A stretch of DNA of 43,771 bases from Thermoplasmata archaeon (GTDB taxonomy: Archaea; Thermoplasmatota; Thermoplasmata; Lutacidiplasmatales; UBA184): contig JAJYEA010000010.1 of NCBI GenBank assembly GCA_021790425.1, forward strand, positions 1 to 43,771. The letters are read 5' to 3'. Within the stretch, counting starts at the first letter, position 1. Every line of letters begins with the position of its first letter. The position numbers and the translations under genes were made by a program. The notes under the pieces were generated by a model. The model did not search any database. It was not told where the DNA came from and worked only from the letters and a program-made list of their open reading frames with translations. Positions 1-43,771 of this stretch are shown piece after piece.

Positions 1-37
1 GAGCGTGGCAAGCATAGCGAGGCGACAACCCACCCAG

Positions 38-351
38 CGGGAGGGACCCAGCTTGCCGAGCGGCCAGTCAGCCTGCCACTGGCCTGCGATGGCGAGCTGG
101 GAGGGACCCGCATCCAGGGGAGACCCCGGCAGGCCGATATGGGGCCGAAGCTCGCAAGGCGGCGAGGCCCCTTACGTGACTGCCGGGGTCGACAACTATC
201 CTCCTCCGCCCCACTGGTCTCAGGGGAAGGCAACCTTATGGCCGCCGGGGGCATGGTACGGGGAATCCCTGAAGCGGGGACCGGGTTCTGACCCCAGGAG
301 GTTGCGAACCCCCGCCTGACGCCGGATGGTCCACCTAGGCCGAGTCCGGCG
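38..351 (+). ncRNA. Candidate structured RNA of unknown family
   Basis: No convincing protein is encoded here, but the stretch folds into strong local helices. Bases 47-57 pair with 91-101 (11 pairs including one U-G on the plus strand), and inside them 62-68 pair with 78-84. Bases 122-132 pair perfectly with 180-190, enclosing a 141-146/166-171 helix. Bases 320-326 pair with 345-351. The motif gggagggaccc occurs twice (39-49 and 100-110), at the base of the first hairpin. The U-G pair weakly favours the plus strand. I looked for the SRP GGAAGG..AGCA loop and for RNase P conserved regions and found neither, so no family is assigned. The RNA may begin before the window. Confidence 0.35.
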
Positions 352-387
352 CTAGGCTGCCTCTCCGGAGGCTGTCCCCGCATCGGG

Positions 388-422
388 AGCCGCGCTCCCT
401 CGGAATAGTAGGGAGCGCGGCT
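388..422. terminator. Perfect 13-bp hairpin at the 3' end of a minus-strand gene
   Basis: Bases 388-400 pair perfectly with 410-422 around a 9-base loop. The hairpin lies 10 bases beyond the stop codon of the minus-strand gene that ends at 432, and just after the structured region at 38-351, so it could insulate both. It has no long T tract. Archaeal termination relies mainly on T runs, so the terminator role is inferred from position only. Confidence 0.4.
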
Positions 423-431
423 GGTTGCCGC

Positions 432-914
432 TCAGGCCTCCGCTTCCGACCCAGGGAGGACCGCCGCGGCCCTCTGCGCCTCCTCGTCCACCCAGTCCGG
501 ACCAGAGGGGGTGCCCGGGAACCGACCACGGAGTGCGTCCGCGAGCTCCTCCCACTCGAGCCCCCCGACGTCCACCTCCGGGACCCCGTGGCGCACCTGC
601 GCTTCCGTGACCCCGTGGACCGCGTAGAACGCCCTCGCCTTCTCCCGGTCCGTGGCGAGCGTGCGCGCGATGCTCGCGTCCGCGCTGATGAGCGCCCGGA
701 CCACCTTCACTCGACCCCGCAGGTCCCGGAGGTGCCGCTTGACCCGGCGCTCGTCGTCGGCGCGGAGGTCTCCCGCTCGCTCTTGTGGTTGATGGCCAAG
801 GGGTGCCAGCAGTCTTTGGTGTATGACGAAGTGCGGGAGCTTGGAGAAGAGGGAGGGATGAGGTAGGGGGTAGGTCAAGAGTAATCTGGAGGCGCACCGG
901 GCCGATTCATTCAT
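432..914 (-). CDS. Hypothetical protein, 160 aa
   Basis: I do not recognise this protein. The ATG at 914 is chosen because the minus strand carries a TATA-like box (gcctataagg, 936-945) centred about 26 bases upstream, the spacing of a leaderless archaeal transcript. The first 50 residues are low in charge and look unlike a folded domain. The remainder (about residues 50-160) is rich in Arg, Glu and Ala, is predicted by eye to be helical, and ends in an acidic tail. A later start inside the frame cannot be ruled out, because the reading frame only looks protein-like from about 780 downward. It is transcribed divergently from the aIF1 gene. Confidence 0.5.
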   Translation of the reverse strand: MNESARCASRLLLTYPLPHPSLFSKLPHFVIHQRLLAPLGHQPQERAGDLRADDERRVKRHLRDLRGRVKVVRALISADASIARTLATDREKARAFYAVHGVTEAQVRHGVPEVDVGGLEWEELADALRGRFPGTPSGPDWVDEEAQRAAAVLPGSEAEA

Positions 915-935
915 TACTGTTAGGGATGGCCAAGA

Positions 936-960
936 CCTTATAGGCAAGTATTCTTTATAG
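936..960. promoter_or_regulatory. Divergent TATA boxes for the gene at 914 and for aIF1
   Basis: On the plus strand ctttatag (953-960) is centred 26 bases before the GTG at 983. On the minus strand cctataagg (936-944) is centred 26 bases before the ATG at 914. Both spacings place transcription start at or next to the start codon. The stretch is AT-rich compared with its surroundings. Confidence 0.6.
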
Positions 961-982
961 CCGGGCAGTTATCCGCGGAACC

Positions 983-1261
983 GTGCAAGAGTACGACCCC
1001 CTGAAAGAGATCACCAAGGAGCTCGACAGGGAAGAATCGAACCTGACGGTTCGCGTGGAGAAGCGCCGGTACAACAAGCCCACCACGATCATTGCGGGTT
1101 TTCCAAAGGATAGTGACTTGACCGATATTACGCGCCAACTGAAACAGGCCCTCGCCACCGGAGGGACCTCGAAGGACGGCGAGATCATGCTCCTCGGCGA
1201 CCACTTCAAGCGGGTCAAGGTGAAACTTGAAGCGCTGGGATATCACATCTCGGAAGAATGA
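983..1261 (+). CDS. Translation initiation factor aIF1 (SUI1 family)
   Basis: This is the archaeal homologue of eIF1, which binds the small ribosomal subunit near the P site and controls start-codon selection. The 92-residue protein has the SUI1 fold signature: the basic strand VRVEKRRYNKPTTIIAGF near residues 24-41, LKQALATGG (54-62), then GEIMLLGDH and a C-terminal helix RVKVKLEALGY. Length is usual for archaeal members. The GTG start is supported by the TATA box 26 bases upstream. Its stop overlaps the ATG of the RNA polymerase subunit gene (ATGA), so the two are probably translationally coupled. Confidence 0.9.
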   Translation: MQEYDPLKEITKELDREESNLTVRVEKRRYNKPTTIIAGFPKDSDLTDITRQLKQALATGGTSKDGEIMLLGDHFKRVKVKLEALGYHISEE

Positions 1262-1563
1262 TCATGGCTGAATCAATGGACGTGCGACTCGTGGAGAAGG
1301 GGACCGACTACGTGAGGATCGAGATACCCAAGGGACAGGAGAGCCTCCTCATCCCGCTCGTGGAGGCCCTTCAGGCCAACGATTCCGTGGTCGAGGCTCG
1401 CTACTACATCGGGCACCCCTTCGCGGAGGCCCCGGAGCTCTACCTCAAGACCAAGGGGGAGAAGCCCCAGGCCGTGCTGAAGCGCGTGCTCAAGGACCTC
1501 GCCGATGTCTACAAGGACGCGCTCGCTGACTTCGACAAGAAGACCGCGAAGCTCCACGTGTAG
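1258..1563 (+). CDS. rpoL: DNA-directed RNA polymerase subunit L (Rpo11)
   Basis: Rpo11 pairs with Rpo3 to nucleate polymerase assembly, like half of the bacterial alpha dimer. The protein (about 97-101 residues) shows the family pattern: an N-terminal strand with VEKGTDYVRIEI, a helix ending in EALQAND, the strand SVVEARYYIGHPF, then PELYLKTKGEKPQAVLKRVLKDL. The usual HTLGN-type motif of the first helix is replaced by QESLLIPLVEAL, so it is a divergent member. Starts at 1258 (overlapping the aIF1 stop), 1264 and 1276 are all in frame; 1258 or 1264 fits coupling best. Confidence 0.82.
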   Translation: MIMAESMDVRLVEKGTDYVRIEIPKGQESLLIPLVEALQANDSVVEARYYIGHPFAEAPELYLKTKGEKPQAVLKRVLKDLADVYKDALADFDKKTAKLHV

Positions 1564-1602
1564 GTCGGTCGTCGGGACCAGAGTAGGTAGAGAGAGGTAT
1601 CC

Positions 1603-2325
1603 ATGCCGGAGGGAGAGGGTCATCATCACCGTCCGCCACCCCCCGAGAACGTACAGCTCAAGGAGTGCGAGCAGCACGGCTACTTCCGCGGCTCCTCCTG
1701 CCCGACCTGCGGGGAGGAAGGCCACTTCTTCATGGACGCCCGGGAGCTCGACCACATGGCCCGCATCGTGGCCGGCATCCTCCGCCACTTCCCCGAGCGC
1801 TACAACATCCCCGTCGACCGGAACGGCTGGGTCGACCTCTCGCGGCTCGTCGCCGCGATCCGGTCGCAGCACCGTAACTATCCGTGGCTCAAGGTCCATC
1901 ACCTGATCGCCCTGGCCATGACGGACCCGAAGGGCCGCTACGAGATCCGGGACGACCGGATCCGCGCCACCTACGGGCACACCGTCGACGTCGAGCTCGA
2001 CCTCCCCACGGAGGGGATCCCGGACGAGCTCTACTACCCCGTCACCCCGGAAGAGGTCGACCTCGTGATGGAGGCGGGGCTCAAGCCCACCGACCGCAAG
2101 ATGGTGCACCTCTCGCTCACCGCCCAGGATGCCTTCAACGCGGGCCGGGTGCGTTCCCAGGCGCCGGTGATCCTCACGATCAACACGAAGCTCGCCCGCG
2201 ACGGGGGGCATGTGATCCGCAAGGCGGGGAAGACCGTCTTCCTGATCGACGCCGTTCCCTCCGAGGTGCTCACCCGGTACGAAGGGGAGCTCTCGGTCCA
2301 GAACGACGGCGGCGCCGACGAATAG
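1603..2325 (+). CDS. kptA: RNA 2'-phosphotransferase (Tpt1/KptA) with zinc-ribbon N-terminus
   Basis: Tpt1/KptA removes an internal 2'-phosphate from RNA using NAD+, giving ADP-ribose 1'',2''-cyclic phosphate. The 240-residue protein has an N-terminal metal-binding cluster (C22, H25, C33, C36) that many archaeal members carry, then the lobe with LRH (60-62) and VDRNGWVDL, the RYEIRDDRIRATYGH segment (112-126), ELYYPVT (142-148), a His-containing strand (VHLSLT) and the terminal FLIDAVPSEVL. These match the catalytic Arg/His/Arg/Arg architecture of the family. It starts 39 bases after rpoL on the same strand and may share its transcript. In archaea its substrate is uncertain. Confidence 0.88.
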   Translation: MPEGEGHHHRPPPPENVQLKECEQHGYFRGSSCPTCGEEGHFFMDARELDHMARIVAGILRHFPERYNIPVDRNGWVDLSRLVAAIRSQHRNYPWLKVHHLIALAMTDPKGRYEIRDDRIRATYGHTVDVELDLPTEGIPDELYYPVTPEEVDLVMEAGLKPTDRKMVHLSLTAQDAFNAGRVRSQAPVILTINTKLARDGGHVIRKAGKTVFLIDAVPSEVLTRYEGELSVQNDGGADE

Positions 2326-2337
2326 GGACCGCTCCCG

Positions 2338-2353
2338 CGCGCCGGAAGGCGCG
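2338..2353. terminator. Short GNRA-loop hairpin after kptA
   Basis: CGCGCC (2338-2343) pairs with GGCGCG (2348-2353) around a GGAA tetraloop, 13 bases after the kptA stop. No T run follows. A role in ending or stabilising the aIF1-rpoL-kptA message is inferred from position. The rest of the interval to 2511 shows only a TATA-like gttatgatg at 2481-2489. Confidence 0.3.
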
Positions 2354-2511
2354 ATTCAGAGGCGGGTTCCCACCTCACCGTGCGTCGCATCCCACAGGGA
2401 TCGACGTCGAGGGGGACGGTGTTCTCACCGGTGCCTTCGGACCCTGGGGGCCCGGCCTCGCAGGGGCGTCCATGCGCCCTGTTATGATGCCGTGCGGATT
2501 TGACAAGACCC

Positions 2512-3129
2512 ATGGTCACCACCATCGATCTCATGGACTTCGTCCACGAGCTCCGGGAGGACTTCTTCGAGTGCGCGGCGAAACAGGGATGGAAGGAGTT
2601 TGCGAAGGACCGGGGGGCCAGCATGAACTCCTTCCGCGACATCTTCCTCCACCTCGCCTACGTCGAGGAGCAGCACGTCACCCAGTTCTGCGAGGGACGC
2701 CCCACCCCCTGGATGCAGGAGGTCATGCACATCCCGACGGACCGCTACCGGACGATTGCCGCGGTCCGCCGGCGGCTCCAGGAGGTCACCCGCCTCGGGG
2801 ATGAACGGTTCCGGAAGTGGAACACCCCGGAAGAGCTCGCCCGGCCCGCGGTGTGGGTGGCTTCCGGGAACGATGGGGAACAGTATCCGCTGCGCCTGAC
2901 CCGGGACTCGGCCCTCGCCCAATGCCTCACGGAGCACCTCCTCCACCTGGGAGAGGTCGAGGCGTTGCTATGGCAGATGGATGTCAAGCCGCCATCCACC
3001 TTCTGGATCCTGCGCCGAGTGCTCCACGGGAAGTGGCCCCCTCCGAAGTCCGCACTCTACGGAGGTGCCGTTCTCGGGAGGGCTCCGCAGGTCCGCCGGC
3101 CGCGCTCCGCGGGCAAACGTACTAGGTAG
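2512..3129 (+). CDS. DinB/YfiT-like four-helix protein
   Basis: The protein (205 aa from the ATG at 2512) looks like the DinB superfamily of four-helix metal-binding proteins, many of which are thiol transferases or damage-inducible proteins of unknown function. The N-terminal helix (DFVHELREDFFE) is followed by SFRDIFLHLAYVEEQHV, where the His residues fit the family's first metal ligand, and by a later LTEHLLHLGEVEALLW helix supplying another His pair. A basic proline-containing tail of about 40 residues follows. An in-frame TTG at 2500 is possible but the ATG is preferred. The assignment is by fold pattern, without a strong signature. Confidence 0.6.
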   Translation: MVTTIDLMDFVHELREDFFECAAKQGWKEFAKDRGASMNSFRDIFLHLAYVEEQHVTQFCEGRPTPWMQEVMHIPTDRYRTIAAVRRRLQEVTRLGDERFRKWNTPEELARPAVWVASGNDGEQYPLRLTRDSALAQCLTEHLLHLGEVEALLWQMDVKPPSTFWILRRVLHGKWPPPKSALYGGAVLGRAPQVRRPRSAGKRTR

Positions 3130-3135
3130 GCGGGC

Positions 3136-3963
3136 TCACGCGACCCGCTTCTTCCCCGGGCGGACCCGCGCTTCCCGGAGAGGCAGTCGTGTCGCCTTCA
3201 CGAGGTCCCGGCGGGCCTCCACTACCAGGTGGAGCGGAATGGCGTCTATCCACTCCTTCCGGACCCGTTCACTCTGGTACCCCTGCAGGGGAGCGGGCTC
3301 ATCCATGTCGAGTATGGACCACGCGTGGCGGCGTAGGACCTGGGCGTACCAGCTCAACGGACGGTGATAGCCCGTGGTCCGGGCGGTCCGGCCCTCCGCG
3401 AGGTTCCAGACATACTGATCGCTGTGGGGAATGCGGTAGCGGGCGACCTTGCGGAAGACCAACGGTTTCCCCGCGCGGCGCTCCACGGACCAGGCGGAGT
3501 CCGTGTCCACGTCAAAGCAGGGGTGGGAGATGCTGAAAACGAACCGGCCCCCGGGACGAACGACCCGGGCCAATTCCCGTATCGCCCCCTCGGCGTCCTT
3601 GATGTCGAGGAGCGACATGTTGGCCACGGCCACGTCGAAGACGCCCTTCTCCCGGATGGGGAGCCGGGCCGCGTCCGAAAGATGGTAGACGATCCCCAGG
3701 GGATGGACCCTCTCCTCCTCTCGGGCATACTCGATCAACTCCCGGGAGGCATCCACTCCGACGACCCGGGCCCCATCGCGCGAAAGACGGCGGGCGATGT
3801 ATCCGTTGCCGCATCCGATGTCGAGGACACGGGTCCCCCGGGGAAGGCGTCCCAGCAGACGGAAGAGCCCGGGATCGATGAGCGTCCGGTGCCAGACGTC
3901 CCCCGTGTCTCCCTGCTTCTCCCCATACCACCTTCCGAAACCGTTCCGCGGGGGCAGGGTCAT
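3136..3963 (-). CDS. Class I SAM-dependent methyltransferase
   Basis: A 275-residue Rossmann-fold methyltransferase. Motif I is VLDIGCGNGYIARRL (about residues 45-59), followed by the acidic end of strand 2 in VVGVDAS. Motif post-II and IV appear as VYHLSDAARLPI and FDVAVANMSLLDI, and motif VI as ARVVRPGGRFVFSISHPCF. The arrangement resembles the ubiE/methyltransferase-11 group acting on small molecules, but the substrate cannot be read from sequence. It converges with the DinB-like gene, with only six bases between the two stops. A weak minus-strand TATA-like caattacc lies near 3993-4000. Confidence 0.85.
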   Translation of the reverse strand: MTLPPRNGFGRWYGEKQGDTGDVWHRTLIDPGLFRLLGRLPRGTRVLDIGCGNGYIARRLSRDGARVVGVDASRELIEYAREEERVHPLGIVYHLSDAARLPIREKGVFDVAVANMSLLDIKDAEGAIRELARVVRPGGRFVFSISHPCFDVDTDSAWSVERRAGKPLVFRKVARYRIPHSDQYVWNLAEGRTARTTGYHRPLSWYAQVLRRHAWSILDMDEPAPLQGYQSERVRKEWIDAIPLHLVVEARRDLVKATRLPLREARVRPGKKRVA

Positions 3964-4341
3964 GCAGGCCTCCCTCCTGCCACATCCCAGTGGTAATTGA
4001 CATCACCCCCGAATGGGTGAGGAGCTTGAGGGCAGGCACTCCTACGGCGAGAGTCGTCCCGTGATCTTGGGGCACCCTCTGCTGTCCAGGGCCTGCCAGC
4101 AGGGCGCGGACTTCATCCAGGCGGAGTAAACTCGCTCCGTTCCGTGAACGGGGGACTCGACCCGTGGGCAGGTGGCTACCTGGAACACCTCGGCGGGTGG
4201 GTCCGCCGTGACTATTCGGATGGGGTCCGCCGGAACGGACGATTGAACGGAGGACGTGGAGTGGGTCCCGGGAGGGACGGACCTGGGTGACGCGACGGCA
4301 GAGGGGAAGAGGTCATAGGAAGGTCGCTTTCGCGGTCCCCC
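3964..4341. other. 378-base interval between methyltransferase and MFS genes
   Basis: The interval holds the methyltransferase upstream region (caattacc on the minus strand near 3993-4000), a possible 48-residue minus-strand gene (4042-4188, listed separately) and a weak TATA-like tcatagg near 4314-4320, about 26 bases before the MFS start at 4342. I see no RNA gene or repeat. Confidence 0.5.
4042..4188 (-). CDS. Possible small Cys-containing protein, 48 aa
   Basis: A short minus-strand frame starting at GTG 4188 encodes three spaced Cys motifs (ATCPRVE, APCWQAL, RGCPKI) plus aromatic residues. The spacing could make a small metal-binding knuckle. The start is uncertain, with no clear promoter apart from a gttcaatcg-like stretch some 50 bases upstream. 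Support is only the composition of the frame and its position in an otherwise empty interval. A chance reading frame in GC-rich DNA is a real alternative. Confidence 0.3.
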   Translation of the reverse strand: MFQVATCPRVESPVHGTERVYSAWMKSAPCWQALDSRGCPKITGRLSP

Positions 4342-5577
4342 ATGTCCCCCGAGCGCGAACATCCGGCGGGCGCCCCCGAGGCCCCGTCGTGGATCGGGGC
4401 GGCCTCCGCCCGCCGTGGGATATGGTTTCTCCTCGCGACGCGCATCCTGCGAGGGCTCGCCGCGGGACTGATCACCATCGGCTTCCCCTATCTCGTGCTC
4501 ACGGACCTCCGCAGCGGTGCGCTGGTGCTCGGCCTCATCTACGCCGGTGGAGCGCTCTCCACGGCCCTGCTCGCCTACCTGTTCGGAAGATTCGGGAGCC
4601 GGCACGCGATGCGGACGACCTACCTCGTGAGCCTCGCCCTGTTGCCCATCGCCTGCGTCGTCCTCCTCCTCCCCCCCGAACTCCCGTTGGCGGTCCTCGC
4701 CAGCGTGCTCGGAGGGTTCAGTGCGACGGGATCGCTCGCGAGCGGGGGAGTGGGCGGGATCGAGATGCCGCTGCAGACCGCGATCCTGAGCGACCTGGCC
4801 CCCCCTTCGAAGCGCACGCAATGGTTCAGCCAGTTCACCTTCACCGTGGGGATCTCGGCGGCCTTCGGGGTCCTCGCCGGCGGCTTTGGCACCCTCGACC
4901 AGTTGTTCATGGTCGCGCTCGCGTTGAGCGCCTCTTCCTTCCTGGTGGCGATGGCGGTGCCGGTGCGATCGGTGGCCCAGGGCCGGCGGCCCTCCGCTCG
5001 CAGCAAGGGGGTGATCCGCCGGTTCGCCACCACCGGCATACTGAACGGGTTCTCGACGGGTCTCCTGACCCCCTTCCTGATCCCGTTCTTCGTGCTCTAC
5101 TTCCACGTTGCCCGACCCGAGATGTCGATATTCACGACCGCGAGCAGCCTGCTCGGCACCTTCTCCGTGCTGTCCGCCCCGTACCTCGAGCTCCGGTGGG
5201 GGTGGGTCGCCTCGATCGTGGGGACCCGGGCCGCGGCGGCGACCCTCGCGGTCCTCATGCCCTTCGTCCCGCTGGTCCCGGCCCTGGCCGCGTACATCGC
5301 ACTCCCGGCCCTCCGGATCGCCGCCCTGCCGGCCCAGCAGACGGCGCTCATGGGCCATCTCCCGTACGCGGACCGGTCCGAAGCCGCCGGCACGAACCAG
5401 GCCGCCCGGATCGGCGCTGCGAGCGGAGCGACCGCGCTGGGGGGCTTCGCCCTGGAGGATGTGGCGGTGGCGGTCCCGTTCCTCGGGTACGGTCTCGCAC
5501 TGGCGGCCAACGCCTTCCTTTACGTGCGGTTCTTCGGCTGGCACGGTGAACGGCTGCCCGCGCCGACCGGGGGCTGA
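4342..5577 (+). CDS. MFS transporter, 12-TM type
   Basis: A 411-residue integral membrane protein with about twelve hydrophobic segments in two halves separated by a basic cytoplasmic loop (RSVAQGRRPSARSKGVIRR, near residues 210-230). The loop FGRFGSRHAMRT (about 80-91) after TM2 is a degenerate form of the MFS GxxxDRxGRR motif. This supports a major facilitator secondary transporter. The substrate is unknown, and the gene is monocistronic by spacing (about 75 bases to the next gene, which has its own TATA box). A 20-residue soluble N-terminus precedes TM1. Confidence 0.82.
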   Translation: MSPEREHPAGAPEAPSWIGAASARRGIWFLLATRILRGLAAGLITIGFPYLVLTDLRSGALVLGLIYAGGALSTALLAYLFGRFGSRHAMRTTYLVSLALLPIACVVLLLPPELPLAVLASVLGGFSATGSLASGGVGGIEMPLQTAILSDLAPPSKRTQWFSQFTFTVGISAAFGVLAGGFGTLDQLFMVALALSASSFLVAMAVPVRSVAQGRRPSARSKGVIRRFATTGILNGFSTGLLTPFLIPFFVLYFHVARPEMSIFTTASSLLGTFSVLSAPYLELRWGWVASIVGTRAAAATLAVLMPFVPLVPALAAYIALPALRIAALPAQQTALMGHLPYADRSEAAGTNQAARIGAASGATALGGFALEDVAVAVPFLGYGLALAANAFLYVRFFGWHGERLPAPTGG

Positions 5578-5610
5578 CCGGGGAACCCGGGACGAGGGCG
5601 CCCGGGACAA

Positions 5611-5630
5611 ATATTACGATACCTTAATAA
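5611..5630 (+). promoter_or_regulatory. TATA box for the dienelactone hydrolase operon
   Basis: The box cttaataa (5623-5630), preceded by atattacga, is centred about 26 bases before the ATG at 5653. This predicts a leaderless message and favours the ATG at 5653 over the TTG at 5641. Confidence 0.6.
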
Positions 5631-5652
5631 GTGCCTTCCATTGGCCCGAGGC

Positions 5653-6453
5653 ATGGAAGTCGCCCCCTGCCAAGTACCCGGAGACGGACGCACGCTCGAC
5701 GCCCACCTGGCGCTGCCCGCGCGGGGCCGGGGACCCGCCGTCATCGTGATCCATGAGATCTTCGGGCCCGATGCCCACATCCAGGACGTGGCCAAGCGCT
5801 TCGCCCAGGCGGGGTACGTGGCACTGGCCCCGGACCTCTTCACGGGGGAGATACAGCACCTCCTGACGCCGCAGGCGGTCATGGCCGGATTCGGGTTCCT
5901 CCGGAGCCTTCCCCCCGAGGTCCAGCGCGACCCGGCCCAGATCCAGGCGAAGATCGCCGAACGCCCCGCGGAGGAGCAGAAACTGCTCGCCGGTCTCATG
6001 AAGATCCAGGACCCGATGCAGCACCGGGCATTCGCCCGGGACCTGGCCGCCGTGGCCCGTCACCTGCGAGAGCAGAGCTACGTGGAGGGTGGCCGGGTGG
6101 GCAGCGTGGGATTCTGCTTCGGAGGGGGCATCGCGGGCCTCCTGGCGTGCACGGATCCGGACCTGCGTGCCGCCGTCATCTTCTATGGGAATACCCCGCC
6201 CAAGGACCTGCTCCCCAAGGCCCGTTGCCCCATCCTCGGCCTGTACGGCGGGGAGGACCACCGGATCACGGACACCGTGCCCGCCTTCGTCGAGGACGCG
6301 AAGTCCGCGGGTGTTCCCCTGACGTATCACATCTATCCGGGCGCTCAACACGCCTTCTTCAACGACTCCCGTCCCCAGGTCTACAACGCCGCCGCTGCGG
6401 CCGACGCCTGGGAGCGGGTTCAAACGTTCTTTCAACAGACGCTGGCCCCGTAG
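5653..6453 (+). CDS. Dienelactone hydrolase family protein
   Basis: An alpha/beta hydrolase of the dienelactone hydrolase family, which opens carboxymethylenebutenolide-type lactones or related esters. The family's Cys-Asp-His triad is visible: C155 in GFCFGGG, D202 in GGEDHRI and H233 in AQHAFFND. The N-terminal VIVIHEIFGPDAHIQD matches the strand-loop with the conserved Glu. A helical insertion (about residues 85-125, KIAERPAEEQKLL) lengthens the protein slightly beyond typical members. It is the first gene of a five-gene unit with a MarR regulator and an exporter 14 and 525 bases downstream, so a role in detoxifying an aromatic or lactone compound is plausible but inferred. Confidence 0.87.
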   Translation: MEVAPCQVPGDGRTLDAHLALPARGRGPAVIVIHEIFGPDAHIQDVAKRFAQAGYVALAPDLFTGEIQHLLTPQAVMAGFGFLRSLPPEVQRDPAQIQAKIAERPAEEQKLLAGLMKIQDPMQHRAFARDLAAVARHLREQSYVEGGRVGSVGFCFGGGIAGLLACTDPDLRAAVIFYGNTPPKDLLPKARCPILGLYGGEDHRITDTVPAFVEDAKSAGVPLTYHIYPGAQHAFFNDSRPQVYNAAAAADAWERVQTFFQQTLAP

Positions 6454-6467
6454 CGCGAGGATACTCC

Positions 6468-6974
6468 ATGCCCACACCCCGCCCCAAGATGAACCCGAAG
6501 CGATCCCCGAGGAGCACATCCTCCTCGCGGGACAAGGCGACCGGGATCGATGCCGTGTGGGAGGAGATCGTCGCCTGCAACCAACTCCTCCGCCGGGAGA
6601 TGGGACGGGTGCTGGAGACCGAGGACATGTTCCTCAGTGAGTACCGCGCCCTGCGCACCCTGGAGAATGGCCCGTGCGTGCTCGGGCAGGTCGGCCGGCA
6701 GTTGGGTCTCACGCCCGCCACGCTCACGACCCTCGCCCGGGGGCTGGAACGGCGTGGGTGGGCGCGGCAGGGGCCCTCCTCCAAGGACCGGCGGGCCTCC
6801 GTGCTCGTGGTCACGGGCCCGGGACTCCGGGCCCTGCGGATGGCCCGACGTGCGACCCGACAGCGCCTCCGGGGGCTGGAGGCAGGGATGGACCGGGCAG
6901 GGAGCGCCCAGCTCGCCCGGAGCCTCCGAAGTCTGCGGATGACACTGGAGCGCGCCGAACAGGAAGCGAGGTAG
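6468..6974 (+). CDS. MarR-family transcriptional regulator
   Basis: A 168-residue protein with a winged-helix domain. The helices EYRALRTLENGP, LGQVGRQLGLTPATLTTLARGLERRGW and the wing SSKDRRASVLVVTGPG follow the MarR pattern including the DxRxxxxxLT-like wing. A basic, serine-rich N-terminal 25 residues precedes it. MarR proteins bind as dimers to operators near their own operon and release on binding phenolic or other ligands. It lies between the hydrolase (14 bases upstream) and the MFS exporter (4 bases downstream), a typical arrangement for a ligand-responsive efflux operon. Confidence 0.85.
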   Translation: MPTPRPKMNPKRSPRSTSSSRDKATGIDAVWEEIVACNQLLRREMGRVLETEDMFLSEYRALRTLENGPCVLGQVGRQLGLTPATLTTLARGLERRGWARQGPSSKDRRASVLVVTGPGLRALRMARRATRQRLRGLEAGMDRAGSAQLARSLRSLRMTLERAEQEAR

Positions 6975-6978
6975 TGGA

Positions 6979-8772
6979 ATGGTCGAATACAAGTGGACCG
7001 TACTGTCGAACACCACGGTGGGCGCGCTGCTCGCCTCCATCAACGGGACCATCATCCTCATCTCCCTGCCGGTCATCTTCCGTGGGCTCGGCATCAACCC
7101 CTTTGCGGCCGGCAACTTCACGCTGCTCATCTGGGTCCTGCTGGGGTACGGGATCGTCACCGCCACGCTCCTCGTCACCGTGGGCCGGATCTCGGACATG
7201 CTCGGGCGGGCACGGATGTACAATCTGGGCTTCGCCATCTTCGCTGGGGGCTCCGTGCTCCTCTTCCTCATCCCCAGCTCGGGGATGGCGGGGGGGCTCG
7301 AGCTCGTACTCTTCCGCATCGTGCAGGGAATCGGAGGGGCCTTCCTCTTTGCCAACTCCGCGGCCCTCCTCACCGACGCCTTCCCGCACGATGAGCGGGG
7401 AAAGGCCCTCGGCATCAACCAGGTCGCCGCCATAGGGGGTTCCGTCGTCGGGCTCGTCCTGGGAGGGGTCCTGGTGGGCTTCGGGGACATCCATCTCGGG
7501 GGACTCACCATCCCGGCCTGGAGGATCCTCTTTCTCGTGAGCGTCCCCTTCTCCGTCTTCGGGACGGTGTGGGCGTACCTCAAGCTCCACGACATCCAGA
7601 AGCCCAACCGGGACCAGACCATCGATTGGGCCGGGAACATCCTCTTTGGGGCTGGCCTCACGATCCTGCTGGTCGCGGTCACGTACGGATTGATGCCCTA
7701 CGGTGGGCAATTGATGGGCTGGACCAACCCGTGGGTCATGGGAGGGATCGTGGCCGGGCTCGTCATGCTCGTCCTCTTCCTCTGGGTGGAGACGCAGGTC
7801 AAGGAACCGATGTTCCGGCTGCACCTGTTCCGCATCCGGGCGTTCGCGGCCGGGAACCTGGCCGGGCTCCTGGGTTCCATCGCCCGCGGCGGGGTGATGT
7901 TCATGCTCATCATCTGGTTCCAGGGGATTTGGCTCCCGCTCCATGGGTACTCCTTCGCCCAGACCCCGTTCTGGGCGGGGATCTACATGCTCCCGATGAT
8001 GGGAGGGTTCGTGGTGTTCGGCCCCCTGAGCGGATGGCTCTCCGACCGGTTCGGGGCCCGCTACCTCGCCAGCCTCGGGATGGCCATCGGCTCCCTGACG
8101 TTCTTCCTCTTCCTGACGCTCTCGTACGACTTCCCGTACTGGCAGATGGGGCTCATCCTCTTTATCCAGGGCGCCGGGATGGGAATGTTCGCCGCGCCCA
8201 ACACGGCGGCGATCATGAACGCGGTCCCCGCCGAGCACCGGGGGGCCGCCTCGGGCATGCGGGCCACCCTCCAGAACGCGGGGATGCAGGTCTCGATGGT
8301 CATCTTCTTCACCATCGTCATCACGGGGCTGTCCTCGGGCCTGACCGGGGCCGTCCACTCCTCGCTCACCTCGGCCGGCGTGCCGCCCCCGGTGGCCACC
8401 AGTCTCGCGAATGCCGTGGGATCCAACCCCACCGGGGCCCTCTTCGGAGCCTTCCTGGGGGTGAACCCGATGACCCAGCTCCCGGCATCGGTCCAGAGCA
8501 TGCTCCCGCCGGTCGTGTTCACGCGGGAGTGGTTCCCGCACGCCATCGCCCCCGCGTTCATGCAGGGGCTGGACCTCTCCTTCCTGATCGCCGCGTCCCT
8601 CACGGCGGTGGCGGCGGTGGTCTCCCTCATGCGCGGAGAGCGATACGTGCACGAGGTGCATGGCCACGCCCGCGGGGCAAAGACCCGGGAACGGCCGGCT
8701 CCCGACGCGTCCGACCCCGAAGGCCCTGAGGCCAAGGCCGAAGCCACGCCAGAGCCCGACACGGACCGATGA
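6979..8772 (+). CDS. MFS exporter, DHA2/EmrB-like 14-TM type
   Basis: A 597-residue membrane protein of the drug:H+ antiporter-2 type. TM1 carries the family pattern (LLASINGTIILISLP), the motif-A-like loop is VGRISDMLGRARMY after TM2, and the motif-C region (GSVVGLVLGGVLVG) follows in TM5. Around fourteen hydrophobic segments are visible, with a second DRFGARY loop in the C-terminal half and a charged cytoplasmic tail of about 45 residues. Substrate unknown. Being co-transcribed with a MarR regulator suggests export of a toxic organic compound. Its stop overlaps the next start (ATGA). Confidence 0.87.
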   Translation: MVEYKWTVLSNTTVGALLASINGTIILISLPVIFRGLGINPFAAGNFTLLIWVLLGYGIVTATLLVTVGRISDMLGRARMYNLGFAIFAGGSVLLFLIPSSGMAGGLELVLFRIVQGIGGAFLFANSAALLTDAFPHDERGKALGINQVAAIGGSVVGLVLGGVLVGFGDIHLGGLTIPAWRILFLVSVPFSVFGTVWAYLKLHDIQKPNRDQTIDWAGNILFGAGLTILLVAVTYGLMPYGGQLMGWTNPWVMGGIVAGLVMLVLFLWVETQVKEPMFRLHLFRIRAFAAGNLAGLLGSIARGGVMFMLIIWFQGIWLPLHGYSFAQTPFWAGIYMLPMMGGFVVFGPLSGWLSDRFGARYLASLGMAIGSLTFFLFLTLSYDFPYWQMGLILFIQGAGMGMFAAPNTAAIMNAVPAEHRGAASGMRATLQNAGMQVSMVIFFTIVITGLSSGLTGAVHSSLTSAGVPPPVATSLANAVGSNPTGALFGAFLGVNPMTQLPASVQSMLPPVVFTREWFPHAIAPAFMQGLDLSFLIAASLTAVAAVVSLMRGERYVHEVHGHARGAKTRERPAPDASDPEGPEAKAEATPEPDTDR

Positions 8773-9239
8773 GCTCTCCCTACCATCGGATCGTAGTGGC
8801 GTTCGATGGCTCGACGGGAGCGAAGGATGCACTGGACCGGGCGATCGAGATGGCCCTCGGCTGGTCGGCGCACCTCACCATCCTCACGGTCTTCCATCAA
8901 GCCGTCCCCTTGACCTTCGGATTCAGCCCGGTCTCCCCGGACGTAGTGCCCCTGGAGGAAGGGAAGACGTTGAACCGCATCCTCCAGGGCGCGGTCCGGA
9001 AAGCGGAGGAAGCGGGGGTACGGGACGTGCAGGGGATCCTGCTCACGGGCTACCCGTCGGAGGAGCTCCTCCGCCACGTGGACAAGGAGCATGCCGACCT
9101 CATCGTGATGGGGTCGCGGGGACGGTCCCCCGTGGACCGCCTCCTGCTGGGCAGCGTCTCGGACGCGGTGGTCCACCACGCGAAGGTGGCCGTGCTCGTG
9201 GTGCGTCCGGTGGCTTCATCGCCCACGATGCCTTCCTGA
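8769..9239 (+). CDS. Universal stress protein, UspA family
   Basis: A 156-residue single Usp domain. It begins with the RIVVAFDGSTGAKDALDRAIEMA strand-helix unit and ends with GSRGRSPVDRLLLGSVSDAVV, which fits the ATP-binding G-x2-G-x9-G-S signature, then AVLVVRP. Members of the ATP-binding class act as nucleotide-dependent stress or regulatory proteins. The start overlaps the stop of the exporter gene by four bases, so it belongs to the same operon and might modulate the exporter. Confidence 0.9.
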   Translation: MSSPYHRIVVAFDGSTGAKDALDRAIEMALGWSAHLTILTVFHQAVPLTFGFSPVSPDVVPLEEGKTLNRILQGAVRKAEEAGVRDVQGILLTGYPSEELLRHVDKEHADLIVMGSRGRSPVDRLLLGSVSDAVVHHAKVAVLVVRPVASSPTMPS

Positions 9240-9252
9240 ACCGCGAGAGAAG

Positions 9253-9855
9253 TTGGCGTCGAGTGACCTAGCGGACACAGCCCATCCGCCCGCGCTGTCG
9301 ACACCGCCCCCCATCCTCACCTGGAAAGCGATCCCGCTCCTCTTCGTTCCCGTCCTGGCGTTGCTCGGGGCCCTAGCGACGGGGCGGTTCGTCTACCTCG
9401 ACTACGTCCACGTGATCTGCGGCGGACTGTGGACGGGCATCGACATCTTCATGGGGCTGGTGATCGGGCCCATCATCGGGAAGATGTCGGGTCCCGCCCG
9501 GGCCGACTTCGTGCAGCGCCTCGTCCCCACCATGCTCTTCCTGATGCCCGCGCTCGCCTCCGTGACCATCACGGCGGGGGTCTACCTCGCCCTGTCCGAG
9601 GGGATCTTCGACCTCCACTACCTTGCCATCCAACTCGCGGGCGTGATCGTGATCGTGCTGACCGCGCAAGGGTTCGGCATCTTCCTCCCGAACGAGCTCC
9701 GGATCGTGCTGGAGCTCCGGAAAGCGCGCCCGGACATCGGCAAGATCGGGCGGCTCGGCCTGCTCAACGCCCGGCTCTCCGGGGTCCAGGCGGTCTTCCA
9801 GGTGGCGATCATCTTCGTCATGGCGAACCTGGCAGCGGGCCTAGTGAATCTCTGA
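9253..9855 (+). CDS. Multi-spanning membrane protein, possibly CopD-like
   Basis: A 200-residue membrane protein with about four or five hydrophobic segments. The segment DYVHVICGGLWTGIDIFMG (about residues 38-57) places a His and Trp at a membrane face in the manner of CopD/cytochrome b561-like proteins; further segments begin at LVPTMLFLMPALASVTI, LAIQLAGVIVIVL and VAIIFVMANLA. The function is not known. The start is a TTG at 9253, 13 bases after the UspA stop, so it closes the five-gene operon. A short cytoplasmic loop (ELRKARPDIGKIGR) joins the last two segments. Confidence 0.65.
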   Translation: MASSDLADTAHPPALSTPPPILTWKAIPLLFVPVLALLGALATGRFVYLDYVHVICGGLWTGIDIFMGLVIGPIIGKMSGPARADFVQRLVPTMLFLMPALASVTITAGVYLALSEGIFDLHYLAIQLAGVIVIVLTAQGFGIFLPNELRIVLELRKARPDIGKIGRLGLLNARLSGVQAVFQVAIIFVMANLAAGLVNL

Positions 9856-9907
9856 GCCCCTCGGAGACCCGGCACTTTCGCGAGGCGGCCGACAGGCGCT
9901 TCGGATC

Positions 9908-10408
9908 CTACGTGCGGGGCGAGCGACGGGCAGGCGCGTCCAGTCGCTTCTTCATGAGCCAGGTTCGCTCAAACCCGGCCCGGAGATAGAGCGGGGGTTC
10001 CGCCCGGGTGGGAGTGAGCGTCACCACGAGATATCCCTCCGACCGGCACCAGTCCTCGAGCTTCGTGACGATCGCGGACGCGATCCCCCGACCCCGGTAC
10101 GCTTCTTCCGTGAACATCGAGATGATGTGGGGAGACGTGCGGGGGCCGCCCGGGAACGGGTCGATGTCCCGGAGGAAGACCGCCCCGCTTCCGACCGGGA
10201 CGCGACCGGCCGTTTCGGCCACGAAGGCCGCGGCGCCTCCCGCGCGCAGACGCTTCCCGAGCCATCTCCGGTAGACGGCATCCCCGTCGTCCAGGGCCTT
10301 CTTCGAGAAGGGGCCGATGGCCTCCCACATGCCCCGCCGATGCCGGACCAGCAGGGGGAGGTCCCGAAGCGTCGCCTTCCTGATGCGGATCTTTCCGGTC
10401 ACGGACAT
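9908..10408 (-). CDS. GNAT family N-acetyltransferase
   Basis: A 166-residue GNAT domain. It opens with IRIRKATLRDLPLLV, has the central strand AAFVAETAGRVPVGSGAV, and carries the acetyl-CoA pyrophosphate-binding segment EEAYRGRGIASAIVTKLEDW (R-G-x-G-I/A pattern), followed by VTLTPTRAEPPLYLRAGF, the C-terminal yL..GF motif. The acceptor is unknown. It lies 61 bases downstream of the ThDP decarboxylase on the same strand, so co-transcription is possible. Confidence 0.87.
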   Translation of the reverse strand: MSVTGKIRIRKATLRDLPLLVRHRRGMWEAIGPFSKKALDDGDAVYRRWLGKRLRAGGAAAFVAETAGRVPVGSGAVFLRDIDPFPGGPRTSPHIISMFTEEAYRGRGIASAIVTKLEDWCRSEGYLVVTLTPTRAEPPLYLRAGFERTWLMKKRLDAPARRSPRT

Positions 10409-10469
10409 CCCCGGGATCCGTGGGGTCGCCGCACCCCGCGGACCGGCGAGAACAGGAGTCGGCTCATCC

Positions 10470-12038
10470 CTAGCTGAAGAGGTTCGGGACCGTGCGGTCC
10501 ATCTCCACGTTCAAGAGGGCGGGCCCTGGTTCGTCGTGCAGCCATTGGAGGCCTCCCTCGAGGGAGGGAGCATCGGGGACCGTCCGGGCGGGAAGGCCGA
10601 ACCCACGGGCCTCCGACTCCACGTCGAGGAGGGGCAGGGAGAGGTACGGGGCGTCGGTGAGCGCGGCATGGTAGGCCTTCGAGTAGCTCCGCAGGATGTT
10701 GTAGCCGTGGTTGTTGATCACCAGTACCTTCACCGGGAGGCGGTACTTCGCGAGCGTCCACAGCGACTGCACGGTGTACTGGAAGGCGCCGTCCCCCACG
10801 ATCACGAGCACCTTCGGGAGGGTGAGCCCGAGCCCGATGCTCGATCCGAGGGCCCATCCGAGCTGACCGCTCCGGCATCCGAAGTAGCTCTTGGGGCCCC
10901 GGTAGGCCCCGCACGACTTCAGCGTGGGGGTCTGGCTGACCGCCTCGTCGACCACGGCGTGGTCCGGGAACGCCCGGAGCGCCGCGTCGAGGATGTACTC
11001 CCCGCCCATCACACGGGCGGCCCGTGCGATCCGGTTGGCCCGGGCGAAGTCCCGCGGCCGCCGGAAGGGAGGACGCCCCGACGGGGCGAGCTGCGGGAGG
11101 AGCGAGCCGAGGAGCGACTTGAGGTCGCCCAGCGCGGAGAGGCCGGCGAGCTTGGCCGCGGTGGCGGGGTCGTTTCCGAGGTAGATCACCTGCTTCCCCG
11201 GGAGAAGCGGCGAGGGGGTGTACGGGTAGACCGTGAGGTCGGAGCCCACGAGGATGATCGGATCGTAGTCGCCGAGGGCCGAGGAGATGAGCGCGGAGGC
11301 CGGGAGGAGGTCGCCGGCGTAGGCCGGCTCGTTCGCACGGACCATCGCGCGCGACGCGAGCGGCTCCGCGAAGATGGGGGCGCCGAGGAGCTCCGCCAGG
11401 CGGGAGAGCTCGTCGAAGGCGCCTGACGCGTCCACCTCGTATCCCGCGACGAGGGCGGGGCTCGAGGCCTGACGGAGGGCGGCCACCACCGGGGGGGGCA
11501 CCACGGCCGGGTGGGGACCTTCCCCCGCCGGGATCGAGAAGGCCGTCGGGGCCTCCGATTCGACCACATCCATCGGGAGGCTCACCAGGACCGGGCCCCG
11601 CGGCGGGGTGAGGGCGGCGCGGACGGCGCGCGCGATCGCGCCCGCGGCATCCGACGGGCTCTCGACCTCGACCGCCGACTTGACGGCGATCCGGGCCATG
11701 CCCACGAAGTCGCCCTGGAGCAACGGGTCGAGATGGCGGTGGCGCAGGTCCTGCTGGCCCACCGTGACGAGCAGGGGGGAACGGTGGCGCATCGCGGTCT
11801 CGAGGAATCCCATCGCGTTCCCGAGCCCCGGGGCGGCGTGGAGGTTCACGAAGGCGAGGCGGCCCGAGCCGGTCGCGAAGCCGTCCGCGGCCGCCACGGC
11901 GATGGAGTCGTGGAGGGAGAGCACGTAGCGCTGGGAGAGTCCCTCGAGGAACGGGAGCTCGGTGGTGCCGGGGTTCCCGAACACGTCGTGGACGCCGACC
12001 CCCTCCAGCGCCGCCGAGATGGCTTGGGCGACCTTCAT
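10470..12038 (-). CDS. ThDP-dependent decarboxylase, benzoylformate decarboxylase-like
   Basis: A 522-residue ThDP enzyme whose best match by eye is benzoylformate decarboxylase, which cleaves a 2-oxo acid to an aldehyde and CO2. The N-terminal VFGNPGTTELPFL aligns with the benzoylformate decarboxylase GNPGSNELPFL (active-site Ser replaced by Thr), and NLHAAPGLGNAMG keeps the His. The ThDP-binding motif GDGAFQ...VINN is present in the C-terminal domain. The cofactor-activating Glu in LALQEA appears as Asp in LSLHDS, which is unusual. It starts 9 bases after the dehydrogenase stop, so the pair is probably one operon acting on 2-hydroxy/2-oxo acids. Confidence 0.85.
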   Translation of the reverse strand: MKVAQAISAALEGVGVHDVFGNPGTTELPFLEGLSQRYVLSLHDSIAVAAADGFATGSGRLAFVNLHAAPGLGNAMGFLETAMRHRSPLLVTVGQQDLRHRHLDPLLQGDFVGMARIAVKSAVEVESPSDAAGAIARAVRAALTPPRGPVLVSLPMDVVESEAPTAFSIPAGEGPHPAVVPPPVVAALRQASSPALVAGYEVDASGAFDELSRLAELLGAPIFAEPLASRAMVRANEPAYAGDLLPASALISSALGDYDPIILVGSDLTVYPYTPSPLLPGKQVIYLGNDPATAAKLAGLSALGDLKSLLGSLLPQLAPSGRPPFRRPRDFARANRIARAARVMGGEYILDAALRAFPDHAVVDEAVSQTPTLKSCGAYRGPKSYFGCRSGQLGWALGSSIGLGLTLPKVLVIVGDGAFQYTVQSLWTLAKYRLPVKVLVINNHGYNILRSYSKAYHAALTDAPYLSLPLLDVESEARGFGLPARTVPDAPSLEGGLQWLHDEPGPALLNVEMDRTVPNLFS

Positions 12039-12047
12039 CGTCCGTGC

Positions 12048-13007
12048 CTACTTCCCGGCCGGGAGACCGTCGACCCGGTAGAGCGGTTCCTTGCCCTGGA
12101 CGAAGCGGAGCACGTTCTTGATCGTCTCCTGGAGGAAGCGTGTCTGGGCCTCCACCGTCACGCCCGCGAGGTGGGGGGTGTAGAAGCTCGAGGGCACCTT
12201 GAAGAGCGGGTCGGAGAAGTCCGGGGGCTCGGCGGGCCAGACGTCCAGCCCGGGTCGGATCCGGCCGCTCCCGACGTGCTTGTGGAGCGCCTCCGGGTCG
12301 ACGAGCTCGGCCCGGGCCGTGTTGATCAGGACGGAACCCTCCTTCATCATGGCGAGCTCCTTCTCCCCGAGGAGACCCTTCGTCTGGGGGGTCAGCGGGA
12401 GGTGCAGGGAGACGATGTCCGCGTTCTGCAGGAGCTCCGGGAACTCGACACGGGTGAGCCCCAGCAGCTGCTCCTCCGAGGCCGGCACGGGGACCACGTC
12501 GTAGTAGAGCGTGGCCACCTCGAAGGGGATCAGGCGGGCGGCGACCTCCCGTCCGATGCGGCCCATCCCCACGATCCCGAAGGTCTTGCCGGCGAGGTCG
12601 CGGGCTCCGGAGAGCATCGGCCATTCGCCGCGCCGCATCTCGGCGTCGAGCACGCGGGCGTCGCGGAGCAGGGCGAGCGTCATGAGGATCACGTGCTCGG
12701 CCACGGTCTTCGAGTTCGCCACGGGGATGTTCGAGAGCATGATCCCCCGGCGTCGGCAGGTGTCGATGTCCACGGTGTTCCACCCCGTGCTCGCGACCTG
12801 GACGAACTTGAGGGATCGCATCTTCTCGAGGACCTCGGCGGGGGCCTGGTTGAAGGTCGTCATGATGAGGACCTCGATCTCCTCGAGGGGGAACCGTCCC
12901 GGGGCATCGGGCTCCTCCACGATGTCGATGTCCGGGATCAGTACCTTCACGCGCCGCTCGATCTCGTCCTTCGGGAGGAAGGGGGGGATCACCGCCCGTA
13001 TCTTCAT
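12048..13007 (-). CDS. D-isomer-specific 2-hydroxyacid dehydrogenase
   Basis: A 319-residue NAD(P)-dependent dehydrogenase of the D-2-hydroxyacid family, interconverting 2-oxo and D-2-hydroxy acids. Visible are the Rossmann motif GIVGMGRIGREVA, the substrate-loop HLPLTPQTKGL, the active-site Arg in INTARAELVD, the Glu in DVWPAEPP and the catalytic His in YTPHLAGVT. The ATG at 13007 is chosen because the family N-terminus begins there; on the minus strand a TATA-like gcattaacc lies about 26 bases upstream. The exact acid (glyoxylate, phenylpyruvate or other) cannot be told. The decarboxylase directly downstream could consume its 2-oxo product. Confidence 0.88.
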   Translation of the reverse strand: MKIRAVIPPFLPKDEIERRVKVLIPDIDIVEEPDAPGRFPLEEIEVLIMTTFNQAPAEVLEKMRSLKFVQVASTGWNTVDIDTCRRRGIMLSNIPVANSKTVAEHVILMTLALLRDARVLDAEMRRGEWPMLSGARDLAGKTFGIVGMGRIGREVAARLIPFEVATLYYDVVPVPASEEQLLGLTRVEFPELLQNADIVSLHLPLTPQTKGLLGEKELAMMKEGSVLINTARAELVDPEALHKHVGSGRIRPGLDVWPAEPPDFSDPLFKVPSSFYTPHLAGVTVEAQTRFLQETIKNVLRFVQGKEPLYRVDGLPAGK

Positions 13008-13099
13008 GGGGCGGCTGATACGATGGTGGTTAATGCAATTTTGGGTACGTCCTCGGGGACGGACCCCTCGGGGCACCTTATGCGGCGCCCGAACTAACG

Positions 13100-13921
13100 A
13101 TGGTGAGGCAGGGGAAGGTGCCGGCGCGGAGGAAACGAGCCCCATCGCAGTCCGGCCGGTTTCTCCGCCGGATCCCGCTCCCGATCGAAACGCCCCGGAT
13201 GGTCCTGCGGATCCCCCGGGAAGAGGACATCCCCCAGTTCCGGGCGGCCCTGAACGACCCGGAGATGGCCCGCTTCACCTCGCGGAACTTCCCGGCCATG
13301 ACCCGTCAGGGAGGGCTCAAGCTGGTGCGCAATGCCGGGGCGACCCGCCGGTCCGGGGAGCTCCTCAGCCTCATGGGCTTCGAACGGGACACCGGGAACC
13401 TCGTGGCCGCGGTCGCGCTCTTCCACTTCAACTGGACGGACCGGCACGCGGAGATCGGGTACTGGGTACCCAGCCCGATGTGGGGCCAGGGGTACGCCAC
13501 CGAGGCGGCGGGGGCGGTCTGCCGCGCCGCCTTCCGGTGGCTCCGGCTCCATCGGGTCGAGGCCCAGGTCCGGCCCATCAACCCGGCCTCCGCGCGCGTG
13601 CTCGCGCACCTCGGGTTCGTGCGCGAGGGGATCCGCCGGAGCTGCCGGCGCAAGGGCAAGACCTGGATCGGCTTCGACACCTTCGGGCTCCTCGAGGAGG
13701 AGTTCCGTTACCCCCGGCCGCGGGCCCGGGCGCTCAGGTCGCCGGGGCGTCGGGGTCCGGTCCCGGGCGGCACTCCTCGAGGTAGGCGCAGCGGGGACAC
13801 ATCCAGCGGGGGCAGAGCGGGAGCGAGCCCGGGTCCTTCCGGGCGAGCGCGGCCGCGAGCAACCCCGGGGCACCGCGCACGAAGGACTCGACCTGCGCCA
13901 TCGCGGCGGCGTGGAACTTGA
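13100..13921 (+). CDS. GNAT acetyltransferase (RimJ/RimL type) with long basic tail
   Basis: Residues about 25-210 form a RimJ/RimL-type GNAT domain: IPLPIETPRMVLRIPREED, ALFHFNWTDRHAEIGYWV, MWGQGYATEAAGAV (acetyl-CoA motif) and VRPINPASARVLAHLGFVREG. Such enzymes acetylate protein N-termini or small molecules. The frame then continues for about 60 Arg/Pro/Gly-rich residues that have no domain character, because it runs antisense through the last 188 bases of the convergent nuclease gene (stop at 13734). Either the genes truly overlap or the stop codon has been lost or misread near 13730. The initial 24 residues are basic and may be disordered. Confidence 0.8.
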   Translation: MVRQGKVPARRKRAPSQSGRFLRRIPLPIETPRMVLRIPREEDIPQFRAALNDPEMARFTSRNFPAMTRQGGLKLVRNAGATRRSGELLSLMGFERDTGNLVAAVALFHFNWTDRHAEIGYWVPSPMWGQGYATEAAGAVCRAAFRWLRLHRVEAQVRPINPASARVLAHLGFVREGIRRSCRRKGKTWIGFDTFGLLEEEFRYPRPRARALRSPGRRGPVPGGTPRGRRSGDTSSGGRAGASPGPSGRARPRATPGHRARRTRPAPSRRRGT

Positions 13922-15206
13922 GGTCGAGCACCTGCAGCTTCCGGCCCTCGTCCCCCTCGAGCTTCCAGTTCCAGACGTAGAGACGGCCCACGGTCGCGCC
14001 CGTGAGCACGGCCTGCACCGCGAGCTTCCGGACCTCCTCCGGGACCCCCCACTTCCCGGCGGCCTCGCCCGCGGTGGGCGAAACGGGGTTCCGGACCATC
14101 CGGACCTTGACGAGGAAGGGGTTCCCGTCGATGGTGGAGAGGCTCGTCCCCTTCACGCCCGGCAGGGCGGCCTGGGACTGCCCGAACCGGCTCCGGTTCG
14201 CGCCCCGTATGGCAGCGTAGAGCTGGGACTCGAGGCCCCGGGTGTTCACCTTCGCGACGGCCTTCCCGACCCCGGCACCCTCCTCGGTCTCGATCGCCCC
14301 TTCGTCCCCGCCGGCGATGTCGAAATAGACCTTGCGGAGCAAGAGGAGGCGGGCGGGGGTGAGGCGCTCCTGGGTGCGGTGCTCCCGGCGTTCCGAGAGG
14401 CGCTCGGTCTGGTGACGCTCGATGTCCTTCAGGAACTCCGGGGCCTCCTTCCACGTCGCCGTGGCGGCGATGTTCGGCTCGAGCGGCGGGCGCGAGGAGC
14501 ACCCGCACACCCCGGCCTCCCGGTACTTGCACCGGTAGCGGGACCAGGAGCAGGCGGGGAGCTTCGAGGGGTCCCGGGCGGCCACGGCCTCGATGAGGAG
14601 GTCGCGTCGGCGGGCCATCTCCCGGCGCACGAGATCGAGATCGGGATAGCGCACCTCGAGCGGGGAGAGGAGGGTGGACTCCCCGGTCTGGTCGTTCCGG
14701 AGGACGCGCAGGATCAGCCCCTTCCCCGAGGAGAGGAGCGCGCAGTACATCCCGAGCTGCTCCAGGTGGGCGATCGCCGGGTCGGGCTTGGAGGAACCCA
14801 CGTTCTTGATCTCGACGGGAACGTAGCTCCCGTCCGCCAGGGCCACGTAGCTGTCGAGCTTCGCGGTGATCCGGTCGAGGGCGGGCTCGCCCGCGGCGTC
14901 CTTCCCGTCGAGCCAGTACTCCGCGGGCAGGCCGAGCAGTTCCTCGATCCGGTCATGGGCGCCGGTGCCCGCCATCCGCTTCTGGAAGGCGCCGATCTCC
15001 TCCTCGAGGGGGCTCACGACGTCGTAGTAGGCCTGCCCCGGGTTCACGAGCTTCGTCACCGAGACGCGCTCGAGGCGCTCGGGCGCGGGGGTCATCCGGT
15101 TGAGGTAGTTCCGCACGGCGATGGCCGCGGAGAGGTTCGGGTCCACCCGGTACAGGAGTTCTTCCGCCGTGGGGAGGCGGACCTCGGGCGGGGAAGACGA
15201 TGCCAT
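13734..15206 (-). CDS. PD-(D/E)XK nuclease-like protein with two Cys clusters
   Basis: A 490-residue protein whose N-terminal half fits the RecB/Cas4-type PD-(D/E)XK nuclease: H84 (GAHDRIEE), D118 (KLDSYVAL), E132-x-K134 (VPVEIKN) and Q150...Y154 (QLGMY). A four-Cys cluster follows (C219, C226, C234, C236), and a second lies at the C-terminus (CPRWMCPRCAYLEEC), as in iron-sulfur nucleases such as Cas4 or AddB, although no helicase or CRISPR genes are nearby. The second half, about residues 330-470, may be a second degenerate nuclease-like domain (QVLDLKFHAAAMAQVESFV). ATG 15206 is chosen as upstream frame is intergenic in character. A role in DNA end processing is inferred. Confidence 0.7.
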   Translation of the reverse strand: MASSSPPEVRLPTAEELLYRVDPNLSAAIAVRNYLNRMTPAPERLERVSVTKLVNPGQAYYDVVSPLEEEIGAFQKRMAGTGAHDRIEELLGLPAEYWLDGKDAAGEPALDRITAKLDSYVALADGSYVPVEIKNVGSSKPDPAIAHLEQLGMYCALLSSGKGLILRVLRNDQTGESTLLSPLEVRYPDLDLVRREMARRRDLLIEAVAARDPSKLPACSWSRYRCKYREAGVCGCSSRPPLEPNIAATATWKEAPEFLKDIERHQTERLSERREHRTQERLTPARLLLLRKVYFDIAGGDEGAIETEEGAGVGKAVAKVNTRGLESQLYAAIRGANRSRFGQSQAALPGVKGTSLSTIDGNPFLVKVRMVRNPVSPTAGEAAGKWGVPEEVRKLAVQAVLTGATVGRLYVWNWKLEGDEGRKLQVLDLKFHAAAMAQVESFVRGAPGLLAAALARKDPGSLPLCPRWMCPRCAYLEECRPGPDPDAPAT

Positions 15207-15273
15207 GGACCCTCCGCAGGATTTACGGAGGACAACTAATAAGGCCTCCTGCGAGTAGCGCCTTCCACCACCG

Positions 15274-15717
15274 ATGCCCCTCCCTCCCTCGAACGGCGCT
15301 GGCCCTCCCCAGTACGCGATCCAGCTGGACACTCCGGCGTTCTACATCCTGATCGCGGTGCTCATCCTCTTCCTCCTGGTGCTCTTCGCGCTCCGGGCGC
15401 GGACCGCCTCGAAGCGCGCCCTGGACGGATTCGTCGAAGCGACCGGGGTGGACATCGCCTTCATCGCGTTCTCCATCCTCCTCGTGGTCTACCTGGCCCT
15501 GCGTTTCCCCGACGGGAACCGCGAGGCGTGGACCGTGGCGGAGGTCATCCTGGGAGGCTACTGGCTGACCTTCGCGATCCCGATCGTCACGATCGGCAAC
15601 ACCGTGCACCAGAAGACGCGGGGGGCGGTCGCGTGGAGGGGTTCCTCGATCGGGGTGGCCCTCGTGCTCTTCGTGGTCATCTTCTCCCTGTACTGGGCCT
15701 ACCCCAGCCTAGTCTGA
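15274..15717 (+). CDS. Membrane protein of unknown function, 147 aa
   Basis: I do not recognise this family. It has about four hydrophobic segments (FYILIAVLILFLLVLFAL, VDIAFIAFSILLVVYLAL, VILGGYWLTFAIPIVTI, SIGVALVLFVVIFSLYW), with a basic loop (RARTASKRAL) after the first, so the N-terminus is probably outside. An actaataagg stretch at 15234-15243, about 36 bases upstream, may serve as a promoter for this gene and for the divergent nuclease gene. Its stop overlaps the convergent MFS gene by nine bases. Confidence 0.6.
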   Translation: MPLPPSNGAGPPQYAIQLDTPAFYILIAVLILFLLVLFALRARTASKRALDGFVEATGVDIAFIAFSILLVVYLALRFPDGNREAWTVAEVILGGYWLTFAIPIVTIGNTVHQKTRGAVAWRGSSIGVALVLFVVIFSLYWAYPSLV

Positions 15718-16965
15718 CGAGGTCCCCGGCCCGCCGGAGGGGCCGTCCCGAAGGGCGCTCGAGTAGTGGGGCCCGGTCCTCGGCACGAGGAGCAGGAAGA
15801 CGAGGGTGGTGGCCGTGATGAGCCCCATCAGGACCCACGCCACGGTGTACCCGGTGGAGGTGGACCCGTAGCCCTGGATGACCTCCGCCATCGCGAGCGC
15901 CACCATCCCCCCTCCGGCCAGTTGGATCATGTTGAGGAGCCCGATCGAGAGGGAAAGGTCCTCGAGGGTGAGACCCGGGAGGTACGGCGGGAGGACGTAC
16001 ATGATCGGGTAGACCATCCCGTAGCAGAACGAGAACGTCACCGCGATGAGACCGATCGCGGTGAAACCGGCGAAGGGGATCGCCAGGAAGAGGAGGCCCG
16101 GCAGGGCGGTGAAGAGGAACATCTGCGTCCGCCGGTTCGTGAAGCGCTCCGTGAGCCAGCCCCCCACCGGTCCTCCGAAGAGGCTGGGGAAGACGAAGAG
16201 CGCCCCGAGGATCCCGGCCACGACGTACGTGGCCCCGCGGATCGACGTGGCGTAGAGGATGAAGTACTGGCCCGAGGAGAGCGAGGCTCCCTCGAGGCCG
16301 ATGAAGGCGAACCCGATGGCCCAGATCGGGAGGGAGCGCAGGGGCGCCGGCACCCCCTTCGGCGGGCGGCGCTCGGCGGGGGCCGCGAGGCCCGCGGCGG
16401 ACGGGATCTGGGAGACGCCCGCCACGAGGACCCCCAGCATCAGCATGCCGCCCAACGCCAGCGCGCCCCGCCACCCGATCTCGGACAGGAGGAGGGCCGG
16501 GAGGAAGACGCCGAGGCCGGCCCCGAGGCTGAAGGAGGAGGTGAACGTCCCGACCGGGAGCCCGCGCTCTCCCGGCGGGAAGAGCTCGGTGACGAGGGCG
16601 ATCGCCGGCGAGAAGAAGAGCCCCGCGCCGAGCCCCACGGTGAACCGGAGCGCGACCAGCAGGGAGAAGTCCGGGGCCACCGAGGAGGCGAGCGCGGCCG
16701 CCCCGAGAACGGCGGCGCCCAGGAAGGTGACGGGCTTCGTCCCCCAGCGACGGGCCAGGAGACCGGCGGGGAGCTGCATCGCCCCGGCACCGAGGAAGAA
16801 GACGGCCACGAGCCAGCCCGCGTCCGCGGTCGAGACCCCGTACTCGCGCAGGATGGAGGGGAGCCCGGCGCCGATGTCGAACCAGTTGAACGCATAGACC
16901 GTCCGCATCGCGATGAGGGCCACGATGGCCCGGTTCCGCGCCGCCCGGGAGAACGGATGGTCCAT
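15709..16965 (-). CDS. MFS transporter, 12-TM type
   Basis: A 418-residue major facilitator with about twelve hydrophobic segments. TM1 is AMRTVYAFNWFDIGAGLPS, the loop after TM2 reads GLLARRWGTKPVT, and TM4-TM5 show the glycine-rich FTVGLGAGLFFSP. The centre carries a cytoplasmic stretch (ERRPPKGVPAPLRS). It resembles nitrate/oxalate/NarK-like or CynX-like carriers in general layout but no substrate can be assigned. A TATA-like ctgataacc lies about 33 bases upstream on the minus strand. Confidence 0.82.
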   Translation of the reverse strand: MDHPFSRAARNRAIVALIAMRTVYAFNWFDIGAGLPSILREYGVSTADAGWLVAVFFLGAGAMQLPAGLLARRWGTKPVTFLGAAVLGAAALASSVAPDFSLLVALRFTVGLGAGLFFSPAIALVTELFPPGERGLPVGTFTSSFSLGAGLGVFLPALLLSEIGWRGALALGGMLMLGVLVAGVSQIPSAAGLAAPAERRPPKGVPAPLRSLPIWAIGFAFIGLEGASLSSGQYFILYATSIRGATYVVAGILGALFVFPSLFGGPVGGWLTERFTNRRTQMFLFTALPGLLFLAIPFAGFTAIGLIAVTFSFCYGMVYPIMYVLPPYLPGLTLEDLSLSIGLLNMIQLAGGGMVALAMAEVIQGYGSTSTGYTVAWVLMGLITATTLVFLLLVPRTGPHYSSALRDGPSGGPGTSSD

Positions 16966-17025
16966 GGCTCGGGCTGCGAGAATAGCGGACGGTTATCAGG
17001 CAGATGTACGCGAAAGGAGAACGGT

Positions 17026-17769
17026 TCAGGCCGGTGCGGGCGTCGGGGGCGGCATCCGGAAGAGCGGGGCCCCCGCGCGCCGGCGGCCGAAGACCATCAG
17101 GGCGAGCCAGATGTCGATGATCAGGATCCCCCAGGCCTCGGTCTGCGCCACGGACCAGTGGTCCGGGTGGACGGCCACGGCCGCGATGATCACGCCGACC
17201 ACGACGAGCAGGATCATCACCAGCCCGAGGAGCCATCGCCGCTCCCAGAGCGTCCCGACCCCCCAGGTGAGGATGGCGACCGCCGCCCAGACGAAGAACC
17301 AGTTCGAGACGAAATCGTGGTAGCCCGCCGGGGTGGGAGGTCCTCCGTGGTAGACCCCGACCAGGAAGAGGAAGACGCCGGCCTCGAGGAAGAAGGCCGC
17401 TCCGGTCGACTGGACCCGGTTCCGGGCCCCCACGATCATGGCCGCGGCGAAGATCATGATCATGATGGCGGTGGGGAAGATCACCACGTCGTTGTAGATC
17501 CAGGAGAGTCCCGCCGCCGCCCCCGAGGCGTTGGTGCCCGGGTCCCCGAGCGCGCTGAAGGAGCTCCCGTCCGACCCGGCGAAGACCCACCAGGAGCGGT
17601 TCAGGTATCCGTCGACCGCGGCGGTGATCCAGAAGTAGAAGGCGGCGATGACGCCCACGTAGAAGCCGACCTCGGGGAACCACTTGCGGAGAAGGGCCCT
17701 CAGTTCCGCAACGCCGGAAGTAGCGGGGGGAGCTTGCAGGAGGTCGGATGAACTCCCCTGCTCCGCCAC
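17026..17769 (-). CDS. Polytopic membrane protein, DUF998-like
   Basis: The protein (247 aa from the GTG at 17769) has a soluble N-terminus of about 35 residues, then roughly six to seven hydrophobic segments: FYVGVIAAFYFWITA, an extracellular-looking Ser/Gly loop, TAIMIMIFAAAMIV, FFLEAGVFLFLVGVYHG, DFVSNWFFVWAAVAIL, LLGLVMILLVVVGVIIAAV and ILIIDIWLALMVFG. The YHGG...FHD/VSNWFFV pattern resembles archaeal DUF998 membrane proteins of unknown function, but I am not certain. The frame is open to 17844; the GTG is preferred because a TATA-like gtttattacc (17801-17810 region) lies about 36 bases upstream of it. Confidence 0.6.
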   Translation of the reverse strand: MAEQGSSSDLLQAPPATSGVAELRALLRKWFPEVGFYVGVIAAFYFWITAAVDGYLNRSWWVFAGSDGSSFSALGDPGTNASGAAAGLSWIYNDVVIFPTAIMIMIFAAAMIVGARNRVQSTGAAFFLEAGVFLFLVGVYHGGPPTPAGYHDFVSNWFFVWAAVAILTWGVGTLWERRWLLGLVMILLVVVGVIIAAVAVHPDHWSVAQTEAWGILIIDIWLALMVFGRRRAGAPLFRMPPPTPAPA

Positions 17770-17850
17770 GATGATCTCCGGGCGCGGGCAGGGGACGGCC
17801 GGTAATAAACGCGCCGCTCCCCGCGGGGGAGGCCCGTTCCCCACCTCAAT

Positions 17851-17860
17851 GCTTTAATCA
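17851..17860 (+). promoter_or_regulatory. TATA box for the beta-CASP RNase gene
   Basis: gctttaatca is centred 26 bases before the GTG at 17881. This supports the GTG start and a leaderless message. The interval 17770-17880 also carries the minus-strand promoter of the DUF998-like gene. Confidence 0.6.
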
Positions 17861-17880
17861 CCCTGCCTTCTGCGGGCGGC

Positions 17881-19110
17881 GTGGAACTGCGCTTCCTAGG
17901 TGGGGCGTCCAAGGTGGGGTCCCTCGGCATGACCCTCACCGATGGCCCTCGCAAACTTCTGTTCGACTACGGCATGACGCCCTCGGATCCCCCGGAGTAC
18001 CCCCTCCCGATCCCTCCGGGGATCACGCATGCGTTCATCTCCCACGCCCACCTCGACCACATCGGGATGGCCCCCCTCATCACCCGGGACGGGGCCAATG
18101 CCTTCGCCACGCACATGACCCGGCAGCTCGCCGAGCTGATGCTGGAGGATGCGCTGAAGGTCGCCCGGCTGGAGGGCTATCCTTCGCAGTACTCCAACCA
18201 CGACGTGCGCCACCTGCTGGGCCGCCTGCGCGCCGTGGAGCCGGAGGGGACGGTCTCGGTGGGGGGAGCGGAGGTGTCGCTCACGCCCGCGGGGCACGTT
18301 CCCGGCGCGACGATGTTCCTCTATCGCGGGTCGCGCGACGTCCTCTTCACCGGCGATGTCCAGAGCCACCCGACCCACCTGGTCGGAGGGTGGAAGCCCG
18401 TGCCCTGCGACGTGCTCGTGATGGAGAGCACCTATGCGGGGAAGGAGCACGAGGACCGGGCATTGACCGAGGAACGGCTCCGGCAGTCGGTCATGGCCGT
18501 CGTCGACCGGGGCGGGCAGGTCCTGCTCCCCGCCTTCGCGATGGGACGGAGCCAGGAGCTCATGATGGTCCTCGAGGACCTGGACCTCGAGATCTGGATC
18601 GACGGGATGGCCCGGGCCGTCTGTGACATCTACGACCGCAACCGGAGCGTCCTCCGCGACCCCCGGGCCTTCAAGCGGGCCCTGAGCCGCGTGGAGATCG
18701 TGCAGGAGGCGGCCGAGCGGCACGACGCGCTCCGGTACGCGGACGTGATCCTCACGCCCAGCGGGATGCTCGACGGGGGCCCGTCCCTCTTCTACCTCGG
18801 GACCATCGCGAAGGACCCGAAGTCCGCCGTCTTCCTCTCGGGCTACCAGGTCGAGGGATCGAACGGGAGGGACCTCGTCGAGAAGGGGACCCTCACGGTG
18901 GGCGGGGTGACCGTCCGTCCCACGTGCCAGGTGGAGAAGTTCGACTTCTCGGCCCACGCGGGCCATTCGGACCTCCTCGAGCTGGCCCGCCAGACCCACC
19001 CCAAGACCGTCGTGCTCATGCACGGCGACCAGCGCGAGGTCCTCCGCGCCGACCTCGAGAAGGAGTTCGAGGTCATCCTGCCCACCGAGGGCACCGGTAC
19101 CGAGCTGTGA
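17881..19110 (+). CDS. Beta-CASP metallo-beta-lactamase RNase, aCPSF2-like
   Basis: A 409-residue metallo-beta-lactamase/beta-CASP nuclease without the N-terminal KH domains of FttA/aCPSF1, thus closest in architecture to archaeal aCPSF2. Metal ligands lie in SHAHLDHIG (residues 54-62), GHVPGA, and FTGDVQ; the beta-CASP motif A is MESTYAG, motif B is DFSAHAGHSDLLEL and motif C is VLMHGDQ. Such enzymes cut RNA as endo- or 5'-3' exonucleases and act in 3'-end formation and decay. The GTG start is fixed by the TATA box. Its stop overlaps the GTG of the Cgi121-like gene (GTGA), so the two are translationally coupled. Confidence 0.87.
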   Translation: MELRFLGGASKVGSLGMTLTDGPRKLLFDYGMTPSDPPEYPLPIPPGITHAFISHAHLDHIGMAPLITRDGANAFATHMTRQLAELMLEDALKVARLEGYPSQYSNHDVRHLLGRLRAVEPEGTVSVGGAEVSLTPAGHVPGATMFLYRGSRDVLFTGDVQSHPTHLVGGWKPVPCDVLVMESTYAGKEHEDRALTEERLRQSVMAVVDRGGQVLLPAFAMGRSQELMMVLEDLDLEIWIDGMARAVCDIYDRNRSVLRDPRAFKRALSRVEIVQEAAERHDALRYADVILTPSGMLDGGPSLFYLGTIAKDPKSAVFLSGYQVEGSNGRDLVEKGTLTVGGVTVRPTCQVEKFDFSAHAGHSDLLELARQTHPKTVVLMHGDQREVLRADLEKEFEVILPTEGTGTEL

Positions 19111-19628
19111 CCGACGGGGCGGACTTCTCCTGGACGGTGGCCGAGCTCCCCGCCGCGATGGTCGGGCACCCCCAGGACGCCCTCGGTGCGATCCGTTCAC
19201 ATCAACGGGAAGGCGAGATGCTCCAGGCCTTCGACCGGCGTGCGGTGGCGGGACCTCGCCACCTGGAGAGCGCCTATGCGCACGCCCGGCGCGCGACCTC
19301 CGTGGGTCGCGGGCGGGTCCGGGACCCGGGAGCCCTCACGGCCCTCTACCTCGCGGGGACCGACCAGCTGGAGCGCGCGATCCGGCGGGTCGGACTGGAC
19401 GGGGAGACCCGCGAGGTCGTCCTGGTCGCCGCGCCGGCCCGCGACCTCCGCACGCTCCTCGCTGCGCTCGGCTGGCCCCCGGCGAAGGAACCCCTCCCGG
19501 AAGCTCCCTCGGAGAGCACGCTGGAGCGCCTCGGCATCGAGCGCCCGCGGTACGCCGGCCGACCTGCCTCGGAACGGGAGTCCCTCGTCCTGGAGCACGT
19601 CGCGATGGTCGACTTCGCCCTGCGGTGA
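19107..19628 (+). CDS. KEOPS subunit Cgi121-like protein
   Basis: A 173-residue protein with the Cgi121 pattern: an N-terminal strand, LGAIRSHQREGEMLQAFD, then the central helix pair HLESAYAHARRAT, and the strand-helix GALTALYLAGTDQLERAIRRVGL followed by VVLVAAP. Cgi121 binds the Bud32 kinase and recruits tRNA in KEOPS, which makes t6A37. The GTG at 19107 overlaps the beta-CASP stop by four bases. The C-terminal part (LERLGIERPRYAG...VEHVAMVDFALR) is consistent in length with archaeal members. The other KEOPS genes are not in this window. Confidence 0.72.
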   Translation: MTDGADFSWTVAELPAAMVGHPQDALGAIRSHQREGEMLQAFDRRAVAGPRHLESAYAHARRATSVGRGRVRDPGALTALYLAGTDQLERAIRRVGLDGETREVVLVAAPARDLRTLLAALGWPPAKEPLPEAPSESTLERLGIERPRYAGRPASERESLVLEHVAMVDFALR

Positions 19629-19689
19629 GCGGGACAGGACCGGGGGTCCGGGCTGAGTCGTTAAGTGCGGGGCCGGCGTGGCGCCCGGC

Positions 19690-20121
19690 ATGCCGACCCG
19701 CAAGGGCGCCAAGGGATTCTCGGACGGCGAACGCGCCGCGATCAAGGAGCGCACCCAGGAACAGAAGGTCGTGTGGGGGAAGAACCGGGCGGAGGACGAG
19801 CGGGCCGTGCTCGCCAAGATCGCCACCTTCCCTGAACCGGACCGCGCGATGGCGAAGCGCCTCCACGCAATCATCTCGTCGGCCGCCCCCGATCTCGCTC
19901 CGAGGCTCTGGTACGGGATGCCCGCCTACACCCGGGAGGGCGACGTGCTCTGCTTCTTCCAGCCGGCCTCGAAGTTCCAGGCGCGGTACGGGACGCTCGG
20001 GTTCAACGATGGGGCGAAGTTGGACGAGGGCGGCATGTGGCCGACCGGATTCGCGCTGAAGGAGCTGACCGCCACCGAAGAGGCCCGGATCAGCGCCCTC
20101 GTGAAGAAGGCGGTGCGCTGA
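19690..20121 (+). CDS. DUF1801 (YdhG-like) protein
   Basis: A 143-residue YdhG/DUF1801-type protein. The hallmark [33 protein letters not shown] region (about residues 76-108) contains the family YGMPAY and the later phenylalanine-rich strand. A basic N-terminal 20 residues and a helical [18 protein letters not shown] precede it. The molecular function of the family is unknown. The ATG at 19690 is preferred over the upstream GTG at 19678 because gtcgttaagt (about 19658-19667) is centred 26-27 bases before it. Confidence 0.78.
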
Positions 20122-20132
20122 GGGGAAGGACG

Positions 20133-20549
20133 GTGTCCGGTCCGCAACGGAAGGGCAAGCCCTCCCCCCCACGGGCCCGCGGGCAGGACCCGGCCACGAA
20201 GGACTGGCGGGTCGCGACGATGTCCCGGCTACGGGGCGTGATCCGGAAGGCGGACCCGGCCGCGGTCGAGGAAGTGAAGTGGCGAAAGCCCAGCCGGCCC
20301 GAGGGAGTTCCGGTCTGGTCCCATGACGGGATGATCTGCGTCGGGGACACCCTCAAGTCGGCCGTCCGCCTGACCTTCCCGAAGGGCGCCCGGTTGCGGG
20401 ACCCCGCGGGGCTCTTCAACACGAGGATGGACAGCAAGACGGTGCGCGCCATCGATTTCCACGAGGTCGACCCGATCGATGAACCCGCCCTCGCGGACCT
20501 CGTCCGGGAGGCGGCCGCCCTGAACTCCTCCACGGTGAAGCACCGGTAG
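20133..20549 (+). CDS. Second DUF1801-like protein
   Basis: A 138-residue protein of the same broad fold as its upstream neighbour: VEEVKWRKPSRPEGVPVWSHDGMICVGDTLKSAVRLTFPKGARL gives the family strand pattern (VKWRKPS.. in place of YGMPAY), then the helix ALADLVREAAAL. A basic, proline-rich N-terminus of about 30 residues precedes the domain. It follows the first gene after 11 bases, with a purine-rich ggggaagga before the GTG at 20133. The two are probably an old tandem duplication and one transcription unit. Function unknown. Confidence 0.75.
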   Translation: MSGPQRKGKPSPPRARGQDPATKDWRVATMSRLRGVIRKADPAAVEEVKWRKPSRPEGVPVWSHDGMICVGDTLKSAVRLTFPKGARLRDPAGLFNTRMDSKTVRAIDFHEVDPIDEPALADLVREAAALNSSTVKHR

Positions 20550-20624
20550 ACGGAATGCGGGGAGACCGGCCTTCCCGCGACCCGACAGGACCGGACGCCC
20601 CGCCTCCGAGGGCGGGACCCCGCG

Positions 20625-20981
20625 TCACTCCTTGGCGGGGGCGGGGGGATGGTTCCGGTAGAGGCCCCACGCGAAGCCGGTGTGGAGGCACTCCGTGGTG
20701 TGGCAGTACCCGCAGAACATCTCCCCGTTCCGGAAATCGACGTCCACGAGGCGCTTCAACTTCGCGTCCTGGATGCGGATGACGTTCTCGAACATGTTGA
20801 AATGTTTGAGGCGTGTCTTCTGCTGCTCCTGGAGGTGGCGCGCGACGATGCGCGTCACGTACGCCGTCAGGCTGGGCACCCCCTCGCGGGCCAGGACCTC
20901 GCGCTCCCGCGCGTAGGCCTCCTCCAGCTCGCGGTAGGTCTCCTCCTTGATCGTGACCGACTTGAAACCCGCGCGTGGCAT
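20625..20981 (-). CDS. Ribbon-helix-helix-like regulator with C-terminal Cys/His cluster
   Basis: A 118-residue protein. The start GFKSVTIKEETYRELEEAYA, with a later PSLTAYVTRIVARHLQE, fits the strand-helix-helix of a MetJ/Arc-type ribbon-helix-helix DNA-binding dimer, with an unusually long inter-helix stretch. A second part, FRNGEMFCGYCHTTECLHTGFAW (about residues 90-112), has Cys-x2-Cys, Cys-x-His spacing that could bind zinc or another metal, or act as a redox switch. It is transcribed divergently from the mutasome-like operon, and the GTAC repeats (20991-21005) lie between its TATA box and its start codon, the usual place for autorepression. Control of the operon is inferred. Confidence 0.65.
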   Translation of the reverse strand: MPRAGFKSVTIKEETYRELEEAYAREREVLAREGVPSLTAYVTRIVARHLQEQQKTRLKHFNMFENVIRIQDAKLKRLVDVDFRNGEMFCGYCHTTECLHTGFAWGLYRNHPPAPAKE

Positions 20982-20990
20982 CGATGTTCC

Positions 20991-21015
20991 GTACAAGTAC
21001 AGTACACTATTATAC
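20991..21015. promoter_or_regulatory. Shared divergent promoter with GTAC operator-like repeats
   Basis: The sequence gtacaagtacagtac (20991-21005) holds three GTAC cores, next to ctattatacc (21008-21017). Read on the minus strand the latter is ggtataatag, placed about 30 bases before the regulator start at 20981. Read on the plus strand tattata is centred about 30 bases before GTG 21040 and 39 before ATG 21049. A single AT-rich box may therefore serve both directions, and the GTAC repeats sit over the predicted start of the regulator transcript. Operator function is inferred. Confidence 0.5.
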
Positions 21016-21048
21016 CTTGCGCACCTAGTGAGCTCTTGGGTGACCCGG

Positions 21049-21705
21049 ATGCCCACCTTGCTCCTCTCCACCGGCCTGAGCGCCCTCGATGAGCTGGTGG
21101 GCGAGACCGACTTCCTCGAGTTCTTCGGGAAGTGGGACACCGTGAACCTCCTCGCCCACCGCTTCATCGTGGAGCACTCGGGCGAGGTCGAGGTGCTGCT
21201 GACCCAGAACTTCGGGGCCTTCGACACGTACCTCCTCCGCCGCATGGGCAAGAACCTCGGAAAGCGCCCCGAGGCGGAGATCGCCCGCGCCTTCAGCCTC
21301 CCCTCCACGGTCGAGCTCCTCGAGGGGGCGCTCTCCTCGGATGCCCCGGTCGCCGCCGTGGTCGACCCCTACCTCTTCGCACCCTCCGACTGGCGGAGCT
21401 ACCATCTCCTCACGCCGATCACCGCGGCCCTCCGCCACTTGGCCCATACAAAACCGGTCGTCGTCTTCAACCGGGTGACCCAGTTCGGGAAGAACGTCCC
21501 CGAGGGAGGGGAGTACCATCTCCACACGGTGCCCGTGCTCGTGGAGGTCTCGGCCACCCCGAAGGCGATGCTCGCCTGCCTGATCAAGCACCCGGCGAGC
21601 CCCGCCCGCCGGGTCTGGCTCCCCTATCCCGAGATCTACGGCGAGCGCGTCGGCCGTACCGGGGTCCAGCGCGCCCTCACCGAATGGGGAGGTGCCGTGG
21701 CATGA
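21049..21705 (+). CDS. RecA/RadB-like protein lacking Walker A (ImuA-like)
   Basis: A 218-residue protein that follows the RadB/RecA core layout but is degenerate. LSTGLSALDELVGETDFLEFFGKWDTVNLLAHRFI aligns with the start of RadA-type cores, yet the GxxxxGKT loop is replaced by FFGKWDTVNL (25-34), so ATP binding is doubtful. VAAVVDPYLF (101-110) occupies the Walker B position, and VLVEVSATPKAMLACLIKHPASPARRV matches the C-terminal strands. In-frame GTGs at 21028 and 21040 are alternative starts. It is the first gene of the PolB2 operon; bacterial ImuA is likewise a RecA-fold protein paired with an error-prone polymerase. The ImuA comparison is by analogy. Confidence 0.65.
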   Translation: MPTLLLSTGLSALDELVGETDFLEFFGKWDTVNLLAHRFIVEHSGEVEVLLTQNFGAFDTYLLRRMGKNLGKRPEAEIARAFSLPSTVELLEGALSSDAPVAAVVDPYLFAPSDWRSYHLLTPITAALRHLAHTKPVVVFNRVTQFGKNVPEGGEYHLHTVPVLVEVSATPKAMLACLIKHPASPARRVWLPYPEIYGERVGRTGVQRALTEWGGAVA

Positions 21706-22340
21706 GCGGGACCGCGGTCCGGATCGGGAGCGGGGGCTGGTGGACCTTCCCGGGAGGGCTGGCCCGGTACGCCCGCCATTTCGATTTCGTGGAGCTCAAT
21801 GCCAGCTACTACCGCCTTCCCACCCGGGAGCAGGCGCTCCGGTGGCGGGCCGAGGTCCCGGAGAGCTTCGAGTTCGCGGTCAAGATGCCCCGCGACCGCC
21901 CGAAGGACCCCGCGGACCTCTGGGCGGTCCTCGACGCCCTCGCGGCCCGGTACGTGGTCGTCCACAGCTCGTGCCCGTGGGGAGGGGATGCCCTCGACCT
22001 GCTCCACGATCACGGATACCGTCCCGTCCTCGAGCGGAGGGGACGGCGCCCGGCCGAGGGCCCGCCCCCACCCCGGTGGGTCCGGATCGCGGAGGACCCC
22101 TCCCTCCCCGAGACCCGCCCCCGGGGAGAGGGGGAGGAGCTCTACGCCCGGGTCTTTGGCGCGGAGCGCGGGGTGGCCCATCACCTGGGGAAGGGCATGA
22201 TCGACCGGGTGGCCACGACCGCGACGCGGCGCGCCTCCCCGGCGAAGGGAGAGGTGCGCATCGTGACCCACTCCTACCAGATGTACGATGACGCCGAGCG
22301 GATCCGGCAGGCGATGGAGGAGGCGGGGAGCGATGGGTAG
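21702..22340 (+). CDS. DUF72 family protein, short form
   Basis: A 212-residue DUF72 (YecE-like TIM-barrel) protein. It has the N-terminal RIGSGGWWTFPGG..., HFDFVELNASYYRLPTREQALRW and FEFAVKMPRDRP segments that define the family, but it is about 70 residues shorter than usual and the middle of the barrel is compressed (PAEGPPPPRWVRIAEDP). The biochemical role of DUF72 is unknown; members are often near DNA repair genes. It overlaps the RecA-like gene by ATGA and the next gene by eight bases. Shortening relative to the second DUF72 gene in the operon suggests specialisation. Confidence 0.78.
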   Translation: MSGTAVRIGSGGWWTFPGGLARYARHFDFVELNASYYRLPTREQALRWRAEVPESFEFAVKMPRDRPKDPADLWAVLDALAARYVVVHSSCPWGGDALDLLHDHGYRPVLERRGRRPAEGPPPPRWVRIAEDPSLPETRPRGEGEELYARVFGAERGVAHHLGKGMIDRVATTATRRASPAKGEVRIVTHSYQMYDDAERIRQAMEEAGSDG

Positions 22341-22578
22341 GAGCGTCCCCTCCTTCCGGCAGCAGCTCGACCGGGAGACCGAGCGGCTCCGTCGCCTGGC
22401 CGAGGGTTCCGCGGACCCCCGACGGAAGGCGCTGCTCCTCGAGCTCCTGGAGCACGCCCGGGACCTCGAGAACGAGTTCGCCGTCTCCGGCGGCGATGCG
22501 GCCGAGGAGGTGCTCTTCTCCCTCCTCCTGCATCTCTTTGCCCGGGAGCGGAGCTCCCCGGAACGGACGGGACGATGA
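22333..22578 (+). CDS. Small helical protein of the PolB2 operon, 81 aa
   Basis: I do not recognise this protein. It is predicted by eye to be all-helical: FRQQLDRETERLRRLAEG, PRRKALLLELLEHARDLENEF, and AAEEVLFSLLLHLFARER, the last with regular Leu/Phe spacing suited to a protein interface. Its start at 22333 lies within the end of the DUF72 gene and its stop overlaps the polymerase ATG (ATGA), so it is firmly inside the operon and likely coupled to polymerase translation. A polymerase accessory subunit is a plausible but untested role. Confidence 0.65.
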   Translation: MGRSVPSFRQQLDRETERLRRLAEGSADPRRKALLLELLEHARDLENEFAVSGGDAAEEVLFSLLLHLFARERSSPERTGR

Positions 22579-24626
22579 CCTTCGAGGGCTGGATCCTCGA
22601 CGCCCGTCCGGCGAAGGGAGGGCTCGTCCTCCTCCTCTCCGACGGACGGAAGCGGGTCCGGGTCTGCCTCCGGGCCACCTTCGACCTGTACCTGGTCCCG
22701 AGGGACCCCACGCTGGTCGACCGCCTGATGGACCACCCGGCGGCGGTCTCCTCCCGGGAGGAGGAGTGGTTCGCTCCCCCGTGGTACACCGCGCGTATCC
22801 CGGTGCAGCGGGTCTCCTTCTCCCGGCTCTCGGCGGTGGAGGAGGTGCGGGCCCGAATGAGGGAGGAGGAGCTCGCCGAGGTGCTCAACCCCTTCCCCGA
22901 CCCGATCACGCAGACCTTCTACCACCTCGGCTACCCGGCGACCGCCCGCGTGCGGGTGCAGGGAGCGGTCACCTCCGGCTCCGGCGAGGTCCCCTGCGTC
23001 GACCCGTCGCGGGTCCGGGCGGTCGGGGACCCGCTCGAGGTGGGCTACGAGGTCCCGGGGTACAGCTGGGCGGAGGTCCGCTTCTTCGACTGGTTCGGGG
23101 AGACCACCGCCTCGGAGGCGGGGCGGGCGCCCGAGCGGTTCACCCTCACCGTCTCCTACGCGGGCCATCCCCCGCGCACCGAGGAGGGGAAACTCCGCGA
23201 GCTGGAAGGGCACGCGCCGCTCCTCGCCTCGGTGGACATCGCCATGTTCCCCCGGGCCTTCCGCGGCCTCCTCTCGGGGGCGGGACTCCGGACGTCGGCG
23301 ATCCCGATCGTCCTCCACCGGCACTCGCCCCGCTCCCCGCCCCTCCCCGACGAGCTCGTGAAGTTCGTCGAATGGAGCCGGGTCTCCTTCATGCCCCTGC
23401 GCGAGGTCGCGCAGGCCTCCATCGGCAAGGCCCTCACCGCGAACGAGACGCACGTCGCCTTCCGTCGGCACTACCTCGTCCCCGACCGGCAGGCGCGGGT
23501 GGAACGCCGGAAGACGCTGGCCGACCTCGTGGCCCACGACCGCGGGGGGATCCTCTTCCGTCCCCGGCCGGGGATCTACTGGAACGTCGCCCAGCTCGAC
23601 TTCGCCTCGATGTACCCCACCCTCATCGCGACGTGGAACATCTCCCCCGAGACGGTGAACGCCCCCTCGGGGCCCTCGGTCGAGGTGCCCGGGACGGGCC
23701 ACCGGGTGGAGCCCGCGAGCGCACGACGCGGGATCGTCCCGGAGTCCCTGGAGTGGCTGATCGCCCGCCGGGAGGCGACCCGGGCCCTCGCGCGGGACGA
23801 CCCCGTCCAGGACCTCCGCCAGGCGGCGATCAAGTGGCTCCTCGTGGCGAGCTTCGGCTACCTCGGCTTCCGCAACGCCCGCTTCGGGAAGATCGAGGCC
23901 CACGAGTGCGTCACCGCGCTCTCCCGCCACTACATGGGACGCTCGATCCAGCTCGCGACCTCCCGGGGCTACGAGGTCCTCCACGTCATGGTGGACAGCC
24001 TCTTCGTCCGCCGGGACGGGGCGACCCCCGCGGACTACCAGGCGCTCCTCGCCGCGCTGCGGGAGGAGACGGGGCTCGGGATCAAGCTCGAGGCCCACTA
24101 CGACTGGGTGGTGCTCTGCAACAACAAGGGGACCGCCCTGGGCTCGCCCGCCCGCTACTTCGGGCGGCTGCGCGACGGCCACCTCAAGGTCAAGGGGCTC
24201 GACATCGTCCGTCGCGACACGCCGGGAGTGGTGAAGAAGGCCCAGGCGGAGGCGCTCGCGACCCTGCGCGAGGTCCGGACCGAGGCGGAGCTCCCCGAGG
24301 CGCTCCGGCATGTGGAGGGGCTCTTCGAGCGGGCGGCCTCCCGGGTCCGCCGGGGAGACGTGCCCCCGGAGGAGTTCGTCTTCACCGTGGCCGAGGGACG
24401 GAGGGCGGGCGGGGGGCGGCACGACTACCGGTCGGAGACCCCCTTTGTCTCCCTGGTCCAGGGACACGGGACCCCCTACTTCGCCGAGCTCGGCTTCTCC
24501 GGCGCCGACACGGAGCACTACGCCCGCCTCCTCGAGCGGGCCCGCGAGCAGGTCACCCCGGCGAGCGGGGGCGTACGAGAAGAGCCCCGGAGCTCCTACT
24601 GGGACGTCCATGGAGACGACGGCTGA
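22575..24626 (+). CDS. B-family DNA polymerase, PolB2-like, exonuclease-degenerate
   Basis: A 683-residue family-B polymerase, shorter than replicative PolB. Motif A is DFASMYPTL (D342), motif B AIKWLLVASFGYLGF (K420, with the usual Asn-Ser replaced by Val-Ala), and motif C HVMVDSLFV (D474). In motif C the first Asp of DTDS is Met but the second, metal-binding Asp is kept, so catalysis is feasible. KGLDIVRRDTP (540-550) is the thumb motif. The Exo I site reads VDIAMF (220-225), losing the Glu of DxE, so proofreading is unlikely. These changes match the archaeal PolB2/Dpo2 group, for which damage tolerance has been reported. The ATG overlaps the upstream stop. Confidence 0.85.
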   Translation: MTFEGWILDARPAKGGLVLLLSDGRKRVRVCLRATFDLYLVPRDPTLVDRLMDHPAAVSSREEEWFAPPWYTARIPVQRVSFSRLSAVEEVRARMREEELAEVLNPFPDPITQTFYHLGYPATARVRVQGAVTSGSGEVPCVDPSRVRAVGDPLEVGYEVPGYSWAEVRFFDWFGETTASEAGRAPERFTLTVSYAGHPPRTEEGKLRELEGHAPLLASVDIAMFPRAFRGLLSGAGLRTSAIPIVLHRHSPRSPPLPDELVKFVEWSRVSFMPLREVAQASIGKALTANETHVAFRRHYLVPDRQARVERRKTLADLVAHDRGGILFRPRPGIYWNVAQLDFASMYPTLIATWNISPETVNAPSGPSVEVPGTGHRVEPASARRGIVPESLEWLIARREATRALARDDPVQDLRQAAIKWLLVASFGYLGFRNARFGKIEAHECVTALSRHYMGRSIQLATSRGYEVLHVMVDSLFVRRDGATPADYQALLAALREETGLGIKLEAHYDWVVLCNNKGTALGSPARYFGRLRDGHLKVKGLDIVRRDTPGVVKKAQAEALATLREVRTEAELPEALRHVEGLFERAASRVRRGDVPPEEFVFTVAEGRRAGGGRHDYRSETPFVSLVQGHGTPYFAELGFSGADTEHYARLLERAREQVTPASGGVREEPRSSYWDVHGDDG

Positions 24627-25509
24627 GACCCGCCGGGGCGCTCCCCGCGTCCGCGTGGGGTGCTGCGGCTGGTCGTACCCGGAGTGGGCCGGTCCCTTCT
24701 ACCGGTCGTCCGAGCGGATGTTCACCCAGTACGCGCGCGTCTTCGACACCGCCGAGATCGACAGCTCCTTCTACCGGATCCCGGAGCGGAAGACCATGGA
24801 GGGACTGGCCCGCCAGGCCCCGCGGGACTTCCTCTTCACGGTCAAGCTCCCGCAGGCGCTCACGCACGAGGCGCGCCTCCGCGACACCCCGGGGGCCCGG
24901 ACGGCGCTCGACGCCTACCTCCACGCGATCGAGCCCCTGCGCTCCTCCCACCGGCTCCGGCTCGTGCTCGTCCAGCTTCCCCCGAGCTTCGGGTTCGAGG
25001 AGCGCGGCCCCCTCGAGCGGTTCCTCCGGGAGCTCCGCGACCGCGGCGTGCCGAGCGCGACCGAGTTCCGCCACGCGAGCTGGGTCGCGCCCGAGCACCT
25101 CCCCGACTCGCTCACCCTGCTCCGGGGCGCGGGATCGAGCTACACGATCGTCGACGAGCCGCTCCTGCCGCCGGACACGCACACGACGAACGGGACGGCC
25201 TACGTCCGCCTGCACGGACGGAACCCGGCGCTGTGGTACGACTACGAATACTCGCCCTCGGAGCTCGCGGCCTGGAAGGGGAAGGTCGCCGGGCTGGTCC
25301 GGGACGGGGAGGAGGTCATCGTGGTCTTCAACAACCATCCGCACGGGAACGCCCCGAGGAACGCGATCGCCTTCCGCGAGCTCATCGGCGGCCGGGCGCC
25401 GGCGGGATCCCCCGACCTCGGCTCGTTCGGACCGGAGGCGGACCCGGCCGCCAGGAACGCTTATGGAGCGGGACCTTCTCCCGCCCCCGACCGGGAAGGA
25501 TCACCGTGA
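24610..25509 (+). CDS. DUF72 family protein, full length
   Basis: A 299-residue DUF72 protein of normal length. RVRVGCCGWSYPEWAGPFYR (about 13-32), YARVFDTAEIDSSFYRIPE, FLFTVKLPQALTHE, LVLVQLPPSF, SATEFRHASWV, AYVRLHGRNP and VIVVFNNHPHGNAPRNA are all recognisable family segments of the TIM barrel. The last about 45 residues are Pro/Gly-rich with no domain character. It begins 17 bases inside the polymerase gene end and is followed by a GTGA overlap. Family function is unknown; two DUF72 genes flanking the polymerase is striking. Confidence 0.85.
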   Translation: METTAETRRGAPRVRVGCCGWSYPEWAGPFYRSSERMFTQYARVFDTAEIDSSFYRIPERKTMEGLARQAPRDFLFTVKLPQALTHEARLRDTPGARTALDAYLHAIEPLRSSHRLRLVLVQLPPSFGFEERGPLERFLRELRDRGVPSATEFRHASWVAPEHLPDSLTLLRGAGSSYTIVDEPLLPPDTHTTNGTAYVRLHGRNPALWYDYEYSPSELAAWKGKVAGLVRDGEEVIVVFNNHPHGNAPRNAIAFRELIGGRAPAGSPDLGSFGPEADPAARNAYGAGPSPAPDREGSP

Positions 25510-26537
25510 CCGTCCATATCGCGCTCCTGCGCGCCGTCAACCTGGGCCCCCATCGTCGGGTGGCGAACGAGAGCCTGGTCGAGGTCTGCGAGGGCGCCGG
25601 GCTCTCCGCGGTGGAGACCTATCTCCCCACGGGGAACGTCGTCTTCCAGGACACGGGCCGGGGCCCGATCGCGCTCGAGACCTTGCTGGAGAAGGACCTC
25701 GCGAAGCGCGCCCGCCTGCGCACGGAGGTCTTCGTCCGCTCGGGGTTCGAGTGGGCGACGCTCCTCCAGCAAAACCCCTTCCCCGAGATGGCCGAGGAAG
25801 ACCCCAGCCACCTCGTGGTGGTCTTCCTCAAGCGGGCGCCGAGCCCGGAGGCGGTCGCGAAGCTCCGGGGCTCGCTCCGGGGACCCGAGAAGGCCTCCGT
25901 CTTCGGCGCCCACCTCTTCGTCACTTACCCGAAGGGGATCGCACGCTCCCCCCTCACCCTGGCCCGCATCGAGGGCACCCTCGGGACCCGGGGCACCGCA
26001 CGGAACTGGAACACGGTGGTCGAGCTCGGGCGGAGGGCGGCGGAGGCCGCTCGGGAGGGCCCGGCCGACACCGAGAACGTGCGCGCCGTCGTCCGGACCT
26101 TCCAGCCCGAGGACTACCCGGGGGTCCGCCGGGTGTGGGAGGCCTCCGACATCCATCTCAGCCCCGCGGACTCGCCCGAGGAGCTCGAACGAGCCCTCGA
26201 GCGGGACCCGGACCTCTTCCTCGTGGCCGAGCGCGACGGCGAGACCGTCGGGGCCGTGCTCGGGAGGTTCGACGGCTTCCGGGGGTGGGTCTACCATCTC
26301 GCGGTCGATGCCCGGTTCCGAAGGCAGGGGATCGGCCGCGCGCTCATGGAGGAGGTGGAGCGGCGCCTGACGGACCGCGGATGTCCGAAGGTGAACCTCC
26401 ATGTCGAGGCCGTGAACGAGGAGGTCTCCGCCTTCTACGAGGCGCTCGGCTACGACCGGAAGGACTTCATCTTCATGGGGAAGTGGCTCCGGGAAGACGC
26501 GGCGCCGTCGCGCGCCCGCCAGAACACCTCCCGCTGA
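25506..26537 (+). CDS. DUF1697-GNAT fusion protein
   Basis: A 343-residue two-domain protein. Residues about 1-185 are a DUF1697 domain: HIALLRAVNLGPHRRV, VETYLPTGNVVFQ, TEVFVRSGFEW and FVTYPKGIARSPL. Residues about 195-335 form a GNAT acetyltransferase: VRTFQPEDYPGVRRVW, FLVAERDGETVGAVLG, VDARFRRQGIGRALMEEVE (acetyl-CoA loop), and VNLHVEAVNEEVSAFYEALGY. The GTG start overlaps the DUF72 stop, making this the last gene of the operon; 45 bases separate it from the convergent zinc-ribbon gene. DUF1697 function is unknown. The fusion suggests that the two activities share a substrate or partner. Confidence 0.85.
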   Translation: MTVHIALLRAVNLGPHRRVANESLVEVCEGAGLSAVETYLPTGNVVFQDTGRGPIALETLLEKDLAKRARLRTEVFVRSGFEWATLLQQNPFPEMAEEDPSHLVVVFLKRAPSPEAVAKLRGSLRGPEKASVFGAHLFVTYPKGIARSPLTLARIEGTLGTRGTARNWNTVVELGRRAAEAAREGPADTENVRAVVRTFQPEDYPGVRRVWEASDIHLSPADSPEELERALERDPDLFLVAERDGETVGAVLGRFDGFRGWVYHLAVDARFRRQGIGRALMEEVERRLTDRGCPKVNLHVEAVNEEVSAFYEALGYDRKDFIFMGKWLREDAAPSRARQNTSR

Positions 26538-26582
26538 ACATCCCCCGCATCGCCCAGCCGTAAGGGCGGGCCCGGGTCTTCG

Positions 26583-27200
26583 CTACGCCGGAGGGATGGA
26601 GGCCCCACAGCTAGCGCAGAACTTGCCCTCGCCCGTGACGGGCGCCTGACACTGCGGACAGGCCCGGCCCGGGGTTGCGACCACCGGAGGGGGAGGTGGA
26701 GGCGGCGAGGGAGCGGGAGCGGCCGCGGGAGGCGGCGGAGGAGGAGGCGACGGAGGGGGCGCGACGAGCGGGGACGAGGGAAGCGGAGGCGTCGGCGTAG
26801 CGGGGGCCACCTGGGCCTTTCCCTGGGTGAGGAGGTAGTTCCAGTACTCCCACCGTTCGCGCGACCAGTCGGTCTCGTACTCGTGCCAGGAGACGGCCGC
26901 GCCTACGGCGGCCACGGGCAGGAGCAGGACCGCGACCACGGCCCCGCCGATGGCGGCGTCCTCGCGGACGTCCGCGCGATACCGGAGCTGGAGCACCGAG
27001 TCCGTTCCGGCGGAGAGCACGTTCACGTCGACGACCCGATGGATCCCGATGTGCGACTGGAAGGAACGTCCTTGGAAGCTGAGCGGGCCGGTCGCCCGGA
27101 GGCCGTAGCCGCGCTGGCTCCAGAACGCCCACGAAACGGCATGGATCTCCTGCGCCGTGGGAGCTTGGTAGGTCCACGACTCGAACTTCTCGAACACCAT
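26583..27200 (-). CDS. Membrane-anchored protein with C-terminal zinc ribbon
   Basis: A 205-residue protein. The first about 80 residues (VFEKFESWTYQAPTAQEIH...) are a mixed strand/helix domain without a recognised family, followed by one hydrophobic segment (IGGAVVAVLLLPVAAVGAAV), a basic/aromatic stretch (DWSRERWEYWNYLL), a Pro-rich linker of about 60 residues with three poly-Pro runs, and a C-terminal zinc ribbon with CPQCQ and FCASCG. Zinc ribbons with such linkers are common in archaeal membrane proteins. ATG 27200 is preferred over an upstream codon in frame. Function unknown. Confidence 0.65.
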   Translation of the reverse strand: MVFEKFESWTYQAPTAQEIHAVSWAFWSQRGYGLRATGPLSFQGRSFQSHIGIHRVVDVNVLSAGTDSVLQLRYRADVREDAAIGGAVVAVLLLPVAAVGAAVSWHEYETDWSRERWEYWNYLLTQGKAQVAPATPTPPLPSSPLVAPPPSPPPPPPPAAAPAPSPPPPPPPVVATPGRACPQCQAPVTGEGKFCASCGASIPPA

Positions 27201-27293
27201 CGCTGGACCCAAGCCCCCCGGGAGACATCACCCTTTTGGCGCAAACTCCGGAGTCCCCCGCCACGGCGCGCCGCTCGGCGAGCGCGCCAGGTA

Positions 27294-27303
27294 CCCTTAA
27301 TAG
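27294..27303 (+). promoter_or_regulatory. TATA box for the TrmB-type regulator
   Basis: cccttaatag is centred about 28 bases before the ATG at 27328. A leaderless or very short leader message is expected. Confidence 0.55.
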
Positions 27304-27327
27304 AGGCGGGGAACTCGCCCCTTCCGT

Positions 27328-28077
27328 ATGTCCAGTCTGGAGGAGGTCACCGCGTCCCTGGGAGGGGAGACCCCCCAGGATTTCCGCCGGGCGATCGAGC
27401 TCCTGGAACGGCTGGGACTGACCCAGTACGAGTCCCGCCTCTACGTGGCCCTGGTCATCCGGGGCTACGGGGACTCCGCCACGCTCGCCGAGGGCGCCGG
27501 GATCCCCCGGACGAGCGCCTACAAGGTGCTCGAGGGGCTCTGCCAGAAGGGCTACGCCTTCTCGACCGGGGGCAAGCCCTCCATCTTCAAGCCCCAGCCC
27601 ATCCCCGAGACGGTCCAGCGCCTGAAGACGATCATCGACGAGGTCTTCGAGAAGCTCGACAAGCTCCACGAGACCGTCGCGACCCACGGTGAGCCCGAGC
27701 TCGTCTACCTCCTCTGGGGGCGCGAGCGCACGGTCTCGAAGATCGGGGAGATGCTCGACCAGTCCACCGAGAGCTTCATCCTCACCACCCCGCAGGTCTC
27801 CGCGATCCGGGACGAGCTCGCGAAGAAGATCCAGAGCGCCGTGAAGCGCGGGGTCAACGTGACGTTCATCACCGCTCCCGCCCAGAAGATCCCCGAGGGG
27901 GTGAAGCACGTGCCCCACCGGAACATCCTCGCCACGGACGTGCTCGCCGACGGGTCGCGTGCCCTCCTCGCGACGCCCGGTCTCGAGGCGTGCGGGTTCA
28001 CCGAGAACCCCATCCTCGCGGAGCACCTGAAGCAGTTCCTCGAGATCGTGATGGAAAAGGCGACCGTCTTGAAGTGA
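27328..28077 (+). CDS. TrmB-family transcriptional regulator
   Basis: A 249-residue TrmB-type regulator. Residues about 20-85 hold the winged helix: RAIELLERLGLTQYESRLYVALVIRG, SATLAEGAGIPRTSAYKVLEGLCQKGYAF, followed by the coiled-coil VQRLKTIIDEVFEKLDKLHETV. The C-terminal part (LVYLLWGRERTVSKIGEMLDQ...SFILTTPQ...AVKRGVNVTFITAP) is the phospholipase-D-like effector domain typical of the family, rather than the sugar-binding type of TrmB itself. Ligand unknown. The Red-beta-like gene begins 42 bases downstream, so they may share a transcript. Confidence 0.86.
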   Translation: MSSLEEVTASLGGETPQDFRRAIELLERLGLTQYESRLYVALVIRGYGDSATLAEGAGIPRTSAYKVLEGLCQKGYAFSTGGKPSIFKPQPIPETVQRLKTIIDEVFEKLDKLHETVATHGEPELVYLLWGRERTVSKIGEMLDQSTESFILTTPQVSAIRDELAKKIQSAVKRGVNVTFITAPAQKIPEGVKHVPHRNILATDVLADGSRALLATPGLEACGFTENPILAEHLKQFLEIVMEKATVLK

Positions 28078-28119
28078 GATGGTCTGCCCTCCGTCGAGCG
28101 CCGTCGCGAACTCCCGGAG

Positions 28120-28743
28120 ATGGATGTGACCGCGGAAGGAGGAACCGCCCCCCCGCACTACCAACTGGGTCCACTGCACCGCGACACCGCCCCCGACCTG
28201 ACGGAGGGCGAACGGGCCCATCTCGCTCGCTTCTGCGACACCTGGCAGATCCCCCGGGAGGAGGTCCAGTGCGCCTCGATCCAGGACGGGGAGGGGAAGA
28301 CGACCGGGGTCGTGTCCGTGGTCCCGATCGGGTGGCTCCGCCGCTTCGCCGAACGGCTCCCGCTCTATTCGGGCATGGCTCCGCCCGAGTTCGTCCGGAC
28401 CCCGGAGGGGTACCCGGCCGCCGCGACCGTGCGGGTCCTCCGCGCGGAACCTCACCGGCCCGTCTCCCGCACCGCCTTCTGGCACGAGCACGCCCCGAGC
28501 GGCCTCAGCGGGGAGGACTTGGAGACCTGGGCGGCGGCGCCCGATCGCATGCTCGGGGAGGTGGCGGAGGCGATGGCGCTCCGGACGGCGTTCCCCTCGG
28601 AGCTCGCCGGGATCTACACGCGGTGGGACCTCGAACAGGCGGTGCGCGACCTCGAGCTCGCGGAGGCCTGGGCGCCTCCCGCCGACGGACCGTCGGGATT
28701 GGGGCCGGACGCTACATCCGGTCGAGGGGCTCGATCGCGATAA
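28120..28743 (+). CDS. RecT/Red-beta (Bet) family single-strand annealing protein
   Basis: The 207-residue protein aligns along most of its length with lambda Red-beta. FCDTWQIPREEVQCASI matches the YGLNPWTKEIYAF region; VVSVVPIGWLRRF the VVPVVGVDGWSRI region; ATVRVLRAEPHRPVSRTAFW the CRIYRKDRNHPICVTEW region; and PDRMLGEVAEAMALRTAF...LAGIYTRWDLEQ (141-173) the PKRMLRHKAMIQCARLAF...FAGIYDKDEAE end. Such proteins anneal complementary single strands and drive recombination. It is slightly shorter than Red-beta at the N-terminus. No exonuclease partner or phage gene adjoins it. Its 3' end overlaps the convergent argS by 32 bases. The match is from memory by eye. Confidence 0.72.
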   Translation: MDVTAEGGTAPPHYQLGPLHRDTAPDLTEGERAHLARFCDTWQIPREEVQCASIQDGEGKTTGVVSVVPIGWLRRFAERLPLYSGMAPPEFVRTPEGYPAAATVRVLRAEPHRPVSRTAFWHEHAPSGLSGEDLETWAAAPDRMLGEVAEAMALRTAFPSELAGIYTRWDLEQAVRDLELAEAWAPPADGPSGLGPDATSGRGARSR

Positions 28744-30553
28744 GCTCGAGCGAGTTGCGCAGGACCTGCCGGGCGGCCGCGATCAGCGCGAGACGGAAGG
28801 GCAGCCAGTTGGGTTCGCCGCCCAGGACCCGCACGGCCTGGTAGTACTCGTTCAGCCGCTCGGCCACCTCGTGGGGATAGAGCGCGAGGAGGTGGACGGC
28901 GCCCGTCTCCGCCACACGGGCGACGAGGGACGGGAACCGGCTGAGTGTCTTGAGGAGGGCCAGCTCGCGGTCCTCCATCGTACCCGGGAGGGGGAAGAGG
29001 CCCGGACGCTCCGCGAGCGCGTGGGCAAGCTCCGCGGGATTCGACTCCTGCGCGCGGCGGAGGAGGCTCGCGGCCCGGGCGTGGGCGTACTGGACGAACG
29101 GCGCGCTCCTTCCCTCGAACGAGAGGGCCTCCTCCCAGCGGAAGGTGATGGGCTTGTCGGGTTGGATCGCGAGGAGATGGTAGCGCACCGCGCCGGTCCC
29201 CACGCTCTCGGCGATCCGCTCCGCCTCGGCCGCATCGAGGTCCGGGCGGCGCTTCCGGACCTCTTCGAGGGCCCGGACGTGGGCCTCCTCCAGGAGATCG
29301 TCGAGGGTGACCACCCGGCCGGCCCGGGTGGACATCTTCCCCTCGGGGAGGCTGACGAACGAGTAGGTGAAGAGTTCGGGCTTCCGCGCGACCCCCGCCA
29401 TCTCGAGGAGGGCCGAGAGGGTCCGGAAGTGGAGCTTGTGGTCCTCCCCGAGCACGTCGATGACGCGCTCGAAACGGGCGAGCTTCTGCAGGTGGTAGGC
29501 GACGTCCCGCACCACGTAGAGGGAGCTCCCGTCGGACCGGGTGAGCAGGATGACCGCCTCCTTCTTCGGGAGGTCCCAGCCCGAGGCATCGACCGCGAGC
29601 GCTCCCCCCTCTTCCCGGCGGGCATGGGGGGAGGCGGCGAAGAGCTCGAGCACCTTGCTTACGGACCCGTCGAGGACGAACTCCGACTCCCAGACGAACT
29701 CGTCGAAGCGGATGCCGACACGGGCGAGGGTGGCCTTCGTACCCTCGAGCACCTCGCGGGGTACCCGCCGGTACTCGTCCGCCGGGATCTCCCCGCGCTC
29801 GAAGCGCGCCACCAACTGCGAGACCTCCTGGGCCGCGGCGGCGTCCTGCGCCACGAGCTCGGATGCCCCAGGGTAGGGCTTGCCGAGCCACGCATCCGAC
29901 TTCATCCCCTCGGGGGCGACCGCGCCGGCGGAAAGGCCCGCGCGGCTCCGCACCTCCTCCGGCCACTGGTCGATCGGCTTCGACCAGATCCAGACGAGCG
30001 TGGCGGCCTGCCGGCCGATGTCGTCCACGTAGAACTGGGCGGTGACGTCGTACCCGGCGGCCCGCAGGGCCCGGACGTAGGTGTCCCCGACGATCCCGTT
30101 GCGGGAGCGACCGACGTGCAGGAGGCCCGTGGGATTCGTGCTCGTGTGCTCGACGCAGACCCGGCGCTGGTTCGGGGGAGAGCGACCGTACTCCTGGGCG
30201 AGCACCAGGACCGAGCGGAGCGTCGCAGCCGCGAGCCACTCGGGCTGAAGGCGGAAGTTGAGGAAGCCCCGGCTGGCCTCCACCCCTGCGAGATACTCCC
30301 CGAGAGGGAAGCCCTCGGCCAGGGCGGTCGCGAGCGTGTTGGGGTCCGTCTTCGCCTGCTTCGCCCAGCGGAAGAGGGGCAGGGCCAGGTCGCCCATGCC
30401 CTCGGGGGGCGAGGCAAGCTCCCCCTCGATGGCAGCGGGGTCGAGCGTCAGCCCCCGGTGCGCGAGCCGGACGGAGAGTTCGCGGGCGACCCACTGGCGT
30501 GGGGGTGCCCAGGGGTCGCGGTGAATGGACTCGGAGGGGGCAGTTGCGCTCAT
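28712..30553 (-). CDS. argS: Arginyl-tRNA synthetase
   Basis: A 613-residue class I synthetase charging tRNA-Arg. The N-terminal Arg-S domain (VRLAHRGLTLDPAAIEGELASPPEGMGDLALPLF) is followed by VEHTSTNPTGLLHVGRSRN, where HVGR (146-149) is the HIGH motif; EGKMSTRAG near residue 404 is the KMSKS-equivalent. The C-terminal region (LLKTLSRFPSLVARVAE, YYQAVRVLGGEP, RLALIAAARQVLRNSLELI) is the DALR anticodon-binding domain. A minus-strand TATA-like gaaatagcc lies about 30 bases upstream of the ATG at 30553. Length is usual for the family. Confidence 0.95.
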   Translation of the reverse strand: MSATAPSESIHRDPWAPPRQWVARELSVRLAHRGLTLDPAAIEGELASPPEGMGDLALPLFRWAKQAKTDPNTLATALAEGFPLGEYLAGVEASRGFLNFRLQPEWLAAATLRSVLVLAQEYGRSPPNQRRVCVEHTSTNPTGLLHVGRSRNGIVGDTYVRALRAAGYDVTAQFYVDDIGRQAATLVWIWSKPIDQWPEEVRSRAGLSAGAVAPEGMKSDAWLGKPYPGASELVAQDAAAAQEVSQLVARFERGEIPADEYRRVPREVLEGTKATLARVGIRFDEFVWESEFVLDGSVSKVLELFAASPHARREEGGALAVDASGWDLPKKEAVILLTRSDGSSLYVVRDVAYHLQKLARFERVIDVLGEDHKLHFRTLSALLEMAGVARKPELFTYSFVSLPEGKMSTRAGRVVTLDDLLEEAHVRALEEVRKRRPDLDAAEAERIAESVGTGAVRYHLLAIQPDKPITFRWEEALSFEGRSAPFVQYAHARAASLLRRAQESNPAELAHALAERPGLFPLPGTMEDRELALLKTLSRFPSLVARVAETGAVHLLALYPHEVAERLNEYYQAVRVLGGEPNWLPFRLALIAAARQVLRNSLELIAIEPLDRM

Positions 30554-30647
30554 CGGACGGTGCGAGGAAGTGCCGTGGCTATTTCTCCTCGCCGGTGGAC
30601 GGCAGAGGAGGGACCCGGGACCGGGTCCCGGCGCCGGCCCCCGCGGC

Positions 30648-31331
30648 CTAGGTCTGCGAGTGCTGGTGGTTGTGCAGGGCGCGTGCGAGGAGCGCGGGGT
30701 CGGCGGCGTACTCTACGAGCAGGGCGAACGCGTCGTCCTGGGGCATCCCCTCGACCTGCAGGAGGTTGTTGAGCACGATCTTCGGGACACCCGACACCCC
30801 GTAGACCTCGGAGACCGTCGGGAACTCGTTGGCCTCGATCACGTCCGCGGTGACGAGCGGGTTCAGGCGGGCAAGGGAGTGGGCGAGTTGGGCCGCCCGG
30901 GGGCAGTACGGGCACGTTGGCGTGACGAAGACCTGGATGTGCACGGGGCGGGAGATGCGGGTGGCCCGGTCCTTCACGGCGTCGGGGACCTCGGGCGGCG
31001 CCCCGTCGACCAGGAGCAGGTCGTTGACGAAGGACTTCGTCTCCATTCCCATCGGGAGGCCATACCACCGCACTCGGTGGCCGTCACCCGTGGGGATGAG
31101 AAAGGCCGGGACCTTGTCCACGCCCATCGCCACCGCCTGCTCTCGGTCACGCACGAGATCGTAGCGTCGGACCTTGACGGTCGGCGCCATCTTCTCGAGC
31201 TCGTCCAGGAACTCCTTGCCCTGAGGACACAGATCGCAGTTGTCGTCCATGGAGAAACTCACGATCTCCACGGGGGACTTGATTCGGCCCAGCTCTTCCC
31301 GGAACGGCGAAAGATCGACAGAACTCATCAT
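30648..31331 (-). CDS. Protein disulfide oxidoreductase, two thioredoxin folds
   Basis: A 227-residue protein (from the ATG at 31331) with two thioredoxin-like halves, as in archaeal/hyperthermophile PDO (glutaredoxin-like). The N-terminal half has the active site CDLC in MDDNCDLCPQG and a cis-Pro in VDKVPAFLIP; the C-terminal half has CPYC in VTPTCPYCPRAAQL and VSGVPKIVLNN. These enzymes form and rearrange disulfides in the cytoplasm with thioredoxin reductase. The C-terminal tail is His-rich (NHQHSQT). The ATGs at 31331 and 31328 are equally possible; a minus-strand ggttaaagc near 31362-31370 is the likely promoter. Confidence 0.87.
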   Translation of the reverse strand: MMSSVDLSPFREELGRIKSPVEIVSFSMDDNCDLCPQGKEFLDELEKMAPTVKVRRYDLVRDREQAVAMGVDKVPAFLIPTGDGHRVRWYGLPMGMETKSFVNDLLLVDGAPPEVPDAVKDRATRISRPVHIQVFVTPTCPYCPRAAQLAHSLARLNPLVTADVIEANEFPTVSEVYGVSGVPKIVLNNLLQVEGMPQDDAFALLVEYAADPALLARALHNHQHSQT

Positions 31332-31526
31332 GCGCAGATCACCGGACGACCGACCCACGCAGGGGCTTTAACCGTGGTGGTTGCGCACGCCATGCCCCCG
31401 CTCCTGCGTCCGAGGGGGCCGGCCGACCGACCCGGCCATGGGCGTGGCGGCGCCCTACGTCCCGGGAAGGGATTAACCAGCATTCCCGGTGCAAACATTC
31501 AATAGCGCCCTCCGCATTCCCGGAAC

Positions 31527-32108
31527 GTGGCCGACGGGCACCCTGACCCGACCGGACCGGTCCGCTGGGAAGCGAACCGGATCTGTTCCGCGCTCCGGCG
31601 GCGCACGATGCTCCTGCTCTCGTCGACCCTCGCGCTCTCCCTCGTCGCGATCTTCGTGGACGCGCTCCCGGTCGACCTCGACCTTCCCGGTATCCACGAC
31701 CTCGAGGTGCCCTACCCGCTGCACGTCGCGCTCGCCGTGGGATGGATCATGGCGATGGCGTTCCTGTATTCGTCCTGGGCCCTCTATGCGAGCTCCCCGG
31801 CGCGTGTCGGATTCCACCGGGAGGGCATCCTCGTGGACTACGACTACCGGCCCCGGACCTCGCGCAGACTCCGGTCGTCGACCCCCACCTCCGACGTCCG
31901 GTGGAGCGAGATCCGAGGGGTCACCCGGTCAGGCCCTCGCCTCGCCGGGCGCTCCGACATCCGGCTGGAGCGGAGGAGCGGTTCCCCACGCGTCGTGCGC
32001 GCGCTCGCTCCCGAGGTGGCCGGGATGGTGCTCGACGCATTCCTGGCCCACTGCGCCATCGACTCCGAAGGGACGTGGCAGGGACATTCCCCCGTCGCTC
32101 TCGCGTAG
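31527..32108 (+). CDS. Membrane protein with two TM segments and cytoplasmic tail
   Basis: I do not recognise this family with confidence. A 193-residue protein with two hydrophobic segments (MLLLSSTLALSLVAIFV and YPLHVALAVGWIMAMAFLYSSWALYA) and a C-terminal half of alternating strands (FHREGILVDYDYR, VRWSEIRGVTRSG, DIRLERRSG), which resembles a small PH-like domain often following such TM pairs. The GTG start at 31527 is supported by the TATA-like attcaatag centred about 26 bases upstream. Function unknown. Confidence 0.55.
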   Translation: MADGHPDPTGPVRWEANRICSALRRRTMLLLSSTLALSLVAIFVDALPVDLDLPGIHDLEVPYPLHVALAVGWIMAMAFLYSSWALYASSPARVGFHREGILVDYDYRPRTSRRLRSSTPTSDVRWSEIRGVTRSGPRLAGRSDIRLERRSGSPRVVRALAPEVAGMVLDAFLAHCAIDSEGTWQGHSPVALA

Positions 32109-32148
32109 TCGGAGCCGAGGTTCCCCTGACGGTGCTCCGGCCGACCGC

Positions 32149-33372
32149 TTACCAGGGCATGAGCGCCACCACGCCACAGAGCACGATGGAGGACAGGCTC
32201 GCCCAGTAGGCGACCCTCCACGGGAGGGAGGAGGCCTGGTCCCCCATCACCTTGCGGTCCGAGGCGAGCACCCCGACCAGGATGCCCGGTCCGATGAGCA
32301 GGAAGACGAGGAGCACCATGAACGTCAGCACGATGGTGAGCGGATGGGGATAGACGAAGGGGACCACCACCGCGGGGATGCTCTCGAGCGCGTAGACCCA
32401 GAAGGTGCGTGACTTCGCGAGCCCCAGCGCCTCCACGAACCCCCAGGCACTCCCGAGGGAGACGACCACCAGGGCGAGGAAGGCGGAGCTCACGAGCCCG
32501 AGGGCGAAGGCCTCCGTGAGGAGCGCGCCCCCGACCGTCCCGAGCGCGGCCGCGACCCCGCTCGTGGTGAAGAGGTCGGCGTGGGCCGGCATCCCCGCGC
32601 CGAGCATCACGAACCCCACCATCAGGAACTCGCTGACGAGGGCTCCGATCAGCGTCTCCCGTCGGACCCCGGTCACGGTCGAGCCGGGCTTGAGCGCGGT
32701 GGCCGAGGACTGGAAGAAGAGCATGAAGGGCATGACCACGGCGCCCGCGTTCGCCGCAACGAGGAAGAGGAAGGGAGGGGCCGCCGAGAAGTACACCGGG
32801 TTGTAGGGGAGGAATCCGCGCATGACCATGGCCCACCCGACCGAGAGGACGAAGACCGCGGAGATCGCGAGGAGGATGCGCTCGGCCCAGACGTACTTCC
32901 CCCGGGCGACGAGTCCGATGTGGAAGAGGAACGCCACCGGCAGGGAGAGGACGAGGGGTACCCCCAGGAGGCCGAGCCCCAGGGCGATCGCCGCGTACTC
33001 CGCGATGTAGGTGGCCACGTCGGAGATCGCCATCGGGACCGCGATCACGGCCCCCACGTTCCGGGACTGGGTGAGGCGGGCGAGCTCGCCCAGCCCCTTC
33101 CCCGTGACCGCGCCGATCCGGCCCGTCGCCTCCTGCACGAAGAAGAGCGGAATCGTGAGGAGCACGATCACCCCGATCAGGTTGTACTGGTAGGCGACCC
33201 CGGACTCGACCCCGGTCAGGATGCTGGCCGCGTCGACGTCCGCGATCATCACGAGCCACGCCGGGCCCCAGGCCCTCGCCCACCGGGGGAGCATCCGACG
33301 CCACGACGACATGCTCGAATACTCGACCCCCTCCGAGTGGGCTGGCCGGGCCTGTGCGGGTGTGTGTTCCAT
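32149..33372 (-). CDS. NRAMP-family metal transporter, variant metal-site motifs
   Basis: A 407-residue transporter with about eleven hydrophobic segments. The TM1 metal-site loop reads ADVDAAS (44-50) instead of the canonical DPGN, and TM6 reads VMPFM (213-217), keeping the Met of MPH but losing the His. Such variants belong to NRAMP-related clades found in bacteria and archaea, and their metal may differ from the classic Mn/Fe; I cannot say which. A soluble N-terminus of about 25 residues precedes TM1. An 8-bp inverted repeat (33420-33442) sits just upstream of its TATA-like element, suggesting regulation by a metal-dependent repressor. The gene stands alone on the minus strand. Confidence 0.8.
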   Translation of the reverse strand: MEHTPAQARPAHSEGVEYSSMSSWRRMLPRWARAWGPAWLVMIADVDAASILTGVESGVAYQYNLIGVIVLLTIPLFFVQEATGRIGAVTGKGLGELARLTQSRNVGAVIAVPMAISDVATYIAEYAAIALGLGLLGVPLVLSLPVAFLFHIGLVARGKYVWAERILLAISAVFVLSVGWAMVMRGFLPYNPVYFSAAPPFLFLVAANAGAVVMPFMLFFQSSATALKPGSTVTGVRRETLIGALVSEFLMVGFVMLGAGMPAHADLFTTSGVAAALGTVGGALLTEAFALGLVSSAFLALVVVSLGSAWGFVEALGLAKSRTFWVYALESIPAVVVPFVYPHPLTIVLTFMVLLVFLLIGPGILVGVLASDRKVMGDQASSLPWRVAYWASLSSIVLCGVVALMPW

Positions 33373-33403
33373 CGTCGCCCCTCCACTCGGCCCAGCGATG
33401 GCG

Positions 33404-33442
33404 AATACTTAATCATTCTGTGTGTGATTTCGACTCACACAC
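33404..33442 (-). promoter_or_regulatory. NRAMP-like gene promoter with inverted-repeat operator candidate
   Basis: GTGTGTGA (33420-33427) and TCACACAC (33435-33442) form a perfect 8-bp inverted repeat with a 7-base spacer. Next to it on the minus strand lies aatgattaagtatt (33404-33417), a TATA-like element about 36 bases before the start codon at 33372. The repeat is upstream of the TATA element, so it could host an activator or a DtxR/MntR-type repressor. The assignment to a metal regulator is inferred from the gene it precedes. The remaining interval to 33629 holds no further gene. Confidence 0.5.
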
Positions 33443-33629
33443 GGTCACAGCGTGAATTCGCGCAAGGAGAATCCGGGTCGGCCCGGCTGCAGGAGCGACT
33501 CCAAGCACCGGTCATGGGTTAGCGAGACGTAGGGAACGACTTCGATCATCGCATCGAAAACGGCACCGTACCTCTGGGAAACGCCGACGGTACGCAAAGT
33601 TCTTCCATACCCCCGTCGTACGCTCGATC

Positions 33630-36197
33630 ATGATGCGGGGAGAGAGAAGTCCCGCGCTGCTGGTCGTGTCGTCCGCCATTCTGTTCGCCCTGATATGGCA
33701 GGGAATACCCGGCCATGCCCCACACGCTACGAAAGTGGACGTGGCCAACGGCCTGAGTGTAGGAGACTTTTCCAAGACCAAGCCCGTGGGGTCCCCTCTC
33801 GGGAGCGACCGGGTGCTGGGATCGACCGAACTCGCCGCATCGTCTCCCTACGTGAAGAACACTCTTGTTCTCTCGAACGGCACCCTAGCGCCCGGCAATT
33901 TCGCGGCCACGTATGGCGTGAATCCTGTGGCTGCCGCCTACGACAGTGGTAAGGGGGACATCTTTGTTGCCGACCAGTACTCGGGTAGCGTGAGCGTCAT
34001 CTCGGATGCGACTGAGACGGTGGTTGCCGGAGTCCCTGTGGGGGGTCAACCCATGGGAGTGGCCTATGACAGTGGAAGGGGGGAAATCTTTGTCACCGAC
34101 GCCACATCGAAAGAGGTGAGCGTGATATCGGATACGAACGACTCGGTGGTCGCCACCGTCACGGTGGGGTCAGCCTCGTGGGGCGTCGCTTACGACGGCG
34201 GGAAGGGGGAGATCTTCGTCGCAGACTCCGGATCCGGATCTCCCGGCCCAGGCACCGTGAGCGTGATTTCGGACACCAATGATACGGTGGTCGCCACCGT
34301 GATCGTGGGGAGCCAGCCTGTCGGGGTTGCCTACGACAGTGGAAAGGGCGAGATTTTCGTCACGAATAGCGGCGGCCAGTCGGTCAGCGTGATTTCGGAC
34401 GCGAGCAACACGGTCCGCGCCACGATCAGTAGCACGGGATACAGCCCCTTCTGGCCGGCCTATGACAGTGGGAGAGGGGAGGTGTTCGTCTCGGCCGGAG
34501 ACGCCGTGAGGGTGATTTCAGATGCGAACAACACGATAGTCGCAACTATCCCTGTGGGGTCCTGGCCCTATGGTACGGCGTATGACAACGGAAAAGGGGA
34601 GATCTTCGTCGCAAACTGGAACTCGGCCAATGTGAGCGTGATCTCGGATTCTAGCAATACGGTGGTCGCCACGATCAGTGCCGGCGACACGCCCTACGGT
34701 GTCGCCTACGACGGTGGGAAGGGCGAGGTCTTTGTGACAAACTCCGGTCTCTACGCTGTGAGTGTCCTGTCCGACACGACCAACAAGGTGGTATCTGTCG
34801 TCTATCTGGAGACGACGCCGGAAGGACTGGCCTACGATAGCGGCAAGGGGGAGATCTTTGTCGCCAGGTCCGTTGGTTGTGTCTCGGGCACCTGCGGTCT
34901 AGGGAATGTGAGCGTGATATCGGACGCGACCAACACGGTGGTCGCCACCGTCCAGGTCGGAGGTTCTCCCGTGGGGGTGGCCTACGATGGCGGCAAGGGA
35001 GAGGTCTTCGTGACAAACTCGGCCTCGAACAGCGTGAGCGTGATATCGGACTCGACCAACACGGTGGTCGCCGCCGTCCAGGTCGGGGGTTCTCCCGAGG
35101 GTGCGGCCTACGATAGTGCCACGGGCGAGGTCTTCGTCTCGAACTGGGGCTCCGGCAACGTGAGCGTGATCTCGGACGCGAGCAACAAGGTGGTCGCCTC
35201 CGTGCAAGTAGGGGGCTCACCCGATGGCATGGCCTACGACAGCGGTCGGGGAGAGATCTTCGTCACGAATGCCGTCTCGAACGGCGTGAGCGTCATCTCG
35301 GATGCGAACAACACGGTAATCGCCACCATCGATACTGGAGGCGCCAGCGTGATGGGGTATCCCACCGGAGCTGCGTATGACGGGCCGAAGAATGAGGTCT
35401 TGGCGACCGGGAGCTGCGGTGTGTGCGTGATCTCAGACAAGAGCAATGCCGTGCTCGCGATTGTTTCCGGTGCGCCCGACCCTGGTACGGGAATCGCCTA
35501 CGATAGCGTCACCGGAGAGGCCCTTGTTTCGGACTACGGTTCGAACTACGTGGACGCGATTTCGGATGCGAACAACACCGTGGTCAGCCACATCTCGGTG
35601 GGGCAGAGCCCCGTGCAGTTGACCTACGACGGCGGGAAAGGCGCGATTTTCGTCAGCAACTTCCAGCAGGGAACGGTGTCCATCATCGCCTTCCGTACGC
35701 TCCCGCCTACCTATGTCGTGTCCTTCACGGAGACGGGGTTGCCCTCAGGGACCTCGTGGTCTGTCACGTTGAACGGAACCAAGAGCACCTCCACGAACGC
35801 AACCCTGGCCTTCACCGAACCGAATGGGACGTACGCTTACTCCGTCCAGAGCGTGGTCGGATACTCCGCCAAGCCTTCGTCGGGGTCGATCACGGTGAGC
35901 GGTAGTTCCACCAGGACATCCATCATCTTTGCGAGCTCTGCCTCCCAGAATTGCCAGCCCAGCCGTCCCACTGGGTTCCTCGGGCTCCCCGGCTATGATG
36001 GGTACTTCCTCGTCGGTGCGATCATGGCGCTGGTGGCCCTAGACGTCGCCGTGTTGTGGGCGGTCCATCGCAGGAGTAGCGCGGGCTCCGGTCCTTCGAA
36101 GAAAGATGAGGAGACGGTTGAAAACGCGGACAAGACCGGGGCAGCCGAGTCTCCCGAGAGTGAGAACTCCCGGCCTAAGCCAGAGACATCGAAGTAG
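33630..36197 (+). CDS. YVTN-type beta-propeller surface protein
   Basis: An 855-residue exported surface protein. A signal peptide (about 1-30, hydrophobic LLVVSSAILFALIWQG) is followed by a Ser/Thr-rich linker and 14 repeats of about 42 residues with the core AYDSGKGEIFVTN..VSVISD..NTVVATV.VG (residues about 99-785), which would make two seven-bladed propellers. Then comes a domain beginning VSFTETGLPSGTSWSVTLNG, found in Thermoplasmata surface proteins, a hydrophobic anchor (FLVGAIMALVALDVAVLW) and a charged cytoplasmic tail with many Lys and Glu. Its codon use is less GC-rich than its neighbours. Adhesion or S-layer function is inferred. ATG 33630 or 33633. Confidence 0.88.
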   Translation: MMRGERSPALLVVSSAILFALIWQGIPGHAPHATKVDVANGLSVGDFSKTKPVGSPLGSDRVLGSTELAASSPYVKNTLVLSNGTLAPGNFAATYGVNPVAAAYDSGKGDIFVADQYSGSVSVISDATETVVAGVPVGGQPMGVAYDSGRGEIFVTDATSKEVSVISDTNDSVVATVTVGSASWGVAYDGGKGEIFVADSGSGSPGPGTVSVISDTNDTVVATVIVGSQPVGVAYDSGKGEIFVTNSGGQSVSVISDASNTVRATISSTGYSPFWPAYDSGRGEVFVSAGDAVRVISDANNTIVATIPVGSWPYGTAYDNGKGEIFVANWNSANVSVISDSSNTVVATISAGDTPYGVAYDGGKGEVFVTNSGLYAVSVLSDTTNKVVSVVYLETTPEGLAYDSGKGEIFVARSVGCVSGTCGLGNVSVISDATNTVVATVQVGGSPVGVAYDGGKGEVFVTNSASNSVSVISDSTNTVVAAVQVGGSPEGAAYDSATGEVFVSNWGSGNVSVISDASNKVVASVQVGGSPDGMAYDSGRGEIFVTNAVSNGVSVISDANNTVIATIDTGGASVMGYPTGAAYDGPKNEVLATGSCGVCVISDKSNAVLAIVSGAPDPGTGIAYDSVTGEALVSDYGSNYVDAISDANNTVVSHISVGQSPVQLTYDGGKGAIFVSNFQQGTVSIIAFRTLPPTYVVSFTETGLPSGTSWSVTLNGTKSTSTNATLAFTEPNGTYAYSVQSVVGYSAKPSSGSITVSGSSTRTSIIFASSASQNCQPSRPTGFLGLPGYDGYFLVGAIMALVALDVAVLWAVHRRSSAGSGPSKKDEETVENADKTGAAESPESENSRPKPETSK
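33924..35691 (+). repeat. Fourteen tandem about-126-base repeats within the propeller gene
   Basis: The repeats encode the blades of the surface protein. They are recognisable from gcctacgacagtgg.aaggg.gagatctt and agcgtgat.tcggac in each unit. The units between about 34900 and 35240 are close to one another in sequence, more so than the N- and C-terminal units, suggesting recent duplication or homogenisation by recombination. Copy number is likely to vary between strains. Confidence 0.8.
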
Positions 36198-36330
36198 CCG
36201 CAAGCCCTGCTTTTGACCACCAACGATGCGGTCGTGAGTAGGCGGCAACCTAGCCTTCTTCTGGTGCGACTCCGAGGGAAGCCGGCCCCCGATCTCCCGA
36301 CTTCGCCCCGGTGGAGTTCATCCCCTTGGG

Positions 36331-37215
36331 ATGCGCAAGCTTATGGTGTTCGAGCCCCTCCCCGGTTCACGGTGTGACCATGGTGTGGTCGGGCGGAGCA
36401 GGGTCCCGATGAGGGCAGGGCCGGCCTCCCCGGTCTCGTGGGTGCATCTCCTGCAGGCCTTGGTGGCCCGGGAGTTGGTGGAGGAGCAGGGAGTCCCGTC
36501 GCGTCGGGTGGCGGCCCTTCTCGGCCTGGCCCCCTCCGCGGTCTCTCAGTACCTCTCCGGCAAGCGCCTCGCGGGTCCCTTCATCCAGCACTCGACGGAC
36601 GCGCGTTCGCAGAAGGTCGCCCGCCGCGTCTCCCAGACGCTCCTCCACGCGCCGAACGATCTCTCGGTCCGCACGCGAATCCTTCTGGAAGGAGCGGTCG
36701 AGCTCTCGGGGGCTGTACCCACCGCCCCGGCGGTGGAGGTGGCGATGGAGGGGGGAGGGGCGGGCGAAGCGCAGCGACAGATGGCCAAGTGGCTCCGGGC
36801 GCGGGTCCTCGCCGAACAGGCGGCGGTCACCGCCTGCATGCGCCTGGCCCAGAAGGCCCGGGACGAGATGACCCGGGCCGTCTTCCGCCAGATCGCCGCC
36901 GACAGCCTTCGCCATGCCGAGATCGTCGCCTCCTTGGTCACGTACCTCGACCGGGGCGTGGTCTCGACCTCGGCCTCCGGGGTCACCCGGCACGAGGTGG
37001 AGCTGATGATCGAGGCGGAGCGGAGGGCCGAGGAGCAGGCGGGAAAGAACCTCGCGAAATCCCTCGGGGGGATGATGTCCATCCTCGCCGCCAGCATGGA
37101 GGCGGACGAGCGCAAGCACGCGGAGCTCCTCCAGGGGATGCTCGCCATGGGCTTCGCGGAGGGACCGGCCGACCCGGGCGCTCCCCGAAGGGGGAACCGT
37201 TCGCGTCGGCCGTGA
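36331..37215 (+). CDS. HTH regulator fused to ferritin-like domain
   Basis: A 294-residue protein (or 268 from the ATG at 36409). Residues about 38-80 form a helix-turn-helix (LVARELVEEQGVPSRRVAALLGLAPSAVSQYLSGKR) of the archaeal COG2522 type. Residues about 145-275 look like a four-helix ferritin-like bundle: VLAEQAAVTACMRLAQKARDEM, then IAADSLRHAEIVASL, ELMIEAERRAEEQA, and MEADERKHAELLQGM. The repeated ADSLRHAE / ADERKHAE pair would supply the two DxxxH-type ligand sets of a di-iron site. This would make a transcription factor that senses iron, oxygen or peroxide. Start choice is uncertain, and the 3' tail is basic. Confidence 0.72.
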   Translation: MRKLMVFEPLPGSRCDHGVVGRSRVPMRAGPASPVSWVHLLQALVARELVEEQGVPSRRVAALLGLAPSAVSQYLSGKRLAGPFIQHSTDARSQKVARRVSQTLLHAPNDLSVRTRILLEGAVELSGAVPTAPAVEVAMEGGGAGEAQRQMAKWLRARVLAEQAAVTACMRLAQKARDEMTRAVFRQIAADSLRHAEIVASLVTYLDRGVVSTSASGVTRHEVELMIEAERRAEEQAGKNLAKSLGGMMSILAASMEADERKHAELLQGMLAMGFAEGPADPGAPRRGNRSRRP

Positions 37216-37265
37216 GGGGGGACCCTCCCCGCATCCCTCATATCCCTCCGTGCCAAGCTCCCCCC

Positions 37266-37508
37266 ATGGAGCGATGGTGGTACACCCACGAGGTCTGGCC
37301 GAACGCGGTCTACCTGAGGGAGCTCCTCCACCGGGATCTCGGCTTCACGGACTTCGATACGCAGGCCGTGGAAGCCATCCTGAAGCTGGCCGGGGAGGGC
37401 AAGCTCCAGATTGGGGAATACGAGGGGCGCCCTCTCCTGCGCGACTCCCAGGGGTCCTATCCCCCCGGTGCGGGGGCCTGGACCCGGCACCTCGCGGCGC
37501 CCAAGTGA
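37266..37508 (+). CDS. Small conserved-looking protein of unknown function, 80 aa
   Basis: I do not recognise this family. The protein MERWWYTHEVWPNAVYLRELLHRD begins with several Trp residues, followed by FTDFDTQAVEAILKLAGEGKLQIGEYEGRPLL, which looks like a folded alpha/beta unit, and a Gly/Pro-rich tail. It starts 50 bases after the HTH-ferritin gene on the same strand, so co-transcription is possible, and its stop converges with ileS 40 bases away. Confidence 0.5.
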   Translation: MERWWYTHEVWPNAVYLRELLHRDLGFTDFDTQAVEAILKLAGEGKLQIGEYEGRPLLRDSQGSYPPGAGAWTRHLAAPK

Positions 37509-37547
37509 GCGTTCCTCCGGCCCGGGGCCGCCGTCGCGCGGGCCCGG

Positions 37548-40500
37548 TCAGTGAGCGCCGGTCTCGACCCCGGTGATGCGGAGGGCCATCCGCTCCCCGC
37601 CCACGTCGTCCCACCGGTGGACCCCGGGGGAGGGCTCGGCGGGCCAGGCCTCGAGGTAGTTCAGCCCGCTCACCTGGCACTCCTTCAGGATGCGTTCCCG
37701 GTGGAGCTCCATCGCCTCCTTCAGCGTCGGGTCCAGGAAGAGCTCGATCGCCACGTGATGGAGGTACTCCAGGCGCTCCTCCTTCCGGGTGAGCTGGATC
37801 CGGCGGACGATCTCGCGCGAGAGCCCTTCGAGGAGCAGGTCCCGGTTCGGCGTCCGCGAGAGGGCGAGACTGAGCTTCGTCTCCGTCGACCGGAGGACCC
37901 ACTCGGCCTCCGGGAACGGCCGGACCGCGAACTCCTCGGGGGAGAGCAGGGTCAGCTTCTTGACGTTCAGCTCCTCGGCGAGGAGCGGCTCGAAGGACGC
38001 GCCGAGGGCGGCGAGGTCCGCGGCGGGGACGTTCCCCACCACGAGCTCGGGGAGCGGGATGCGGCTCTTGACCCCCGCCTGCATCCGGAGGTTGCGCCCC
38101 GTCTCCACGAGGACGCGCACGCGGGACATCGCTTCCTCGAGGGGCGGGTTCCGGTATCCCGACACCTCGGGCCAGTGCCGGAGGTGGACGCTCTCCGTCC
38201 CCTCGCGCAGGTCCGTGCCCCGGGCGACGTGGAAGAGGTGCTCGGCGGCGTGGGGAGCGAGCGGGGCGAGGAGCCCCGCCAGCGTCTCGAGGGCGTACGC
38301 GAGCGTCGCGTAGGCCTCCCGCTTCTCCGCGTCCATCGTCTCCTTCCAGAAGCGAGGGCGGGAACGCCGGAGGTACCACGCCGAGAGCTCTTCGGTGAAG
38401 GTGCCGATCTCGGCGGCGGCGGTGTGGAGGTCGAGGAGGTCCATCGAGCGGCCCACCCGCTCGACCAGCCCCTCGAGGCGCGAGAGGAGCCAGCGGTCGA
38501 GCGCGTCGGCGGGGCGCGGGGCCTCGGTGCCGGGCACGAACCCGTCCGCGGCCCGGTTCGACCGGTAGAACTCCCCCACGTTGAGGAGCGTGGTCAGGAG
38601 ACGGACGCCCGAGAGCCGGACGGTCGTCTCGGAGAAGCGCATCGGCTCGGTGTACGGCCCGAGGTAGGTGGCGAGGCGCGCGGAGTCCGCGCCCATCTTC
38701 TGCATGAGCTCGACGGGGTCCGAGACGTTCCCCAGGGACTTCGACATCTTCTGCCCCGAGTCGTCCATCACCAGGCCGTTCACGATCACGCTGCGATACG
38801 CGGGGCGGTCGAAGAGGAGCGTCCCGAGGACAAGGAGCGAGTAGAACCATCCCCGGGTCTGGTCGAGCCCTTCCGCGATGAAGTCGAGCGGGGCGGAGGG
38901 ATCGAATCGCGTCGGGTTCTCGAACGGATAGTGGTACTGGGCGAAGGGGGCCGACCCGCTGTCGTACCAGCAGTCGATCACGTAGGGCTCCCGCGTGAGG
39001 GGTTTCCCGTGTCGGGGGCACGAGAGGGTGACCTCGTCCACGAAGGGCTTGTGCGGGTCGAATCCCTCCGGGAGCGGCGACCCGTGGAGCTCGGCGAGCT
39101 CCGCGAAGCTCCCCACGACCACCAAGTGGTCCTCGGGGCAGTTCCAGATCGGGAGCGGCGTTCCCCAGTAGCGGTTGCGGGAGAGGGCCCAGTCCTTCCC
39201 CTCCTCGAGGAAGTTGCCGAAGCGACCCTCGCGCATGTGGGCCGGGAACCAGTTCACCGTCGCGTTGTTCGCGATGAGTCGGTCGCGGGCCTTCTTCGTC
39301 CGGATGAACCAGGTCTCGAGCGCCCGGTAGATGAGCGGATGCTTGCACCGCCAGCAGAAGGGGTACGTGTGGGTGATCTTCTCCTCGCGCCAGAGGATCC
39401 CCTCCTCCTTGAGGCGCTCCGCGAGCACCGCGTCTGCCGCCTTGAAGTTGAGTCCCTTCACGCCCGGGACGACGTCCGTGAATCGTCCCGAGGAATCGAG
39501 GGGGTCGAAGAACCCGAGATGGAACTCCGAGCCCAGGTTGTAGTCGTCCACGCCGAAGGAGGGGGCCACGTGGACGACCCCGGTCCCGTCCTCCGAGGAG
39601 ACGAAGGCCCCCGGGTAGACCTGGAACCGTTCGGGCTCCGCGGGGGCGAGCCCGGGGAAGGGCGGAACGTAATGCAGGCCGACCAGCTCCCGTCCCTTCA
39701 GACGGGAGAGGACCGTTCCCGCGAGCGCGTAGCGCGGCACGGCGGCCTCCGCGAGGATGTACTCGTCGCCGTCCTCGCCGCGGAAGACGACGTAGTCCAT
39801 CTCGGGGTTGACCGCGAGGGCGAGGTTCGCCGGGAGCGTCCACGGGGTGGTGGTCCAGACGAGGAAGAACCGCGGCGGCGAGCCGTGGGGATGGTCCCGG
39901 ACCTTGAGCTTGAGCGTCACGGAGGGGTCGGTGACGTCCCGGTACCCCTGGGCGACCTCGTGCGCGGCCTCCGGCGTCTCGCACCGGGGGCAGTAGGGGA
40001 CGACGTAGCGCCCCTTTTCGAGGAGCCCGCGGTCGTGGAGCTGTTTCAGGGACCACCACACGCTCTCGACGTACGAGCGGTCCATCGTGAAGTAGGGATG
40101 GTCGTAGTCCAGCCAGTAGCCCATCCGCCGGCTCATGTCGCGCCAGGTCGCCTCGTACGTGAAGACGCTGGCCCGGCACTCCTGGATGAACTTGTCCACC
40201 CCGTAGTCCAGGATGTTCTTCTTGGATTTCCAGCCATGGGACTTCTCCACCTCGACCTCCACCGGGAGCCCGTGGCAGTCCCATCCGGCCATCGCGCTCA
40301 CGAGGCGGTATCCCCGCATCCGCCGGTGGCGGAGGACCCCGTCCTTCAGCGAGCGGGCGACGAGGTGGCCCAGGTGCGGCCGTCCGTTCGCCGTGGGGGG
40401 TCCCTCGGTGAAACGGAAGGCCGGGCCGTTCGGGTTAAGCTCGAGGGTGCGGGCCGCCACACGCTCGCGATCCCAGTACTCGCTCACGCGCCGCTCGACG

Positions 40501-40550
40501 GCGGTGATGGTCACGGGCTCGCCGGACTTTGGGGTATCGGGGGCGGCCAT
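37548..40550 (-). CDS. ileS: Isoleucyl-tRNA synthetase
   Basis: A 1000-residue class I synthetase charging tRNA-Ile. FTEGPPTANGRPHLGHLVAR carries the HIGH motif (HLGH, 59-62); GWDCHGLPVEVEVEK, WRDMSRRMGYWLDYDHPY and WCPRCETP-type zinc-site strands are IleRS features; the editing CP1 domain spans about residues 200-390; QKMSKSLGNV near residue 601 is KMSKS. The C-terminal anticodon-binding domain is shorter than in bacterial enzymes, consistent with archaeal length. The ATG at 40550 lies four bases from the stop of the next minus-strand gene, so it may be co-transcribed with the two upstream surface-protein genes. Confidence 0.95.
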   Translation of the reverse strand: MAAPDTPKSGEPVTITAVERRVSEYWDRERVAARTLELNPNGPAFRFTEGPPTANGRPHLGHLVARSLKDGVLRHRRMRGYRLVSAMAGWDCHGLPVEVEVEKSHGWKSKKNILDYGVDKFIQECRASVFTYEATWRDMSRRMGYWLDYDHPYFTMDRSYVESVWWSLKQLHDRGLLEKGRYVVPYCPRCETPEAAHEVAQGYRDVTDPSVTLKLKVRDHPHGSPPRFFLVWTTTPWTLPANLALAVNPEMDYVVFRGEDGDEYILAEAAVPRYALAGTVLSRLKGRELVGLHYVPPFPGLAPAEPERFQVYPGAFVSSEDGTGVVHVAPSFGVDDYNLGSEFHLGFFDPLDSSGRFTDVVPGVKGLNFKAADAVLAERLKEEGILWREEKITHTYPFCWRCKHPLIYRALETWFIRTKKARDRLIANNATVNWFPAHMREGRFGNFLEEGKDWALSRNRYWGTPLPIWNCPEDHLVVVGSFAELAELHGSPLPEGFDPHKPFVDEVTLSCPRHGKPLTREPYVIDCWYDSGSAPFAQYHYPFENPTRFDPSAPLDFIAEGLDQTRGWFYSLLVLGTLLFDRPAYRSVIVNGLVMDDSGQKMSKSLGNVSDPVELMQKMGADSARLATYLGPYTEPMRFSETTVRLSGVRLLTTLLNVGEFYRSNRAADGFVPGTEAPRPADALDRWLLSRLEGLVERVGRSMDLLDLHTAAAEIGTFTEELSAWYLRRSRPRFWKETMDAEKREAYATLAYALETLAGLLAPLAPHAAEHLFHVARGTDLREGTESVHLRHWPEVSGYRNPPLEEAMSRVRVLVETGRNLRMQAGVKSRIPLPELVVGNVPAADLAALGASFEPLLAEELNVKKLTLLSPEEFAVRPFPEAEWVLRSTETKLSLALSRTPNRDLLLEGLSREIVRRIQLTRKEERLEYLHHVAIELFLDPTLKEAMELHRERILKECQVSGLNYLEAWPAEPSPGVHRWDDVGGERMALRITGVETGAH

Positions 40551-40554
40551 GGGA

Positions 40555-41217
40555 CTATTCGGGGGGAGGGCTACCGGACTCGCCGTACTCTTCCGGGCTC
40601 GGGTACTCGGTGTACCCCCCCTCCGCCTGCGGCGGGCCCTCCTCCCCGTCCGCCTCCGGGGCGGACGCGGGCGCGGGCCGCTTGCCGAGGCGCCGCGTGG
40701 GGCGGGGGTGGGGCGGGAGCATGAGCCCCACGAGGGAAACGGCCATGCCGACGATCGCGAAGACCTCCCAGAGCACCTGGAACTCGGGCATGGAGTTCAA
40801 CGTGACGTTCACGGTGATCCCGGCGGTGGAGTTGGTGAAGACGAGGAGGCTCACGTTGGTCGGGGCCCAGACGGTGAACGAGCCCGAGGCCCCCGTGCCG
40901 ACGGCCCCCCAGCGCGTCACCTGCTGCGGGGTGGGGGTGATGAGCTTGCTGACGTCGGAGCAATCGAAGTTCTTGCAGGGGACGACCTCGACCCAGGTCG
41001 AGCTGCTGCCCCCGGTCCAGGAGAACGCGAACGGGGCGACCCCGTTCAGGCAGTAGGCCGAGGAGGACTGGGAGGAGGGGAGCACCTGGGGGCAGTAGAG
41101 GATGAGCGGGTTCGACTGGCTCACGCCGTGTCCCTCGGGATAGGGGAGCGGGATGAAGAGCAGGAGCCCCACGATGAGCATCAAGATGAGACCCGGAACA
41201 AGCCATCCCGCGCGCAT
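40555..41217 (-). CDS. Single-domain surface protein with two TM anchors
   Basis: A 220-residue protein. An N-terminal hydrophobic segment (LVPGLILMLIVGLLLFIPL) serves as anchor or signal, followed by an extracellular Ser/Thr-rich beta domain (about 30-150, with four Cys including VVPCKNFDCSD), then a second TM (LWEVFAIVGMAVSLVGLML) and a Pro/Glu-rich cytoplasmic tail. It parallels the adjacent upstream protein (41227-41880) in layout, and the two are nine bases apart, probably forming one operon, with ileS immediately downstream. No family is recognised. Confidence 0.62.
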   Translation of the reverse strand: MRAGWLVPGLILMLIVGLLLFIPLPYPEGHGVSQSNPLILYCPQVLPSSQSSSAYCLNGVAPFAFSWTGGSSSTWVEVVPCKNFDCSDVSKLITPTPQQVTRWGAVGTGASGSFTVWAPTNVSLLVFTNSTAGITVNVTLNSMPEFQVLWEVFAIVGMAVSLVGLMLPPHPRPTRRLGKRPAPASAPEADGEEGPPQAEGGYTEYPSPEEYGESGSPPPE

Positions 41218-41226
41218 CGTACCGGC

Positions 41227-41880
41227 CTACTGCCAACCCTCCCCGGCGGGCGGGTTCGGGTCGTGCTCCGGCGGCCACTCGGCGTCGGAGGGAGGGGGCC
41301 ACTGGGGGGCATCGTAGTTCGACGAGCGGCGCTGGGGGGCGCGGGGAGCCGCGGGCTTCGGCGAAGCGGTACGCTCCGACCGGGCCGGGCGCTCGGCGCG
41401 CTCCGTGGCGTCCGCCATCGCGATCCCGACGACCGCGACCACGAAGCCGATGATCAGGAGGACCAGGAAGACCGTCGAGTAGAGGGACCAGAGCGGCGAG
41501 GTGGCCTGGTACTGGACCCCGCCCACCGTTGCGAGGAGGACCACGGTCTGGCCCGAGTTGAGCTGGAAGGTGAAGGTCCCGCTCGACCGATTGAGCTCGA
41601 TCACGGGCTCGGACGCCATGAGGGAGGAGGAGGCGCACGTCGAGGCCGTGGAGGAGGAACAGACCACCGCGAAGATCGAGGCCCCCGCGGGAAGGCCGGT
41701 GTACGTGACCGTGAGGGGGGTCCCCCCGAGAAGGTTCATCCCGGCGGGAGGGACGGGCACCGTGACCGGGGCGTCCCGCGACAAGGTGCCGGAGGAGATG
41801 GCCTGACCGCCGGCGAAGTAGGCCACGGCGAGGACCGCGACCATGATCAACGTGCCGGGGACGACTAAGAACGGACGCAC
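41227..41880 (-). CDS. Single-domain surface protein, partner of the downstream gene
   Basis: The protein (217 aa from the GTG at 41880) has an N-terminal hydrophobic segment (FLVVPGTLIMVAVLAVAYFAGG), an extracellular beta-rich domain with two Cys (AVVCSSSTASTCASSS) and the segment VTYTGLPAGASIFAV, a second TM (LYSTVFLVLLIIGFVVAVVGIAM) and a basic/Pro-rich cytoplasmic tail. The GTG is chosen because a minus-strand TATA-like ctttaataag (41908-41918 region) lies about 34 bases upstream. Same layout as its neighbour at 40555-41217, suggesting an ancient duplication. Confidence 0.62.
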   Translation of the reverse strand: MRPFLVVPGTLIMVAVLAVAYFAGGQAISSGTLSRDAPVTVPVPPAGMNLLGGTPLTVTYTGLPAGASIFAVVCSSSTASTCASSSLMASEPVIELNRSSGTFTFQLNSGQTVVLLATVGGVQYQATSPLWSLYSTVFLVLLIIGFVVAVVGIAMADATERAERPARSERTASPKPAAPRAPQRRSSNYDAPQWPPPSDAEWPPEHDPNPPAGEGWQ

Positions 41881-41907
41881 GGGGTTCCCGCCCTGCCTAC
41901 CACGCTC

Positions 41908-41920
41908 GCTTATTAAAGGG
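41908..41920. promoter_or_regulatory. Shared bidirectional TATA box between surface genes and tyrS
   Basis: gcttattaaaggg (41908-41920) reads cttattaaa on the plus strand and ctttaataag on the minus strand. On the plus strand its centre is about 26 bases before the ATG of tyrS (41939); on the minus strand it is about 34 bases before the GTG at 41880. One box therefore probably serves two divergent genes. Confidence 0.6.
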
Positions 41921-41938
41921 CGCCGATTCCCCGCCTCG

Positions 41939-42955
41939 ATGGACGCCACCGAGCGATTCGACATCGTGCACCGAGGGACGAAGGAGATCCTGGTCGAGCA
42001 GGAACTGCGGGACCTGCTGGCCCGGAACGACCACCCCCGCGCCTACATCGGGTACGAGCCGAGCGGGATGTTCACGGTGGGCCAGCTCGTCACGATCCTC
42101 AAGGTGCTCGACCTCGCACGCGCGGGCTTCGACGTGACGATCTTCCTCGCCGACATGCACGCGTTCATCAACGACAAGCTCGGAGGGTCCCTGGACCGGA
42201 TCCGGGAGGCCGGGCGGAACATGGAGACAGTCGTCCGGGCCTTCGGCGCGGAGCGAGGGATCGAGTTCGCCTGGGCGAGCCAGCTGTCCGCCACGGAGAG
42301 CTACCTCCCGCGCATGCTCCGGTCGGGGAAGGCGATGAGCCTCGCGCGGGCCAAGCGCGCGATGAGCATCATGGGCCGGAAGGAGGAGGAGGCCGACCTC
42401 GACGCGGCCAAGCTCTTCTACCCGGCCATGCAGGTGGCGGACATCTTCGAACTCAAGGTGGACGTGGCCCTCGGGGGATTGGACCAGCGGCGCGCGCACG
42501 TGCTGGCCCGCGAGGTGGCCCAGCACTACGGGTGGCCCGTGCCCATCGCAATCCATACCCCCCTCATCTCTTCGCTGAAAGGAGGGGGGCGCATGGACGT
42601 GGCGACGGACGGGGTGGTCGAGAACAAGATGTCGAAGAGCGACCCCACCTCGGCGATCTACGTCACGGACGACGAGGCCACCATCCGGGACCGGATCCAA
42701 AAGGCCTTCTGCCCCCAGGGGGAGGTGGCGGGGAACCCGATCGTCGAGCTCGCGCGGGACCTCCTGTTCCCGCAGCTCGGCTCGCTCACCATCGAGCGGC
42801 CGGCCAAGCACGGGGGCCCCCTCACCCTCGAGAACGTGACCCTGCTCGAGCAGAAGTGGACCGCGAAGGAGATCCACCCGCTCGACCTCAAGGCCGCCGT
42901 GGCCACCGGGATCGCCCAGGTCATGGCCCCGGCCCGCCGGGCGTTCACTCCCTAA
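41939..42955 (+). CDS. tyrS: Tyrosyl-tRNA synthetase, archaeal type
   Basis: A 338-residue class I synthetase. AYIGYEPSGMFTVGQL (about 33-48) contains the tyrosine-binding Tyr and the HIGH-equivalent loop; YPAMQVADIF supplies the Tyr, Gln and Asp of the archaeal TyrRS pocket; ENKMSKSDP near residue 230 is the KMSKS loop. It lacks the S4-type C-terminal domain of bacterial enzymes, which fits the archaeal/eukaryotic form. The ATG at 41939 is supported by the TATA box 26 bases upstream; a longer frame upstream is intergenic. Confidence 0.95.
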   Translation: MDATERFDIVHRGTKEILVEQELRDLLARNDHPRAYIGYEPSGMFTVGQLVTILKVLDLARAGFDVTIFLADMHAFINDKLGGSLDRIREAGRNMETVVRAFGAERGIEFAWASQLSATESYLPRMLRSGKAMSLARAKRAMSIMGRKEEEADLDAAKLFYPAMQVADIFELKVDVALGGLDQRRAHVLAREVAQHYGWPVPIAIHTPLISSLKGGGRMDVATDGVVENKMSKSDPTSAIYVTDDEATIRDRIQKAFCPQGEVAGNPIVELARDLLFPQLGSLTIERPAKHGGPLTLENVTLLEQKWTAKEIHPLDLKAAVATGIAQVMAPARRAFTP

Positions 42956-42970
42956 CGGACCGGAAGAGCT

Positions 42971-43771
42971 TCAGCGACCCCACTCGGGGGGCGCGCTCCC
43001 CAGATCCGCACCGTACGTCGGGGTCGCCGGAGAGGGTTCGGGGGCCCGGGGCCGGCGTCGCAGGAGCAGTACCGCCACCACCGCGATCGCCACCACGACC
43101 AGGGCCACCACCAAGAAGAGCGTGGAGGTCGGGAGCGCATTCGAGGTAGAAGACGACGGAGGCGGAGAGGACTTCGCATCGACGGTGATCGACACCGAGG
43201 CGGTGGCGTTCCGGCCGGTCACGTCCGTCACCCGCACCGTGACCGAGAAGTTCCCCGCGTGCGAGGGCACGCAGGGGAGGGAGCTCACGTTCCCGGAGGA
43301 GCATCCGGCAGGAAGGCCCGAGTAGGCGTAGGTGAGCGGAGGCGCGCCCCCGGCCGCGGTCACGTTGAAGGTGACCGTGGAGCCGACCGGGAGCGAGGCG
43401 GCGCTGGCGAGGAAGGAGCTGATGGTGAGGGGAGTGGTGCTCGCGTCGACCGTGAGGGTGGTCGAGGCCGTGGCGTTCCGGCCCGCCGCGTCGGTCACGG
43501 TGACGAGGACCGCGAAGTGCCCGACGGCCGCCGGCACGCAGTGGAGGGGGGTGCTGTTGGCGCTCGGGCACCCGGACGGAAGCCCCGTGTAGACGTAGGT
43601 GAGCGGGGAGAGTCCGCCGGACACCACGGTGGTGAAGTTGGTGCCCGTCCCTTCCGTGACGGTGGACGGCTGGACGGAGAAGGAGGTGATGGAGGGCTGG
43701 GGAGGAAGGACCGCGGTGACCACGAACGAGACCGATGCGCTCACCGCGTGGGGGGTCGCTGCCGAAGATCG
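42971..43771 (-). CDS. Ig/PKD-like repeat surface protein, 5' end beyond window
   Basis: The C-terminal about 265 residues of a larger protein; the frame is open to the right edge. It shows at least two repeats of about 85 residues: SFSVQPSTVTEGTGTNFTT... and SFLASAASLPVGSTVTFNVT..., each with GGLSPLTYVYTGLPSGC / GGAPPLTYAYSGLPAGC, a CVP, and NATASTTLTVD or NATASVSITVD. These are Ig/PKD-like domains of archaeal surface proteins. A membrane anchor (FLVVALVVVAIAVVAVLLLRRR) and a Pro-rich cytoplasmic tail end the protein. Conserved Cys pairs may form disulfides. It converges with tyrS (16 bases). Confidence 0.82.
   Translation of the reverse strand, partial: RSSAATPHAVSASVSFVVTAVLPPQPSITSFSVQPSTVTEGTGTNFTTVVSGGLSPLTYVYTGLPSGCPSANSTPLHCVPAAVGHFAVLVTVTDAAGRNATASTTLTVDASTTPLTISSFLASAASLPVGSTVTFNVTAAGGAPPLTYAYSGLPAGCSSGNVSSLPCVPSHAGNFSVTVRVTDVTGRNATASVSITVDAKSSPPPSSSTSNALPTSTLFLVVALVVVAIAVVAVLLLRRRPRAPEPSPATPTYGADLGSAPPEWGR

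Follow-up and report, generated by a model that had tools for sequence, protein, structure and literature searches.

Archaeal operons that combine the polymerase PolB2 (Dpo2) with iRadA and arCOG07300/PPB2 have already been published as a mutasome (Makarova 2014; Timinskas 2025; PMC4104785, PMC11791011), a predicted heteropentameric complex with a mode of control established for few lineages. Its described hallmarks are three subunits encoded in the canonical order iRadA-PPB2-PolB2, an inactive ATPase, an MGR arm, a substituted motif C and no recognizable exonuclease domain in the polymerase, a DR motif and a C-terminal PIP-like motif on iRadA, while orc1/cdc6 or lexA genes have been reported as neighbors. 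An enrichment of DUF72 genes near polB2 was reported in the same body of work (PMC4104785, PMC11791011). For PolB2 operons adjoining orc genes, Makarova et al. proposed in 2014 a role in replication regulation or alternative origin use, whereas later genetics and biochemistry in Sulfolobus favor translesion extension with damage-inducible expression. The bacterial ImuA-ImuB-DnaE2 and E. coli Pol V mutasomes also unite a RecA-fold protein with a specialized error-prone polymerase, but their polymerases belong to families C and Y and they have no PPB2, the likeness being one of logic only.

The window analyzed here (i.e., the whole stretch of 43,771 nucleotides, from contig JAJYEA010000010.1 of a Thermoplasmata archaeon) contains a related cassette, in which all seven reading frames that a first-pass annotation had placed between 20625 and 26537 were confirmed, with one on the (–) strand and six on the (+) strand. 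The (+) strand genes overlap at every junction (by 4, 8, 4, 17 and 4 bp in gene order). That annotation had read the locus as a mutasome around a PolB2-like polymerase, and had mentioned PolB2 genes with inactive RecA relatives as noted in archaea; both statements are right and already in print (PMC4104785, PMC11791011). The core of the cassette is thus known, while the combination of genes is new.

The iRadA, PPB2 and PolB2 core

The first (+) strand gene (21049–21705) had been described as encoding a RecA fold without Walker A, and this was borne out. RadA in the PDB was matched at 6e-22 by a profile built from 29 iRadA-type proteins, that of the window among them, and the structural model (mean pLDDT of 90.6) found its best PDB matches in RAD51, RadA and Dmc1. 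Walker A is absent from this RadA/Rad51-like core, the P-loop having been replaced (i.e., the ATP-binding motif is lost), and there is no N-terminal domain. The protein ends in a C-terminal QRALTEW (Q207–W213), present in the form QxxLTxW in all four species, that appears to resemble a PCNA-binding (PIP-like) motif.

The putatively helical 81-aa protein (22333–22578, +), which had been put forward as a new member, corresponds to the known partner PPB2 (arCOG07300). In an alignment with 27 PPB2 proteins from many archaea and bacteria, its N-terminal arm had invariant G2 and R3 residues, reading MGRS in the window and MGRT in the congeners. No Pfam family was found for iRadA or for this gene. 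The polymerase gene (22575–24626, +) matched the Pfam family DNA_pol_B only (1.7e-23), with no exonuclease family matched. Its motif C reads VMVDS, in which the first catalytic Asp of DxD is lost, and D322-R323 was invariant across 12 sequences, in agreement with the D(K/R) motif published as a PPB2 contact.

By these sequence features, the jointly encoded iRadA, PPB2 and PolB2 are those of the published PolB2 mutasome. The proposed parallel with ImuA and ImuB/DnaE2 holds as an analogy of logic but fails as membership, since the cassette encodes neither a Y-family ImuB nor a C-family DnaE2 and its polymerase is of the B family. The replication or origin function proposed in 2014 would give the same complex a task other than lesion bypass; no orc gene was identified in the cassette, and together with the Sulfolobus work cited above this makes such a function very unlikely here.

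Two DUF72 genes and the extent of the conserved unit

The cassette differs from the published mutasome by a degenerate DUF72 gene (21702–22340, +) inserted between iRadA and PPB2, and by a full-length DUF72 gene (24610–25509, +) downstream of PolB2. The latter protein matches the DUF72/YecE proteins (PDB 1VPQ, 1VPY and 1ZTV) along its length (Pfam 3.7e-59; PDB relatives 1vpq and 1vpy) and is kept in the congeners. The short protein, in contrast, is without much of the conserved C-terminal half, and its Pfam match (2.8e-17) is confined to the 47 residues 19–65 of its N-terminal part. Compared with 61 DUF72 rows (in a column table with three short sequences, the remaining one of the four being placed in a separate alignment), Gln122 and both Asn of NNH are replaced, neither the TH pair nor the His of HG is retained, and the Lys79 and Glu152 positions are variable. 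Since the Pfam match lies above the cut-off but these conserved residues are replaced or variable, the short protein is homologous to the family and probably catalytically impaired.

Its loss of residues that are invariant in DUF72, its shortening and its restriction to one genus would suit a decaying passenger without a function in the operon. Its position is identical in four species, however, with coupled reading frames, and dN/dS amounts to 0.26 in the closest pair, although it reaches 0.55 for the window/L089 pair, so that the gene seems less constrained than most others in the unit. Mere decay is therefore judged rather improbable, and the gene is better described as a constrained but degenerate paralogue. 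A search of 293 genomes of the phylum and 80 PolB2 loci gave no full-length match to it outside the genus, and within that set of genomes it looks new. Both DUF72 proteins had been announced as new members, a claim that suits the short one but not the full one, as DUF72 near PolB2 had already been reported.

The exact unit of six genes, i.e., the divergent regulator-like gene followed by iRadA, short DUF72, PPB2, PolB2 and DUF72, recurs next to PolB2 in three congeners, represented by the metagenome-assembled genomes YS4.bin60 (G005), YF1.bin117 (G006) and FK3.bin56 (G004), and this recurrence is new. Two outcomes that would have spoken against the first reading, a lack of conservation of these genes beside PolB2 and the absence of a RecA fold from the first gene, did not arise. 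Because six of the seven genes keep their order and orientation in these congeners, the cluster is more than a chance arrangement. A further genome of the genus, covered by two of the searches, yielded no gene of the cassette, which could be due to its incompleteness (64% complete). Most of the window's flanking genes are without a counterpart beside the congener cassettes, the exceptions being matches between large ORFs, and some flanking genes are common to two congeners, in a comparison where the contig of one congener ends too early for its flanks to be seen.

The last (+) strand gene (25506–26537) encodes a genuine DUF1697-GNAT fusion (Pfam DUF1697 5e-33, GNAT 9e-21) that overlaps the operon. 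It had also been proposed as a member, but was dropped and judged to lie outside the conserved unit, a homologue being absent from the congener loci.

Origin of the polymerase

In the other genera of the host family, iRadA and PPB2 accompany a PolB2 of another clade, in a native operon (DUF72-iRadA-PPB2-PolB2) that shares its core with the window cassette. Of the 37 family loci, several of them truncated at contig ends, 18 have a DUF72 gene within about 5 kb upstream on the same strand, and DUF72 also occurs beside PolB2 in several other phyla. The native operon differs from the cassette in its polymerase clade and in the upstream position of its DUF72, which belongs to a clade distinct from that of the cassette; neither a short DUF72 nor a homologue of the regulator-like gene was found in it. 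In other genera of the family, iRadA and PPB2 at first looked fused, but the fusion was discarded as an artefact of stop-to-stop frames, the two being separate overlapping genes. Some peculiarities of other PolB2 loci were recorded as well. A gene for a HEAT-repeat protein follows PolB2 in all three native operons checked (L183 9760–10878, L193 9695–11569 and L201 10045–11493), G068:C153:6950-9781 holds two closely spaced family-type PolB2 matches of opposite orientation, and a PolB2 operon of Nitrososphaerales (L148 1437–6992) is flanked by one DUF72 gene on either side and contains two PPB2-like genes.

The PolB2 of the genus grouped with two acid-site archaea and Marsarchaeota (support of 100/98), and grouping with the host family's own PolB2 was rejected (AU test, p = 1.7e-69). 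Judged by this tree, the PolB2 of the cassette is xenologous and of a Marsarchaeota-like type, a foreign origin that the first reading of the locus had missed and that is new here. Among the cassette genes the tree was built for PolB2 alone, and a shared foreign origin is suggested for the remaining ones; among the aligned sequences from outside the congeners, those of Marsarchaeota were closest to the PPB2 of the cassette. Since the window genome shows two B-family polymerases (the cassette PolB2 and one other), the acquired PolB2 apparently took the place of the family's native operon, as judged from draft genomes. Polymerases of archaeal mutasomes, as this case indicates, can pass between distant lineages. 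The nearest PolB2 outside the congeners (48%) is that of the acid-site archaea FK5.bin12 and YP4.bin50 (L090 and L091, 9995–12010), and no iRadA or PPB2 was recognizable in the DNA fetched around it.

A discrete unit in differing surroundings, with a horizontally acquired PolB2, could also be a selfish or defense element that happens to hold a polymerase. The only defense-library match was nevertheless a homing-endonuclease model aligned to the polymerase, the regulator-like gene and the short DUF72 are without relatives in viral contigs, and PolB2 operons are general in the host family, which renders this explanation extremely improbable. With good confidence, we instead consider the cassette to be a PolB2 translesion-synthesis mutasome with a Marsarchaeota-like polymerase, apparently acquired in place of the family's operon. 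Its nature as a mutasome is argued for by the RadA fold without Walker A, the PPB2 arm, and the PolB2 substitutions and DR pair, by the published triad with its damage induction and translesion role in relatives, and by the order of six genes being kept in three congeners while most flanks differ from those of the window; its acquisition is argued for by the PolB2 clade and the rejected vertical grouping.

The divergent gene, its inverted repeat and the predicted switch

Where orc1/cdc6 or lexA neighbors have been reported for the PolB2 mutasome, the cassette carries a divergent gene for a protein of 118 aa (20625–20981, –), which had been called an RHH/Cys-His regulator. The protein is kept in four species, with invariant Cys/His residues in its C-terminal module (C90, C93, C98 and H100), and was found in 3 of 390 phylum genomes, all of this genus, in addition to the congener G004, with Marsarchaeota covered by the fetched loci. 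Collinear alignment of its N-terminus with RHH domains reached a marginal E-value of 0.009 and involved an insertion in the first helix, and a weak monomer model predicts the order strand-helix-helix. Searches with the protein returned no Pfam RHH match (its one Pfam match being spurious) and no PDB sequence match, and structure search with the weak model returned no fold match. The RHH label is therefore only plausible; this genus-restricted gene looks new, its role as a regulator being putative. A similar Cys/His C-terminal module was also seen in one other, possibly winged-helix, congener protein (L056, G006:C6).

Between the divergent gene and iRadA lies a candidate operator (20985–21004), within which the inverted repeat TTCCGTAC-NN-GTACGGAA (20987–21004) adjoins a TATA-like box, TATTATAC (21008–21015), with a putative promoter role. 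In this divergent promoter, all four species share TGTTCCGTAC, the GTAC core and TATTATAC unchanged. In the three congeners, the full repeat is the top match of each genome, with 0, 1 and 1 mismatches, whereas the copy in the window, altered in its right arm, has two. A genome-wide regulon was considered and rejected, as no site with 0–1 mismatches and one site with two was found outside the promoter in the four genomes. At up to three mismatches, matches numbered 7, 9, 6 and 7 in the four genomes versus 5, 5, 3 and 0 for a reversed-pattern control, so further weaker sites may exist.

The lack of a significant RHH or fold match might mean that the Cys/His protein is a chance neighbor or does not bind DNA, with the repeat being read by another factor. 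This is deemed unlikely, because the gene, its orientation and the intergenic repeat stay together in four species, and because of the marginal collinear RHH alignment. The predicted reading that is most likely is a translesion polymerase that damage would induce and a dedicated local regulator would control, and it is the best explanation in view of DUF72 adjoining PolB2 elsewhere (in the family loci and phyla mentioned above) and of the kept operator-like repeat.

Following published work on relatives, PolB2 would bind iRadA via a Rad51-like interface, and a PPB2 trimer would insert its MGR arm. Tethering to PCNA may fall to iRadA, and the complex would extend primer ends past lesions in an error-prone manner. 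From the present locus, we further propose that the divergent Cys/His protein could bind the inverted repeat and repress both the operon and itself until released by damage or by metal/redox stress, that the full DUF72 protein might act on the lesion or primer end, and that the degenerate one might be a structural partner. A bolder version sees in the Cys/His protein a dedicated repressor that senses metal or redox state and forms a one-operon switch without LexA or Orc1, and in the active and degenerate DUF72 proteins an asymmetric TIM-barrel pair of true polymerase-complex subunits; it is put forward as a doubtful possibility. The cassette offers a compact candidate switch of one protein and one inverted repeat, and two DUF72 genes inside the operon would make the unexplained link between DUF72 and PolB2 directly testable. 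Just beyond the regulator-like gene, two mutually adjacent DUF1801 genes were observed at 19678–20549 of the window.

Follow-up and report, generated by a model that had tools for sequence, protein, structure and literature searches.

The window, a stretch of 43,771 nucleotides from a Thermoplasmata archaeon, contains an ORF (36331-37215, + strand) whose product joins an HTH to a ferritin-like domain. This raises the question of what such a protein would sense and which genes it would control. An earlier note on this DNA had proposed an iron or oxygen sensor.

A conserved HTH protein with a ferritin-like domain

The ORF is open throughout and occurs in one copy in its own genome, and its conservation marks it as a real gene. 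Of the 103 genomes in its family, 75 have a homologue, in most cases with 45-61% identity; those that carry a name are all Thermoplasmata MAGs. Full-length relatives also occur in two further families of the class, with one close relative (G179) and more distant ones (G124 and G156). The conservation and neighbourhood counts given below refer to 55 distinct homologues and their loci, all from Thermoplasmata archaea, the two most distant of which share 25-26% identity in the ferritin-like domain. Translation likely starts at the ATG at 36409, yielding a product of 268 aa (residues are numbered from this methionine), because the homologues begin near this position and because a putative operator at 36366-36378 would fall inside the longer ORF; the start at 36331 was rejected on both grounds. 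Downstream of the regulator lies an 80-codon ORF (37266-37508, + strand) without family matches. In one related genome, a broken remnant of the regulator (G017:C35:39300-39550) sits beside a ZIP gene whose promoter keeps the operator, and the complete regulator is located on another contig.

Table 1. Positions in the window of the regulator, its domains, the predicted target gene and the putative promoter elements.
Feature	Position	Strand	Description
Regulator (likely start)	36409..37215	+	HTH at residues ~8-62, helical linker 65-101, C-terminal ferritin-like domain 118-250
HTH DNA-binding region	36469..36591	+	Residues 21-61; from HTH_3, hhalign and conservation
Ferritin-like domain	36760..37161	+	E136, D165-S166-x-R-H169, E204, D233-E234-x-K-H237
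NRAMP-family divalent metal importer, predicted target	32149..33372	-	PF01566, E 2e-30; divergent NRAMP in 6 related loci
NHL/YNCE-type beta-propeller gene	33630..36197	+	Between NRAMP and regulator here; not part of the system
Putative operator, regulator's own promoter	36346..36378	+	GTGT-N16-TTCACGGTGTGAC, palindrome 36366-36378
Putative operator, NRAMP promoter	33424..33456	+	GTGA-N16-GTCACAGCGTGAA, palindrome 33444-33456; upstream half-site within GTGTGTGA repeat
Putative NRAMP TATA box ATTAAGTATT	33404..33413	-	Next to the operator on its downstream side, in NRAMP orientation; read from the sequence

Five residues of the HTH (A35, Q47, Y48, G51 and R53) are invariant in the 55 homologues. 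The match to HTH_3 is sub-threshold (E 2e-4), and hhalign matched the domain over 84 columns (95%, E 4e-8) to the corresponding domain of an HTH-ThiN protein that belongs to the same class. The second result supports the COG2522-type label given earlier, as ThiR-type regulators are classed as COG2522. Two related HTH proteins of the class (L095:3289-3648 and L094:3763-4674) carry a CxxH...CxxC motif, and the latter also ThiN, so that the same HTH is paired with several sensor modules.

The helices themselves were recovered by AlphaFold2: the domain modelled alone consists of four, at domain positions 3-35, 39-67, 80-96 and 107-133 (pLDDT 92.6). The two ADxxRHAE-like motifs noticed earlier are real and invariant in the 55 sequences, with the correction that the first reads D-S-L-R-H, i.e., SxxH rather than ExxH. 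They form part of a pattern, E-X28-D-[S/E]-x-[R/K]-H, that is present twice (E136-X28-D165-S-x-R-H169 and E204-X28-D233-E234-x-K-H237) and that is presumably similar to that of DExRH-class di-iron proteins. Invariant residues comprise E136, D152, T155, R160, D165, S166, R168, H169, E204, D233, E234, K236 and H237. The conserved ligands on which the di-iron proposal had been made to depend thus exist, as E136, H169, E204, E234 and H237 are kept even at 25% identity. Five of the six canonical ligands (four carboxylates and two His in two E...ExxH motifs) are present: the second motif is complete (E204, E234, H237), whereas the first has E136, S166 and H169 in all 55 sequences. S166 stands at the position of the first bridging Glu, with which an HMM alignment with EncFtn also pairs it. 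E208, retained in 53/55, could act as a substitute carboxylate.

Profile comparisons also point to a ferritin-like domain. PF02915 (Rubrerythrin) is matched by 53/55 homologues at E<=0.05 and Phenol_Hydrox, another di-iron family, weakly by 52/55; the domain in the window scores 21.9 bits against PF02915, under the Pfam gathering score of 22.8 bits. In a PDB profile search, the top matches of the domain were the designed di-iron bundle 4EH2, an archaeal mini-bacterioferritin and P. furiosus EncFtn (E 7e-4 to 0.02). A closed bundle was not obtained in the AlphaFold2 monomer, either at full length or for the domain alone, and hairpin 1 was predicted well. Superposition of the model on whole ferritin-like chains gave rmsd values of 12-20 A, and the best rows of the structure search were unrelated helical hairpins; as far as this model goes, the structural fold search backs the hairpin only. 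The model does contain antiparallel helical hairpins with ligands 30 and 33 residues apart. The same spacing is found in EncFtn (E32/E62/H65), for which metal-dependent assembly has been published, and in which E62A, at the position matching S166, disturbs the metal site much like E32A (PMC5012862). The protein may form a dimer, either swapped or of the EncFtn type. The di-iron centre proposed earlier therefore stands in part: metal-type ligands are conserved in all homologues, but the site is one ligand short and the monomer model lacks a closed four-helix bundle. We do not claim membership of Rubrerythrin or EncFtn, as the first ExxH is missing and the score lies under the Pfam cut-off.

Metal importers and a shared promoter element

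The regulator adjoins a ZIP or NRAMP importer in 48/55 distinct loci: a divergent ZIP in 23, a co-directional ZIP just upstream in 19 and a divergent NRAMP in 6. The two distant homologues from another family likewise have a divergent ZIP. As the type and orientation of the importer swap between loci, this linkage argues for function rather than inherited gene order. The NRAMP-like gene that had been placed about 3 kb away in the window is indeed an NRAMP gene, with its start 2.96 kb from the regulator. This gap exists because the beta-propeller gene sits between them; in the related NRAMP loci examined, that gene is absent and NRAMP and regulator are adjacent. Linkage in related loci, together with the operator at both promoters, supports a functional tie between the two genes.

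The ZIPs paired with the regulator are of two kinds, HNxxEG or QNxTEG, and their Pfam ZIP matches fall under the curated cut-off. Many of them carry QNxTEG where HNxPEG is the usual metal motif, possibly a sign of a substrate other than zinc. A further arrangement occurs in three loci (L017, L019 and L022), where a gene for a haem-oxygenase-like iron enzyme (PF14518) lies upstream of the regulator in the same direction and no importer is adjacent; a search of 19-kb stretches around two of them (L098 and L099) found no operator at the regulator or ahead of the gene pair. The window also encodes a protein disulfide oxidoreductase (30648-31358, - strand; TIGR02187 above cut-off).

A 13-bp palindrome, TTCAC-N3-GTGAA, was noticed in most of the intergenic regions when these were read. 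It is present with <=1 mismatch in 39 of 46 importer promoters, whereas 200 dinucleotide shuffles gave 0.21 on average and never more than 2, a contrast that overstates independence because the loci are related by descent. Read in the orientation of the importer, the usual layout is the palindrome, N16/17, a TCAC half-site, ~11-12 nt and then an AT-rich TATA-like element; in relatives, the AT-rich element lies at a distance matching that of the putative NRAMP TATA box. In co-directional loci the site is found upstream of ZIP and not between ZIP and the regulator, which means that the operator belongs to the importer promoter. In divergent loci the palindrome borders directly on an AT-rich element in the promoter of the regulator itself. 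With the two most distant homologues, tandem TAAC-N3-GTTA boxes take the place of the TTCAC palindrome.

The window holds exactly two sites at <=1 mismatch, one in the NRAMP promoter and one in the regulator promoter. As 5 of 100 shuffled versions of the window also reached two sites, their placement and not their number carries the argument. The DNA targets suggested in the earlier note, the GTGTGTGA repeat and the gene's own promoter, proved right in silico, since GTGTGTGA (33420-33427) contains an operator half-site. The only ZIP gene of the same genome, on another contig (G000:C138), is preceded by TTAACAGCGTGAA-N16-TCAC, immediately upstream of an element resembling a TATA box. A genome-wide regulon was not drawn from the palindrome alone, as most other inspected sites with <=1 mismatch in this genome were coding or unconvincing. 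In a related genome, a perfect bipartite operator (0 mismatches; L172, G020:C51, site at 2993) stands before an ABC importer (genes 106-2931, - strand) with a permease and an SBP_bac_6 binding protein, a family that includes ferric-iron and phosphonate binders; this importer is a possible further target.

We also compared ZIP genes that do not adjoin the regulator, using the compound site with <=3 of 14 mismatches. The operator was present in 13/17 unlinked ZIP promoters of regulator-bearing genomes vs 1/16 of those without the regulator (Fisher 6e-5, indicative only, since the genomes are related and the figure overstates their independence). Three of the four site-less ZIPs in regulator-bearing genomes are second ZIP paralogues, and the one operator-bearing genome without a detected regulator is 69% complete. 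In silico, the operator at metal-import promoters is thus dependent on the presence of the regulator, as expected of a metal-responsive regulator.

Proposed regulation and its alternatives

We consider it probable that these proteins form a new family of one-component regulators that control the import of divalent metals and have a predicted ferritin-like metal sensor. The HTH would bind TTCAC-N3-GTGAA together with the TCAC half-site that lies 16-17 nt closer to TATA, at the promoters of ZIP and NRAMP importers as predicted targets and, in many loci including that of the window, at its own promoter. The C-terminal rubrerythrin/EncFtn-like domain would be the sensor, with E136, H169, E204, E234 and H237 as metal ligands, perhaps joined by E208 and with D165 and D233 as second-shell residues. 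A filled metal site probably makes the dimer more stable and strengthens its DNA binding. Once on the operator, the protein would keep TFB/TBP off the importer promoter, so that import stops when metal is plentiful and the regulator represses its own gene. Fe2+ and Mn2+ are the likeliest metals to be sensed, because these are substrates that the ZIP and NRAMP families share; Zn2+ is conceivable for HN-type ZIPs. We give about even weight, for and against, to a metal site completed at the dimer interface, as in EncFtn, in which Fe2+ or Mn2+ would drive dimerisation and operator binding and the Ser-for-Glu replacement might let the site stay a reversible sensor and not act as a ferroxidase.

The sign of regulation could be the reverse. 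A metal-free form might act on the same DNA target as an activator upstream of BRE/TATA, recruiting TFB/TBP when metal is scarce and repressing only its own gene. The operator lies at a fixed distance upstream of TATA (the AT-rich element follows the TCAC half-site by 11-12 nt), which is where archaeal activators such as Ptr2 act, and in divergent loci the palindrome abuts the AT-rich element of the regulator's promoter. However, the proximal half-site is so close that it could overlap BRE, an arrangement just as compatible with blocking, and most regulators of metal import are metal-activated repressors. We regard activation as possible but doubtful; if these proteins are metal-responsive regulators, a metal-activated repressor with autorepression is somewhat favoured over an apo-activator. 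Alternatively, the ferritin-like domain could be a degenerate module for structure or dimerisation, or a sensor of another ligand, with metal import controlled by other means. The bridging Glu missing from all homologues (S166), the sub-threshold Pfam scores and the lack of a closed bundle in the model fit this explanation and count against a metal sensor. L017, L019 and L022, which have the haem-oxygenase-like gene upstream in place of an importer, weigh against the main reading as a regulator of metal import. For the degenerate module, a metal site predicts the invariance of the five ligands at 25% identity, and the predicted target genes are metal importers; both make it unlikely.

Two further explanations are less probable still. 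The oxygen or redox sensing put forward earlier would rest on di-iron O2 chemistry; ferritin-like folds can activate O2, and three loci carry the haem-oxygenase-like iron enzyme upstream of the regulator. Against this, the targets found are metal importers and not oxidative-defence genes, and the ligands canonical for O2 activation are not all present. With no target genes in its favour, we found nothing that points to oxygen sensing and consider it very unlikely. Finally, a DtxR-family repressor might bind the palindrome, with the HTH-ferritin protein a mere neighbour. DtxR C-terminal domains occur in 36/41 family genomes, two of them in the genome of the window, and in G002 one DtxR gene lies ~4 kb from the NRAMP/regulator pair. 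However, six genomes (G008, G018, G038, G051, G063 and G070) have DtxR without the regulator and no operator at ZIP, which speaks against binding by DtxR, and where the regulator has diverged, in distant homologues, the operator takes a different form too. This leaves DtxR highly improbable.

Comparison with known regulators and ferritin-like proteins

Prokaryotic regulators of Fe/Mn import mostly have DtxR, Fur-family or Fe-S folds. The regulator lies outside Fur and DtxR, as had been anticipated: the protein has no PF01475 and no DtxR N- or C-terminal domain. In its own genome Fur (PF01475) was not detected, and separate DtxR genes are found elsewhere. Metal-responsive one-component regulators are already known; what is new, as far as the literature searched shows, is the ferritin-like sensor domain, as our search, which covered papers outside subscription, found no published regulator with such a domain. 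If the prediction is true, a large group of mostly uncultured archaea has turned a storage/oxidase fold to reversible metal sensing, for which an operator and a regulon are predicted here. The prediction can be tested directly with one protein and one 33-bp DNA.

Similarity to known systems is confined to parts. Encapsulated ferritin (EncFtn/EncB, PDB 5da5, 5n5e, 7s5c) has ligands 30 and 33 residues apart, and over 59 residues EncB superposes on hairpin 1 with an rmsd of 1.2 A (Z 9.4, a middling value for such a hairpin). Unlike EncFtn, the regulator has two hairpins per chain, Ser for the first ExxH Glu and a fused DNA-binding domain, and it is not an encapsulin cargo. Rubrerythrin and sulerythrin (PF02915) share the four-helix, two-motif organisation (sulerythrin on hairpin 1, 1.5 A over 61 residues, Z 9.0), whereas the regulator stays under the Pfam cut-off, has SxxH for the first ExxH and is predicted to act in transcription. 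The haemerythrin domain of FBXL5 is a four-helix di-iron fold that serves as a cellular iron sensor; however, FBXL5 is a eukaryotic ubiquitin ligase subunit with a haemerythrin fold and no transcription factor. Like DtxR/MntR and Fur/Mur, the regulator is predicted to control Fe/Mn importer genes via a palindromic operator, but their sensor domains are unrelated to its own, with no family match. With the archaeal HTH-ThiN (ThiR-type) regulators, including the L094 protein, it shares a related N-terminal HTH; their sensor is ThiN, whereas here the HTH is joined to a ferritin-like sensor, with metal importers as the predicted targets.
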